Below are positions 1 to 64,000 of a DNA stretch of 64,000 bases, in pieces (position 1 is the stretch's first letter; the number at the start of each line of letters is the position of its first letter). Both the position numbers and the translations under genes were made by a program. Origin of the DNA: Agapetus fuscipes (Eukaryota > Arthropoda > Insecta > Trichoptera > Glossosomatidae); the NCBI GenBank assembly GCA_951799405.1, contig OX637356.1:10563229-10627228 (forward strand), written 5' to 3'. Under the pieces are notes generated by a model, which was given only the letters and a program-made list of their open reading frames with translations, did not search any database and was not told where the DNA came from.

Positions 1-116
1 GAACAAATGGGCTAGCGCATTATCCGATAAATAATGGATATTAAATATGTCGGAAAATCTTTTCAGATTGTGAATTTTATTTTCCAATATGCTTTGTATA
101 ATCCATAATTAACGTT

Positions 117-200
117 AAACATATGCTAACATTTAAGATTCATATTATTTGCATGTTCACAAACAGACACGTTTCTTCTAAATACATTAGTCATATTTGA
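117..200 (-). mobile_element. LINE-A 3'-end fragment
   Basis: Short diverged piece of the LINE-A tail. It keeps the segment running from the pentamer side to the 'acaaacagacacg' block. The flanking bases 1-116 hold nothing I recognise. Confidence 0.5.
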
Positions 201-505
201 GTACAAAATACAGTAGGCAATGTTGTCCTATTTGAGCTTATGCGGATAAAAAAAAAGTTAATACAGCCTGAATATTATGTACGACGTTATATTTAGTTGT
301 CTCGAGAGAGTTGTCATTGCAGACTGTTCCCAAGTCGTTCGGAAACAGGGGTAGCATCCCCAATGCCATTTCATCATCCCTTGACATTTATTATTAAAGT
401 ATTTCCCAGTGAGTTATGTTTGGACAGCCTTTGGCCCAGAGCCAAAATCCAGTACCACAAAATGTTGCGTCTAAACTCAAAAATATCGTTTACCAAAAAC
501 AGTTT
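201..505. other. No gene seen
   Basis: AT-rich sequence whose short open frames have no recognisable composition or motif. Confidence 0.5.
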
Positions 506-656
506 GCAAACACACGCAACTAAGCTGCACATGTAGTGATACTTCTTGCCTGCGTTATCCCTGAAGGTCTCGCTTGTCGTGATTTGGGATCTATTTATTT
601 TTACAAACAGGGGGGCCGGTCTCACGCTAGCTTCTTCTACTTCAGTTGAAGTATGG
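506..656 (-). mobile_element. SINE-B, 3' part
   Basis: It holds the SINE-B 3' half in reverse: the 'gcaactaagctgcaca' end, the 'acttcttgcc' block, and the body with 'ctatttatttttaca' and the 'cttcagttgaag' palindrome. The tRNA head is missing. Confidence 0.75.
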
Positions 657-751
657 ATTTTTTTTTTTTACCATATTCGTAATGTAGTATTTTTTATGGT
701 TTGTTTAAATTAATTATTTATCTAACAGAAAACGCAATGCAAAACAACTAA

Positions 752-806
752 GTCAAATATATTGTGTAACTTCTTGCCGCGTTCTCCCGGACGAGGTCAC
801 AATTCA
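752..806 (-). mobile_element. SINE-B small fragment
   Basis: Only the 'gtaacttcttgccgcgtt' block and the bases just inside it remain. Confidence 0.55.
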
Positions 807-824
807 GGCGCGTGCATAGGCAAA

Positions 825-1055
825 TATAACCTATAATCGAAGTTGCAAAGATATATTAAGATTTAAAACTCATATCAAATGCATGCCCACAAACAAGCAT
901 GAGTAGTTCGCGCTTAAAAATGCTGAATGTGTACATACAAATAAAATCCAAACCTCAAATGAACATAAACCCTACAAATTTTGCCGACCTTCCTTGACAC
1001 AGGGGTGACATTGGCAAAGTGAACCATTTTTTACAGTTTGGGTGGTCAGCCTCAT
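825..1055 (-). mobile_element. LINE-A 3'-end copy
   Basis: Nearly complete tail unit, diverged by about 20% from the majority sequence. It keeps the core 'ggggtgacattggcaaagtg' and the 'gggtggtcagcc' end. Confidence 0.85.
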
Positions 1056-1749
1056 AATAAATATTTTCTCGAATTCTTTTAAAATACCCCATTTGAATTG
1101 ATTGAAGTGCAAACGATGGCTCCCGTTGAACTTAGTTTTTTTAATTTAAATTTGAAATCTGAATATCGAGCTTTTAAATGTTTCTAAAGGCGCATGTGCC
1201 TGTATAGAATGCACGCCCCTGGGTCGCATTAAAGATAACAAACGACTATCAAAATTGTTTTTTTTATTCGAAATCTTTTATTTATTTACATGAGTTTCCT
1301 TTACCTGGTAATGGTCTGAACAACTAAATACAACATTATAAATCTTTACAAGCAATTGTTTTAAATGAAGCATATCGTTTAGCAAAAGAAGAATATAAAC
1401 AAAAATATCTCATCTAGTTAGTTTCGCGATTTTCAAGCATTTTTGGTAAAACGCAATGTTTTTTGGAATGAAAAAAAAACGGATGTTACTGACCGTGGAA
1501 AGAGAAGAACGATTTTCGTCGGAGTCATATCTGACGTCTTCAGGAGGCGTGTGTCTTCTACAGAGAAGAAAACGCAATGGTTGAGTTTAAACGAAGATGT
1601 TTATACTTGTGACAGAGGCTTTGTTCAAGACGAGAGTTGGGTCGAAAGGACGGATTTTTATCCAGAATTCAACTCGAGGAATGCCAAGGGTAATTTTGAC
1701 AGAAATACGCCATAACTGTGTATCCATTATGATTATACAAACAATTTTT
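1056..1749. other. No gene seen
   Basis: Two overlapping open frames of 60-96 codons on opposite strands cover 1443-1877. They partly read through SINE-B sequence, which argues against a gene. Nothing else is recognised. Confidence 0.5.
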
Positions 1750-2087
1750 GTCACGCAACGCAACGCAACTAAACTACACATATAGTGAAACTTCTTGCCG
1801 CGTTTTCCCCGAAGAGTTTCGCATGTGGCGAGTGGAACATATTTATTTTTACACGTAAGAGTGCCGACCTTACGCAAACCACCTCACTTGAAATGAGGAT
1901 GAATTCTTAGCTTCCGAAGGGGGCTAGTTTTTTTTTTTTAAAGACTGAGTATACCTTGCCGGTATTTTGTTTAAGGTTTTGAAATAAATACCGAAACGGG
2001 AGATCATATCTGAGACCCTCGGTGAGATTCGAACCCGAGCTCTCGGCATCGAATGCGAGCACTCTGCCAACTAAGCTATCGACCGGA
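1750..2087 (-). mobile_element. SINE-B, near full length
   Basis: Full tRNA-derived SINE read on the minus strand. The head at the high-coordinate end carries an A box (TAGCTTAGTTGG) and a B box (GGTTCGAATCT), the polymerase III promoter elements of a tRNA. The body includes the inverted 'cttcagttgaag'-type block. The tail ends in repeated TTGCG (seen here as CGCAA). Non-coding; it relies on a LINE for movement. The same family occurs at about 20 places in the window. Confidence 0.88.
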
Positions 2088-2145
2088 CTATAGTAACAGA
2101 AACAGTAGTTAAATATTGTTGTATAAAAGGGTTCGATAGCTATTA

Positions 2146-2232
2146 CACGTCATAAGATATTAAAACGTAAAGTTAACGCATGACCACAAGCAAACACACA
2201 TGAGTTCGCGCTTACATATCGCCATTTATAAG
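2146..2232 (-). mobile_element. LINE-A 3'-end fragment
   Basis: Keeps the 'ccacaagcaaacacaca' to 'gttcgcgcttacata' stretch only. Confidence 0.55.
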
Positions 2233-2639
2233 GTTAAGCGATTCACTGATTTATATAATCGTGAATGTTTTTTTTATTTGAAGTAACTTCTCATAGTAAG
2301 CGAACTAATTTTAAGAAAATAAGTACTCATTATGAACTTCTAAATTCAGGTTTTTCACCCTTTTGTAGTGTTTTCTCGCGTCCATTTAAGGTGCATTTAT
2401 TTGAGAAACCTATGTTAGCTTAATAAGCCACATATTAAAGTTTACTTTCAAGGTCTCAATATTTTAGTTACAGAGGCTATTGAAAATCCATGAAAAAAAA
2501 CCTTTTTCATTCTAAATTAAAATAGATAAAAAAAAAACTTTCAAATATACACGTGTCTCTCTAGGGAGGCTTTTTCAGAGTTGCCAGTAAATATAATATT
2601 ATAGAGATGCGTGGGCTATCTTTATGACCACGCTACACA

Positions 2640-2740
2640 CTGCTGTGGGGAAATTTTCCCCGAAAATAGGGATGTTACGTCGCACGTAACGACTATCGTG
2701 CTGAGTGCTGATGAAGATTTTCCCCACTTTCAGGGAAAAA
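2640..2740. repeat. Foldback repeat
   Basis: Two arms around 'gtggggaaaattt' face each other, with a central hairpin GTTACGT-cgc-ACGTAAC. A related, weaker palindrome with the same 'gttttcccc' and 'gttacg' words lies at 23025-23100. Confidence 0.5.
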
Positions 2741-2957
2741 TAATGTTTTTTTAGCACATATTTTTTTTTACTTCGACAAGATGATAAAACACATGTTTGC
2801 GAGGTGATGCTTCAATTTTATGAATTTATAAAAAAACTTTTGTTACAAAATAATGAATAGCAATTTTTTACTGTCTTTTGGTTGGAGCATTTATTTAAAA
2901 AATACAATCTTTCTTTCCATTCACCCTCTTTGGAGACATTAGATATTTTCTGCAAGG

Positions 2958-3138
2958 CAATAAAGTGGTAAGTCAACGCTTGTACATACTGCATTTACAA
3001 GTATAAAATAAAATTTAAATTTATTTTGAACATAAGCTGTGCAATTCTAGCTATCGTTTTCTGAAACAATGATGGCATTGACAAAAGTGTACCATTTTTA
3101 ATGCAGCATGGTTGAGTAGCCTCATACCAACCTAAATA
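2958..3138 (-). mobile_element. LINE-A 3'-end, old copy
   Basis: Strongly diverged but collinear with the tail unit up to the 'cctcataccaacct' end. Confidence 0.6.
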
Positions 3139-3186
3139 ATTTATTAACGATTTTAATTTTAATTTTATTTTAATTTTATTTAAAAA

Positions 3187-3441
3187 AAATAGATTTGTGA
3201 AGAGGAATGCAATTCCCCAACCTATTCTGCCTGGCCAGAAACAGGTAGTAATATCATCATTTAATAATTCATTATTGTTTATTATTAATGAATTATTAAA
3301 TAATAATTACCCAATAACATCTGTTGAACCAGGGTCAAAGTTAAAGTCAAGTGACCCAAGCGGGGATCGAACCAACGTTGTTCCATTCGAAACACGCTAG
3401 AAAGATCAGCCCTCTTGGCCCCCGCGGCTATAACCCCGACT
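3187..3441 (-). mobile_element. SINE-C, full length
   Basis: tRNA-derived SINE on the minus strand. The head lies at the high-coordinate end: 'ggccaag.ggg' as the A-box side and GGTTCGATCCCC as the B box, which resembles a tRNA-Leu/Ser head. The middle is an AT palindrome built from 'aattattaa' words, and the element ends in 'gcattcctcttcacaaat' read on its own strand. It is almost identical to the copy at 41471-41740, so both are recent. Confidence 0.85.
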
Positions 3442-3482
3442 TAAAAATGCAAAAATAAAACAATTGGAAGTTTATATCTTTA

Positions 3483-3540
3483 ATTCAAGTTGCAAATATA
3501 CATTAATAACAGAGATTCATACCACATTTATGTGAAACAG
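3483..3540 (-). mobile_element. LINE-A 3'-end fragment
   Basis: Only the pentamer-proximal 'caagttgcaaatata' stretch is left. Confidence 0.45.
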
Positions 3541-3569
3541 TAAGTACGTATAATTTTACGGTTATTCGT

Positions 3570-3902
3570 GTCTTAGATGCGTTGATAGATTCGTTAGAAG
3601 AGCGCTTGCGTTCAATTCCAGAAGTCAAGGGTTTGATCTCCAACAAGGGTGGCAGAACATGAGCCCGAAAATTCAAGTACCTGTAAGGTTTACTCAGCCT
3701 TCACAAGAAATGAGAGCCTGCCCTCGGGAGTAGGGAAACCTCAGTTCAATTGAAGTAGTTGCAATTAGTCTGGACCCTTAACCTGTCAAAATAAATAGGT
3801 TTCGGTCGCCATATGTGATCCTTCCAGGGACAAAGCGGTAAGAACTTGCACTACATGTGTAGCTTAGAGCGTGTGTGTGTTAGTGTCTCCAAACAAGGCC
3901 AA
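3570..3902 (+). mobile_element. SINE-B, old full-length copy
   Basis: Collinear with the whole SINE, from a degraded tRNA head at the 5' side to 'tgtgtagcttaga' at the 3' side. Both promoter boxes are mutated, so it is probably silent. Confidence 0.75.
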
Positions 3903-3984
3903 CGCGACGCAACACAAACCACAACACTACGCAGCTAACAGCCCTGCAGCAAAAGACCAGGACATCAACTACCACATCATCAAT

Positions 3985-4075
3985 ACCTCTGCGGCACTAT
4001 AACAAGTGTCATAGGCCCCTTGAGTCACTCCTAAATCTAGAAAGTCTCCCGCACAGGATTCCTTTAAAAAATGTG
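3985..4075 (+). mobile_element. SINE-D 3' fragment
   Basis: Reverse match to the outer parts of the SINE-D copies at 35060 and 40666, ending in 'ctcccgcacaggatt'. No tRNA head. Confidence 0.5.
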
Positions 4076-4139
4076 TAATCGCTAATGAACTACAAATATC
4101 AAATTTTAGCTACCTAATTATCGAATACGTAGTACCTAT

Positions 4140-4270
4140 GTATCGTCAAATCGTTTGTTTGTTTGTTTCCCGGGAGTCCATTTTGCTGTCAAATTTTGCC
4201 GCCATTTTGAAAGTGACCGTTGGCGCCATTTTGCGATAAAATTTGTCGCTCGGGTAATTGGGCCAGGGAT
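4140..4270. repeat. Short 'gccattttg' repeats
   Basis: Three spaced copies of an 'NNCCATTTTG' word, about 30 bp apart, follow a GTTT microsatellite. Function unknown. Confidence 0.4.
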
Positions 4271-4279
4271 AAATTAACA

Positions 4280-4420
4280 ATTGCAACAATTATTCCGAAA
4301 GTCATTACCTAATCAGGAAAACGCAGTGCTCCAAGTATAATACTTTCCACTCAAACGTTTGTTCGCGTTTCCTCAAAAATATGTGGAAAGTAAAACGCTC
4401 ATTAGAGACGCTATTTCAGT
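4280..4420. repeat. Repeat G copy
   Basis: Shares 'atgtggaaagtaaaacgct' words with 20880-21000, 42745-42880 and 59130-59260. It is a dispersed palindrome-prone family, possibly a MITE, with no boundaries that I could fix. Confidence 0.35.
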
Positions 4421-4707
4421 TTCAATACATTTTTTGATTAGATCACTGGTAGAGTTTGGACGTATAGTTTTATCGTTTGGTTGCAGATTGTCGAATCGCA
4501 ATTACAAATAGCACACTGCGTTTGAAATAGAAATGCATATTTTGTGTTGCAATTGAAATAGAAAAAAAACATATCGTATGTTGAAATAGAAATCCATATT
4601 TTGTGTTGAATTTGAAATTTAAAAACACGAACTGCTGATTGCAAATGAAAAACACAATTAGTCCTGGAATGAATAGAACGTGAAATAAACAAACTCAAAT
4701 ATCTATA
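4421..4707. other. No gene seen
   Basis: Contains imperfect repeats of 'gaaatagaaatncatatttt', about 60 bp apart. No coding signal. Confidence 0.45.
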
Positions 4708-4988
4708 CGCTATTAAGCTACACATGTAGAGTAACTTCTTGACGCATTTTCTCCGAAGGGGTCGCGTGTGGCGAGTGGAACTTATTTATTTTTACAGTTA
4801 AGGCGGCCGGTCTTACACCAACCACTTCAGTTGAAGTGGGGGCTTCCCATCTCCTGAATCTTGTCAATGTTTTTTTTTTTTTTTGTTTGTTTAAAATAAA
4901 CACCAAAACAGGGAATTCTCGGTGGGATTCGAACCCGAGCTCTCGGAATAGAATGCAAGCACACTCTACCAACTGAGATATCGACCGG
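4708..4988 (-). mobile_element. SINE-B, full length with poly-T tract
   Basis: tRNA head at the high-coordinate end with a good B box (GGTTCGAATCCC) and an A box carrying one change. The middle holds a long T-run and a small deletion. Confidence 0.85.
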
Positions 4989-5227
4989 ACTGCCTGTTAA
5001 TTTTCTTTGTAGATATTCAGTAATACTTTTTGGATTTCCATACCTCTTTTGATGCACGTTCCATTCGCGTAGTTTGTTTGAAAGAGGATTGTCATCTTAC
5101 CTGAAATGAAAGAAAAGGGAACATTAAAAACAAAATTTTTTTTTTTTCATTCACTGAAATATGCGAAGGTAATAAAAACCTAATAAAAAATATCAGGAGC
5201 GTGCATCCCATACAGGCACATGCTTCT

Positions 5228-5325
5228 AATAGGTAGGCAATAATGATGATGATGATGAGTTGATGATTTCTTTATAGCGCCGTTTCGTGATGTAGTCACT
5301 CCAAGGACGCTATATGGTAAAAAGC
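5228..5325 (-). mobile_element. CR1-like LINE 3' tail
   Basis: Non-coding 3' terminus with 'gtgactacatcacgaaac' and 'ggcgctataaagaaat', ending in an ATC microsatellite on the minus strand. The same tail follows the CR1-like ORF end at 28382-28560, which is what identifies it. Confidence 0.65.
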
Positions 5326-5489
5326 CATTTTAGCTTGATATTCAGACTTAAACTTAAAATTTAAGTTCGATTGGAGCCACTGTTAGCACACTAGTCCATT
5401 TCAAATAAGTTATTTAAAGGAATGGCAGAAAATATTTATTCTAAATGTATTAGCCTATACCCTATGCACGCACCTGAAAAATATGCATA

Positions 5490-6168
5490 TCTAAATCTTA
5501 ATCTAAGCTGCAAAGATATGTATCATTTGAGATTCATATTAAATGCATTCCCACAAGCAGACACGCATAATTTCGCGCTTACACATGCCGTATGCGGACC
5601 TACAATATAAAAAACCCAATCTCAAATGAACATAAGCCCTGCAACTCTTGCCGACCTTCCCTGAAGCAGGGGTGACATTGGCAAAGTGAACCATTTTTTA
5701 CAGTATGGGTGGTCAGCCGCATACCAACCTATCAGTCAAGGAATACAAGCAATCAATACATTCAAATATATAAAACAAATAAACTCAGACAGTACAAAAT
5801 TAAAAAAAACTATGAAACATATTTAAAAAAAAAAAAAATTTAAAGCTTCAGCTTTAACCGCCAGCATTACAGATCAACCGCCATTTCTTTCGATCCTTGC
5901 ATACTTCTTTCATTTCATCCAGAGCCATAACCTTTTTCATACAAACTCTCCTTTTATTATGACTCTGGATATCCCATTCATTCGCTATTTCAAAAATTTG
6001 GTCCATCCATACCTTTCTCGGTCTTCCTCTTCCACGACATCCATCAATTCTCGCAGCATACACTTTCTTCGTCAATCTTTCCTCATTCATTCTCTCCAAA
6101 TGTCCAAACATGTTACATGAAAATTGGCCAAGCGTGAATAACACACCCTGCAACTTTAGCCAATACAT
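5490..6168 (-). mobile_element. LINE-A with reverse-transcriptase C-terminus
   Basis: One of the copies showing what the dispersed tail belongs to. On the minus strand, the ORF end (about 5854-6120) has the LINE C-terminal pattern GRGRPRKVWMDQI, then KKVMALDEMKEVCKDRKKWR, and stops after GG. About 110 bp of 3' UTR and the ~250 bp tail unit follow, ending in a short TTAGA-type repeat near 5490. The endonuclease and the catalytic part of the reverse transcriptase are absent (5' truncation). The apparent start of the open frame near 6168 is read out of a second tail fragment and is not a real start. Confidence 0.85.
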
Positions 6169-6232
6169 TGGTAAAGTGAACCATATTTTACAGTATGGAT
6201 GGTAATCCTCATACCCAACCTATAAGCAAGGA
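6138..6232 (-). mobile_element. LINE-A 3'-end fragment
   Basis: Another tail piece directly abutting the ORF remnant before it. It keeps 'ggtaaagtgaaccat' and the 'cctcatacccaacc' end. Confidence 0.65.
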
Positions 6233-6299
6233 ATAAAATTTAAACAATACGTATACTGCTTCGCTGAAATCGAGTTTTTGGGTGAATCACATATCAAGA

Positions 6300-6445
6300 G
6301 CTCACCTACATGCGCGTTTGTTGCTAGTCAGCGCCAATTTTGCAAGCAAATCCAATGTTTATCAGTCTTGATGAGCGTTTGTGACCAGTGTGTTTTTGGT
6401 AAAAGCAGATGATTTTTTAAGCCCTGAAAAGTTCATGCTTAAAAG
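6300..6445 (-). mobile_element. SINE-D, heavily decayed
   Basis: Weak collinear match to the SINE-D body ('cgccaat..tcaagca', 'gaccagt.tttggtaaa'). Confidence 0.35.
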
Positions 6446-7225
6446 TGACTTAAATCAATATGGCAATTTTTTTTTTCTTTGAGAGTTGGTTTTATCTCTC
6501 AAGCGAATTCGGAGTGTTATCATACCATTATCAAGAGAATTACTTAAATAATATACGTATATTTTTTTATGTTAGTTTCGGAATTAAAATCACAATTTCG
6601 TTTACGAGTTTGTGGCGTTGTCCAGAAGGTTATACACGGAGACGTGGAAGTATGGGACTGGGTTAGAGATTTCTTAGATAGACAGCGCTGGCAGCGGTTG
6701 ATCAAGAATGCTAAGACAAATTTTGGGGATTCATTACAAAGGTAATAAAAATACTGAAGATTTTATTATTTAAACGGGGAATTGCAAAAACTTGCAATTG
6801 GAGCTGTAAAAATTTGCATGAAAAAAGTTAGCACAATTTATTCGATCAACTTGGAGCTTAGCTTTAAGGATATTTTAATAAAATTACAAACTATGCAAAA
6901 CACACAGACAAAATATACAATCACATTTTTCATCCAATGGATATTCAGTTTGAACTTTCAAACTTTCTGAAATTTTATTCAAGGATGTAAAATAATTTAT
7001 TCAGGAACAAATAGTTTCTTCTTTTTCTTTTTATAGATCCGGAATATCTGTTTATGCTGCTACTTCCTCTTGTGATCTAGACCGCCAGCTATACAACCAC
7101 CTCTTCGGAGGTCTTCTTCCGGTTGGGTTCCCTGGAAATACGATGCGTGGGATCCCATCATTTCCCATAATATTTAGATATACAATAAAACATAATACAA
7201 CAAACCAAAACATACAATACCTACG
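6446..7225. other. No gene seen
   Basis: Open frames under 70 codons with no motif. 7020-7150 is less AT-rich but not recognisable. Confidence 0.5.
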
Positions 7226-7552
7226 AGTAATAATCTAAATCTAATTTTCAAAGATATGTATTATTTGAGATTCATAAGTGATGCATTCCCACAAGCAGAC
7301 ACGCATAATTTCACGCTCATATGCCGCATATGGATCTGCAATATAAAAACCTAATCTCAAATGAACATAAGCCCTGCAACTCTTGCCGACCTTCCCTGAA
7401 ACAGGGGTGACATTGGCAAAGTGAACCATTTTTACAGTATGGGTGGTCAGCCGGTGAAGGAATACAAGGAATTAATTACATTCAGTTATACAAACAAACA
7501 AACACTAAAAAATCTACAAAACATCTATAAAAATGAAAATTGATTCTTGGCC
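7226..7552 (-). mobile_element. LINE-A, 3' part of a split copy
   Basis: Tail unit and 3' UTR on the minus strand. The ORF-side remainder is at 9212-9295, so the DNA transposon between them landed inside this LINE copy. Confidence 0.75.
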
Positions 7553-9211
7553 TAAAGGCTAGTTCGCACGAGGCCACTGATTTAGTCAAGTACCGAGTAA
7601 TTTAGTAGTGGGCGGGGCGCTACTCGCCCGTGAAGCGTTCGCATAACGGTCCAGTACAGTACACAAGTGCGAAGTTGGCTGCAGAAAGCCCTTTCTATAA
7701 TGGCGGAAAATTTGAATTGGCTGCAGTTTGAAAATATTAATTGAGTATTAAAATCATGTTATTATAAAGCCCTTTAAATTGGCTATAGTTTGGTAATATT
7801 AACTGATTTATGCCCGGCCACCTAGCTAGGAGCCTGTTTAGCAAACAACTTCGAAACTCGACTTTTGTAAATTCGAAATGTATTTTATGGTTTATAAAAT
7901 AATATACACATTTTAAATAAAAACAACACATGACTATTTGACGTTTATAATAATATCTACCATTTACGCTGCAAACATTATTTTTTAATTGAATTTTTAT
8001 CTTTTCAATGATGTGTACAAAGTATATTTTGTATGCACACACTATAATACGGCTCGTAGTCTGCAGCTGCATTCAGATGCATTTCTCTGTTGCGTTTTTC
8101 GTTGTTGACAATTAACATCAATATTCGACATGTAAAATCGGCATTTTCAAATACACGGCGGTCACCAATCAATTATCAAGTTAAAGAAGAAACATGGTTC
8201 AACTTTTCAGAGGCTGACCGCGAGAAACTTGTTCAATCCTGCTACATACGCCTCTCACGTCTGTCACAGATACCAGCTGATGGCTTACAGTGGCATAAAA
8301 TTGTAATGCCTCTAATTAGTTATCCCCGTGTGTCACTGAATTGTTTCTGTACAAAACAATAAGTAACAATCCATCTGAAGGATATCATAAGGCCTGTGAT
8401 ATGACAAATTTATGGTAGGTACCTATAAACATCGATCAATGTAAAAGATCGATGTTTTTAAATACGTAATAAATTCATGGACGATAATAGTTATTTCCAC
8501 AACATCTTTACCAAAACTATATTTGTACAGCTCTATTGTCAGCAAGGAGCTACATGATTGTATTTTCGACAGCTGATATCCGCACCAAAAATCGATGTCA
8601 TACTATTCTTATCGAAAAAAAATTACCTTTCTCAAAACTTTTTGGACGTAGATAAGTCCTAGCAACTTCTATATTCTCAAGAGTTTCTAAAAAACCAAGG
8701 ATATCGGTGTGCATATCCACTTATTTACAGTTTAAACATGACATAACCTCACTGACAGGTCGCTAAGTTTAGGGAGCGGAACATCGGGCTCGCAAATATA
8801 AGAAGTTCTTAAGTACTTAAATATTTTTAAACAGCACTTTATCTTTAAATATTCTTGCTGAAAACGGGCATTATCTTTTCAAACTGCAGCCAATTTAAAT
8901 TGCCGCCATTCTTGCATTTCCGTTTCCCCGCCAAGAGTGAGCGGCCAATGGCGCGGCCGCTAATAAACTCGACTCGGACTCGGGCTTTTCCGTGGCTCTT
9001 CGGACTCGGACTTTTCCGTGGCTTCTCGGCAACACTCGCCCACGGACGGTGGGCGGGGCCGCTACTTGCCCGAAAAAATAGAATGAAATGGATCGGCTTG
9101 ACTAAACCATTGACTTAACTACTGGACTAAATTGTTGGGGTTCGCACACGTTTAGCCACTAAATTACTCGTTACTTGACTAAATTACTCGCCTTGTCCGA
9201 ACCAGCCTTTA
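7553..9211. mobile_element. DNA transposon with long terminal inverted repeats
   Basis: The ends are inverted: TAAAGGCT.GTTCG.AC on the left and its complement on the right, followed on both sides by an inverted 'atttagtcaagta.cgagtaa' block. Further in, 'aatggcgg..aattt.aattggctgcagtttgaaaa' at about 7699-7735 faces its complement at about 8867-8911. The right arm is longer because of duplicated 'cggactcgg.cttttccgtgg' words. A GCC on each side (7550-7552, 9212-9214) could be a 3-bp target duplication, but the ends are partly palindromic and this is uncertain. The interior has one 90-codon frame at 8090-8362 that I cannot identify. Superfamily unknown; a hAT is unlikely because no 8-bp duplication is seen. 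Confidence 0.75.
8090..8362 (+). CDS. Unidentified short ORF inside the 7.5-9.2 kb transposon
   Basis: Open frame of 90 codons that opens with GTG or TTG-like context rather than a clear ATG. The middle (KEETWFNFSEADREKLVQSC) has the mixed composition of real protein. It could be an exon of a transposase N-terminus, but no DDE motif or zinc finger is visible, and the rest of the element has no matching frame. It could also be chance. Confidence 0.25.
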   Translation: MRFSLLTININIRHVKSAFSNTRRSPINYQVKEETWFNFSEADREKLVQSCYIRLSRLSQIPADGLQWHKIVMPLISYPRVSLNCFCTKQ

Positions 9212-9295
9212 GCCGCCTACATTAGCCGCCATTTTTTTCGGTCTTATATTCATAACTGTACTATACTTCTTTCATTTCATCCAGAGTACATTAAA
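9212..9295 (-). mobile_element. LINE-A ORF-end remnant, 5' part of a split copy
   Basis: Minus-strand match to the C-terminal codons of LINE-A ('gccgcc' stop region, the 'ccgccatttntttc' block, 'cttctttcatttcatccaga'). It completes the copy at 7226-7552. Confidence 0.65.
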
Positions 9296-9324
9296 ATAAA
9301 TGAAATAGTCCGATATTTATAGGA

Positions 9325-9385
9325 ACCGTTGCGTTAGTTAAATAATCGCAGTGTTCTCGACGTTTCGCAAAAATGTTTATTTAAC
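9325..9385 (-). repeat. Inverted partner of the 9.7 kb ribozyme-like end
   Basis: 'agtgttctcgacgtttcg' at 9351-9368 is the exact complement of part of 9729-9747, with flanking similarity in 'gaaccg..agtta'. Penelope-like elements often carry terminal repeats in inverted partial arrangements. Confidence 0.55.
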
Positions 9386-9519
9386 ATTTAAATGATAATT
9401 GTTGCATATCAAATAGTCATAATTATAATCTAGGCATTCGTGCTGTTCAAAAAATGTGCCAATAAAGTATAATACTATCATATTTTGTATTGTTTGTGTA
9501 TTACCAATAAATTGTAATC

Positions 9520-9556
9520 CTACCCGATGATGACCTAGAAGGTCGAAAACGTAAGT
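9520..9556 (+). ncRNA. Hammerhead-like motif 1
   Basis: CCGATGA (one change from the hammerhead core CTGATGA), one extra T, a perfect stem II GACC-taga-AGGTC arm pair, then GAAAA. TAC before and GTA after could form stem I. Confidence 0.5.
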
Positions 9557-9697
9557 ATTATTTTTTTTTTTTTTAATTTTTAAGTAAATTATATAATTGA
9601 AAACAAACCGTGTTTGATTTGAATTATTCCTAAAAATTATAAAATTAAACAATATATAATCCTATCAGTTCATCCTTGCCCTCCGCCGAACAAGGGT

Positions 9698-9746
9698 GTG
9701 TCTACTGATGATGTTGAATAAGAAGCCAACGAAACGTCGAGAACAC
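9698..9746 (+). ncRNA. Hammerhead-like motif 2
   Basis: CTGATGA, one extra T, stem II GTTG/CAAC, GAAAC, then GTC as the possible cleavage triplet. GTGT before and ACAC after could pair as stem I. The outer sequence is repeated in inverted form at 9325-9385. Confidence 0.5.
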
Positions 9747-9877
9747 TGAGATTCTCTAACTAGCGGTTCGTATTTTTACAAATACGTCTATCGATCGTAA
9801 ACCTAACATAAATTCAATTATACCTACAATATAACTCAACATAACAGATGATTAAATGCTGTAAAAATGATTTCCTT

Positions 9878-10130
9878 CCATGACTTATATGTAGGTTAGT
9901 ATGCGGCTAACCACCCATGCTGTAAAAATGGTTCACTTTGCCAATGTCACCCCTGTTTCAGAGAAGGACGGCAAGAGTTGCAGGGTGTATGTCCATTTGA
10001 GATTTGGTTTTATTGTAGGTTCGCATGCGGCATGTGCAAGCGCGAACTTGTACGTGTCTGCTTGTGAGAATGCATAGGTATAATGTGAATTTCCAATGTA
10101 ACATATCTTTGCAACTTAGATTAGATTAGT
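9878..10130 (+). mobile_element. LINE-A 3'-end copy
   Basis: Complete tail unit, ending in 'cttagattagattag'. Confidence 0.88.
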
Positions 10131-10205
10131 AGGTATCTTTGATGCTATTTCACTTAGCGTGGCCAGACACACACTTTGTTCAGTTTTGCAATATTTTTCA
10201 TACAT

Positions 10206-10468
10206 TAAACGCAACTAAGCTACTCATATAGTGTAACTACTTGCCTGCGTTTCCACAAAGGGGTCGCATGTGGTGATTCGAGACCTATTTATTTTTACAT
10301 GTAAGGGGGCCGGCCTCACACCAACCACTTTCAGTTGAAGTGGGGGTTTCCCAGCTCCCGGGGGGGGGCTGGTTCTCATTTCTTGTGAAGGCTAAGTAAA
10401 CCTTTGTGATCGAACCCTTACTCTCGGCATGGAATGCAAGCATTCTACCAATCGAGCTATCGACCTTT
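10206..10468 (-). mobile_element. SINE-B with internal deletion
   Basis: Tail and body on the minus strand. About 70 bp are deleted between the 'gaaggctaagtaaacct' block and the B box. The A box is recognisable (TAGCTCGATTGG). Its head abuts a SINE-D at 10469. Confidence 0.82.
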
Positions 10469-10690
10469 TTACGAGCTTGATCGTCGTCGCTACAAAGCGC
10501 CAATTCTCAAGCAAGATCCAGTTGCTGTAAGGCTGGATGGACCTTTGGTGACCGGTCGTTGGTAAAGGTTTTATGAATTTTTCAACCCAGCGAATAGCAA
10601 ATTTGAAAATATAAATGGTATATTTTTTGTGCTCCGCCGGGATTCGAACCCACAACCTTCACATTAAACCGGTCAAACTAAACCGGTTGG
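10469..10690 (-). mobile_element. SINE-D copy
   Basis: tRNA-derived SINE on the minus strand. The head lies near 10625-10690 with a B box (GGTTCGAATCCC) preceded by a degraded A-box region. The body has 'gttgctgtaaggctggatgg' and 'gaccggtc.ttggtaaagg'. The head resembles tRNA-Asp/Glu, judged from the better copy at 35060-35372. Confidence 0.78.
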
Positions 10691-10984
10691 TAATTAAAGT
10701 AAGGCGTAACAGTGAATAATTTCACTTTTAAAAAATACGATTAAAAATATGGTACATGAAATGTGTAATTCTCAGTATACAAATAAGGGTAGAATTTTGT
10801 CGCTGCTTACTCTGTAAAGCTGACTTTTAGGGGGATGAAATAGTGTAGCGGGGTTGTGGCGGTTAAGGGTCTATAATATATATTTGCATTTCGCATAAAC
10901 TTCCCTAAACTGTCGCCTTTGTAAGGGCGAGTCGGAACCGGAAATGCCTAAACACATTAGCTTTAATATATTATGTGTATTTTA

Positions 10985-11345
10985 CTATTATACTAGTTCC
11001 GTATTTTTTGGGTACATTAGTAAGGGTGAGAAAAAAGAGGGAAGGGATAACCGATACAAGTACGGAGTGATCAGATTGAGGAGATTGTATAAAAATGGGA
11101 TATAAAAAGTGAGTGTAAAAGAAGAAGATGTACGAAAAATGTGAGGGATAAAAATCAATTGAAAGAGGTATTTAAGGTTAATAGTTTCAAATCGCCACAT
11201 GCGACCTCGTCGGAGATAACGCGGCAAGAAGTTACACTTTATGTGTAGCTTAGGTGCGTTTGCGTTGCGTTGCGTTATTATAAGATAGGAAGAAATGGAT
11301 GCAGCTCTGCAGAGGTTCTGGCCATCCCTAGAGGAAGGACGAAAG
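10985..11345 (+). pseudogene. LINE reverse-transcriptase C-terminus, invaded by SINE-B
   Basis: In conceptual translation the fragment reads RKRGKG..IQVRSDQIEEIV, then KWDIKSECKRRRC, then QLKEV, and after the SINE insert KDRKKWMQLCRG. This is the C-terminal end of a non-LTR retrotransposon ORF, related to but distinct from LINE-A. It contains stops and has lost everything upstream. The insert is the SINE-B 3' fragment at about 11180-11278. Confidence 0.65.
11180..11278 (+). mobile_element. SINE-B 3' fragment
   Basis: Runs from 'atcgccacatgcgacctc' to a tail of three TTGCG-type repeats. It interrupts a LINE ORF remnant. Confidence 0.8.
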
Positions 11346-11452
11346 AGTAACAGTTACAGTTACATATGTTTTGAATATTATTATCCACAATTTGACAGTT
11401 CATGAGATTTTTGCTTTTTTTTTTAATTTATCTTTCCGAATTATTAAGGTCA

Positions 11453-11775
11453 GGTCGATAGCTCAGTTTTTAGAGTGCTTGCACTCCATGCCGTGAGCTT
11501 GGGTTCGAATCCCACCGAGGGTGTCAGATATGATTTTTCGTTTTGGTGTTTTTTCAAACCCCAAAATAAAATACCGGCAAGGCTTACTCAGCATTCACAA
11601 GAAATGAGTAAGTACCAGCCCTCTCGGGAGCTGGGAAACCCCCAATTCAACTGAAGTGGTTGGCATAAAGCCAGCCCCCTTACCTGTAAAAATAAATAGG
11701 TTCAACTCGCCACATGCGACCCCTTCGGGGATAACGCGGCAAGAAGTTCCACTATATGTGTAGCTTAGTTGCGAA
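11453..11775 (+). mobile_element. SINE-B, best full-length plus-strand copy
   Basis: Reads from the tRNA head GGTCGATAGCTCAG (A box at about 11459), through the B box GGTTCGAATCC at about 11502-11512, to the tail 'tgtgtagcttagttgcg'. The body carries 'ataccggcaaggcttactca', 'ccagccctctcgggagctgg' and 'aaaaataaataggttc', which together define the family in this window. Confidence 0.9.
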
Positions 11776-11799
11776 TTCTTATTCATTTTTTCAGGAAAG

Positions 11800-11987
11800 A
11801 GGTCAGCCCAACGCTAACTACTTCATTGTAAATTTACCAGCTCCCGAGGGAATGGTGTTTATTTCTTGTGAAGGCTGAGCTTGTGGAGCTTGGCAGTATT
11901 TTGTTTATAGCCCGCACTCGGTAGGGATCGAATTCTATACTTCTCCCATTAAACTGAAGCGTTCTACCAACTCATCTATCGACCACG
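11800..11987 (-). mobile_element. SINE-B, 5' half
   Basis: Diverged head-side copy on the minus strand, ending at 'catctatcgacc'. The B box is mutated. Confidence 0.65.
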
Positions 11988-12300
11988 GGTAATTTCATTA
12001 AATATTCTTGCTGGTGTTAAATTACAGAGTTCGAGACGACGTAAATTATTATCAAAGTTTAAAATATGGCAAATTCAATATGGCTATATTACCCGCGCGT
12101 TCCCCCGTTTGTCGCTCGCACACTAAGCGCACAACAGAGCGTCAGCCCTCAAATAATATTGTGGGAGTTGTCTGCAGTGACGGCGGAAAAAGAACGATAA
12201 ACGTATGTTGGATGATGATGGACCTGGAACAGATTTAAAATTGTGACGTCACACGGCTTGGTTGCTAGGGAAAAGGCAAAACGCAAAGAAAAACGCAATC
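11988..12300. other. No gene seen
   Basis: Contains a somewhat GC-richer piece (12090-12240) with an open frame of 76 codons and no recognised motif. Confidence 0.4.
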
Positions 12301-12302
12301 AA

Positions 12303-12472
12303 GCAACGAATGTGGCGATTCGGGACTGATTTATTTTTACGGGTGAGGGGGCCGGCCTCACACCAACCACTTTCAGTTAAAGTGGAGGTTTTCCAGCTCC
12401 CGCGGGGGCTGGTTCTCATTTCTTGTGAAAGCTGAGTACACCTTCCCGGTATTCATATTGGGTTTGAAATAT
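12303..12472 (-). mobile_element. SINE-B middle part
   Basis: Body segment from 'tgtggcgattcgggac' to 'cggtattcatattgggtttg'. Both ends are missing. Confidence 0.78.
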
Positions 12473-12475
12473 ACC

Positions 12476-12562
12476 ATTTGATGACCGATCTTTGGTGAAG
12501 GTTTATAAACTTTTCAACCCAGAAAAGAGCAAAAGTTGAAAATATATTTGAAAATACACGGA
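12476..12562 (-). mobile_element. SINE-D fragment
   Basis: 'gaccgatctttggtgaagg', 'tttcaacccag' and 'ttgaaaata' follow in SINE-D order. Confidence 0.5.
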
Positions 12563-13452
12563 ACAAAAATTAAACAAGAGCGACAAGTTGAAGTAAGTGT
12601 AAACAATACAGAATTTCATCTTAAATAAATAAGAAAAGGATTAAAAATTACAAGTGCATTTATTCTCTTTGAAAATATAAAAAAACTTGAATAACGTGAC
12701 AAAATTTTCATACGAAAACAGAAGAAAAAATTCGCTTGAATATGTGATGTAATGTTTAAACTGATTTTTTTGTGCCTTTTTCGCCACTCTACGTTGTTGC
12801 TATTTTAAGCTGTAATGCGAAATTTACGTGAAATGACGGTACAGTGTAATCAATAACAGGAGAGTTTGCACAAGTCTGCGAAGCAAGCGCAACTTGGGTC
12901 GTGTTTTAAAAATGCCTCAAATCATTATTGCCAAAAAAATGATTAATGATTGGGGGTTAGCGATCAAATTGTTAATGGAGAGGGTGGAAAGAGGGAAGGG
13001 AGAAAACCGGACAAGGAAAATGTTAAACAATTCATAAAGTTTAAGGGAAATTTTGAGTAAACTCCTTAACAGGGGAAGTATTTTGTTTCCGGTATGTTTT
13101 TGAGTTAATTAAGAAATGAAATTGTTAAGAAAAAGCAAATTATATAGGATGATAAGCCTATTACATTATTCAAGATTATGAAGTGGAGACTGTTGTTTTT
13201 AAATTTTTAAATTTTAAGTAAGGTTTTGAAAATGGAATTAATTGGTGTCTTGAAAGAACGGATGATGAATGACAAAATGTAAATACAAGGAAATACCAAG
13301 GTTTAAAATAATATGAGGCATGTGGAGGAGATGAATGAAGTATGCAAGGACAGAAGTAGTTATTTCTTTGGTATTGCCACCCCTAGCGCATGATGACTGC
13401 ATTAAGTTTCAGTTAAAATAACATTAAAGTGTTTTAAACTAAAATAAAATAT
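12563..13452. other. No gene seen
   Basis: AT-rich, without motifs or recognisable repeats. Confidence 0.5.
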
Positions 13453-13800
13453 TGTTACGACCTATGAAATCAAAGTACCTACGCGCGCCTATACAAGCAC
13501 GATACTGTGGGTAGAACAATCTGGGAGCAGCCCATGATGGTGTTAGTGCATAGAACGGCGTTCTGGTGTGAGCGAGATATCGAAGAAAGCTCTCTTTAGT
13601 ACCTATATATAGGGACTGCAATGGTGCGGAGAGCAATTAGTCGCTCTAAGCATTTCGCCGTGAATTTTCATACTCCAAGCATTTTGCCGTGAAACAATTG
13701 AAATTTGAAAATTTCAATTGTTTTAAATTGAGAACCAAACCGCGAAAAAAAATTCTATTAAATAAATAATTGCTGTTGCTGATTAAAAGAGTATCCAAAT
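13453..13800 (+). promoter_or_regulatory. Possible solo LTR or promoter region
   Basis: Begins TGTTACGACC, a common start of Gypsy-type LTRs. It has a TATA-like 'ctatatatagggact' at about 13603-13617 and a late A-rich 'gattaaaagagtatcc'. No matching CA end and no flanking duplication were found, so this is a guess. Confidence 0.25.
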
Positions 13801-13859
13801 TAAAATCGTAAAAATAAAAATAAAAATCAGTTTATGTACAAGATTTACAAATGAACATA

Positions 13860-14105
13860 AAAAAGTCAACGAGCCTTTGCGTAATTCTGCAACAGTGTTT
13901 AATGAGCGTGCTTTTGTGGTGACGGTACCAAGAGAATGGAACCAAATGGCAACTGTGGCTCAAGAGATTGCCGACAACAGTCACTTCAAGAGACGTCTTA
14001 AGACCGATTTGTTCACCGAAGTTTGTAAGGCGCCCTTGGAAGCACAATTTCAAGACAAAACGATGCCAAAGAAAATGTTGAATGTTTCATCATCATCATC
14101 AAAGA
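13860..14105 (+). pseudogene. CR1-like LINE reverse-transcriptase C-terminus
   Basis: The frame reads FNERAFVVTVPREWNQMATV, then SHFKRRLKTDLF. This is the end of CR1/Jockey-type reverse-transcriptase ORFs, where RxFxVxxPRxWNxLP and a FKxxLKxxLF helix close the protein. A short ATC microsatellite at 14088-14100 matches the tail of this family elsewhere in the window. The frame stays open through the microsatellite to 14191, but that part is not protein-like. Confidence 0.7.
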
Positions 14106-14199
14106 TTTTCTTTTCACGAAAAGTATGTATATTCATTGATATACGTCAAAGTTCTCTTGAATCCGTCTTCAAATCATTTTTTAATAAATAACAAAGGTA

Positions 14200-14575
14200 A
14201 AAATAATAGATTTTGTAGGGTTTGTGTATTTTTGTGTAGAGAAAATTCATTTTATTTAAAATAAAATTATTTTTTTCTAAACCGTAGTTTAATTTTCACA
14301 ATAATATTTTATATCTCAAGCACTTTCGATCTTCAATACGTTTTAGAAAAAAATAATTTTATTTTAAGTAAAAATAATACATCAGAATTTTGTAAACTTC
14401 TACAATAATAAAACACAATGTAGGAAAATAAGAGGCTTGGAAATTTCGAGACTAGAATGTTGAGCGTAATTTTTTTTCTAAGAATTTTCTTCATAAGCTT
14501 TCTCAGATATTTCATTCAAAACATTTATTTCAATATACTTAGCCCGTGAAAGACAAAAAACTGTTCCACAGTTCT
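14200..14575. other. No gene seen
   Basis: Very AT-rich, no motifs. Confidence 0.5.
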
Positions 14576-14606
14576 CCGGTCGATAGCTCAGTTGATATGC
14601 TAGTTA
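14576..14606 (+). mobile_element. SINE-B head fragment
   Basis: 'ccggtcgatagctcagttga': an intact A box with nothing else of the SINE. Confidence 0.55.
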
Positions 14607-14739
14607 AACTTTTGAGAATTTGTGTATTCACACAGGGAAAATTCTTTTAATGAGGAATTATTTTTAATTTTCAATAATTGAGTATTTTTTTCAATTAATA
14701 TTTGTCTCGTCAATTTTGTGACAGTGCACTCTTAAAAAT

Positions 14740-14890
14740 GACGTTAGAACTTGCACTATTAGCTGAGTTGCATCGCGTTCTAGTTAACTATCGAAGGTGG
14801 GTCATTCGGTTAACTGAATCGGATAACCACGTCACACGTCCTTGGATATGAACTCAGTAATCTCACTCAACCAGCAGACACTTTACCAAC
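14740..14890 (-). mobile_element. SINE-H copy
   Basis: On the minus strand it has a degenerate tRNA-like head ('gttggtaaagtgtctgct', 'gagttcatatcc') and the body 'gtgtgacgtggttatccgat'. Related copies are at 15640-15745 and 16000-16110. Confidence 0.45.
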
Positions 14891-14891
14891 T

Positions 14892-15046
14892 ATCTAATCT
14901 AATCTAACCCAAGTTGCAAAGATATGTAACATTGGGGATTCACATTATTTGCATTCTCACAAGCAGACACTAATAAGGCCGCGCTTGCACATGCCGTATG
15001 TGAAACTACAACATAAAAACCCAAATCTCAAATGAACATCCACCTT
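14892..15046 (-). mobile_element. LINE-A 3'-end, first part of a split copy
   Basis: Pentamer end through 'ctcaaatgaacatcc'. The copy resumes at 15200. Confidence 0.78.
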
Positions 15047-15199
15047 CCATGGAATGTTTCGGAACGCACTGAAGACAAGCAAATTTCTGGCATCGTTTAA
15101 GTTACACTTTATGTGTAGCTTAGTTGTTTTTTTTTAAATTTTTTAATAATAATAATCACGAAACGGCGCTATAAAGAAATCTACAACTCATCATCATCA
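15047..15199 (+). mobile_element. CR1-like LINE end with a SINE-B scrap
   Basis: Begins with codons like WNVSERTEDKQISGIV, then holds a SINE-B 3' scrap (about 15099-15128), then the CR1-type 3' terminus 'ggcgctataaagaaat' and an ATC repeat. It sits inside a LINE-A copy, so at least two insertion events are layered here. Confidence 0.6.
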
Positions 15200-15315
15200 C
15201 CCTGCAACTCTTGGCGACCTTCCCTTAAACAAGGGTGACATTGGCAAAGCAAACCATTTTCTATAGCATGGTTGGTCAGCTGCATACCAACCTACATATA
15301 AGTTAAGGAATATAT
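15200..15315 (-). mobile_element. LINE-A 3'-end, second part of a split copy
   Basis: Resumes at 'ccctgcaactcttgg' and ends 'ccaacctacatataagttaa'. Confidence 0.75.
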
Positions 15316-15639
15316 CGACCGAGAAATATGAAAGATTGTAATGATTAGACTAACCCAAATAAATTTTTATGCGGTAACAGTTGCAATTTCAAAATTTTGA
15401 CCTTTGGTGTTGAATGACCGATGGTCAGAAATACATAAAACACAAGAATGGCTCCAGAATAGCGGAGCTTCCATTAGGAGAGCATTTCAGGGTCTTATCC
15501 CAGCGACCCTTATCAAAACCCGCCCTGAAACTTGTTAGGTAATAGGCGTTATTACTAGAGGAATATCAGCAGTTGATGGATGGCTAGAGGCGAACTCGGT
15601 ACGCAAAAATTATGCTTTACAATCGTTCATCTTTCTCGG
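15316..15639. other. No gene seen
   Basis: 15440-15560 is GC-richer but has no recognisable frame. Confidence 0.4.
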
Positions 15640-15745
15640 TCGATAATTGGTGAAGTGCCTGCTTTTTGAGCGAGGGTACTGAGTTCATATCCAATGGTGT
15701 GTGACGTGGTTATCCAATTCAGTTTACCGAATGACCATATTTCTG
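15640..15745 (+). mobile_element. SINE-H copy
   Basis: 'ggtcgataattggtgaagtg' head, 'gagttcatatcc' B-box region, then 'gtgtgacgtggttatccaat'. Confidence 0.45.
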
Positions 15746-15798
15746 TAATCTATAATCTAAGTTGCCAAGATATATTCATTTAAAGCTCTCAAATGTAC
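15746..15798 (-). mobile_element. LINE-A 3'-end fragment
   Basis: 'aatctaagttgccaaga' and 'tttaaagctctcaaatgta' only. Confidence 0.6.
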
Positions 15799-15999
15799 AC
15801 AGTGGCATACTTTTACCCATCTTGATGTATGGAAGCGAAGCCTGGAAGGTGAATGAAAGTGAAATTATTAAAGTCCATACTGTTGAAATGGACTTTCTAA
15901 GAAGTATGATTGGGAAAAAACGGAGTGACAGGGTGAGGAATGATTTTGTAAGAGAAGAATGTGGTGCAAGAGAAAGTGTGAAAGTGAAGATTAGTTCAC
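15799..15999 (+). pseudogene. LINE reverse-transcriptase C-terminal fragment
   Basis: Codons read ILLPILMYGSEAWKVNESEI and MDFLRSMIGKKRSDRVRN. This matches the post-catalytic region of insect non-LTR ORFs, where L.YGSE.W and FLR...G..R.DR are typical. It is broken on both sides: LINE-A tail sequence before, SINE-H sequence after. Confidence 0.65.
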
Positions 16000-16112
16000 A
16001 ATGGCGTGTGACGTGGTTTACCGATTCAGTTTGCCGAATGACCTATTGTCTAACAGTTAACAAGAACGCGTCGCAACCCAGGGGTGGAAGTTTTGACGAC
16101 CGTTGATATATC
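16000..16112 (+). mobile_element. SINE-H 3' part
   Basis: 'gtgtgacgtggtttaccgat' and a 3' side that includes 'ggggtggaagttttgacgac'. The latter is found in reverse at 16494-16523. Confidence 0.4.
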
Positions 16113-16140
16113 TGTTTGAAGTTATGTATATCTATTTAAA

Positions 16141-16368
16141 ATTCCTTGACTTTTAGGTTGGTATGCGACTGACCACCCATGCTGTAGAAAATGGTTCACT
16201 TTGATAATGTCACCCCTGTTTCAGGGAAGGTCGGCAGGAGTTGCAGGTTGCGTGTTTATTTGAGATTCAGATTTTAATATTGTAAGTCCACATGCGGCGT
16301 GTCTGCTTGTGGGAATGCATATAATGCGAATCTTTAATGTTACATATATTTGCAACTTAGATTAGATT
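16141..16368 (+). mobile_element. LINE-A 3'-end copy
   Basis: Complete tail unit from 'ttccttgacttttaggttgg' to 'cttagattagattag'. Confidence 0.88.
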
Positions 16369-16377
16369 AGAAGTTAG

Positions 16378-16472
16378 GACACAATAAAACATGGCGGTGC
16401 TTAAACAACTGATCGTAGTTTTTATATAAAATGGATCAGCTGTTGATACGCTGCCATGTTTTATTCCGTACT
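16378..16472. repeat. Short palindromic element
   Basis: 'aataaaacatggc.g' and 'caactgatc' on the left face their complements on the right, around a 'tttttatataaaa' loop. MITE-sized; no duplication identified. Confidence 0.5.
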
Positions 16473-16523
16473 ATCTTCAAATAGATACGGTGAGGTCTAT
16501 CCACGGTCGTCGATACTTCCACC

Positions 16524-16575
16524 CCAGCTACGTGTATAGTGCAATTTCTTACCGCGTTGTTCTCGAAGGTTACAT
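16524..16575 (-). mobile_element. SINE-B 3' scrap
   Basis: 'gctacgtgtatagtgcaatt' and 'cttaccgcgttgttct' only. Confidence 0.5.
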
Positions 16576-16592
16576 TAAACTATTTATTATAA

Positions 16593-16806
16593 ATTTGTGA
16601 GGAGGAATGCAATTAACCAACCTATTCAATTAATAATTAATTATTGTATATTTGAATGAATTATTAATTAATAATAACCCAATGAAATCAATTGAACCAG
16701 GGTCAAAGTGATAGTCAATGGACCCAGGCGGGGATCGAATCAGCGTCATTCTTTTCCAAAGACGCTGGAAAGGTCAGGCAATTGACTCCTCGACCATAAA
16801 ACCGAC
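16593..16806 (-). mobile_element. SINE-C copy
   Basis: Whole element on the minus strand with B box GATTCGATCCCC and a shortened AT palindrome. Confidence 0.75.
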
Positions 16807-16819
16807 AAATTTAAATGTT

Positions 16820-16852
16820 GATATATCTCTTTGCAACTTAGATTATAGATAT
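16820..16852 (+). mobile_element. LINE-A terminal scrap
   Basis: 'atctctttgcaacttagatt' only, next to the hAT MITE. Confidence 0.5.
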
Positions 16853-16883
16853 ACCTACAACAACAAAAAAAAAACATGTCTAT

Positions 16884-17101
16884 CAGTGGCGAAGGGTACT
16901 ATACAAGCTGATTCCCATCGGTTTCCCGTTTAAAATGATAATAAAGTAGACTGCATGGTTTCAATGGGGGAAAAATAAGTATTGTTTCTTTGGTTTTAAA
17001 TGTATTTTTTTACTTTGTGCCTATATTTTTGAAATACCTTGGTTCATCATTTTAAAAGGGAAGCCGATGGGAACCAGCTTGTATGGCACCCTTCGCCACT
17101 G
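16884..17101. mobile_element. hAT-type MITE with perfect 8-bp duplication
   Basis: 218 bp. The ends are inverted: CAGTGGCGAAGGGT on the left, the complement on the right, with ~45 bp arms that continue through 'cccatcgg.ttccc' and 'aaaatgat'. ATGTCTAT at 16876-16883 is repeated exactly at 17102-17109. CAGTGGCG-type ends with an 8-bp duplication are the hallmark of the hAT superfamily. It has no coding capacity, so it depends on a hAT transposase elsewhere. A second copy is at 54833-55061. Confidence 0.93.
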
Positions 17102-17109
17102 ATGTCTAT

Positions 17110-17465
17110 AGTTGTACATACATACCACCATCTACTATGAGACCTGACTTTACTGACATACTGTCGCAAAGAAATTGACAGGTCCAATATATTGTATGAA
17201 AGCCCCAAAAAAAAAAAAAGAGATCGACGTTGATAGACCGAGATGACTAAATGGGAACGACAGAGAGGTACATATACACACCGAGAACCTTTTTCAGTAC
17301 AATAGCGGTATTTTTTCTCCCTTCCACACATATTCAGTTTTCAAAGATATCTCTCTTTTGACCGCAGGCCGGCCCATCTTTTCTATACAAATTAAATATA
17401 ACGATAGTTAAACCTTCTTTTCAATATGTATTTTTTAATGCAATCCACAATGGACTCACAATTAA
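17110..17465. other. No gene seen
   Basis: Only short frames without motifs. Confidence 0.45.
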
Positions 17466-17525
17466 AATCTAATCTAATTCTAATTTGCAAATACATGTAA
17501 CATTGTAGATTCACATTATATGTGA
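17466..17525 (-). mobile_element. LINE-A 3'-end fragment
   Basis: Pentamer end and 'gtaacattgtagattcaca'. Confidence 0.6.
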
Positions 17526-17530
17526 TCCTT

Positions 17531-17790
17531 CAACATCTAATCTAATCTAATCTAAGTTGCAAAGATATGTTACATTGGAGATTCACATTACATGCATTCT
17601 CACAACCAGACACGTACAAGTTCACGCTTGCACATGCCTCATGTGAACCTACAACATAAAAACCAAATCTAAAATGGACATACACCCTGCAACTCTTGCC
17701 GTCCTTCCCTGTAACAGGGGTGACATTGGCAAAGTGAACCATTTTTACAGCATGGGTGGTCAGTCGCATACCAACCTATAAGTCAAGGAA
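17531..17790 (-). mobile_element. LINE-A 3'-end copy
   Basis: Complete tail unit with a three-fold pentamer end at 17535. It is followed directly by another partial copy in the same orientation. Confidence 0.9.
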
Positions 17791-17794
17791 CTTA

Positions 17795-17985
17795 AACATC
17801 AAAATCGTAAATGAACATACACCCTGCAACTAATGGTGACCTCTCTAATACAGGGGTGACATTGGCAAAGTGAACCATTTTTTACAGCATGGGTGGTCAG
17901 CCGCATACCAACCTATAAGTCAAGGAACATACACAACAAGTTACATTTATATTATGACACAATTAAAAAAAAAATCCAGTTGAAA
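17795..17985 (-). mobile_element. LINE-A partial copy
   Basis: Lacks the pentamer end but extends into the 3' UTR ('acataca.aacaagttacat'). Confidence 0.75.
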
Positions 17986-18039
17986 AACGACACACCTTTA
18001 TGTAAGGGTAAATTCACAACCAATAACAATATTTTTCAA

Positions 18040-18350
18040 CTAGCATCCTATCCGTGTGACGTCACTTTTTTTTTGTCAATGAATTCCTGTGTCCCTTTTC
18101 GTCCCTTTAGTGCTTGTTTATCTTATGTAGATCAGGGATAATTTCACATAAGCAATGTTTGTATGTGTACTGGACCAATGCGTCTTATGAAAACTGGATA
18201 TTGATTTTAAAAATATATAAAACAACTCTCACGTTATCTTCCTACGTTTTTTTCTTAGCTCAGCTTATGCAGAATGTGATTTTTAAAACTATTTTATTGA
18301 AAGTCATCTTTGAATCAAATGGTTGAAAAGCCAAGCAAGCACTAGTTACT
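18040..18350 (+). repeat. Repeat E copy
   Basis: Shares 'agcaatgtttgtatgtgtac', 'tcttatgaaaa', 'aacaactctcac' and 'ttttttcttagctca' in order with 37075-37570 and 56545-56745. Non-coding family of unknown class. Confidence 0.6.
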
Positions 18351-18426
18351 CGATTCATAAAAAAACCTTCAAATATCAACATTAGAGCCACATTTCAAAG
18401 GCAGTGATTCCTTTTTTTATTTAAAA

Positions 18427-18496
18427 AAATTGAATTGTGAAGAGGAATGCAATTCACCAACCCATTCTACCTTGCCAGAAACAGGTCTTAATATAT
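18427..18496 (-). mobile_element. SINE-C, 3' part of a split copy
   Basis: 'gtgaagaggaatgcaattca' to 'agaaacaggtcttaata'. It is separated from its head by a LINE-A fragment. Confidence 0.75.
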
Positions 18497-18605
18497 AATA
18501 ATCTATAATCTAAGTTGCAAGGATATATTCATTTAAAGCTCTCAAATGTATGCCCAAAAACAAACACGTGTAGTTCGCGCTTACAAATGCTGAATGTATA
18601 CTTAC
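18497..18605 (-). mobile_element. LINE-A fragment inside SINE-C
   Basis: Terminal half of the tail unit, inserted into the AT palindrome of the SINE. Confidence 0.8.
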
Positions 18606-18815
18606 AAATATCAATTAATTATTAATTAATATCATTAATTAATAATTCATTATTCTTTATTTCAATGAATTATTAATTTGTTACCCAATTACCCAATAAC
18701 ATCTATTGAACTAGGGTCAAAGTTATGGTCAAATGATCCAGGCGGGGATCGAACCAACGTTGTTCTCTTCAAAAACACGCTTGAAAGATCAGCCCACTTG
18801 GCCCCCTCGGCCAAC
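18606..18815 (-). mobile_element. SINE-C, head part of a split copy
   Basis: AT palindrome, B box GGTTCGATCCCC, and the head to 'gccccctcggcc'. Confidence 0.78.
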
Positions 18816-19317
18816 GACAATTTTTATCGAGACCCTGTGAAAGTGTTACAAGTTGAAAATTTTGAGAAGAAAAAATATGAAGAATTTGTAGTTTTTTATA
18901 CAGAGTCCGCATACAAAAGAATGGCCAACGCATTGTCGTGTACAAGAGATAAAAAATTTCTTGTAAAAAGGGAGGTAAGTATGTACTATAACGGAAATGC
19001 TGGCAACGAAAAAACGAAAAAAATTGTCACATCCATAGCTATAGAAAGAGATGCGCACATGTGTTTGGCGCCAAAAAAATAATACACAGCGCAAATAAAC
19101 GCCCGAGGATAAAAAATGGCCGGCCTGTTGTGATGAAAACCATCCACATATACAAGAGTACGAATAAGAAGAATAAACATGAAAAGGGCTCGAGAACTGA
19201 GAACCAACTTGGTTACAAATATATTATTTTTGTCGCCGTTAAATTTGATCTCGTAATGGAATTATTGGCAATGAATAATTGTTTTTTTACAGAGAAGGTT
19301 AATATGAGGCTGACAAT
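18816..19317. other. No gene seen
   Basis: A frame stays open from inside the SINE to 19082. The part after the SINE (NFEKKKYEEFVVFYTE) is not recognisable, and the frame begins in SINE sequence, so I do not call a gene. Confidence 0.4.
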
Positions 19318-19562
19318 TATAATCTATAATCTAAGCTGCAACGATTTATCACATTTAAGACTCATATTACAAGCATCCCCATAAGCAGACTCGTATAATA
19401 TCACGCTTTCACGTGCCGCATGTGGATTTGCAAAATAAGAATTAAATTATAATGTTACCTCTGAAACAGGGGTGACATTGTCAAAGTGTTTTTTTTACAA
19501 TATTTTTACAATATTTTATTACGAATATGTGTTCAGCCTAATACCACCCATTTAGTGAAGGA
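19318..19562 (-). mobile_element. LINE-A 3'-end, left half of an inverted pair
   Basis: Diverged tail unit with a 'tttacaatattttt' duplication inside. It abuts a plus-strand copy. Confidence 0.75.
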
Positions 19563-19750
19563 ACCACTCATACTGTGAAAAATGGTTCATTTTGTCGTCA
19601 AAACTTACTGGATTTATGCTCATTTAAGAATTGAGTTTCATTTCAAAAGCACAAATTTAGCGTGTGTAAGCGCGAACTTCGACATGTCTACTTGCGGGTA
19701 CGCATTCGATATAAATCTTAAATTTAGTTTATTATCATTGATAAAAGATT
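19563..19750 (+). mobile_element. LINE-A 3'-end, right half of an inverted pair
   Basis: Starts at 'ccactcatactgtgaaaaat' and runs to 'aaatcttaaattta'. Head-to-head with the preceding copy. Confidence 0.72.
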
Positions 19751-20085
19751 AGAATCTTTTGATATGATCAGAATATAAAATATTATTAAAAAAGATGTTG
19801 ACATAATTCAAACAAAATATATACATATTTTGAAAATTTAAACAAAAAATATATAAAACAGGAACGAATATGTATATGTTCAGATGTGACGAAGAGTTTT
19901 TTGTTGCAACAAACATGCAGATTGCAGGGGCGCACTTCCCGGCAGACCTAAGAGTGCATGCCGACCTAACTGACTCGTCGCCATTCTTTCCTTTTCTTTC
20001 TTTGCCTTCCCCATCTTTCCTTCGTCGCCTTTTCCGTTCGCGACGAGCGCATCTTTTACAATGGTGATACTGAACCTTTATTTTA
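19751..20085. other. No gene seen
   Basis: 19900-20070 is GC-richer and pyrimidine-rich, without a recognisable product. Confidence 0.4.
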
Positions 20086-20342
20086 TTATCTAAATCTAAA
20101 TCTAAGCTGCAAAGATATGTTTAATTTGAGATTCATATTAAATGCATTCCCACAAGCAGACATGCATAATTTCGCGCTTACACATACCGCATGTGGACCT
20201 ACAATATAAAAAACCCAATCTCAAATGAACATAAGCCCTGCAACTCTTGCCGACCTTCCCTGAAGCAGGGGTGACATTGGCAAAGTGAACCATTTTTTAC
20301 AGTATGGGTGGTCAGCCGCATACCAACCTATCAGTCAAGGTT
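20086..20342 (-). mobile_element. LINE-A 3'-end copy
   Basis: Very similar to the copy at 5490-5741 across the whole unit, so both are young. Confidence 0.9.
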
Positions 20343-20369
20343 ATCAACACTATAAATTAATGAACGTAC

Positions 20370-20563
20370 GACCAAAAAATTTATAATTCATTATTTTAAT
20401 AAGTTATTAATAAACAATTATCCAATGCCATTTTTTGTACTAAGGTCAAAGCTATTGTCGATAGGACACGACGCAGGCAGGGTTCGAACTTGTGATTGTC
20501 TCAATAACGCAAATTTGAGTACCGACGCCTAATATCCTTGACCATACCAGCGACAAGGTAACA
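20370..20563 (-). mobile_element. SINE-C, old copy
   Basis: Palindrome, 'ggtcaaagct' and a degraded B box (GGTTCGAAC) in order. Confidence 0.5.
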
Positions 20564-21400
20564 TCATCAGGTGCAAATTATTAAATAATTTAATACAACA
20601 ATAATAAAATACAACAACCGATAATTTTTTATTTATTTTTATAAACATCAATAAGTATTCTGCATTTCAAGACTGTTTTTATTCAGTTCAATGTTCAAGT
20701 AGACGTTATTTAAATACAGGTAGGTATTCAAGTTTCATTCAAATAATGAAAAAATATTTTATTTATACAGCAAAGTCGTTCCTCGAACCACTGGTTCAGA
20801 ATCACTGTTGTAGAGGATAAAATAGCTCTGCGCAGAAAGAGCAAGAACCGTGAAAGCATGCGAGTAAGAATTGAAACTTTTAATCTGAAATATCGCGTTT
20901 ACCTTGAAAAACGTATGGAAACTAAAACGCTTATAAGAGGCACTGTTCTATTTTCCATAGAGTTTCTGTAGACGTTAAGTTTTGCACTGGGGTACTGATG
21001 CGATAGAAAAAAAAAAATTAAAAAGAAAGAATAAGTAAGAAAGGTATACACACATCAGAGATTTTGTTTAAACTATCGAGTTTTTATGTCCATAGTATGA
21101 AAATTATTTAAAAACTAAAAATCGTTTTCCGTACTCAAAATAAGCTCATATGAATATCATACATGAACCAATTTAACACGTATTGCGTTTATCACATAAG
21201 CACTTTTTTATATTTCTTTACTTTGAAATTGGTATGAGTACATATTAAAAAAAAAAACGGTAGAAAAACTTTAACAATGGCACTCCTGCTTCAGTGAAAG
21301 GTGGCAAGACTTGAAGATTTTTTTTTCTGTAAGATTTCAGGTGTTCTTTGTTTTTACGACAGCTTTGTTATGTATTTGCATGGCATATGAACCTCAAAAG
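20564..21400. other. No gene seen; repeat G words at 20880-21000
   Basis: Contains one repeat G remnant ('acgtatggaaactaaaacgc'). Nothing coding. Confidence 0.4.
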
Positions 21401-21429
21401 TCAACGCATTTTAATTATGCACGCAAATT

Positions 21430-21715
21430 TTGAATTCATCATAACTATTCTAGAAAAAAAAAGTGTTGAGTGGAAGACAACGAAATAAGACACATTTTGA
21501 AGAGGAGACTCAAGTTAATAGGACACCCGATTAGACATAGTAACTTCTTTAGGAACATTTATTATTTGAAGGAAAAATCTGAGGAAGACGGTAAGACAAG
21601 ACAAGGTCAGGAAGACAAGAGGTCCCCCAAGAACCTCATACTTCCAGGACTTGAAGCGGCTCATGGATGCCTCATCCTATTCGCAGTTAAAAAAGATAGC
21701 AACCAATAGAGACAG
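21430..21715 (+). pseudogene. LINE reverse-transcriptase C-terminus, source of the 37-bp array
   Basis: The frame reads LKRRLKLIGHPIRHSNFFRN and KTRQGQEDKRSPKNLILPGL, ending in KKDSNQ and a stop at about 21709. The order KRRLKWIGH..RH, then GKxxRGRPR-like, then a C-terminal basic stretch is typical of insect non-LTR retrotransposon ORFs. Here the GRxRxPR block has decayed to GQEDKRSP. The last codons before the stop are the first unit of the tandem array that follows, so the array arose from this 3' end. Confidence 0.65.
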
Positions 21716-21775
21716 ATTTTAGAAATTTAGAAATAGCAACCAATAGAGACAGATTTTAGAAATTTAGAAATAGCA
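21697..21775 (+). repeat. 37-bp tandem array, left part
   Basis: Two units of 'agcaaccaatagagacagat'-'tttagaaatttagaaat' (37 bp). The array is cut by a LINE-A insertion and resumes at 22233. Confidence 0.9.
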
Positions 21776-22232
21776 ACATTTGAAAGAAGTATGTAAGGAT
21801 AGAAAGAAATGGCGGTTGATCTGTATGTTGTAATGGATGTTGGCGGCTAGGGTTTATTAAAGTGAAATTTGTTTTATGTTTTAGTTTTTTTTTTGATGTC
21901 CATGACCATGTTTATATTATAATATTGTTTATTAATTTTAAAAATGTAATTTGTGATGTTTGTTCCTTGACTTATAGGTTGGTATGCGGCTGACCACCCA
22001 TACTGTAAAAAATAAATAAAAAAAAATGGTTCACTTTGCCAATGTCACCCCTGTTTCAGGGAAGGACGGGAAGAGTTGCAGGGCTTATGTTCATTTGAGA
22101 TTGGGTTTTTATATTGCAGGTCCACATGCGGCATGTGTTAGCGCGAAATTATACATGTCTGCTTGTGGGAATGCATTTAATATAAATCTTAAATGATATA
22201 TATCTTTGCAGCTTAGATTAGATTAGATTAGA
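21776..22232 (+). mobile_element. LINE-A inserted into the 37-bp array
   Basis: Begins in the ORF end (KEVCKDRKKWRLI-type codons), with the 'gttggcggctag' stop region, then the 3' UTR and the tail unit, ending in four TTAGA-type repeats at about 22217-22236. There is little or no target duplication (at most 'aac'). Confidence 0.88.
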
Positions 22233-22700
22233 TTAGAACCAATAGAGACAGATTGTAGAAATTTAGAAATAGCAACCAATAGAGACAGATTGTAGAAATT
22301 TAGAAATAGCAACCAATAGAGACAGATTTTAGAAATTTAGAAATAGCAACCAATAGAGACAGAATTAAGAAATTTAGAAATAGCAACCAATAGAGACAGA
22401 TTTTAGAAATTTAGAAATAGCAACCAATAGAGACAGATTTTAGAAATTTAGAAATAGCAACCAATAGAGACAGATTTTAGAAATTTAGAAATAGCAACCA
22501 AGAGAGACAGATTTTAGAAATTTAGAAATAGCAACCAATAGAGACAGATTTTAGAAATCTAGAAATAGCAACCAATGGAGACAGATTTTAGAAATTTATA
22601 AATAGCAACCAATAGAGACAGATTTTAGAAATTTATAAATAGCAACCAATAGAGACAGATTTTAGAAATTTAGAAATAGCAACCAATGGAGACAGATGGC
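22233..22700 (+). repeat. 37-bp tandem array, right part
   Basis: About twelve and a half 37-bp units with few substitutions. Some have 'tgtag' for 'tttag', and one has 'aattaag'. The last unit ends near 22697. Confidence 0.92.
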
Positions 22701-23287
22701 TATCACAATAAAACACGGCCTGTAAAAGATGGTGAGTATGAAATTTTCGAGTAACAATTTCTCTGAAAAAAAAATGCTTTTTATATAAACTGATTGATAA
22801 AACCTTTAGCTTCGATGTCACATCCATTTATTGGAATAATCTAGAACATTAATTTCTGATTTATTCGAGAAAAGACTTTGCGCTCTCTGTCGAGAAATTA
22901 CCTCATAAAGGAAATGTACTGTGGGCTAAATGTTATCACATTCTGAACAGAAAGGCAGGCAAGGGTGTTTTAAATAAAAAATTACCGCCATCTTTTAAAC
23001 CGGTAAATAAGGTCATTTTTCATCCACGTTTTCCCCGAATTTCGGGATATTTATAGAATTTTTTTAAGGGAGTTACGATTCTCCCTATAAGTAGGGAAAA
23101 CAAAAAAATACACATGACTAAAAACATCACATGAAAAAGAAACAAAGTACAGGAATTTTCAAAGGTTATTTTAATTGAAGTGATGAAAAAAATGGTCTAT
23201 CTTTTGCAAACATTTTTTTTCATTTTCAATTTACGTTCTGTTTACGTGTGGTGCATCGAAAAAGTATACTCAGGCCTTAAAAAAATT
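22701..23287. other. No gene seen; weak palindromes
   Basis: Holds a foldback remnant at 23025-23100, related to that at 2640-2740. No coding signal. Confidence 0.4.
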
Positions 23288-23442
23288 AAAACCAGATCCT
23301 TCAGGAGCTGGGAAACATTTCAAGTGAGGTGGTTGGGGTACAGTCAGATCCTTCCTTGTTAAAATACTTATTTCTACACGACACATGCGACCCCTTCGGG
23401 GACAATTCGGTGAAAAGTTGCTCCGTTTGTGCAGCGTATGAA
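23288..23442 (+). mobile_element. SINE-B 3' part
   Basis: 'ggagctgggaaac' through 'cgaccccttcggggacaatt' to 'tgtgcagcg'. An old copy. Confidence 0.65.
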
Positions 23443-23454
23443 CGTTATGCTTTC

Positions 23455-23698
23455 AATAATATCAGTTGTTAATATATGTTAAAAATTAAGATTCCTATTA
23501 AATGCATACCCACTAACAGACACGCTCTTACAAACGCTGTAAGTGTACTTACACACGAAAATCCAAACCTCCAATGAACACAAGCCCTTCAACTTTTGCC
23601 GACCTTGCCTCTAAAACAGGGGTGACGTTGGCAAAGTGAACCATTTCTTACAGTAGGAGTGGTCAACTTCATACCAACTTATAAGTCAAGGAATACAA
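23455..23698 (-). mobile_element. LINE-A 3'-end copy
   Basis: Complete but diverged tail unit. Confidence 0.82.
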
Positions 23699-23744
23699 AA
23701 AGTAAATAACATTTAGGTAAATTAAAACTAACAATTTTTTTTTT

Positions 23745-23812
23745 CACACGCCATAAGCGACCTCTTTGGGGACAATTCGGTTTTAAAAAGTTGCTCTATT
23801 TGTGCAGCGCAT
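23745..23812 (+). mobile_element. SINE-B 3' scrap
   Basis: Nearly repeats 23378-23442 ('cgacctctttggggacaatt', 'gctctatttgtgcagcg'). It may be a local duplication of that copy. Confidence 0.55.
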
Positions 23813-23824
23813 CTGCTTTATATT

Positions 23825-24040
23825 TGCTAGGGTTTGGTGGTCCACACTGTGAAAGTCCATTGTATTTATTTAAAAAAAAACACATTTTTATTCACTTTTA
23901 TTTTTACTTTTTATTTTATTTTATTATTTTGGCAAAATACATCACCAGAAGTTTTATTGATTTGTATTGCAAGAGTCACTGCTCCTGATAAGGAATTTTG
24001 CCAATATATTAAAATAAAAAAATCAAAAATACTGAATTAA
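23825..24040 (+). repeat. Repeat F terminal part
   Basis: 'gtggtccacactgtgaaagt' and a T-rich stretch, then a decayed 'gctcctgataagg..ttttgcc' where other copies have a hammerhead-like motif. Related termini are at 26560, 31240, 44820 and 53490-53718. Confidence 0.45.
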
Positions 24041-25287
24041 AACTGGGTTTTTTAAAAACAAATATATACTTTATTCTGGGGGTTTTAGAATCTTGAAAGT
24101 TTCAGTTAAAAATCAAAATAAAATGTTACAGGTTTAATAGTATTTCCTGGTACGAGGGAAATCTTTAATAAATTGCTCCAGGCTTACCATCGGCACACCA
24201 ATTAAGATTTTAGTGCCCGCCCTCGGCCATCTTGCGCATTGTTCAGTATAATTAGTTTTTTCTCTCTAATTGAAAAGAGACAATGGATTTTTCTAGGGCA
24301 CTGAGAAATACTCATGTTTCTCCGGATCAGTTCATATTAAAAACCAAAGGTTGCAGTGGGTTTTTAAAATGAATTTGTAAATAAAAATTCTAATCGTCAA
24401 TTTATCAGTTAAGTTTTAGTTTAAGCATTTAGTAAGTTAAGAAATAAAGTTTACTGATTAAAGTTCTTGAAAACAGTTATTCCATATTTACTCAAAAAAC
24501 TATTGACATTACTAGGCGATTTATTAATCTGTTATTAAAAAGAAAAAAAAATATTTCCAAAATATAGCACATACACAAAAATAGATCAAAATGTGAACAA
24601 ACATTTAAAAAAAAAATTGTGGTGACACTTTTTACAAGCTTTATATTTTTTTATCCTTTATAATTTAGATAAACAGAATAATAAAAACGCATGTTTTTTT
24701 TTCCATTTTCGACACTCATTAGTTTAAGACCATAAAGTTTAGGAAACAAAAACGACAGGCGTAGGGTATTAAACGCGTTGTAGTTTTTTCTCTCCTAGAA
24801 AATAGAAAATAAAGTGCATTTAGCTGAGAAATCTATAAAAGCATAATATGTCACTTTTATACAATACTTAAAAAATTCACGAAATATGAGCAAAACTAAA
24901 ACGCTTTAAAATTCCCACAATGCCTTGACATACACACATTCCAGTTTACGTGACGTGAGATAGGTTGATGTGTGAGGGTGTGGGGTTGAATCCACGTGAA
25001 GGTTGGCTGTGGGGGGAGGGGGGGGGTGTGTTTGCTTGCAAGATTGGTGTTTACCAAGATGCCCGGAAAGCGAGTCTCACAAAAGAAAGTCAACACAACG
25101 CTTCTCCAGCAAGATGGAGCGAGGAGAAGTAAGGCTGGACTTCCTCGTATCTGCGAATAAAAGTATACATCTGCGAATCCCGATTTTGAATCGTGGATTT
25201 TGCGAATCAAACGAAGATTTGATGTGATTTTTTTTAATATTTATTGATGTAACAATGTAATACTAAACTTTTCGAGTACTTAAAATA
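24041..25287. other. No gene seen
   Basis: AT-rich. 25000-25210 is GC-richer with a G-run, but no product is recognisable on either strand. Confidence 0.45.
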
Positions 25288-25530
25288 TGCGTTCCTTGAC
25301 TGTAAATACAAAGGTTGGTATGAGGTTGACTCCCCATGCTGTATAAACTTGATTCACATTTGCCATCTCGGTTTTCAGGGAAAGACGACAGGAGGTTTGT
25401 TGATGTGAGGTTTGGTTTATTTTATAAATACACAAGCAGGATGTGTAAGTGTGAACTCACATGCGACTGCTTGCGAGCATCCATTAGATATATATGAGCC
25501 TTAAATGCCAATATGCAAAATAATGTGCAT
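25288..25530 (+). mobile_element. LINE-A 3'-end, old copy
   Basis: Collinear with the tail unit but strongly diverged, without the pentamer end. Confidence 0.7.
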
Positions 25531-26755
25531 AATTTCCTTACATTATAAAATAACAAATAAATAGAACTTGAAAAATGAACTGAAATCTAATATATTTTTT
25601 TATTAAAAATATGTTTATTTTGAATGAAAACTTAATTCTCTTCCCCCCGCCTGTTGCATTAGTTTGTCTCTACAGAACGCCTGTCCCTTCTTGAACACTA
25701 GATTTCTAAATGACGTTGCTTCACGTCGACCATTAAGCAGTTTGAAGTACGAGTGGGAAATCTATATCCCATTTGTAAGCCAGTGCTAGCCTCGTTCTCA
25801 GTACATACTCGTAGTGTTGTGGCTTTGAAAGCTGTTTCACCAGTATAAAACAAATACATAAACTCACTTCAATCGCGTACATAAATAGAAATGTATGGAA
25901 TGTGAGACAGTGCTCGTACAGGGTGAATTAGTTTTCAAGCATTTTTCGATTAACGAGATCGAGGGGAGTTGACGCAATCTTCTATACTCGGGGTAGTGTT
26001 GTGCCCATTGACCTATGATATCTGTGGACTAGATTTTTTTAAATGAAAATATCTGTTCCAACTTACTGACAAAAATGGTCATTATTAAGAAAGAGAAAAA
26101 AGATCTTCACTGTGTCATTTAGTTGAAATATTTCCAGAATTTTGGCAACATTGGTATTCATTCCTGCGCGAACATTGTGCACACGCGTTCAACATTTTTT
26201 GATTGGCAATTTAGTCGATTTTTAAACGACAAAGGCATTATTTTAAGACAATTATTGAGTGCCGAAAAACATAATGGAAAAACGCAAAAAAATACAAAAC
26301 AATACAGTGAAGACTATAGGAGAAGAACAAGGAATGTCAGTTGAAGAACATCATGAGTTAACTAATAGTTATTTGAAATTTGAAATCATGGTCATTGCCT
26401 GTCACAAAGAACCGAAAATACCGCCATAAACTGTGATGGCGACTGATGTTGCATTACAAATTTTGCAGATCTTTAGATACATGTTTTATGCTACGAGATT
26501 TTATTTCTATTCTTACGAACTCATTTTCTTAAAAAAATAAACTAATCAATCAATATGAATTTTCACAGTGTTAATACACAAACCATAAAAAATATTATTT
26601 TCTTATTTTAACCGACACTCTTTGTTTTTCCGTGTAGTCTGCATATATAAGAGCATGATTTTTAAATTGATGTTTTTGACAGGACTGCGGATAACTGTGT
26701 TCCAAAGTATGTGTCTATGCCGTGAGCTAGTTCCTAGTCTTCTATAGGTACTATA
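25531..26755. other. No gene seen; repeat F terminus near 26560-26620
   Basis: A frame of 73 codons at 26123-26344 has no recognisable motif. 'ttttcacagtgttaatacac' at about 26563 is a repeat F terminal word. Confidence 0.4.
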
Positions 26756-28082
26756 CAGGGGCGATCATAGGAATTAAGACCTAGTTCGGCAACTTCTAGG
26801 TTTTGGGTGGTTTTCGACAGAACAAGATTATTTTTTGTGCGCAACTCCAAAACAATAAAAATCCGATTTTTTTCATATTCCATACAGCCAAGTGGCATTT
26901 ACAATTTAATTAAACCAAAAACGAAAAACCGATTTTTCCAGGGAAACCTGTCGGAACAAAATTTGAAATAGCAATTATCTGAAAACAATGTTAAGAAACA
27001 TATAACATAGTCCCTTCATGTATAAAACTGAAATAATATTTACAATAATTACAGGTAGGTTTTTTTATCGGATATTTCACGAACTGTTATAAGAGAATAA
27101 TGTAAGTTGTCTTATGACGGTTCGTGTAATATCCGTTAAAAAAAACTGTGTAGTTATAATTATTGTAAACATGTAAAACGACCGTAATTCCAACCTGAAC
27201 CTAAAAATGAAATAATATTGCATTAGTTGTCTTAAATAAATAACCACCGTGGTTTTTTGTTGCCGTTTCAGACGGACCTTTAAAGTATCTATGAAACTCT
27301 TACCTAAGTCATTGTAGAATCTCTAGCATTATGTAGTTGTTCTTGTCCCACGACACTTACACATAAATAATGAAAAGCTTAGTGGAAGCCGCCTGAGCCA
27401 CATCAAATATCAGAGTAAATGATTGATTATAATAAGACAAGTCAATAACTCGATACTTGAAGTGGCCTTAAGAAATGCCGTTTTTCTCAATTCTTCCAAA
27501 CACACACAGTATCTAAGGCATAAAATTATCTACATCATGAAGAACTGAAGTTATCCATTGTAATAATTAAGTTTCACAATAAATCACAAAAACAATCACA
27601 GACGTCAAAAACAACGCGCGCGGGCTTGGAAGAAATTGGAGAATGAACAAAAAGTTAAAACTCACACACTTCTTTTCTGCATCTCTTTCATATATATCAC
27701 TAGTTTATTTCTGTCTCTACTCTACTATGACGTAAGTGCGTTCCCAATTATTATTGTCTTTTGACCCAGGCAAGCCTGAGTTGATGCGTACAGACGGTGG
27801 CCACATGTGGATGTATGAGTGCAATTTGGTTTAAATGTATTGCCGCGCTGGAACCGAGCTACAGTTTAAAATCTCGTTGCCGGACCGCGCTGAGCGTATT
27901 GCATGCGTGAAAACGGTAGGCGCTAACTTACAAATGTCTAATTCGGGGCTACGAAAATTGCCTATCTTTTAGGCGTCGATTAATATTGTTTCTTATTAAA
28001 ATTATTGTTTCAAAAATATTTTTTCTTTTCTAAAAAGTAAGTTCGGCGAGGACTAATGGTCTTTATGATATGCACGCCACTG
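26756..28082. mobile_element. Non-autonomous hAT element, 1.3 kb
   Basis: Ends CAGGGGCG (left) and CGCCACTG (right). Inner similarity continues between the left 'catagg..ttaagacc.agtt' and the complement of the right end. GTACTATA at 26748-26755 is repeated exactly at 28083-28090, the 8-bp duplication expected for hAT. No transposase frame remains, so it is an internally decayed or non-autonomous copy. It contains a 130-bp hairpin at 27039-27171. Confidence 0.88.
27039..27171. repeat. Long hairpin inside the hAT element
   Basis: Left arm ('atttacaataatta' through 'ggatatttcacgaac') faces a near-complementary right arm ('gttcgtgtaatatcc' through 'taattattgtaaa') around a ~15-nt loop at about 27095-27109. 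It may be a nested foldback element or the element's own structure. Confidence 0.75.
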
Positions 28083-28090
28083 GTACTATA

Positions 28091-28289
28091 ACTCAATGGT
28101 CGTGCCTTTGTTTACCTGCCAGACGCTTTCTCTTCAGAGCGCCTGGCGGGCAGGCAATCCGCAGTGCATTTCTACTCTCCTGGTATGCATACTTACTCGT
28201 GAATGTTTGAAATGAATCTATACTTTTGTAATACTGATGTTTTCTATATTATTGTGCATCAAGTTATATATTCCGTAGTATTGTGCTTT
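28091..28289. other. No gene seen
   Basis: Contains a short inverted pair, 'gcgtgcctttg' side and 'cgctttctcttcagagcgcc' side, at 28095-28150. Confidence 0.35.
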
Positions 28290-28381
28290 TCCTTGTCTTG
28301 TAAGTTGGTATGAGGCAGACCACTTGACTGTTTCAGGGAAGGTCAGCAAAAATTGTAGGGTTTTTGTTTGTTTGAGGTTTT
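28290..28381 (+). mobile_element. LINE-A fragment
   Basis: First third of the tail unit with an internal deletion. It joins a CR1-like ORF end without a gap. Confidence 0.65.
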
Positions 28382-28560
28382 GAGCGTGCATTTGCAGTTG
28401 CTGGTCCTCTGGCCTGGAACTGCCTGCTTCATAATGAGAAAGAGCTAGAAAAATTCATTGAAGACAAGTAAATTTCTGGTATCACATGCACAAGCGCCCT
28501 TGAAGTGACTACATTACAAAAAGGCGCTATGAAGAAATTACCAACTCATCATAATCGTTG
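28382..28560 (+). pseudogene. CR1-like LINE reverse-transcriptase C-terminus with 3' tail
   Basis: The frame reads ERAFAVAGPLAWNCL, then EKFIEDK and a stop at 28469-28471. The RxFxVAGPxxWNxL block is the signature of the C-terminal end of CR1-type reverse-transcriptase ORFs. About 90 bp of 3' terminus follow, with 'agtgactacattacaaaa' and 'ggcgctatgaagaaatt', and a short ATC repeat. The same terminus occurs at 5228-5325 and 15130-15199. Confidence 0.75.
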
Positions 28561-28744
28561 GATTGAAATTTATAAGTACAGTAGGTACGTCTATGCTTTA
28601 TTTCTATGAATTTTAAATGTTTGTTTTTCTTTCCTACTTAGATTATAGATAATATTTTAGAAGTACAAGCTTAAGGGTTTTTGTATTGGCATTGTGAAGA
28701 TTAATTTTAAGTCAATAAATCGAAAATAGAAAACAAAGGTTTTT

Positions 28745-28870
28745 CTTTACGAGTTCGGTTGAATTTTTCGAGTGCTTTCCGCACACGCCATTTTGTTGTT
28801 CTTTTGAAAATGACGTGTTAATAGGTCGAAAACGTTCGAGAAATTGAACTCTGTTATTTATTTATATATA
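28745..28870 (+). repeat. Decayed Penelope-like terminus
   Basis: 'gttaataggtcgaaaacgttcgag' positions (about 28818-28841) match the 3' half of the hammerhead-like motifs elsewhere (arm, GAAAA, CGTTCGAG). The 5' core is lost. A TATATA-rich end follows. Confidence 0.35.
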
Positions 28871-28877
28871 TAAAAAA

Positions 28878-29022
28878 AAGCTTGGGTATGATCCCCACTG
28901 AGGGTGTCAGAAATAATTTCCCGTGTCTCAGAGTTTATTTCATACGCTTCACAAAATTATCAGCCATCACAAGAAATAAGGACCGACCCCCTCGTTTTCA
29001 GAGAAACTGAAATGGCTAGCGT
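28878..29022 (+). mobile_element. SINE-B, 5' half
   Basis: Starts in the B-box region ('gggtatgatccccactgagg', mutated) and runs into the body. It has no A box. Confidence 0.65.
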
Positions 29023-29544
29023 ATTTTTTATTTTATTTTCCAAATAAAGATGTTGTTCTACAAAATAAAAATAAATAAACATCTATGATTCTTCGTAAGT
29101 AATTATTTTGTATCTCTCTAAAACCTCACATTTTTAATACTACCTAATACCAAAACCCATTAAGGAGAGATCACCTAAAGGTGCTGTAAAAAGGCACTAT
29201 TCCCAAAAAGGTGAGATCAAATTTTTTATGTGTTTCCCGCCTTTTATTGAGTGGCCGAGGTCTGTAAACAAAACTCCGCATTACAGCACCCTGGGGACCT
29301 TCGGAAATTCGGAAAAGAAAAAAGAAGAAATGCTTTTATTTCCCAACAAATATTCCCTTATTGATCTCTATCAACAGTTCGGCCTCGAGCATTTTTATTG
29401 TATTCTGTATTTGTGTATTATTTTATTGGGAATTTGCTTGAGATGTTGTTTGTGGCACATCTACAATGAAGTATTAAAATATATACCAAAATAATATGGG
29501 CGGTATAAACAATCTACAATGTTTAAATTATAAACATTAGTCGA
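29023..29544. other. No gene recognised
   Basis: An 88-codon plus-strand frame (29228-29494) ends in a hydrophobic, Cys- and Leu-rich stretch, but it has no recognisable family and no splice context I can defend. Confidence 0.35.
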
Positions 29545-29878
29545 CGAAACGCAACAAAAAAACGCAACTAAGCTACACCTATAGTGTAACTTGCCGCGTT
29601 ATCCCCAAAGTGTTTCGCATGTGGCGAGTGGAATTTATTTATTTTAGCAGGTAAGTGGGCGGCCTTACATCAAACTTGGTTGAAGTGGAGGTTTCCCAGC
29701 TCCCGAGGGCGTTGGTACTCATTTCTATTGAAGGCTGATTAAACCTTGCCGGAATTTTATTTTGGGGTTTGAAAGAAACACTGAAACGGCAAATTATTTC
29801 TGACACCTTCGGTGGGATTCGAACCCGGGCTCACGGCATATAACGCAAGCGCTTTACTAACTGAGCTATCGACCGGAC
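29545..29878 (-). mobile_element. SINE-B, full length
   Basis: A full copy on the minus strand. A box TAGCTCAGTTAG and B box GGTTCGAATCCC are both good, the body is complete, and the tail has TTGCG repeats. One of the best-preserved copies. Confidence 0.9.
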
Positions 29879-30573
29879 TATACTTAAAAAATCCAAACAT
29901 GAGTTTCAAGAACTCAAAATCTTTATTATCTATCTAAAGAAAACATTGAAATATAATGGAGGAAAAGAATATGCAAACAAAACCTGTGATATTTCAAAGG
30001 ACATTTTTTTCTAATCGGAAATCAGACGTCTTAGTATTTTTGGAGATTTTCTTTTTACCAAATGGCAATAGTTAACACGCGCTTCTTAAATTAGGTTAAT
30101 TTACTTAAAATTAAATCAAAAAGGAAAGAAGGAAAGAGAGTAAAAATAATTGCATGTTAAAATTTGAAAAGCGTTCACTGGATAGAAGAAAAATTAAAAG
30201 CGACAAGGAGTCGAACCGGCAATTTGAAAATATACCTTTGAACAAATAAGTAAAATATATGTACTTCATAATACAACAAGAATAAACAGAAGATTTTTTG
30301 TGTGGAATATATCTTAATCCAAATCCCAAGGAATGTTTAATGAGCGCACAGGTTCATAATTGAACCGCTTTCTGGAATTCGCAAACCCCAAATGCCACAG
30401 TTACTGAACTGTATATTCCACAAACATAAACTAGAGCAAACCTCAATTTATAACATGTTTATTTTACGTTTATCACAGCGCAACTTGTAAGCAACTGTTT
30501 AGTGTTTATTAGTTGCTATTTGCTGCTTGTGCGTAGAGCCTTAAACGCCATTCAGATAAAGACAGTATTTGGA
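29879..30573. other. No gene seen
   Basis: AT-rich. Short minus-strand frames are low-complexity. Confidence 0.45.
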
Positions 30574-30581
30574 TACACGTG

Positions 30582-31109
30582 TAGGGAATGCAACCTCGAT
30601 CTCGCGAGATCTCGTTATTCCGAGATCTCGCTTCATTTTTAGAGATCAATCTCGAAGCATAAAATAACGAGATGTCGACCGAGATTGACGAGATCGAGCG
30701 GCAGTAGTCTGCGATGCATGACATGTGCTCTCTGCGTGCGAGCGAATCGCTGACTGACGAAGGAAAAGACGGACCGCATACGCAAACTACCCCGACTATT
30801 CCCGAGTATTTACGATGTTGGTCGAGCGGGATAGAAAAAAAATAAGTGAAGTGAAGTAGTTTTGACAAGACTAAGTGAGCGGAAGATATTCGAGTGCGTG
30901 CAGGCACTTGTTGGTTTACAATTGTTTAGTTGTGCAGTTACTTTTATGGTATGCTGAAATTAGGTGTTTTTATGGGTTGAAATTTAATGAAAAATTGTAT
31001 TATTTTGTTACTATTCGAGATCTCGAAAATGCCGAGGTCTCGCCGAGATCGAATTTCTGTTCCCTCGAGATCTCGACTTAGCAATCTCGTCTCAAGATTG
31101 CATTCCCTA
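30582..31109. mobile_element. Non-autonomous hAT element with CGAGATCTCG repeats
   Basis: 528 bp. Inverted ends TAGGGAATGCAA (left) and its complement (right). TACACGTG at 30574-30581 is repeated exactly at 31110-31117, an 8-bp duplication typical of hAT. Both subterminal regions are full of the palindrome CGAGATCTCG and its half 'cgagat' (about 30600-30700 and 31010-31095), likely transposase-binding motifs. The short frames inside are shaped by these repeats and are not genes. Confidence 0.9.
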
Positions 31110-31234
31110 TACACGTGCCACAAATTGTCCACACCTTAGGGTTTCCATAATAAGATGGTTAACAATTTTGAGGCAAGTAAGGTGTTGGCATTATTACAAC
31201 AAGTTAGTTGTTGTCACACGAGGCAGGGACAAAT

Positions 31235-31330
31235 ATTTCTGTTAACACAGTGAAAGTCCATTGTTTTTTGTAAATTTAATAGAAAAAAAATAATGTTTTA
31301 ATTCACTTAATTTTTTTTGCAAAATTTTTT
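31235..31330 (-). repeat. Repeat F terminal fragment
   Basis: 'gttaacacagtgaaagtcca' followed by AT-rich sequence; the same terminal word is at 23840 and 44850. Confidence 0.4.
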
Positions 31331-31334
31331 TTTT

Positions 31335-31455
31335 TATAAAAATAAGACACATGTAAGTTTGCGCTTACAAGAAATAGAGATGACATTGGCAGAGTGAACC
31401 ATTTGTTACAGTATGGGTGAAAATATTTTTATTTAACTTAGATTATAGCTATAAA
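31335..31455 (-). mobile_element. LINE-A fragment
   Basis: Deleted tail unit: 'acatgtaagtttgcgcttac' then 'gatgacattggcagagtgaa'. Confidence 0.55.
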
Positions 31456-31499
31456 AAGTAAAAAATGATCACTTTTCGCAATTTTGTAACATTCTTACT

Positions 31500-31614
31500 A
31501 ATTAAATTCCTAAATTTAATTATCTACTATCCTTAATTACTTCCTAACTATACTTATCTACTATCCTAAATTACTTCCTTACTTTAATTATCTACTATCC
31601 TAAATTACTTGCAC
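31500..31614 (+). repeat. Tandem repeat, ~35 bp unit
   Basis: Three imperfect units of 'ttatctactatcctaaatta' plus 'cttcctnacttnaa'. Confidence 0.75.
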
Positions 31615-31883
31615 ACACACAAATTTCCTCCGTATAAACTGATACCCCTTTAGGTGAAGGACATTTGCTCTCCAAGACACCGTAGGGCCGGCTTATAATT
31701 AAGTGTCAGAGGGAACAATGAAGATGTATGTGCCCTCAGAGACTCATCCCCGACTATTCCGAGATAGACTCCCGGCATTCGTAAGAAACTACCAGAAACA
31801 GCATTCAAAGTACGGTAAATTACAGAGCTTCGTATTACTGTACAGACTTTACTTAAGTATATTGGGGCGAGCATTGATTTACC

Positions 31884-32110
31884 TAATCTAATCTAAGTTG
31901 CAAAGATATGTAACATTGGGGATTCACATTAAATGCATTGTCACAAGCAGACACGTACAAGTTCACGTTTGCGCATGCCGCATATGAACCTACAACACAA
32001 AAACCAAATCGCAAATGGGCATACACCCTGAAACTCCTGCCGACCTCCCCTGAAACAGGGGTGACATTGGCAAAGTGAACCATTGTATACAGCCGCATAC
32101 AAACCTGTCT
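31884..32110 (-). mobile_element. LINE-A 3'-end copy
   Basis: Nearly complete tail unit, lacking the 'catgggtggtc' stretch. Confidence 0.85.
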
Positions 32111-32127
32111 CTCTCTTCACTTCAAAC

Positions 32128-32272
32128 TCACACTTCAACTGAAGTGGTTAATGTACTCGTAAGTCCAGCGCATTTACCTGTAAAAATACCTACCAGGGTC
32201 CACTCGCGCCATGCTACTCCTTCGGGGAAAACTTAGCTAGAATTTACACTATACGTGTAGCTTAGCTATGTT
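32128..32272 (+). mobile_element. SINE-B 3' part
   Basis: 'cacttcaactgaagtgg' to 'gtgtagcttagc', diverged. Confidence 0.7.
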
Positions 32273-32371
32273 ATTTAGCGGATAATGCCATTTACTAAAG
32301 CAGTATAATTTTAAACGATCGTTGTTATTGATATCATCAAAATTAATAGATCATTTACTGTCCAGCCAGCG

Positions 32372-32404
32372 CACAGACAAGTATTTCTACCCAAAACGTG
32401 GCCA
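32372..32404 (+). repeat. Left terminal inverted repeat of the Transib-like element
   Basis: 33 bp starting CACAGACAAGTATTTCTACC and ending in ACGTGGCCA. It differs from the right end at one position. Confidence 0.93.
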
Positions 32405-32638
32405 TAAATCAAAATTTTCAACTTTCACTCCTAGCGGCAACATTGTGTCCCAAAGCAGGATAGATAACGTGACCACCCTTAAATGAACTCGTTACCCGAA
32501 TTGGTCACCCCAGTCCGTGGCAGCACCAGTCGGAACCTAGAACTCGCAGATGACGTTCATTTTTTTTCGCGACATTTCACAAACAACTGTTCTTTTGCTG
32601 TGTGTTTTCGTATGTTAAAAGTGAATACTGTGACAAAA

Positions 32639-34229
32639 ATGAATATGGATATCGTAGATCAGGGTATGTACAGTATTTTGAATGTTAATTTATTTGTGTT
32701 TCAATCTTTGTTCAATTATATCGAGTAGTTTAACTATTTACTTAAAATATTTTATCTTTTTCGTCTTTTTGAACCAACATTAGTCTTTTTGAATATATGC
32801 AACAGCCCGCAACAGTATCAGACCTGCTTGGCATTATACTTTAATATATCTTCTATAACTCCAGCTATCAAAAACATTCACAAGTTTTCACATCGCAGAA
32901 AAAAATACTTATGAACCCACTCTTTAGTGGTGATTCTAAATAACATATTTTTGTATTGTTGCAGACATTGCTCATTCTGTCGTGTCTATGAGCAGAAAAC
33001 AGCTACATGAGTTGGTTAGAAGAAGTTCTCAACGATTGCTTGACAGAAAAATCGAAGATTTAACTGAAAAAATCGTGGATTTAACAAAGTGTCCTCCTAA
33101 AAAAATGGATGACCTTCAAAAAATTATAAAGGTGTTCAAAGTTGTGTATCAACGAAAATGGCTTGCGTGTAATAGTACCGAAGCTCGTTTCCTAGAAAAT
33201 AACAACGAATGGCTTAGCGAAGAAATTGCATTACCTGCTGGACCGATTCCCGGAAGTTCGAAAGGCCGCCCGAGTAAAGAATTCTGGGAATCCAGTGATC
33301 GAACAAAGCGTCGCAAAACAATGGATCTTCGAAATAATGTGCCCGTTGAAGAACTAACATACGCTGCACAAATGAGTCAAAGGTCAGCGGGTAACAAGGA
33401 TGTCGCTAAGGTGATACAAGAAGTGACCAAATCTCCAACGAGGGCTATGAAATTCCGTAAAGTAGCTATGATTCGTAGTAAAACCAAAACTACCAGGAAA
33501 CATACTCCAGAGGTAGCTTTGAGCATATATGTCGAAGCTAGTATGACTGTTAGTCAATACGAGGTCATTCATCAGGCCAACAAAGAGGTATATCCATGCT
33601 ATACCTATGTACAAAGGGCTAAAGATGATTGTTACCCACCAAAAAACGTCAGTGAGACAGTTGCATAAGTGAAACTTCAAGATTTAGTGGATCACACATC
33701 ATCACGACTCTGTAAATATTTGGAACCAGTTCTCCAACAGTGTTTTCAGTACACAGACACAGTTTTAACCCTTATATATAAGTGGGGGTGTGATGGATCA
33801 ACTCAAACACAATACAAACAAAAATTCGAAGAAGACGCCAATAGTGATGCCAACATATTTATGAGTTCTCTTGTGCCCCTTCGTCTGATGTGTGCAGATA
33901 AAATTATATGGCAAAATATTCAACCATCATCACCAAGGTATTGCAGACCAATACGGATCCGTTATGTCAAGGAAGACAGAGATATAACCAATGAAGAAAT
34001 CAACTACATTGAAAACCAGGCCCGAAATCTTCAAGTAACTAATGTAACTAATACATTAAGAGTAAACCATGTACTTCTTCCAACAATGGTCGATGGAAAA
34101 GTATGCAACGCAGCCACTAATACTGCTTCCAAATTGCGTTGCTACATATGCGGTAAAACTTCGAAGAATTTTAACGATTTGTCATCTACAAACCTGGAAA
34201 ATCCTGCGACATTGAAAAAATCTTTTTAG
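32639..34229 (+). pseudogene. Transib/RAG1-like transposase, broken and C-terminally truncated
   Basis: Exon 1 (ATG at 32639, with another in-frame ATG at 32612) ends MDIVDQ at 32663. A GTATGT...TTGTTGCAG intron (32664-32964) joins it in frame to exon 2 from 32965. Exon 2 reads to a single in-frame TAA at 33666-33668 and then continues in the same frame to 34229. After the stop, YKWGCDGS places the first catalytic Asp at codon 33792-33794. VDGKVCNAATNTASKLRCYIC places the second Asp at 34092-34094, followed 16 residues later by a CxxC. In RAG1 the same order is CDG (D600), YDE (D708), then CxxC 19 residues on. The third acidic residue and the whole C-terminal third are missing (about 430 codons, against 600-700 in Transib transposases), so the protein cannot be active. 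A downstream internal deletion is the likely cause. A domesticated RAG1-like gene is less likely, because the terminal repeats are intact. Confidence 0.82.
32664..32964 (+). other. Predicted intron in the transposase gene
   Basis: GTATGT donor and a T-rich TTTTTGTATTGTTGCAG acceptor. Removing 301 bp keeps the frame across the junction (Q, then D from G plus AC). Confidence 0.65.
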
Positions 34230-34519
34230 TTAAAATAAGTTATTCATAGGATGTGCTACTTATTGATTGTTAGTTTTATTTAATATGTGTTTTGTATTTC
34301 CTTTATGTACCTAACATAAGATCATATTTAGATATACCTGTGTGGATTAAAATAAAAAATAAAAATAATAAATATTTGCCAAAGACTTACTTTTTTATTT
34401 TTCGTAAAATTAAGTAGGTAGGTACGTGGTAGGTACCTAATTTGCAGTGCTACATCATTCAAATCACGTTTTTAGTCATTTGGTACCCTGTTGACATAAA
34501 AAAAGTGACAAAATATTTT

Positions 34520-34552
34520 TGGCCACGTTTTAGGTAGAAATACTTGTCTGTG
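34520..34552 (-). repeat. Right terminal inverted repeat of the Transib-like element
   Basis: Complement of the left end over 33 bp with one C/T difference. It is followed by the CAGCG target duplication. Confidence 0.93.
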
Positions 34553-34557
34553 CAGCG

Positions 34558-35055
34558 TACAGAATTTAGTGGCCGGTTGCCATGACAGCGCTGCCCACTG
34601 GTCTTTACCATATAGCCTGGATAATACTTACATAATACCTATATACATTATATCATCCAAAAGATGACCTATATATTATACAGACTAAGTATTAGAATAT
34701 GTTTGACATAGTTAATACACGTATAATATATACCATACAAAATGTCGCTCCCAGACATCTTGCATAGGTTGCTTAAAATATTTTGGCTGCAAAGGGTCTA
34801 CTCCACAATGTCGAAGGACAAAAAGTGGCCCACATATTCATGGCAAAGAACATAACAAAAATACACAAAACATTCTTCTAACAGTTCAGTTTGTCCCTCT
34901 TTAGCGTACGAGAGAAACGTCATCTGATGGCGTCGGATACGACTCCGATGAAATGTTGAGGAACATTTTCTTCTGTTTGTAAAATGTCTAACAATAGTAA
35001 TTAGAATTTCAAATTATTCTTAAATATACATGTAATATAATTTTAAAATCAACTT
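34558..35055. other. No gene seen
   Basis: AT-rich unique-looking sequence. Confidence 0.45.
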
Positions 35056-35059
35056 TTTT

Positions 35060-35372
35060 TTAAAGATATCCTTTACGAGAGACTCCCTAGATTTCAGAGA
35101 CTAGGAGTTTATGACACTAATTGTTGTGTCGCACAGGTGTTTACGAGCTTGATCGTCGCAGCAAAGCGCCAGTACTCAAGCAAGACCCAGTTGCTGTAAG
35201 GTTGGATGGACCTTTAGTGATCAGTCCTTGGTAAAGGTTTTATGATTTTTTCAACCCAGCGAATAGCATATTTGAAAATATGAATGGTATATTTTTTGCG
35301 CTCCGCCGGGATTCAAACCCACGTCGTTCCATTTAAGAGTCCGAAGCGTTAACACTACACTACCTACAGGTC
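35060..35372 (-). mobile_element. SINE-D, longest copy
   Basis: Read on the minus strand, the tRNA head has A-box-like 'taggtagtgtagtgttaacg' (the TAGTGTAGTGGTTA of tRNA-Asp/Glu) and B box GGTTTGAATCCC near 35310-35320. The body follows, with 'caaatatgctattcgctggg' and 'ccatccaaccttacagcaac'. The outer 3' part reaches 35060 ('ctctgaaatctaggg'). Present in about six places in the window. Confidence 0.8.
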
Positions 35373-35999
35373 AATCAACAATTTAAATTATTTTTATACG
35401 TCCATCTAGCCTTCTAACATTTCAACGACCAAGGTGATTTCAACCACAGAGGGCTACTGAGGTGTGATTGACACAAAAACAGCGCTCACCAAATAAACCA
35501 ACCTCGAACAAGTATAAAAATGAAGTTTCAATGTACCTACACATCTTTGGCAATTCCCCGAAAGCTTTGAAGTCACCTGAGCACAATACACAGCGCTGCA
35601 AACTTTGTCTAGTTGCTTGGAATTAACAGTCAAAGTTAGTACATGCGGCCGCAAGTTCCAATAGTCACAGCGGTCTGGCGAGGAGATCGATATGCCCCAC
35701 AAAGGGATGCCCGGTGAGATAATTGAATGGACTGGCCGCTTTGTGATTTAGGACTAGCCTGTGTGCTAGATCAGAGGGAAATGCACTGTGTACTATGCAC
35801 CAAAAGTCGTAGAATTTGCTTATTTTCAAATATTCAGTTTGATTTATTTATTTCTATTAAAATGAAAGATTAGAAAGTTAGAAAGGATCTACAATCAATG
35901 AAGTACTTTTTTGTTTTTGAAAATATTGTGATAAATTGATACCTCCTCAAAGGTAAAGCTTAGGAAGTGACGTGAAAAGTTGACATGGTTTCTCAGATA
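35373..35999. other. No gene seen; small shared repeat
   Basis: 35454-35510 is the complement of 56025-56075 ('gagcgctgtttttgtg'), so a short dispersed repeat lies here. No coding evidence. Confidence 0.4.
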
Positions 36000-36009
36000 A
36001 CCGTTTTGA

Positions 36010-36880
36010 ACGATATAATCACTTCACTTTATTGATGCAGAAACATTTGAATATGCTTCTATAATTTGGAACCCTCATTGCAAAGTTTACATAAATAATG
36101 TTGAACGGATTCAGCTTAAGTTTTTGTCTTTTATCAATTTCAGATTTGGTCAATTTCAGTACTCAATGCAGTCACTTGAATTCAGGAGGATTATTGCTGA
36201 TCAATTGTTCTTGTATAAAATGGTCAACAATGTGATTGATTGTCCAGACTTGATATCAGGTCTCTATTACACTATACCAAGTAGAACGAGACTTCAATCT
36301 ACGTTTCATCTACCCATCCCTAACACCAATTATAGGAAAAATGATTTTTATTATAGGGCCTGTAAATATTACAATACCGTACTCTCTGTCCATGCTGATA
36401 TATTTAACCTTGATTTTAATGAATTCAAAAAAGCATTGCTGAGTTTGTGGTAATGGAATTACCATCTTGTTTACAGTGTCACTACCATAGTTTTTACAGT
36501 TATCCAACTAAATTTGATATTTGAAAGCGGGGCTTGTATTGTTCTCGTGTGTAAGTGCTACTATGAGGATTTCTTTATTGCTGTGTATGATATTAATATT
36601 TAATTGTTTAAACACGTAGTTAATAAAATGTGCTCATGATGTGTGGATGTATGGAGGTGTGTATGTGTGCCTGTATGTTGATATTTTTTTTTATGAAAGT
36701 ATCAATTGCTTTTTGAAGATTCAATGATTTTGTTATTACTATTATTAATATTATTGTTATTAACGGAAAATGTAGAGACAATTTTTTCAATTATTTATTA
36801 ATCTACTGATGTTATTGTAATTATGCGAAGAAATTTGTTGTTTTTTTCCTGAATAAAATAAAATAAAATAAAAAATTGTG
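36010..36880 (+). pseudogene. Jockey-like LINE reverse-transcriptase C-terminus with 3' tail
   Basis: After a stop at 36016-36018 the frame is open to 36451-36453. It reads ETFEYASIIWNPHCKVYINN, VERIQLKFL, then SLEFRRIIADQLFLYKMVNN, DCPDLIS and PIPNTNYRKNDFYYRACKYY. The order (LEYAS..WxP, then I.R.ERVQ..F, then L..RR...L..L.K..N, then TNY....) is that of the region after the catalytic core in Jockey-type non-LTR ORFs. Only this end survives. A ~400 bp 3' UTR closes with TAAAA repeats at 36853-36874. One ORF with no frameshift, so the copy is not very old. Confidence 0.8.
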
Positions 36881-36889
36881 CAGAAAGCG

Positions 36890-37074
36890 CTGTGAGATTG
36901 CACAGGAAATAATATAATATAATTTCGATATCGCCTAGTGTACGAAGTGGATGATATTTTTTTGTGCACCACAGATTATTATTAGTTACAGTGCACCCTC
37001 ACAGTTATGAACACGCTTGGAGAAACTCTATTGTTAGATTTTTAAATCTGATTCGATTAAATAACGTCCTCCCA
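36890..37074. other. No gene seen
   Basis: AT-rich spacer. Confidence 0.35.
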
Positions 37075-37225
37075 GTGCTTGTTTGTCCAATGCCCAACAT
37101 AGGTAATTTCACATGAGCAATGTTTGTATGTTTACTGGATCTATATGTGTCTTATGAAAGTAGAAAATAAAAAAATAAGCAAAACAACTCTCACAGAATC
37201 TGGTTCTACGTTTTTTTCTTTGCTG
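37075..37225 (+). repeat. Repeat E, left part of a split copy
   Basis: 'agcaatgtttgtatgtttac' to 'ttttttctttgctgag'. The family sequence resumes at about 37487, after a LINE-A insertion. Confidence 0.65.
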
Positions 37226-37486
37226 AGATGGTTATTCCTTGACTGATAGGTTGGTATGCGGCTGACCACCCATACTGTAAAAAATGGTTCACTTTGCCAA
37301 TGTCACCCCTATTTCAGGGAAGGTCGGCAAGAGTTGCAGGGCTTATGTTCATTTGAGATTGGGTTTTTTATATTGTAGGTCTACATGCGGCATGTGTAAG
37401 CGCAAAATTATGCGTGTCTGCTTGTGGGAATGCATTTAATATGAATCTCAAATGATACATATCTTTGCAGTTTAGATTTAGATTCT
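37226..37486 (+). mobile_element. LINE-A 3'-end inserted in repeat E
   Basis: Complete tail unit from 'attccttgactgataggttg' to 'cagtttagatttagatt'. It breaks repeat E between two blocks that are contiguous at 18250 and 56660. Confidence 0.9.
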
Positions 37487-37575
37487 AAGTGTAGGATTTG
37501 ATTATTAAGACGATTTCATTGAAAGGTCATCGATGAATCAAATGATAGATAAGCCAATCCAGCACAGGAGGACGA
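37487..37575 (+). repeat. Repeat E, right part of a split copy
   Basis: 'gtgtaggatttgatta' and 'gaatcaaatgatagataagc' match the end of the 18040-18350 copy. Confidence 0.6.
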
Positions 37576-37690
37576 AATGTCTTTTTAGGCTTATTTAAGA
37601 GCTTTATACTCGGAGTCACAGGGTTTTGCACCACGGCATATCTAATATCTATATATATCTGATTTTTGAGTTCAAAATGTAATGAAATGA

Positions 37691-37699
37691 ACTTACCTG
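37691..37699 (-). other. Splice donor
   Basis: CAG|GTAAGT on the minus strand, a full match to the consensus, at the end of the GC-rich open frame. Confidence 0.65.
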
Positions 37700-38104
37700 A
37701 TTGTGAGAATAATAGTCAGGCGTGCCGGCAGATCCATTCGAGTAGCGAAACCTATACGGACTATGCACGGGACATCCCCTAAAAGGTGGTGGAGGATCCG
37801 GTCTGGGAGGAGGTCTCTCGCACCAGTGACCTCCGCATTCATGTCTCCCTCCACCGTGCAGGATGGTGCTTCCATGGAGGGAACTTCCTCGGATCCTTCT
37901 CTCGCACATGCCCACGTGGGGTGGCATCGCATGCACGTGCCCAAGCTGCCCTAGGGAACCATGAGACAGGGACCCCATGAAGGCCAGGTTGCCTGGGCAG
38001 GGCGGGGGCGGGAAGTGACCGGGGCATGCGTGCGAGTGGAGGTGCCCCGCCCACCGGCTCCCCCCGCCCCCCTCCTCGTACGGATCCAATTCGGGGCTAT
38101 CCAC
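37697..38104 (-). CDS. Probable exon of an unidentified host gene
   Basis: About 136 codons open on the minus strand in a sharply GC-rich, CpG-containing block, unlike everything around it. The frame starts ...DSPELDPYEEGGGG and is rich in His, Gly and Pro (PPRPDPPPPFRG, HSPYRFRYSNGSAG). It ends YYSHNQ at a consensus donor CAG|GTAAGT (37697/37696), so it is spliced onward toward lower coordinates, beyond what I can link. There is no in-frame ATG at the 5' side: the frame reaches an upstream stop, with GTG at 38104. Either the first methionine is internal (FMGSL, about 37975-37980), or an acceptor such as 'ttgacag' near 38145 is used in a way I cannot resolve. No domain or signal peptide is recognised; probably disordered. 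No function assigned. Confidence 0.55.
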
Positions 38105-38149
38105 TCTTTCTTTTTTGTGATTCCCCTCGACGCATTTTTACACTGTCAA

Positions 38150-38640
38150 AGTAAACACAAGTTGGGAGGCATCACTTTAAAGCCTCTCTTAATTTTTTCA
38201 TTTTTTTTTACATTTTCACACAATTTACAATATTTATCATTTTTATTACAAAAACAAATAGTCAACGGTTAGAGATAATGTGAATTTTGCACTGACGCTT
38301 TTTTTTAACATTAACACATATTGTACAATATTTATTTTATTTCTTATTAAATTTTATTATAATACAAACACAAGTTGGGTGGTACAATTCCTCTCTTTCT
38401 CACAAATAATTATTTTTTAATCTTTTTTCCTACATTGTCACGTATTTTATTGTGTTTATTTATTTTATATCAATGAATGACATTATTTTTTAATTCACAA
38501 ATTGGTAGGCATTACTTTAAAATCTCCCGTTCTGACTTTTTTTTTTACAAGCTCACTTACTGTACAATTTTTATTAAGATTACCGAATTGGGAGGCATGT
38601 CTTAAAAACCTGTGCTTCTCACTGCCTATCTTTTCATGTT
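38150..38640. repeat. Degenerate tandem repeat upstream of the exon
   Basis: Four imperfect starts of 'acaagttgggaggcat.actt' (about 38155, 38369, 38499, 38582). Each is followed by a T-rich run and 'tacaatatttat'-like words, with irregular spacing. It lies on the 5' side of the exon at 37697-38104. Confidence 0.6.
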
Positions 38641-39343
38641 TTTACAATACCAATAATTTTTGTTACAAAAAATAGGCTTTTCAATGCTATGTAAGGTCAA
38701 TGTTTAATTTTGTCTGATTTGCCATTCTACATTATTTTGTCACTGTTTCATTTTATGACATCCTGCATTTTATTAAAGAATATTTGCACTTATAACACCT
38801 TCATTTCTATGGGAGAAAAATGACACAAATTAGAATAAATTATTATGTAAGAAAATTATGTGATATTTTTTTTTTTTAAAATACAGCGTTTTTATAAAAC
38901 AGATCAAAGCTATAAAAATGAAAGTGCTTGTTTTTTTCCAAATCAAATAAAGCGAGTTTATCGAGCAATTTTGTACGTTATTTTGCGCAAAAAAAAAATG
39001 AAATTGAATTGACGTATTTGTATTTTAAAATTGCGTTTAATTTGATGAAATGCATCAAAAATAATTGAATTCACATGAGTCACCAAACGCATATTTTATT
39101 TGATTGATTTTACTTGAAAAAAAAACAGGAAATATATCATTAAACATGAATTGAATGGAAAAACGTGTAATTTAGTTGAACATGAATAGTAAGAATTTTA
39201 GCACCGAGTATGAACGTGATAGAAAATGATTAAAAAGTTAATTAATTAATCTCACTACACGTTGACGTTGTACTTACATTATAAAATAAACGCTTCAAAC
39301 TGTCAAATTTTAAAAATGAACGTTAAAGAGGGTATCTAGTCTT
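38641..39343. other. No gene seen
   Basis: Very AT-rich. Confidence 0.5.
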
Positions 39344-39600
39344 AATCTAAATCTAAGCTGCAAAGATATGTATCATTTGAGATTCATACTAAATGCATTC
39401 CCACAAGCAGACACGCATAATTTCGCGCTCACACATGCCGCATGTGGACCTACAATATAAAAAACCCAATCTCAAATAAACATAAGCCCTGCAACTCTTG
39501 CCGACCTTCCCTGAAACAGGGATGACATTGGCAAAGTGAACAATTTTTTACGGTATGGCAGGTCAACCTCATACCAACCTATCAGTCAAGGAATATAATA
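39344..39600 (-). mobile_element. LINE-A 3'-end copy
   Basis: Complete tail unit, close to the 5490 and 20086 copies. Confidence 0.9.
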
Positions 39601-39756
39601 TGTTAACATATAAATGAAATTTCAGGTGTAAGGGCAGACATCTAATTGCCCTTGAGACTTTGGATTCATAAACATAAGCATTGTGATTCTTATAGTTTTC
39701 TCAATGTTTAAATTCCTGCTGCTTTGCCTTTTTTATCAACGAATTGTTCCTAATTC

Positions 39757-39955
39757 CTTGACTTATAGGTTGGTTAGTGTAAACGGTAAGTGCAATATTT
39801 ATGTACGATGAAAATTCAGACCTTAACAAGAGCATACGTCCTGCAACTCTTGCCTTAATGGGAGTAGCATTAACAATCTATTAAATAAATCGAAAATGTA
39901 AATAAAAATCACAATTCATATTGAATGCATACCCACAAGTCAATAATTGTGTAAG
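39757..39955. mobile_element. LINE-A fragments, rearranged
   Basis: A plus-strand start ('ttccttgacttataggttgg', 39757-39776) is followed by minus-strand pieces ('gtcctgcaactcttgcctta', 'tgcatacccacaagt'). Confidence 0.55.
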
Positions 39956-39997
39956 TAAGCGTTTACACATGATATATAAAAACATGTAGGTAGGTAT

Positions 39998-40245
39998 TAT
40001 GGCCAAGGGGGCCAAGTGGGCTGATCTTTCTAGCGTGTTTGGAATAAAACAACGTTTTTGTCCTGGGTCCTTTGATCATAACTTTGACCCAGGTTTGACA
40101 CATGTTATTGGTAATTATTAATGAATAATTCATCAAATAAACAAAAATGATTTATTAATTGATAATATTAATACTTGTTTCTGGCCAGGCAGAATGGGTT
40201 GGTGAATTGCATTCCTCTTCACAAATTAAATTTACAAAAAAAAAA
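39998..40245 (+). mobile_element. SINE-C, plus strand
   Basis: The head 'tggccaagggggccaagtgg' (A-box side) is present, but the B box is degraded ('tttttgtcctgggtcc'). Then the AT palindrome, and the 3' end 'gcattcctcttcacaaatt' with an A-run. Confidence 0.78.
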
Positions 40246-40665
40246 AAAAAATGTAAGCTTACAAAGTAATAACCCGAACTTCAAATATTTTTATTCTCTT
40301 ACGATATGGGTTGTCAGCCTCACACCAGCTTCCAATTCAACAAATCCAGAGATTTGAAAATGATGAATGAATAAAAAATAACACGAAACTTCAATAACTT
40401 TTCGACATGCGTACCTAATTGAAAAAAAAACGAAATCCGCTTTTACCTGTGTCAGTTTAGCCGTGTTTGCGAATGCTGCCGGAAAAGCCGTAAATCAAAG
40501 AAACGCCCGTGCAAGTTTCGCTCGCGGGTCTGAGGTCATATTTACACACCATGGTTTTTTGTGTGTTTAGACCCACAATGGGTTTGCCACATAGGTGGGT
40601 ACGCAGGTATGCCCTTAAATGGTTACATTCATTTGCAATTTATGTTTTAGTATTTTAGACTTTTT
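40246..40665. other. No gene seen
   Basis: 40470-40610 has moderate GC but no recognisable frame. Confidence 0.4.
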
Positions 40666-40885
40666 TTAAGAAATCCTGTGCGGGAGAATCCTTAGATTTC
40701 AGAGACTCTAGGGTTCAATGGCACTTGTTTTAGTGCCGCAGATGTGTTTACGAGCTTGGTCGTCGCTAAAAAGCGCCAATACTCAAGCAAGACTGGATGG
40801 AACTTTAGTGACCAGTCTTTGGTAAAGGATTATGAATGTTTCACTCGAAGAGCGTATTTGAAAATATAATGTTATTTATCTCAGG
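40666..40885 (-). mobile_element. SINE-D without head
   Basis: Collinear with 35060-35290. The tRNA head is lost at about 40880. Confidence 0.7.
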
Positions 40886-41046
40886 TTGTCTTGATAACTA
40901 TGATGATTTCGTTTTGCAAAGGGTGCCAAAAAAGTCACTTTTGTAAAAAAAAAATAGGATAAAACCGCAATTTTAAAGCATTAGCCTTGACGTAATATTT
41001 TAATGAGTCACATTAGAGTTTCATAACACTTTGCGAGAGGACGTAA

Positions 41047-41118
41047 TTAAAACAGAGTTTGGTCCTGGCGAGAGGACAAATTAAAACAGAGTTTGGTCCT
41101 GGCGAGGGGGCAAATTAA
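41047..41118 (+). repeat. 34-bp direct repeat, two units
   Basis: 'attaaaacagagtttggtcc' plus 'tggcgag.gg.ca' twice in a row. Confidence 0.85.
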
Positions 41119-41420
41119 AAAAGGCGAGCCCACATGTGCCTGAGAAATGAAACCATAATGCGTGTACAGTGTCCGGTCCCACGATAGAACGACACAGTGA
41201 CAAAACCACGCAAGCCGTTAAAGACACCCTTCCCTCGCGACACGGCAATGGCAGCGAGAGTGAAATAGTTCCCAGAACAACATTCTGCATTATTCTTCCG
41301 CTTCGTCGAGCAGTGCTTGGCTGCAAAGTGGCTTGTCCCAAATCACTTTATCAGCCAGTTTCTTACTGGCCCCGGAACTTTAAAGCCTAACAACATTAGC
41401 TGAGTATCCCATTCATCCTA
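41119..41420. other. GC-richer stretch, no gene recognised
   Basis: Short frames on both strands; none is convincing. Confidence 0.35.
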
Positions 41421-41974
41421 TCAGCAGAGTGTCCTTGCGGTGCCAGCTCCCAGGACGTGCCTCACATCTTTTTAAAAAAAAAAAAAAAAAATAGATTTGT
41501 GAAGAGGAATGCAATTCACCAACCTATTCTGCCTGGCCAGAAACTGGTATTAATATCATCATTTGATAATTCATCATTGTTTATTATTAATGAATTATTA
41601 AATAATAATTACCCAATAACATCTGTTGAACCAGGGTCAAAGTTAAAGTCAAGTGACCCAAGCGGGGATCGAACCAACGTTGTTCCATTCGAAACACGCT
41701 AGAAAGATCAGCCCTCTTGGCCCCCGCGGCTATAACCCCGACATCTTGTGGCACTGTCCATTGCAACACGCTGATCGGGTTGCGCTCTTTCCTGTAGTAC
41801 GGTCACAGCTTCAGTAATATCGAACCATATATTTCGAGTCATGTGCACGCCTCTGACCGTGCGGTTCTTGTTTTGTCGTGCCGTTGCTTTTACTTCACGG
41901 GAAAGCCTTCCGCCACTTGTGAGAATATATGGATTTGTATGAACGTCCATGTGCTGTGGGTCCTTCTGACACAC
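41421..41974 (-). pseudogene. Unidentified coding-like stretch split by a SINE-C
   Basis: On the minus strand, 41974 to 41745 reads SGGRLSREVKATARQNKNRT and EAVTVLQERAQPDQRVAMDS. If the SINE at 41471-41740 and one copy of its ACATCTT duplication are removed, the frame runs on across the junction for about 15 more codons to a stop near 41421. The composition is protein-like and less AT-rich than the surroundings. No family recognised; it could be an old transposon or host exon end. Confidence 0.35.
41471..41740 (-). mobile_element. SINE-C, recent insertion with 7-bp duplication
   Basis: Near-identical to 3187-3441. ACATCTT flanks it at 41464-41470 and 41741-41747, and the 3' end has a run of about 20 A on the plus strand. 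It carries the B box GGTTCGATCCCC and a complete head. Confidence 0.9.
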
Positions 41975-41994
41975 AGGACTTGTTTGAGGAGGGT

Positions 41995-42085
41995 TTTAGC
42001 ATGCATGACATAACAACACATGACAGAACGATACTCAACAGAATGACATATGACAGAACATCACAATGACTGTAAATTACATGTC
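41995..42085. repeat. CATGACAGAA-type repeats, left
   Basis: Four to five loose copies of 'acatgacagaac'. The complementary words ('gttctgtcatgt') lie at 42640-42735, so the pair forms loose inverted flanks. Confidence 0.6.
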
Positions 42086-42089
42086 AAAA

Positions 42090-42545
42090 CCTCACAAGAC
42101 TACAAGAAAATTTCAAAAATTTAGATATTTTCCATGACTCATTAACAACCTTTCGCAATAAATTGAGATATTTTTCAACTCTGTCCCCTAACTCCCTCAA
42201 TCAAGCTCCTTCACTTACGTAATAATCCTTTCTTTTCCTCATTCCTTTCCACTTTACTTTTACTTTAATTTCTTTTCTTACACCTTGTTTCTTTTTCTTT
42301 CTTTTTTTTTGCTTGACAACTTGTGTCTTTTTGCTTTTTGTTTTTTGTTTTGCTCTCTTTTTCTTTTTATTTTCTTGTCTTCTCAATTTCCTATTATATA
42401 TCAATACTAGCTCAGCATACTGATCAAATTATTATTCTATCTCTATAATTTTAAATAGAAGAAACAATTTTGGCTTATATTAATTTTAAGAACACCATTG
42501 TAATCATTTTTATAAAGCTGTAGTTTTCTCAAATAAATAAATAAA
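42090..42545 (+). mobile_element. Possible LINE 3' end, pyrimidine-rich
   Basis: A CT-rich tract (42220-42400), then a short AT-rich stretch ending in AAATA repeats at 42530-42556, the kind of tail left by non-LTR elements. No ORF motif seen. Confidence 0.3.
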
Positions 42546-42559
42546 AATAAATAAAAGAC

Positions 42560-42740
42560 TGATCATCACATGACAAAAATTACATACCTAAAACTGAAAA
42601 TACATACCATAAACGGCACATGAATAAATATTGTCATAGTAATGTGTTTTCATGTGATGTACTGTCATTGTGATGTTTTGTTTTGTCATGTGTCGTTCTG
42701 TCATGTGTCGTTTTGTCACTGCGCCGTTCTCTCCTGTCAT
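42560..42740. repeat. CATGACA-type repeats, right
   Basis: 'gtcatgtgtcgttctgtcat' and similar words, complementary to those at 41995-42085. Confidence 0.6.
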
Positions 42741-42744
42741 CAGT

Positions 42745-42885
42745 GTCCAGTACCCCAAGTAGGTAGAATACTCTACATAAACACTCAATTGTAGCGTTTT
42801 ACCAAAAATATATGGAAACTGGAAAAGCTCCGCCAGTGAGCGTTTTACTTTCAAAACTCTAAAGGTGAGTTAAAACGTAAAGTGT
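42745..42885. repeat. Repeat G copy
   Basis: 'tagcgttttaccaaaaatat' and 'gtgagcgttttactttc'. The complement of 59190-59260 matches it, including 'ataccccaagta'. Confidence 0.45.
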
Positions 42886-43204
42886 GACCGGTTATGTAAT
42901 TTCTGCTATAGATGATTAGTCATGAATGTCATGCGCTTCTACGACTTTTTAATTGACAGGCAGGATCAATAAGAGATTTTGAATCAGAAGTGGGACTAAT
43001 ACAGCCCTTTTCCTTACATGTTATAACAGAAAGGTTCTCTGTTTTCAAAAATAATGCGGACCTTCAATCGTTTAAGTGTCTTCTGGTTTTTGTTCAACGT
43101 ACTTTTTTGAATCAGTTTGCATACAAAAAAAAAAGATAGAAGATCTAATAACAGATTTGGGAATTGTGAACAATAGTAACTAGACTGAAGTAAAGAATCT
43201 GTGA
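42886..43204. other. Possible decayed CR1-like LINE end
   Basis: 42990-43120 contains codons like LQSFKCLLVFVQRTFLN, which resemble the FKxxLKxxLF closing helix of CR1 ORFs. Weak. Confidence 0.25.
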
Positions 43205-43422
43205 GATCTATAATCTATAATAATCCATAATCTAAGTTGCAAGGATATATTCATTTAAAGTTTTCAAATGCATGCCCACAAACAAGCACGTGTAGTTCGC
43301 GCTTACAAATGCTGAATGTGTACTTACATACAAATAAAATCCAAACCTCAAATGAACGTAAGCCCTTCAACTTTTTCCGACCTTCCCTGACACATGGGTG
43401 ACATTGGCAAAGTGAACCATCT
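43205..43422 (-). mobile_element. LINE-A 3'-end copy
   Basis: Tail unit of the same diverged subgroup as 825-1055, with 'gttcgcgcttacaaatgctg'. Confidence 0.85.
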
Positions 43423-43542
43423 ATAATCTAAGTTGCAAGGATATATTTATTTAAAGCTCTCAAATGTATGCCCACAAACAAACACGTGTAGTTCGCGCTT
43501 ACAAATGCTGAATGCGAACTTACAAATAAAATCCAATGATGT
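43423..43542 (-). mobile_element. LINE-A fragment, tandem with the previous copy
   Basis: Repeats the first half of the preceding copy, in the same orientation and without a gap. Confidence 0.82.
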
Positions 43543-44431
43543 ATTTAATAAACTCAATTTAAGATTAATAAATTAATTCATGAACATGTACGACTATACA
43601 TATATTAACATAAATAATTAAACTAAATATAAAAGGGTACACGTGCTGTAGCCATTTAAGACATTCTGTTAGGTTAGGAATGTTGAATGAATACCCATCT
43701 GAAGAAGCAATTTTAAAATGATATGAAACACAGAAAAATTAGAAAAAATACATTAAAAAAGACTTTGTCTTAGAGACGTTTTCACTGAACTGCAAGTTTT
43801 TAACACAACAAAAAACACGCCAGATTTTCTATGACAAAAAAATCAACAACAATCTTGTTATTGGTTTCTTAGGTAGTTACACAGATGAGTTACGTTTATT
43901 CGCCGAGAAAAAATAAAATTCACGACTAGATATTACGAATAGAACAATCGTGCAATAAACGTTTCGACTCCATCCTGTCATTCAGCAGCCGCGGTCTAAT
44001 GCCAAAATGACATGCAAGGATGCCTGCTTGTAGAGGATATTATGATAGGCATGAGGCATAAATGAAACATCCGGTCTAAGCACAAGCATACACGTTTTTA
44101 TTTCATTATACAAACGGAGATTGCTTGAATTTTTAAACAGATGAAAAAAGCCTGGCAAAAGTTACACGTGTTGAGATTTCATTCAACTGACCATGTAACA
44201 TATTATGATAAATAAACATAGGAAAATTACCCTTGAGACCATGGGAATAGACACTGTTTTCCTATTTCATGAATCGTGTAAGAAAATAGTTGAATTGAAA
44301 CTGTAATTATTCAAAATGTTAACACTTTAACTTAGTCTCTTGGCCTAGAGAGGAAGAAAAAGCTTCATCTACAGACGCACACAGCTTAAAATATAAACGA
44401 CGTGAAAATCTGAACTACAACCGCCTTCTGT
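43543..44431. other. No gene seen
   Basis: No motif or repeat recognised. Confidence 0.5.
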
Positions 44432-44665
44432 ACCCTTAGTACGAGTTGCAAAACTTGAGAAAAGTAAACTTTAAAATATTAAAGCGTGATTTCTCCCAAA
44501 ATCTGCCGTTTTTGTTTCTTACAATTTGTGGTCTTAGCAAAAGAGTTACAGTGATGAAGAAAATCAAGTTCAAACAAACAAAAACGGCAGATTTTGGTGG
44601 AAATCACTCTTTAATAATTGCCATAAACTTTACATTACTCAAGTTTTGCAACTCGTACTAAGGGT
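44432..44665. mobile_element. Palindromic MITE
   Basis: 234 bp. The ends are 'acccttagtacgagttgcaa' and its exact complement. The ~85-bp arms continue through 'aaacttgag', 'attaaag.gtgatttc' and 'aaaatctgccgtttttgttt', leaving a central ~55 bp. 'ttctg' occurs just outside both ends, so the duplication may be 5-8 bp but is not clean. Superfamily unknown. An 71-codon frame inside is a by-product of the palindrome. Confidence 0.82.
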
Positions 44666-44689
44666 TCTGATAGTTCAACGTAACGTTTA

Positions 44690-44880
44690 CTGAATTGCTA
44701 AAGGTTACAAATATTTTTATAAAAATATTTGTAATCAATCTGCTCCTGAAGATGCCTCATTAGGCGAAAATGTTCGAGCACAAAAAATAAATAAGTGAAT
44801 TAAAACTATGTTTCCATTTGATTTTTTTAAATAATTAGAAATAGACTTTCACTGTGTTAATAAATCCACCTTAAAAATAA
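44690..44880 (+). repeat. Repeat F (Penelope-like) part with hammerhead-like motif
   Basis: Contains the motif at 44741-44781 and, downstream, the terminal word 'gactttcactgtgttaata' shared with 23840, 26563, 31240 and 53690. Confidence 0.55.
44741..44781 (+). ncRNA. Hammerhead-like motif 3
   Basis: Stem I TGCTC...GAGCA is perfect. The core CTGAAGA (one change from CTGATGA) is followed by one extra T, stem II GCCT-cat-TAGGC-type arms, then GAAAATGTTC, which can form a two-pair stem III before the cleavage C. This is the minimal type known from Penelope-like elements. Confidence 0.6.
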
Positions 44881-44904
44881 AATATCATAAACATTGATTG
44901 AATT

Positions 44905-45034
44905 CCCCCACTTCAACTGAAAGTGGTTGGTGTGAGGCCTGTAAAAATAAATAGGTCCCGAATCGCCAAAGGCGACCTCTTCATAGATAACGCAGGCAAG
45001 AAGTTACTCTATATGTGTAGCTAAGTTGCGTTTT
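44905..45034 (+). mobile_element. SINE-B 3' part
   Basis: 'ccacttcaactgaaagtgg' to 'gtgtagctaagttgcg', followed directly by a LINE-A copy. Confidence 0.82.
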
Positions 45035-45039
45035 TTTTA

Positions 45040-45284
45040 TTTGTTGGAATGAGGCTGACCACCGATACTGTAAAAAATGGTTCATTTTGCCAATGTCACC
45101 CCTGTTTCAGGGAAGATCGGCAAGAGTTACATGCTTTTTATTCATTTGAGATCGGGTTTATATACTGTAAGTCCACACGCAGCATGTTGAAGCGCAAAAT
45201 TATTCGTGTCTGTTTGTGGGAATGCAATATTTATCTCAAATGATTTATATCTTTGTAACTTAAATTAAGATTTAGATTTAGAAG
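45040..45284 (+). mobile_element. LINE-A 3'-end copy
   Basis: Complete tail unit. The next copy, in the same orientation, begins 5 bp later. Confidence 0.85.
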
Positions 45285-45287
45285 CAG

Positions 45288-45546
45288 TTTGTTCCTTGAG
45301 TTATAGGTTGGTATGCGGCTGAACACCCATACTGTAAAAAATAGTTCACTTTGCCAATGTCACCCCTGTTTCAGGGAAGGACGGCAAGAGTTGCAGAGCT
45401 TATGTTCATTTGAGATTTTTATATTGTAGGTCCACATGCGGCATGTGTTAGCGCGAAATTATACATGTCTGCTTGTGGGAATGCATTTAATATAAATCTT
45501 AAATGATATATATCTTTGCAGCTTAGATTAGATTAGATTAGATTGA
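45288..45546 (+). mobile_element. LINE-A 3'-end copy, tandem
   Basis: Complete tail unit ending in four TTAGA-type repeats. Confidence 0.9.
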
Positions 45547-46039
45547 AGGCCCTAAAGTCGTAATAGCGCCTTCATATAAACTCATCAAAATCCATGTACA
45601 CCTTTAGTTCATTAAATTACGCTTCTGTCAATACAAATTTGCAACTAAGATTAAAGATATAGAGCGGATACGTGTAAATAAATTGATACAAAACGAATAA
45701 AGCGGACACCCATATACATGACCTGCTTTCGAATCCTTGAATTGCTCAAACAAACAAACAAACAAACAAAACAAAAAAGATGTTTATGTGTCCAAACAGG
45801 CAGCGTATAGATTTATTCTCTGCAAAGTACAAAAGCTTTGAAATGTTTATTACGGAATAATGAAAACATTTTCAATTGGAATTTTCCACAAAACATTTTT
45901 TCCAGCTTTTCATTCTTGGGTCAAATAGAAGAGAACATTTTATGCTTCTTTACTTTGAACTTTAATTTACTCAACTTTAATTTAAGTAATTTTTCATCTC
46001 TCTGGAATACTTTTTTAATATCTTAATTTTAATAAGTTG
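45547..46039. other. No gene seen; CAAA microsatellite
   Basis: A short CAAA repeat at about 45749-45773. Otherwise AT-rich. Confidence 0.45.
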
Positions 46040-46054
46040 ATTGGAACCCCTATT

Positions 46055-46137
46055 TTTTTCTTAAAAGAGCGTGAGCTTACACGTGTCCACTTGTGGATAT
46101 GAATAAAATATTAAATGTTAATATATCTTGGCAGCTT
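46055..46137 (+). mobile_element. LINE-A fragment
   Basis: Terminal third of the tail unit. Confidence 0.65.
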
Positions 46138-46257
46138 AGAAATAGAGAATATAAAGAGGACATAAAAACATTAATGAAAATGGGAATAAAAATTGTACTT
46201 AGTCTATTTCCTTATCTATATCATTTATTTGTACGCATAATTTGGCATATTATACGT

Positions 46258-46350
46258 AATCCTTGTCTTATAGGTTGGTATGAGGCTGACCACCCATACT
46301 GTAAAAAATGGTTAATTTTGCCAACGTCACCCCTGTTTCAGGGAAGGAAT
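46258..46350 (+). mobile_element. LINE-A fragment
   Basis: First third of the tail unit. It faces the next copy across about 20 bp. Confidence 0.75.
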
Positions 46351-46365
46351 GCCTCAATCGAATCA

Positions 46366-46816
46366 ACTAATCTAATCTAATCTAATCTAAGCTGCAAAGA
46401 TATATATCATTTAAGTTTTATATTAAATGCATTCCCACAAGCAGATATGTATAATTTCGCGCTAACACATGCCGCATGTGGACCTACAATATAAAAACCC
46501 AATCTCAAATGAACATAAGCCTTGCAACTCTTGCCGTCCTTCCCTGAAACAGAGGTGACATTGGCAAAGTGAACCAATTTTTACATTATGGGTGGTCAGC
46601 CGCATAACAATCTATAAGTCAAGGAACATACATGACAAATTACATTTTTTAAAAACAATAAATCACAATATATACATGGACATAAAAAACTAAATCATAA
46701 AACCAATTTTACTTTAACAAACCTCAGCCGCCAACATCACAGATCAACCGCCATTTCTTTCTATCCTTACATACTTCTTTCATTTCCTCCAGAGTCATAA
46801 CCTTCTTCATACAAGC
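46366..46816 (-). mobile_element. LINE-A with ORF end
   Basis: Minus strand: four TTAGA-type repeats at 46366-46388, the tail unit, the 3' UTR, then about 30 codons of ORF end with MKEVCKDRKKWRLI, up to 46816 where the copy is truncated. Very similar to 54301-54800. Confidence 0.9.
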
Positions 46817-47269
46817 TCTACAATTCAATCAACCATTCACATTTATTTAATTTTTCGAAAAATCCTTGATTTCCGCCTTTGGTTCTGTACGAATCATCAA
46901 AAACAACACGTAAATTAAAATAAATAAACCTAAGAAGTAATGTATCGTGTTTGAAGAGTATTGAAAGAAAAGTAAAGGTACCAACACAAGACGCAAAGTG
47001 ATAGAAATACGCACGTGCCGAGGATGTGGCTGCCTTGGATACGTTATCTTGTGATTGATTCATATTTGATGAGTGTGGCAAAAAGAAGCACACATATATC
47101 CCATTCGCATCAATCAGTCACGGCATCTGAAGGAATTACAGATTTGGTATCGGGAACTCTACCCCAAGCATAGAGAATTAAGCCAAAATTAAACCATAGC
47201 GTTTTACCGAAAACGATAGATAACTTTACCCAGTTTTATACACTGTAATTTTGTCGCCATTCCACTAGA
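46817..47269. other. No gene seen
   Basis: A 91-codon minus-strand frame has no recognisable motif. Repeat G-like 'tagcgttttaccgaaaacga' at about 47199. Confidence 0.4.
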
Positions 47270-47545
47270 TGTGGCTAGAGCCTCTGCAGAGCTGCCTCCA
47301 TTTTTTCCTATCCTTACATACCTCTTTCAGTTCATTTATATCCATCACCTTTTCATGCATTTTCTTCTTTTACGCTCGCTTTGTATATCCCATTCTTTGA
47401 CAATCCCTTCAATTTGATCCCTCCATACTTTTCTCGGTCGTCCTTTACCTCGTATTCATTTCACACTTCCTCTGTATATATACGAGTACTTTGTCAATCA
47501 TCATTCATTCTTTCCACATGCCTAAACCTTCTTACGTTTTTATCA
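47270..47545 (-). pseudogene. LINE reverse-transcriptase C-terminus
   Basis: Minus strand: codons in more than one frame read RHVERMNDDRLTK, GKGRPRKVWRDQIEGIVKEW, KCMKKVMDINELKEVCKDRK and KWRQLCRG. The pattern is that of the LINE-A ORF end but of a different subfamily (LCRG rather than LICNVGG), and the same as the 10985-11345 remnant. It is frameshifted, without its own tail unit. Confidence 0.7.
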
Positions 47546-48042
47546 ATAAAAATAACATTATATAACACTTCAGTATGATTTTCTCAACCTCAAAGAAAAA
47601 GTGATCCGATTCGCCTCGGTCTACCCTATTTGAACAAACTTAAACAGTACGTAAATAATATCGACGCTTAAAAGGCAATAGGGCATAAGCGACAAAAACT
47701 AAATGTAATCAGGAAAGCAGTTTAAAGTTTGACATTGCCGAAAAAAGGTATAACTTTTTTATTTTTTATCATATCGTTAAAATCAAAACAGTTAAAAAAA
47801 ATAAAGGCATTTATTGGCATTCCTATTAATGTGGTTTTGCGATGTTTTACGATTTTTTTTATTTCACAAGCGCATTTAGGACAAAAAAGGCAAAAATCTT
47901 GTCGGTAACACCAAAACCATACTTATAAAACGTAGTTTTTTTGCTTGGGTATAAACAGCAAAAAAAATCATCGTAGATCTATGGGAGTTAGCGTTTTAGA
48001 AAGAGCGGATAATTTTAAGTAGGATAGCATTCTATTGTCGGT
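47546..48042. other. No gene seen
   Basis: No motif recognised. Confidence 0.45.
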
Positions 48043-48175
48043 GTTATGGCCGAGGGGGCCAAGTGGGCCGATCGTTCTAGCGTGTTTGGATTGGAATAAC
48101 GTTGGTTTAACCCCCGCTTGGGTCATTTGACCATAACTTTGACCCTGGTTCAACATATGTTATTGGGTAATTATC
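48043..48175 (+). mobile_element. SINE-C, head part of a split copy
   Basis: 'tggccgagggggccaagtgg' head and the following body up to 'gggtaattatcaatta', where LINE-A interrupts. B box mutated. Confidence 0.8.
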
Positions 48176-48606
48176 AATTAATCTAATCTAATCTAATCTA
48201 AGCTGCAAGGATATATACCGTTTAAGATTTATATTAAATGCATTCCCACAAGCAGACATGTATAATTTCGCGCTAACACATGCCGCATGTGGACCTACAT
48301 TATAAGAACCCATCTCAAATGAACATAAGCCCTGCAACTCTTGCCGTCCTTCCCTGAGACAGGGGTGACATTGGCAAAGTGAACCATTTTTTCACAGTAT
48401 GGGTGGTCAGCCGCATACCAACCTATAAGTCAAGGAACATAAATGACAAATTACATTTTTAAAATCACTAAATTATAACACGTATGTATGGATATCAAAA
48501 ACTAACAGAAAACAAATTTAAATTTAAAAAACCCTAGCCGCCAACATCACAGATTAACCGCCATTTCCTTCTGTCCTTACACACTTATTTCATTTCCTTC
48601 AGATAA
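48176..48606 (-). mobile_element. LINE-A inserted in SINE-C
   Basis: Full tail unit, 3' UTR and a short stretch of ORF end on the minus strand. 'attatcaatt' on both sides may be a ~10-bp duplication, but the SINE's own AT palindrome makes this uncertain. Confidence 0.88.
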
Positions 48607-48685
48607 TGAATTATCAATTGATGACCTGTTTCAGGCCAGGCAGAATAGGTTGGTAAATTGCATTCATCTTCACAAATCTATTTAA
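48607..48685 (+). mobile_element. SINE-C, 3' part of a split copy
   Basis: 'aggccaggcagaataggttg' to 'tcttcacaaatc' and an A-run. Confidence 0.8.
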
Positions 48686-49104
48686 AAAAAAAATCATAAC
48701 TAATTTTTGATAAAAACGTAAATTATTCCTTTTAACCGTCGAAATGTTTTCATTCACACTCTGCTTTCATACAATTTCAATACAGAAAGTTCCTAACAAA
48801 GTAGATCATAAGGCGAGTACGCGTCTTTTACTTCAGAACAAAGTCACAAATTTGCATGTCGAGTCAAAGGGCGCGGATTCCGCGGGAACTTTGCTATAAT
48901 GAAAATCTAGTTGCCGGCTCCGCAGTTGTACTAATGAGGACGCGACAAAAGTGAGTGCCAGAAAGCCTACGCGGGAAACTGGGGTTAATATTAAAACAAG
49001 GCTAGTTAATCAGATTATTCAAAAGTTAATACATCACCGAATACAATAGTGTTTTAAAATTGACACTTCTAAGAAAATTCTTCTTTTCTTTTTTCTCTTT
49101 TCTC
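48686..49104. other. No gene seen
   Basis: 48820-48990 is GC-richer without a recognisable frame. Confidence 0.4.
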
Positions 49105-49108
49105 GAAA

Positions 49109-51151
49109 GAGATTCTCGAAAACAGCAACGATAATGGTATGAGAGTCATCCACTTTGCCTCAGCACGACAAATGTCAATCATGGGCACAATTTTTCCACA
49201 CAAAGAAATCCACAAGGGAACGTGGAAGTCTCACGATGGTAGAACAATGAATCAAATCGACCACCTTCTCGTTGAAAGGAAACATCTAAGAATGATTCAT
49301 GATGTTCGGAGCTATCGGGGGGCAGACTGTGACACAGATCACTTCCTGTCTGTGACAATTTTCAAAGAAAAAATACTGAGTCATAATAAATCAAAACCGT
49401 CTACAAGACTAAGATATAATCTGGACATCCTGAACAATAAAGAGGGATTAGAAAGGTATAGAAAAGGCATCAATGACCAATTGCACAACCTGAGTGAGAG
49501 TCAGGTGGCAACTGAAGAAATAACTGAAGCCAGTGATAACCAGTACTTGGAATTTCATATGTCTCAAGATGAAGTCATGGATGAAGTCTCAAGTGTGGAA
49601 GAAAGTGATCCTACAGCAAACCAGCTGAGGGTTGAAGAGTCTTGGAAGCTAATTATGCAGGTCATTAAGCAAACTGCTGAAAAGGAGATTGGGAAGATGG
49701 ATCAACATGCAAGTAAGCCATGGTTTGATGAGGAATGCAGACGTGCTGTTATGTGGCGGAAGGAACTCAGAAACTGTCTTCTTCAAGGAAGTAACCAAAA
49801 CCTGGAGAATGAATGGAAAGGAAGAAAAAGACAAGTACGAAACCTCTTGAGAGCCAAAAAACGCTTGCATCATAAGCGGCTGATGGAGAAGCTTGAGAGT
49901 GACAATAGGGATGGAAGGAACTCTAGGAAATTCTTTGATTTCGTCAGAAAGGCGAAGTGTGGATCTCAACAGCGTAGTAGCCAGATAATGGATGAACAGG
50001 GAAACATCATTGCTGATCGAGATCAAATACTTGACGTGTGGAAGAATCATTTCACTGGATTGCTGCGAGGTGAGAGTCCGGATAATCCTTTGCAACCATC
50101 TAGAGTTCTCACGGTGGAACCCGAAGTTCCTCCACCAAGTCGAGATGAGGTAGTACAGGCAATTAAGAGTTTAAAGAAGTCAAGATCTCCTGGAAACGAT
50201 GATATCCCTGCTGAGTTACTGAAATGTGGCGGAGAAGCATTAGAAAATGCTCTGTGGGGTCTTTATCAGGATGTTTGGAAACATGAGGTACTGCCAGATA
50301 GCTGGAAAGTTGCACTATTGTGTCCAATACATAAAAAAGGAGACAAAATGCTATGCTCTAATTATAGAGGTATCTCACTTCTCCCAGCGGCATACAAAAT
50401 ATTGTCTAATATTCTGCTAAGAAGAATTATACCATATGCTGAATGTGCTCTTGGAGAGTACCAAGCAGGTTTCAGAAGGAATCGGAGCACAACGGACCAG
50501 ATCTTTTCTTTGAGGCAAATATTAGAGAAGAAGTGGGAATATGCTCAAGATACTCATTGCCTTTTTGTCGACTTCAAGACTGCTTATGACTCAGTGCATC
50601 GTTTGGGGCTGTGGAGCGTTTTACGAGACTATGGAATTCCTGGAAAACTCATCAAACTGGTTCAGATATCCATAGAAAATTCAAGAGCTCAAATACTGCT
50701 GCAGGGACAGGTCTCGGATCCCTTTGAGATCAGTTCAGGCCTAAAGCAGGGTGACGCCCTTTCTCCATTGCTCTTCAACCTAGCCTTAGAAAAGGTTGTG
50801 AGAGAAACCAAACCTGTGTATGGTGGAATCACCATAGGAAGTACCATTAGGCTGCTGGGATATGCGGATGATATGGTGCTTCTGGGAGAGAACGCTGCAC
50901 AGCTCCGGGCGCTCTTCTTACCAATGGAGAGAATGGCAAGGAGGATAGGATTGAGAATTAATGAGGGGAAAACTGAATACTTGCCTGTGGCGCGGCGGGA
51001 TATTCAAGAAGATTTGAATGTAGATAATTACAAGTTTAAGAACTGCAATTCATTCAAATACTTGGGTACCCTTATAAATGACAAAAATATCCTATCCTCA
51101 GAATTACATGCCCGAATTCACTCCGGCAATAATGCTTTTTTTTGGCCTTAG
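49109..51151 (+). pseudogene. RTE LINE endonuclease/reverse-transcriptase ORF, main part
   Basis: ENSNDNG and MRVIHFASARQMSIM are in frame before and after the first ATG (49139), so that ATG is internal and the endonuclease N-terminus is lost. Residues counted from 49139: 1-80 are the endonuclease C-terminus (NQIDHLLVERK, then GADCDTDHFLSV with the catalytic SDH-type TDH). Residues 340-400 open the reverse transcriptase (SPGNDDIPAEL, LCPIHKKGDK). QAGFRRNRSTTDQI follows, then motif A VDFKTAYDS with Asp 478, motif B SSGLKQGDALSPLLFN, and motif C YADD at 575-578. The catalytic residues I can check are intact. The frame ends at 51151 because of an extra T in a T8 run at 51136-51143. The protein would copy RNA at nicked target DNA. 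Confidence 0.88.
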
Positions 51152-51650
51152 AGGGCTATTGTGCTCAAAATGGCTATCCCGCTCCACAAAATTCAAGATT
51201 TACACTTCCATTGTTCGGCCAGTTGTGTTGTACGGATGCGAAGCCTGGAGTCTGACTCAGAAACAAGAAAAATCTCTCCAGGTCTTTGAGAACAAAATGC
51301 TTCGTCGCATTCTCGGACCTGTATTTGAAGATGACAGGTGGCGTATCCGGACCAACGCGGAGCTGATGTCCGTGTTTCAAGATGCTAACATAGTGTCGGT
51401 AATGAAATCAAGAAGACTCCAGTGGGCCGGACATGTAGCACGTGCAGAGGACTCCAGGATCATTAGAACAGTCTTGGATGGTGCCCCTTCAGGTGTTAGA
51501 CCACTCGGACGTCCCAGGATGGGGTGGGCAGACAACATTGAAGCCGATGCCGAAATTCTGGGAGTGAGGGGACATTGGAGGGAAGCTGCACAAGACAGGG
51601 AGTCCTGGAGGATTGTGGTGCGGGAGGCCCTGAGCCTTCAAGGCTTATGA
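51078..51650 (+). pseudogene. RTE LINE ORF, C-terminal part after the frameshift
   Basis: The true continuation starts about 51136, in the +1 frame: FGLRGLLCSKWLSRSTKFKI, RPVVLYGCEAWSLTQ, NKMLRRILGP, then LQWAGHVARAED and GRPRMGWADNIEADAE, ending EALSLQGL and a stop at 51648-51650. This is the usual post-catalytic region of insect RTE ORFs. No other break is visible, so a single-base change separates this from an intact C-terminus. Confidence 0.85.
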
Positions 51651-51696
51651 GCCGAAGAAAGTAAAGTAAAGTAAGTAAGAAAATTCAATCCAATTT

Positions 51697-51790
51697 CAAG
51701 TTGCAAAGATATGTTACATCGGAGACTTACATTATTTGAATTTTCACAAGCAGATACGTATAAGTCCGCGTTTAAACATGCCGCACGTGG
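51697..51790 (-). mobile_element. LINE-A 3'-end, first part of an interrupted copy
   Basis: From 'ttgcaaagatatgttacat' to 'catgccgcacgtgga', then interrupted. Confidence 0.78.
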
Positions 51791-51888
51791 ATTTTCGATA
51801 AATAAATACTTTTCGTCACGCCGTACAATAAATTGCCTTTTAACGCGACAAAATGAATACATATTCTATAAAGTATATTCGATGTATA
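51791..51888 (+). repeat. ~95-bp duplicated segment, copy 1
   Basis: 'cgtcacgccgtacaataaat' and 'ttgccttttaacgcg' through 'atattcgatgtata'. Almost identical to 52731-52830. It sits inside a LINE-A copy, which continues at 51889. Confidence 0.82.
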
Positions 51889-51920
51889 TAAAAACCCGAA
51901 TCTCAAATGAACATGCGTGA
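51889..51920 (-). mobile_element. LINE-A 3'-end, second part of an interrupted copy
   Basis: 'aaaacccgaatctcaaatga' follows in LINE-A order. Confidence 0.65.
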
Positions 51921-52361
51921 CCTAACCGTTTGGTAAACGTAATGACTTATTACAATCTACCTCCAACTAAACACTAAGGCTTGGTATTTTAAACGTTTTC
52001 CAATGTGACTTTAAACTGATAACAAAAGTTTCTCACACGATTGACATAAGTGCGTCCTTTTCATTCTTTATAAATCGCTATGCTTGTGTTAAAAATACTG
52101 GGTCTAAATTTTGGATTCGGTGGAGAATTCAGCTTGATAAAACAAAATTTTCGTCAAATATGTAAAAAAAATCCCTTGTCAAAATTTGCTAAAAAAACAC
52201 CGGTTTGTTACCTCCTTGGAAGACTGCCAAAGAGTTGGAAGGATAGCTAAACTTAAACCTCTCAAGACTAGCTCTAACTTTTTTCTAAAATAATTCGATA
52301 ATGTAGATAAAGAAGAAGAAGAAAATTTGCCATAATTTTGCAATTTTATTCGTAAACGACT
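51921..52361. other. No gene seen
   Basis: No motif recognised. Confidence 0.45.
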
Positions 52362-52730
52362 AATCTAATCTAATTTAATCTAATCTAAGTTGCAAAGATA
52401 TGTTACATTAGAGATTCACATTACATGCATTTTCACAAGCAGACACGTACAAGTTCACGCTTGCACATGCCGCATGTGAACCTACAACATAAAAACAAAT
52501 CTCAAATAGACATACACCCTGCAACTCTTGCCGTCCTTCCCTGAAACAGGGGTGACATTGGCAAAGTGAACCATTTTACAGCATGGGTGGTTAGCCGCAT
52601 ACCAACTTACAAGTCAAGAAACATACACGACAAATTACATTTTTAACTCAATAAATAATAATATGTATAGACATCAAAACTAAAAAAGAAACCAACGTCT
52701 AATAAATAAAATTTTAAATTATTTTTGTGC
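52362..52730 (-). mobile_element. LINE-A 3'-end with 3' UTR
   Basis: Four TTAGA-type repeats at the low end, the tail unit and about 100 bp of 3' UTR. It abuts the duplicated segment. Confidence 0.9.
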
Positions 52731-52830
52731 TCTTTTCGATAAATCAATACCTTTCGTCACGCCGTACAATAAATTGCCTTTTAACGCGCCAAAATGAATA
52801 CATATTCTATAAAGTATATTCGATGTATAC
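52731..52830 (+). repeat. ~95-bp duplicated segment, copy 2
   Basis: Differs from copy 1 by only a few bases. Confidence 0.82.
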
Positions 52831-53088
52831 AGTATACAATATTCGACTTATGCGATTCGTGATGGTTGCTACGAAAGACTTCCCTTCAAAAGAGAAACCC
52901 AGGGCGATAACTTCAAAAGCTTCGATTTTCAATTAACGAAGAAAACGATGTACCTACCTACATACTTCGGGTGCTTACGTACTTCTAATAAAATAACATG
53001 TCCAAAATGTATTCAAGAAAAAAATTACAAACATTCGCTTTCCTTGACAGTTGTGGTTTTTTGTGTAGTCTATATCTTATATCTCGTC
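52831..53088. other. No gene seen
   Basis: No motif recognised. Confidence 0.35.
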
Positions 53089-53320
53089 TAATCTAAGTTG
53101 CAAAAATACGTAAAATTGGGGAGTCATATTACATGCATTCTCACAAGTAGACACGTATTAGTGCAAGCTTGTACATGCCGCATGTGAACCTACAAAATAA
53201 AAACCCAAATCTCAAATGAATATACACTCTGCAACTCTTGCTGGCCTTCCCTGAAACAGACGTGACATTGGCAAAGTGAACCATTTTCTACTGCATGAGT
53301 GCACAGGATACCAGCACTAC
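53089..53320 (-). mobile_element. LINE-A 3'-end copy
   Basis: Diverged but nearly complete tail unit. Confidence 0.82.
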
Positions 53321-53347
53321 AAAAATCCTTTTCGTAAAACTGTAAAA

Positions 53348-53488
53348 TAACAAATGGTTCACTTTACAAATGTCACCCCTGTCTCAGGGAAGGTCGGCAA
53401 AAGTTGCAGGGTTTATGTTCATTTGAGGTTTGGATTTTGATTTTTATGTACACATTCAGAATTTGCAAGCGCAAACTTACACGTGTTT
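53348..53488 (+). mobile_element. LINE-A 3'-end, first part of an interrupted copy
   Basis: 'aaatggttcactttacaaat' to 'ttacacgtgttt'. The rest is at 53719-53777. Confidence 0.82.
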
Positions 53489-53718
53489 ATTTAGTTATTA
53501 AAAAATCTTGTTTTATTTTCACTTTTTTTATTATTTATATAAAGGACACAAAGGTTTTCGACTACTTCGTAGTCATCATCAGGTGATACAAAAATTATAA
53601 TATTTGTCAGAAAGTACACTAGAAATTCACAAAAAAAAAACGTGAAAATAAAACAAGATTTTTTAATAACTAAATAAAGATGAATCTTCACAGTGTAATG
53701 CACCAACCATCCAAAATA
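53489..53718 (-). mobile_element. Repeat F insertion with perfect 34-bp inverted arms and 12-bp duplication
   Basis: 230-bp insert in a LINE-A tail, flanked by TTACACGTGTTT at 53477-53488 and 53719-53730. Arms at 53489-53522 and 53642-53675 are perfectly complementary over 34 bp. The minus strand carries a hammerhead-like motif at 53553-53583 and, toward the high-coordinate end, the terminal word 'cactgtgaagattcatcttt'. A 12-bp duplication points to retrotransposition, and a ribozyme with repeated ends points to a Penelope-like element or a related non-autonomous form. Confidence 0.72.
53550..53588 (-). ncRNA. Hammerhead-like motif 4
   Basis: CTGATGA core intact, one extra T, perfect 6-bp stem II GACTAC-gaa-GTAGTC, GAAAA, then CCTTT. 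A 2-bp stem III (AA/UU) and a short CAC/GTG stem I are possible. Confidence 0.6.
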
Positions 53719-53777
53719 TTACACGTGTTTGTTTGTGGGCATGCATAAATGTTAACATATCCTTGCAACTTAGATAA
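53719..53777 (+). mobile_element. LINE-A 3'-end, second part of an interrupted copy
   Basis: 'tttgtttgtgggcatgcata' to 'cttgcaacttagata'. Confidence 0.8.
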
Positions 53778-54300
53778 TATATACATATTTTAAGTTTTGG
53801 AATACGAGCGTTCGCTCAAGTTCGAAAACTGAGCCATTATTGTGACTTTAAAGGACTCTTACCGACCTAGTTTTGGAAGTACACAAAGGCTTGACAATAC
53901 CGAAGACAGCGAAGGGTAAAAAGGTTTTATTCTGAAAAGGCAATGGGCCAAAACGAAATCTAATTTTGCCAAATTTTCTGTAAGGGTAGTTTTTTTCCCG
54001 TTCACTTCGTATGACTTGAATAATAACGGTTTTAATGTGGAGTTGGCTAAGCTATTGTTTAAGCAAATGAGGAAAATTGAATGAAACGAAAGGTAGCTGG
54101 AATATTTTTTAAAACATATTAATCTTTCGAAAGAGATTGAAGCATTTACGATTTACTCGTTATTTATTTTGTCAAGTTCGGATATTAACTCTACGACGTA
54201 CTTGTTTTGTTTTTTTCTAAATATGTATAGCTGATGATAGTCTAAGAGCCAATAGCACTTTATTATTTTATTCACAGTTCTTTGATTAGAATATTCATTG
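53778..54300. other. No gene seen
   Basis: No motif recognised. Confidence 0.45.
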
Positions 54301-54800
54301 TCTAATCTAATCTAATCTAAGCTGCAAAGATATATATCACTTAAGATTCATACTAAATGCATTCCCACAAGCAGACATGTATAATTTCGCGCTAACACAT
54401 GCCGCATGTGGACCTACAATATAAAAACCCAATCTCAAATGAACATAAGCCTTGCAACTCTTGCCGTCCTTCCCTGAAACAGGGGTGACATTGGCAAAGT
54501 GAACCAATTTTTATATTATGGGTGGTCAGCCGCATAACAACCTATAAGTCAAGGAACATACATGACAAATTACATTTTTTTAAATCAAAGAATAAAAATT
54601 ACAATATATACATGGACATAAAAAACTAAATCATAAAACCAATTTCACTTTAACAAACCCTAGCCGCCAACATCACAGATCAACCGCCATTTCTTTCTAT
54701 CCTTGCATACTTCTTTCATTTCCTCCAGAGTCATAACCTTCTTCATACAAGCTCTTCTTTTATTATGACTCTGGATATTCCATTCATTCGCAATTTCGGA
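54301..54800 (-). mobile_element. LINE-A with the longest clean 3' region and ORF end
   Basis: Minus strand: the ORF end reads SEIANEWNIQSHNKRRACMKK, then EEMKEVCKDRKKWRLIC and stops after GG at 54660-54662. About 110 bp of 3' UTR and the 250-bp tail unit follow, and the copy ends in four TTAGA-type repeats at 54301-54320. It defines the 3' structure of the family: 360 bp between stop and pentamer end. 5'-truncated next to a SINE-B tail. Confidence 0.92.
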
Positions 54801-54802
54801 TA

Positions 54803-55345
54803 TTGTAAAAACGCAAAACTCAACCAAGCTATCAATGGCGAAGGGTGCCATACAAGCTCGTTCCCATTGGCTTCCCTTTTAAAATGATGTAACAAAGTAG
54901 TTAAAAAATATAGGCACAAAGTAAAAAAATACATTTAAAACCAAAGAAACAATACGTATTTTTTCACCATTAAAACCATGCAGTCTACTTTATTATCATT
55001 TTTGCCTCATTTTAAACGGGAAACCGATGGGTATCGGCTTGTATGGCACCCTTCGCCACTGCAAGCTTCACATGTGGTGCAGCTTCTTGCCGCATTCTCC
55101 CCAAAAGGGGTCGCATGTAGCGAGTGAGCGTATCATTTTTTTTACAGGTAAGGCGGCTGGCCTTACGCAAACCACTTCAGTTGAAGCGGGGGTTTTCCAG
55201 CTTCCGAAGGGGCTGGTACTCATTTTTTATGAAAGTTGAGTATCCCTTGGCTGTATTTTATTTTGGGTTTGAAATAAACACCGAAACGGGAAATCATTTC
55301 TGACACCCTCGGTGGCATTCGAATCAAAACTCTCAGCATGGAATA
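54803..55345 (-). mobile_element. SINE-B, split by a hAT MITE
   Basis: The 3' tip of the SINE (54803-54832, 'aacgcaaaactcaaccaagc') and its body and head (55062-55345) are separated by the MITE. B box altered ('ggcattcgaat'). Confidence 0.82.
54833..55061. mobile_element. hAT-type MITE, second copy
   Basis: 229 bp with the same inverted ends as 16884-17101 (CAATGGCGAAGGGT on the left, one change). Flanks CAAGCTAT and CAAGCTTC agree at six of eight positions, a decayed 8-bp duplication. It lies inside a SINE-B, so it is younger than that SINE. Confidence 0.9.
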
Positions 55346-55689
55346 CAGATTATTATTTTTGTAATTCCTAATAACTAAGGGTTGTGACCCTGCAAATATT
55401 TTTCTCAGGTTGTAAAAACTTTCACGTACTAAATGACCCCCTTGATCTGGTATAACAATTTTAAAATTTGAGTAAAAAATGTTACAATATCATGCATCTA
55501 GTATCCAAAGTCCCAGATATTAGAAAGAACTAATACTTACATACTCGTTCTCCTTTGTGCGTCAGGTTAAATTTTCGTTCCTGTCAAGTGTATAGTGGAA
55601 GCCACTTTTACACGGGTCCCGAATCCTGTCAGTTTTCATAAAGCACATCCCTAATGCCTTCTAAGTATCGATACAAAACACTTCCACGA
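55346..55689. other. No gene seen
   Basis: No motif recognised. Confidence 0.4.
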
Positions 55690-56024
55690 CCAATCGGTCA
55701 CAGAAAACCCGTTCACAGAGAGCTCTGCCTTGGACAAATCGTCACACGACAGTTTGTCCACATTAATTTTCAGTCAACGACACTTTGGTCAGAGACAACT
55801 CTGTAACATAAAATACGCAACGGTCATTGACAGCTCGGTCACACGACATTTCGTCCACATGTCTGTTTGATCAAAAATATTTCGGTTAGATACAGTTTAT
55901 GATATAAAGACATCTCTATCACAGAAAACTACAATTAATTAAAATTGCAGTAATTGTCAAGGTTTCTTGAAGAGAAAGTTTTCTGCAATGGAGCTGTCGT
56001 GGACCTTTATAATAATATTGGGAT

Positions 56025-56075
56025 GATTTATTTGATGAGCGCTGTTTTTGTGCGAATTACAACTCAAGAGCTCTC
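56025..56075 (+). repeat. Short dispersed repeat
   Basis: 'gatgagcgctgtttttgtg' region, complementary to 35454-35510. Confidence 0.45.
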
Positions 56076-56094
56076 TTCGAACTTGTTTATTGCT

Positions 56095-56310
56095 ATAGAA
56101 AGAGCCAATTGTCAAACGAGACCCAGTTGCTGTAAGACTGGATGGGCTTCTAGTGACCGGTCTTTGGTAAAGGAATATGAATTTTTCACCCAGCGAATAT
56201 TAGCGTATTTGAAAATAAAAATGTTTTTTTTTTTGTGCTTCATCGGGATTCGAACCCACAACCTTCCATTTACGAGTCAGAAGTGTTAATCACTGGACTA
56301 CATACCTTAT
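56095..56310 (-). mobile_element. SINE-D with head
   Basis: Minus strand: head with A-box-like 'gtagtccagtgattaacact' and B box GGTTCGAATCCC at about 56245-56257, then the body to 'gagccaattgtcaaacgaga'. Confidence 0.82.
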
Positions 56311-56359
56311 ATGAATTATATTGTAAGTAACCGAAATTTCGTTGGTCAATTGTTTTTTT

Positions 56360-56562
56360 TGGTTCATTTGGTTTTTATGTTGTAGGTTCACATGCGGCAT
56401 GTGCAAGCGCGAACTTGTACGTGTCTGGTTGTGAAAATGCATGTAATGTGAATCTCTAATGTAACATATCTTAAGGTTCACATGCGCAATGTGCAAGCGC
56501 GAACTTGTGCGTGTCTGGTTGTGAAAATGCATGTAATGTGAATCTCCAATGTAGCAATGTTT
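56360..56562 (+). mobile_element. LINE-A terminal part, tandemly duplicated
   Basis: The block 'aggttcacatgcg.catgtgc' through 'gcatgtaatgtgaatctc' occurs twice in succession (about 56384-56470 and 56473-56555). Confidence 0.88.
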
Positions 56563-56745
56563 GCATGTGTACTGGACCAATGTGTCTAATAAAAACAAGA
56601 AATTTATTTTTAAAATATTTAAAAGAACTCTCACATTATCGAGTTGTACAGTTTTTCTTAGCTCAGATTGTGTAGAATTTGATTCATAAGACAACTGCAT
56701 GAAAAAGTCATATTTGACAAGATTGGCGTATACGATAAACAAGAA
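56545..56745 (+). repeat. Repeat E copy
   Basis: 'agcaatgtttgcatgtgtac' to 'agtcatatttgacaag'. Confidence 0.6.
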
Positions 56746-56935
56746 CTGGGGGAACGCGTTGTCAATTGCCAATTGTCCAAGATATCTGTGACCAAAGTGT
56801 CTGTGACCAAAATGTCGTTTACCGAAAAGTCGTGTGGACGAACTTTAGTGTGACCAATTTGTCCATGACCGAACTGTCCGTCGATGGGTTGTCTTTGACT
56901 GATTTTTCGTGACACAATACAAAACACGTGCGTCA

Positions 56936-57280
56936 AATCGACTCAATATTATAAGCTAGGGTAGAGACGGATTTTTTGACATTTGACTGTTTTATTTATG
57001 TACAAAAAAAAATGTTCGGGTTCAATCCGAAACGGATTATGCTCGCAAATCGGAATGTCAATATGTCAAAATAATAAAATATTGTTGGAGATTTTGAAGA
57101 CGAGGACATACTTTCGCAAATCCTTGAAAGGGCAACTGCTTTGAATTGAAAGCATTTATTAGTATTTTTGTATTCAAATTACTATTCATATTATATTTTC
57201 TAGGACTATACTTCTTGGAAAAAAAAGTTTTATTTGTAAATAATTTGCTCATTGTAAAAATAAACTTTATTGTCTATGTT
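56936..57280. other. No gene seen
   Basis: AT-rich. Confidence 0.4.
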
Positions 57281-57507
57281 CCTTAACTTACGGGTTGGTA
57301 TGCAGCTGACCACCCATGCTGTAGAAAATGTTTCATTTTGCCAATGTCACCCCTGTTTCAGGGAAGGTTGGCAAGAGTTTGTATTTTTATGTTATTTTTA
57401 TCTAGTCTTATGCGGCATGTGCAAGCGCAAACTTATACGTGTCTGCTTGTGAGAATGCATGTAACATAAATGTCTAATGTTACATATTTTATCAACTTAG
57501 TTTATAT
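57281..57507 (+). mobile_element. LINE-A 3'-end copy
   Basis: Tail unit with a short internal deletion after 'ggcaagagtt'. Confidence 0.82.
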
Positions 57508-57539
57508 TAGATACAAAAATCAGATTTCATTGACAGAAG

Positions 57540-57777
57540 AGAAAGGTATGTGGCTGACTACCCATGCTGTAGAAAATGGTTCACTTTGCCAATGTCACCC
57601 CTGTTTCAGGGAAGGTCGGCAAGAGTTGCAGGGTGTATGCCCATTTGAGATTTAGTTTTTATATTGTAGGTTCACATGCGGCATATATAAAAGCGCGAAC
57701 TTATACGTGTCTGCTTGTGAGAATGCAAATAATGTGAATCCACAATGTTACATATCTTTGCACCTTAGATTAGATTA
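57540..57777 (+). mobile_element. LINE-A 3'-end copy
   Basis: Nearly complete tail unit ending in three TTAGA-type repeats. Confidence 0.88.
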
Positions 57778-57779
57778 GA

Positions 57780-57893
57780 TTGAAATAAACACCAAAAACG
57801 CAAAATCATTTCTTACCACCTCGGTGAGATTCGAACCCGAGTTCTCGGCATGGAATGCAAGCACTCTACCAATTAAACTATCGACTAGATTGG
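57780..57893 (-). mobile_element. SINE-B head part
   Basis: Good B box (GGTTCGAATCTC) and an A box with two changes. It joins the LINE-A end without a gap. Confidence 0.78.
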
Positions 57894-58584
57894 AAAGAAT
57901 GGCGAAAAAAATTGATGAACATTGTTGCAATCCAATCTTTGTATTAAGATAGAAGACCAAGGTATTTCAGACAACTGTGTATGAGTAAATTGATACATTC
58001 CTAGTAATGTCTTACTTCAGGAATAAACTGAGACAAGTATTGTTTATGAATAAGGGTAGAGTTGACGAAGGCGAATGTGGGAGGCTTAAGTGCTTTCCCG
58101 TGTAGAAAAGTAGATTCATAAACGTAGACTAATAATCATCTTAATATTTCTTTCTCTGAACTCCAAGTATACAGCATAACATTTCCACGTAACCATAGAC
58201 TCTTCCAAAAGACATATTAAATATGAATTGTACCTCTAGTGAGCGTTTAAATTTACATGCGTTTTCGGCCCAATGTTATGGTTGCGTTTGAACATAAAGT
58301 TAATCCAGAAATGAAAAATGCACTGGAGTTATTGCAATGTTATTTTATACTCTGAATTTGCAATGCTTCGTTGCTTTTTATTACACCATTTTATAAATTA
58401 AAACTAAAATCTGGTTTGATTAATTAAATTCACTTTAATTCAACTTTGATAACACGGTTTTTATTAACATTTAATATTAATATTTTCATTTTTATAATGT
58501 ACATAAAAATGAAAAAAAAAACACACGGCCCTGTTATAATTTTTGCAAAGGTATAATGCATTCATATTGCAAATAATATATATG
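57894..58584. other. No gene seen
   Basis: AT-rich, no motif. Confidence 0.45.
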
Positions 58585-58682
58585 TAGGTACATTAAATAT
58601 TCATATTTAATGCATGTGTGGACATGTAGAAACGTATAAATTTGCGCTTACACAGCTGCATGTGCAGTTTTACTTTTATAAA
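58585..58682 (-). mobile_element. LINE-A fragment
   Basis: 'atttaatgcatgtgtggaca' and 'aatttgcgcttacaca'. Confidence 0.55.
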
Positions 58683-59425
58683 AAAAATTTTTTTTATTAA
58701 AAATCATAATTAACCATAAAAAAATGTTGATTGGCCAGGTCAATTATTTTTTTAGTACCTTTAAGTGTTCATCCACATACCTATAAGCCAACGAAAAATC
58801 TCCCTTTAAAAAGTAAAAAAAATATTGTACAAAAAACACATTATGAAGCAAAAAAGGACACTAACGAAAAATTGGCATTTAAGAGAAAAAATGGTAAATT
58901 TAACATGGAACGGCTACACACGACGAGAAAAATGGTATTTTTAAAAAATACATGAAATTTTTTTTTGTGGAAAATATTATTTTTTCGAGAAAAAAGTCAT
59001 GAAGCGAGAATTAATTAGGGAAATGGTTTCACCCCCGGTCTGTCATATGGAAAAACGTACAAGATAAATTTAAAGAAAATTTTATGAATAGGCAAAAGCC
59101 AAAGAAAACGTACCGTACTCAAAGTATTGAATTTCTCATTCAAACTCAACAACAGCGTTTACAAAAAAATGTATAAAAACTAAAATAGCGCGTTGTGAGA
59201 ACGTATAAGTTTCCATACATCTTTGGTAAAACGCTACTTGGGGTATTGTAAAATATGAGCTTCGTATAATACGACCACGCCCGCTGTTTTTCGATATTTT
59301 TCTCCGAAGCAGGATCGTCTTAAGTAAGTGGTGGCGAACCAGTGTTCCGCGAATCACAGGTGGTGTAAGAAAGCCTTGAAAGTAGCCTGCAATTCAACCA
59401 CGATCGCAGTATTTGTGCTTTTTAG
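58683..59425. other. No gene seen; repeat G at 59130-59260
   Basis: A 74-codon lysine-rich frame is AT-driven. Repeat G words at 59190-59235. Confidence 0.4.
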
Positions 59426-59548
59426 CATCCTTTCCTTGATTTTTGGGATGGTATTAGGTTGATCGCCAATACTGAACAAAAAATGATTCAATCTGCCATT
59501 ATCACCCCTATTTCAAAATAGTTCGGCTAGAGTTGCAGGGTTCATTTG
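59426..59548 (+). mobile_element. LINE-A fragment
   Basis: First half of an old tail unit, head-to-head with the next copy. Confidence 0.65.
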
Positions 59549-59589
59549 TGGTTCGTTTTTTATTAATTTTTTTGTGCATTTTAAATTTA

Positions 59590-59925
59590 AACTAAAATTC
59601 CAAATTTCTAATGAACATAAGTTGTACAACTGTCGCCGAATTTCATTGAAATAGTGGTGACATTAGCAAAGTGAACCATTTTATATAGTATGGGTGGCAA
59701 ATGGCTAGCCTTATTCCAACCAGAAAGTCGAGGAACAAAAGAAATCAATTTTATATATTTTTTAACTATATAAAAACTGATTACTCTTTTATTTAATTTT
59801 AATACCTTTGCCGTCAGTACTACAGATCAGACGCCATTTGTTCTGTTATTGCACTTTTTTTTCACATCATCAATAGGCTTATTCTTCTTCATAAGTTTGT
59901 ACTATTTTTCATGACTCTTTGCCAA
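59590..59925 (-). mobile_element. LINE-A, old copy with ORF remnant
   Basis: Tail part, 3' UTR and a decayed ORF end on the minus strand (VMKNSTNL..., with stops). Confidence 0.6.
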
Positions 59926-60070
59926 TATCATGCCTGTTTCAAAGAAGGTCGGCAAGAGTTGCAGGGCTTGTGTTCATTTGAGATTGGGTTTTTACATTAT
60001 AAATCTACATGCGGCCTTGTAGGAATGCATCTAGTATGAATCTCAAATGTGATGTTACTTTTCAACTCAG
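59926..60070 (+). mobile_element. LINE-A partial copy
   Basis: 'cctgtttcaaagaaggtcgg' to 'acttttcaactcagat', with a deletion in the 'gcgcgaaatta' region. Confidence 0.75.
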
Positions 60071-60555
60071 ATTTTTATTTATTTACGGCATAAGCCTTTT
60101 ACAAAAAAGTACATATTAAGGGAGTTTATACAAAACTACAAAAAAACAATAAAATACAAGAAAAATATTTTGTAGACTCTTGTATCGCATCCACTCGCTA
60201 TTTCAGGACTTTGGTCCATCGTCCATTTGGCCCATCCAGCAGGGTGCAAAAAGGTTGCGCACCCATGTCCTTTTTGCGAATTGCTGAATTTGCTGGCTAG
60301 GTGGACCGTGGAACAAGCGAGGGAATTTGCATTTCAATAGAAAAATGAAATACAAAAGGACGCACGAAAAGGCTCGGTTAAAATTGTATACGATATTTTT
60401 TATTACTAGCGTTTATGTTTTTTGTTTATTTTTTTGTTCTTCCTTTGGGTATAATGGAAAATTCTGGTCGATTAATTTTCAATAACGTTTTTGAAAGCTA
60501 GCTGTTTTTTGGTCGTAGTTTTCGACTCAGATTACTTATAAAAAGTAGAACGAAC
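60071..60555. other. No gene seen
   Basis: 60180-60330 is GC-richer; no frame recognised. Confidence 0.4.
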
Positions 60556-60559
60556 TTAT

Positions 60560-60606
60560 GTAGAAGCGTTTGTTTGTGGGCATGCATTTAAACTGAATCT
60601 AAATTA
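60560..60606 (+). mobile_element. LINE-A scrap
   Basis: 'gtttgtttgtgggcatgcat' and 'tgaatctaaa' only. Confidence 0.5.
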
Positions 60607-60665
60607 AAATTAAAAATAAAATAAACAAATTGTATTAGGTTACGGGGTGAGTAAAATTTAATAAT

Positions 60666-60706
60666 GTACGACCGGTTTCGGAAACAATGTTTCCATCGTC
60701 AGGTAC
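60666..60706 (-). ncRNA. Hammerhead-like motif 5
   Basis: Minus strand: GTAC, CTGACGA (one change), one extra T, perfect stem II GGAAAC-att-GTTTCC, GAAACCGGTC, GTAC. Stem III ACCGGT allows two pairs, cleavage would follow GTC, and GTAC/GTAC closes stem I. Confidence 0.6.
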
Positions 60707-61304
60707 AAAATATTACTGACTAACAAAATAAAATATAAATTAGTGTAACATTCTTTTAAGGGGTGGGAGTAGTGGAGAGGGGGGAGGGGTGAGGAAGGGA
60801 ACAGAGCGCTGGGATTGTTGGTGACAGATTTATTATTATTTCTAGGAAACAAGGTCAGGAGAGGAGATGGATTAGGGATCAAAAAGTTATTTAGTAAGAA
60901 ATTGACAGTACTTGAATTTTTATTAATTTCTATGGTCTCGAGAGCTGTTAAAGTCGGTCTGTATGTGTTTGTATGAAGAAGTTTGATTGTATGTTTGTTA
61001 TAGATTGTAAGTTAAATGATACATTATGGACTTCGGGAAGAAGATTGATGTTAAATATACACTGATTATATTTTTAATTTGAACTTTTATTCATAACGAC
61101 ACCTTAAAGGTTAAACTGAAAAAGTAACATACTAATATAACATGGATTTCTTAGACAAATGAATTTCTTTTCTTTATTTCTACGAAAGAAATAACAAACA
61201 AATTGTGAAAATCCTATAGTTATAGTGTTCATGAGCACTTGCTTATCATTTGTTCACTTTCTATGAGAAGTTACACCTAATAAAATGTGTAATTCAAGAT
61301 TTCT
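60707..61304. other. No gene seen
   Basis: 60760-60880 has a GA-rich tract. No coding signal. Confidence 0.4.
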
Positions 61305-61307
61305 TAA

Positions 61308-61560
61308 AGTTCCTTGACTTATAGGTTGGTATGCGGCTGACCACCCATACTGTGAAAAATGGTTCACTTTGCCAATGTCACCCCTGTCTCAGGGAAGGAC
61401 GGCAAGAGTTGCAGGGCTTATGTTCATTTAAGATGGGTTCTTATAATGTATGTCCACATGCGGCATGTGTTAGCGCGAAATTATACATGTCTGCTTGTGG
61501 GAATGCATTTGATGTAAATCTTAAATGGTATATATCCTTGCAGCTTAGATTAGATTAGAT
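61308..61560 (+). mobile_element. LINE-A 3'-end copy
   Basis: Complete tail unit ending in three TTAGA-type repeats; close to the majority sequence. Confidence 0.9.
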
Positions 61561-62150
61561 TGAATCAGTACCTACTCATTCAGTTTTACCTTTAAGGTGG
61601 AGATATTACAAATTGATCAGTTTGAAGTCTAGATTGTATATTATAAAAAAATAATAGATTATAAATAAATGATTGTAACAATTTGAATAACCCTAGGAAA
61701 CTAAACTTAGAGCAGTAAAAAGCATTAACAGTATACATTGATAAAAAAAACTGGTAAATTTTGCTTCATTTTGCAAAATTCACACTAAACTGCATCTACT
61801 TTGCATTTAATAATTATATTTCGCCCTGCTAATGTGCCAGGCGTGAAAGTAATTCGTTTTTGTGAGGCTTAAATGCGCTTTCATTAAGTTTTTGCCGGCA
61901 AAACTTACGACCGAAAGTTTATGTTGCCTGCAGCAGGGAGACGTTAAGTTTGCACAAGTTCCTACTGGAAAATCCATAAAACCTAGCAGCGCATTTTTTA
62001 CGAAAACTTAAAATGCAAACATGTTTGTTATGGTAATAAATATTGTGTTATTTAATGGAAAAAACCTGAGCAAAATACTTCGCTATATCATATCATGAAG
62101 TTTATGTATTTATTAACCATTTGCCACTACGGACTACGAACCGGTCCAAG
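61561..62150. other. No gene seen
   Basis: 61800-61990 has moderate GC; no frame recognised. Confidence 0.4.
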
Positions 62151-62270
62151 ATGCCAACGACACGCAGTGTACCTGAGCGGTTACCCATCCAAGTACTGTC
62201 CGCGCCCAATGTTGTTTAACTTCGGTGATCTATGGGAACCGGTGCTTTCAACATGGCTAACGTCGTTGAC
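62151..62270 (-). rRNA. 5S rRNA-like sequence, full length
   Basis: On the minus strand, from GTCAACGAC to TCGTTGGCAT, the 120 bp align end to end with insect 5S rRNA. The terminal arms still pair (GTCAACGAC with TCGTTGGC-type). The internal promoter is mostly kept: box A GAAGTTAAACAACAT, the intermediate element GGGCGCGG, and box C AGTACTTGGATGGGTAACCG with one change (GTGACC to GTAACC). About fifteen substitutions relative to a typical insect 5S, several of them C-to-T type, and no T-run terminator follows. So it is a dispersed pseudogene or the head of a 5S-derived SINE (SINE3) rather than an active gene. It stands alone, not in a tandem array. Confidence 0.85.
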
Positions 62271-62955
62271 TAAATTTTTTGACTAGATATTTCAGATTAA
62301 AGATTACAGATTACAAAAAAGGCTAGAAAGTAAAATTTCTGTCGAGGAGAAATTTTCAAGCTTGATCTTTTACGGGTTTAAGCTGAAAAGACTCAAATGG
62401 TGTCCACGAATACAAAAACGTAAATTTTTAAATAAAAAAAATCACTACAAATTCTTATTGTACCAATAATTTAAAAAAGAGATTTTCAAGACAAACGTTT
62501 AACGTTTTTTTTTATATAATAAGAATAAGATAAAAAAAATAAGCTTAGTTACGAGGTCAAATATTAATAAAATGATTTAAAAAAAAATCTCATGTAATGG
62601 TTTTTTTGGAAGAATCTTTAAAGTCTTTTCTTAGAATCATTGTGAAAAATATTAAGTGCTGAACAATCTCGTTGCTTGTGTGAAAATTCTTTGGAATATA
62701 AAGAAAAAAAAACACTCTTTGAGAATACTTTCAAGAAATAATTCATTTTCAAGCATACACAGCGAAGAAAAATGTCTGCAAAGTGAGTGGCGGGATTTGT
62801 CTCCCTTGTGATGACAGCCTTTCAAAAAAAAAAGCAAAGGTTGAGTTTGTGTGAGTTACAAAGCAAAAACTTGAAAATTATATTTGTTCATTCAGGATTC
62901 TTGCGGGAAAATTTGAACGAAATTATGGTTAGATTTTAGTTCAGGCATCATCACA
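62271..62955. other. No gene seen
   Basis: AT-rich with A-runs. Confidence 0.45.
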
Positions 62956-62959
62956 AAAG

Positions 62960-63655
62960 TTAAGTACTAATGGTACAAGGTACTAGAAAGGTATGAAATA
63001 TTGAGAAACAAATTTGATGTACCATGTTGTGTGATGAATATTGAATCAAGTATACCTATAATCCAAGTATGTACCAAAATTTTCTCCCCAAGTTTAAATA
63101 CCAGGTATAAGGCACCAAGAACAATGTACCAAACAACAAAACGAACAAAATGGTGAGTACAACGCAATAAGAACAAATTAAGAAGAATAAAGAACATTGT
63201 GGAAAATATCAAAAACCAAGAACCTAGTACGAAACACAGGGTACCGAATACCAAGGACTAATTAACAAGAACATGGTTTTTGATACTAAGTACTAGTACT
63301 TAATATAGGGTACCAAATAACAAAGATAAAGTAACAAGTGCATATGTAGTACCAAATACCAAGGACAAAGTATAAAGTATAGCATATCAAATATCAGAAA
63401 CAAAGTAAAAAGTGCAGGGTGCCAAAGACCAAGGATAAAGTACCACGCACAGAAAACGAAATACCAAGGACAAAGTATAAAGTATAGCATATCAAATATC
63501 AGAAACAAAGTAAAAAGTGCAGGGTGCCAAAGACCAAGGATAAAGTACCACGCACAGAAAACGAAATACTAAGGACAAAGTAACAAGTACAAAGTACCAA
63601 GTACAATGTACCAAATATCAAAAATCGAGTACAAAAAAACCAAGAAACGAGGACG
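62960..63655. repeat. GTACCA-rich satellite-like region
   Basis: Loose repetition of 'agtaccaa', 'aaataccaaggacaaagta' and 'aacaagtac' words. It contains two near-identical 105-bp units at 63361-63465 and 63466-63570. Minus-strand frames with Phe/Leu/Tyr-rich translation are by-products. Confidence 0.85.
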
Positions 63656-63778
63656 TATAAAGGTGTCATACAAAACTTTTATTATGAAACGAAAACTAAA
63701 AACTAATCAAACAAAAAAATACCTGCAGAACTCTACATTGTAACATTAATTGTTTATTATGTGATCTAACAGGGTTAT

Positions 63779-64000
63779 TCACAAAACATTTAATCCATAG
63801 CTGATTAAATGATCATCAATTTTTTGTATGAAAATTTTACTGCAAGATGCGGATGAGCCATGGCTTTGCTGTTTAAGAATGACACCGTAAATATTCCGAT
63901 AAAATTCACTCAAACCAATGTTCTGATTTCTCCCAAACACATTATTGTGCGCCAAGACGTTTGTTTCCTCAGCCAGTATATACATCAATACATCCGTGTT
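63779..64000 (-). CDS. Unidentified ORF end, running off the window
   Basis: Open on the minus strand from the window edge to a stop at 63779-63781, 73 codons (LAEETNVLAHNNVFGRNQNI, SEFYRNIYGVILKQQ). The composition is balanced for such AT-rich DNA and the frame is open upstream, so it may be the 3' end of a gene or transposon ORF. No family recognised, and no poly(A) signal I would rely on. Confidence 0.3.
   Translation of the reverse strand, partial: NTDVLMYILAEETNVLAHNNVFGRNQNIGLSEFYRNIYGVILKQQSHGSSASCSKIFIQKIDDHLISYGLNVL

Follow-up and report, generated by a model that had tools for sequence, protein, structure and literature searches.

The heptamer of RAG, the enzyme that rearranges antibody genes, reads CACAGTG, and Transib is the transposon superfamily nearest RAG1. 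Among the solved structures that we found by sequence, HzTransib of Helicoverpa zea (6pqn, 6pqr, 6pqu, 6pqx, 6pqy and 6pr5) is the only Transib member; the account in PMC6941560 gives its catalytic residues as D126, D225 and E436, and its ends are reported in PMC8289069 to be symmetric. Transib elements are reported to target CGNCG (PMC4735498, PMC5704228), and Transib Subgroup II is described in PMC9435367 as having no alpha11-alpha12 (RAG2-binding) region and as carrying a GRP motif in a region resembling the nonamer-binding domain (NBD). In the RSS, the nonamer is placed 12 or 23 bases behind the heptamer (PMC8355894). The element considered here lies in a 64-kb window, by which we mean the whole stretch of DNA that was analysed, and its family shares with HzTransib the order and spacing of the DDE residues, the CxxC motif and the catalytic core. 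We consider it very probable that this copy arose by internal deletion within a recently mobile Transib family, is non-autonomous and was spread in trans by full-length sisters.

The element occupies 32372-34552 (+ strand, 2181 bp), the extent given in the preliminary description, and these coordinates are borne out both by its ends, which are common to 23 two-ended genomic copies, and by the perfect CAGCG duplication already described, of which the left copy (32367-32371) is identical to the right (34553-34557). The terminal inverted repeats, at 32372-32409 on the + strand and 34515-34552 on the - strand, agree at 36 of 38 bases. The earlier statement that the ends match over 33 bp with one mismatch is correct, the difference falling at base 21, and the likeness extends further, to 38-39 bp. 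The outermost 20 bases, CACAGACAAGTATTTCTACC, stand at 32372-32391 (+) and 34533-34552 (-); with up to three mismatches allowed, they match at these two places in the 64-kb window, and 100 shuffles gave no match. In 32300-34620 the longest exact inverted repeat measures 21 bp (the 20 end bases and one base of the duplication); in 200 dinucleotide shuffles of that interval it was at most 18, with a mean of 12.3. Of the RAG-like heptamer that had been proposed, the CACAG start stands and the full CACAGTG does not, since both ends read CACAGAC. At both ends of the window copy AAAA occupies bases 22-25, within the place that the nonamer holds in a 12-spacer signal.

The genome searched was the 618-Mb assembly of 148 contigs that contains the window. 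With the element as query, at least 12 copies of 2174-2181 bp were found, the window copy included, together with fragments and with further copies that match element positions 1-1846 and 1844-2181 and hold extra DNA in between. Twenty-three two-ended copies could be delimited, 13 of them short (L001-L012 and L021; ~2.1-2.2 kb) and ten long (L013-L020, L022 and L023; mostly ~2.9 kb, as in 2908 versus 2181 bp); one-ended or internal fragments (L024, L025, L026 and L028) were excluded from all copy counts, and L027, which is L009 fetched twice, was counted once. All 13 short copies and none of the ten long ones have a common in-frame stop and a common 727-bp deletion. Six long copies (L013, L014, L016, L017, L018 and L020) retain an uninterrupted frame of 666 codons that includes D, D and E, and these are the full-length relatives keeping the C-terminal Glu for which a genome search had been suggested. 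The remaining long copies are interrupted (L015, L019, L022 and L023), with deletions in L019 and L023 and an insert in L022. The frame, both tips unchanged and a perfect duplication occur together in five of the ten, the right tip of L014 being altered. The insert in L022 (G000:C15:2624900-2630058) measures ~2.25 kb and has 8 bp of the element on both its sides.

Across the whole genome, the 20-base end with at most two mismatches gives 50 matches, versus none for the reversed pattern; 46 are the ends of the 23 copies, and two lie in the one-ended pieces L025 and L028. CACAGAC stands at both ends of 21 of the 23 copies, the right end being changed in L009 and L014. The mismatches between the two ends predate the copies, because the one at base 21 is found in all 23 and the one at base 34 in 22 of them. 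L028, at G000:C5:7347198 (position 501), is a solitary 25-bp end of the Transib family followed by unrelated DNA, and no partner end accompanied by the same five bases was found within 3.2 kb downstream. A perfect 5-bp duplication flanks 20 of the two-ended copies and is absent in L009, L014 and L023, although in L009 the right side is open to reading as the same duplication if 2 bases were lost in front of it. These 20 duplications fit the CGNCG motif exactly in eight cases, with one mismatch in 11 and with two in one, so that 19 of 20 fall within one mismatch, against a background of 1.9% of window positions; the counts by position are C 19, G 16, any base, C 16 and G 16.

The window copy carries one reading frame, 32940-34229, split by a TAA at 33666-33668, with both halves in the same frame. 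Upstream of it, a putative short first exon (MNMDIVDQ-; 32639-32663, +) starts with ATG and would join in frame across a putative intron (32664-32964, +) that has a GTATGT donor at 32664 and a TTGCAG acceptor ending at 32964; this exon and both splice signals are present in all ten long copies as well. The N-terminal part of the transposase (32965-33668, +) ends in the in-frame TAA and includes, at 33264-33272 (+), the codons for GRP, in a region that resembles the RAG1 NBD. GRP is invariant in all 18 rows of the alignment that includes the window copy, and also in a 55-row alignment of a sister copy. The catalytic half (33669-34229, +) runs to the deletion and then on for three codons and a stop. 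Its CDG, DGK and CxxC motifs, with 100 residues between the two Asp, had been recognised in the preliminary description, and we find them, all on the + strand, at 33792-33794 (the first catalytic Asp, aligned with HzTransib D126), at 34092-34094 (the second, aligned with D225) and at 34140-34151 (the CxxC of the zinc-binding region, whose two Cys are invariant across all 18 rows); by the numbers of PMC6941560, the Asp-Asp spacing in HzTransib is 99. The deletion junction, placed at 34215-34217 (+) by comparison with the long copies, lies within A-rich sequence, and in the one long copy compared at this level the deleted 727 bp finish in a run of A that follows the stop codon of the transposase, where a few A-rich bases are identical at the junction. 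Both catalytic Asp are thus present in the window copy, while the Glu and the C-terminal third are missing, a difference from HzTransib; the protein ends three codons past the point where 17 relatives run 171-262 residues further, and 16 of these 17 have the catalytic Glu, P0063 being the one that lacks it. Judged by its reading frame, the window copy cannot work alone, because of the in-frame stop and the loss of the C-terminal third with the catalytic Glu.

Each half of the second exon, searched alone against solved structures, leads to HzTransib, the second half at E 2e-27 (6pqn) and the first more weakly at E 1.5e-5. With the frame read through and the stop written as X, 588 proteins were matched at E <=0.001, and the relatives are described here from the best 120 of these 588: in that set the near-full-length proteins are mostly 620-720 residues long, the nearest named relative is from the beetle Brassicogethes aeneus, and the nearest named ones are mostly from beetles. 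In Pfam, the first half gave nothing above the curated cut-off (three weak, unrelated families at E 0.02 or worse), the second half and the read-through protein gave no matches, and the relative P0006 gave RAG1 (PF12940) at E 0.031 only, below the cut-off. Against HzTransib, the D126/D225/E436 numbering stands at a constant shift of +17 over the chain positions that align with CDG, DGK and EARNK. When the structure of a full-length sister copy is predicted, the model superposes on HzTransib over 466 residues at 2.3 A. The sister protein, which is ~38% identical to HzTransib, aligns with it across the zinc-binding region with no large insert and has GRP; on this alignment the family is a candidate for Subgroup II. 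The family has a homologous transposase, a DDE triad (in an unbroken frame in six of the ten long copies), a CGNCG-type duplication and inverted ends that start with CAC, and by the match in sequence and predicted fold it belongs to the Transib superfamily.

A profile of 18 rows matches HzTransib at 3.7e-151, then amphioxus RAG1L at 1.9e-11, and then RAG1 at 1.4e-5 and weaker, and this agrees with the Transib/RAG1-like identity first proposed. The step to RAG1L is also what one would cite for a RAG-like (RAGL/ProtoRAG) transposon in place of a Transib, a reading to which we give almost no credence: no RAG2-like gene was found, in that the six unbroken long copies hold no second long frame on either strand. 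RAG1 and amphioxus RAG1L do have the same fold, the same catalytic layout and a heptamer starting with CAC, and they differ from the present family in that no RAG2-like gene is seen in those six copies, the ends are nearly symmetric, in which they resemble those reported for HzTransib, and the heptamer is CACAGAC rather than CACAGTG. Other Transib-like proteins lie closer to the full-length sister, namely P0063 of Brassicogethes aeneus (77% identity), P0066 of Ceutorhynchus assimilis (70%), P0064 (72%) and P0065 (70%); compared as proteins only, all four have the N-terminal region of the sister, and its C-terminal end too, except for the shortened P0063. No relatives of P0063 were confirmed among viral contigs, and the exact 20-base end had no match in other genome-contig and viral-contig collections.

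Mean divergence is 0.46% among short copies, 0.88% among long copies and 1.19% between the classes, in 22 of the 23 copies, L022 with its insert being omitted from the divergence and the tree; the short copies lie at a mean distance of 0.24% from the majority of their class. One branch of the tree, with support 100/99 in a bootstrap that had not settled, splits the 13 short from nine long rows, and 11 fixed differences separate the two classes. The short copies radiate almost star-like in the tree, the shape that a burst from a single source would leave. The pairs L011/L012 and L016/L017 are joined by zero-length branches yet have different duplications, and near-identity combined with different duplications points to recent jumps. 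Because divergence within both classes is low, movement appears to have been fairly recent, although 0.24% may mean a long time and present-day activity is not implied. The preliminary description had argued for a recent source in this genome, and the near-identical copies and the six unbroken long ones support it, at the strength of a "fairly recent" movement as far as sequence can tell.

The coding changes distinguish the two classes. The six unbroken long copies hold 15 silent and 12 replacing changes, whereas in the 13 short copies 8 are silent and 30 replacing, and one further change makes a stop; that last change was kept out of the comparison, which used the nominal frame and passed over gapped codons (Fisher p 0.008). 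These counts are small and are of rows rather than of independent events, L011/L012 and L016/L017 being near-copies, and the choice of unbroken long copies biases the test toward the long class. With that bias in mind, the long form looks constrained and the short form does not. The same data bear on the suggestion of a dead family, an old relic in which copies are alike through gene conversion or assembly artefacts. Four of the ten long copies are indeed broken and the family is known here from sequence alone, but the copies sit on many contigs with different perfect duplications, six of ten long copies keep unbroken frames, and silent changes exceed replacing ones in those six, so that we regard a relic as highly improbable.

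The short form might alternatively owe its spread to its own product, as a KP-like regulatory element whose truncated N-terminal protein represses the full-length transposase. According to PMC10299278, KP makes up 11 of the 16 P copies of one Drosophila strain; in the present family the GRP region that looks like the RAG1 NBD lies ahead of the stop, and in seven of the 13 short copies the frame stays open over the 226 codons up to the common stop. The other six lose it before or around that stop, five of them stopping at 24-204 codons and one being frame-changed to 232. Before the common stop the short copies have 3 silent and 12 replacing changes and 1 new stop, and after it 5 silent and 18 replacing, a similar ratio that gives no hint of the short protein being maintained. 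With seven frames of 13 intact and silent and replacing counts this small, selection for the truncated protein was not found, the lack of constraint on the short form speaks against a kept repressor protein, and we judge this account to be very improbable.

Trans-mobilisation of the short copies by the long ones would proceed as follows. The transposase made by the long copies would bind the ends common to both classes, would cleave through the hairpin mechanism that is reported for HzTransib and RAG, and would insert copies of both lengths at CGNCG sites. A single origin of the deletion is probable, through faulty repair or slippage between A-rich stretches, and the deleted source copy would then have multiplied in trans. 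If a working enzyme comes from the long form alone, both the breaks in the short copies and the contrast in silent and replacing changes would be expected. A parallel is offered by P elements, whose deleted derivatives, KP among them, are moved in trans when their ends are intact. In Drosophila, autonomous P elements coexist with the internally deleted KP, as the two forms do here (PMC10299278); P and KP belong to a superfamily other than Transib, and there is no evidence here of a repressor function.

The element is of an ordinary kind and leaves knowledge of RAG origin unchanged; its useful part is the full-length sisters, with their unbroken frames and extra N-terminal protein. The sister protein has ~150-170 N-terminal residues, with the GRP motif, beyond the solved HzTransib chain. 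In the one hhalign comparison made, this region resembles the RAG1 NBD weakly (E 0.002-0.004, probability 8-15%), against E 0.4-0.9 for six column-shuffled profiles; an NBD-like region with GRP in Transib has already been published (PMC9435367). We are doubtful of the stronger proposal that the family is still mobile today and combines an autonomous form, with a RAG1-type nonamer-binding region absent from the solved HzTransib chain, with a trans-mobilised short form. If it were true, and if the N-terminal region recognises the A-rich block in the ends, the pair would show a pre-RAG role of the nonamer reader. The family adds a second case beside HzTransib, in which unbroken full-length copies exist together with near-identical ends, an extra N-terminal region and a natural deletion derivative, and in which one could readily test what a RAG1-like enzyme and its ends require in order to work.

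Several other features were observed in the window. A dispersed repeat of ~210 bp (for example at 31883-32095) has 34 matches at E <=1e-10, of which 23, the query included, are at least 150 bp long; 14 of those 23 run in the + direction. A reverse-transcriptase frame at 49073-51148 (+) belongs to a non-LTR-like retrotransposon; among the best 120 matches listed, its best relative is 43% identical, and its nearest named relatives are from a leafhopper, a cockroach and a moth. A full-length 5S ribosomal RNA at 62152-62270 (-) scores 76.5 bits and is the sole Rfam match in the window at gathering scores. Finally, a tandem array at 22237-22697 has a 37-bp unit in 12.5 copies at 96%, and a rotated form of the same unit recurs at 21696-21777 in 2.2 copies.
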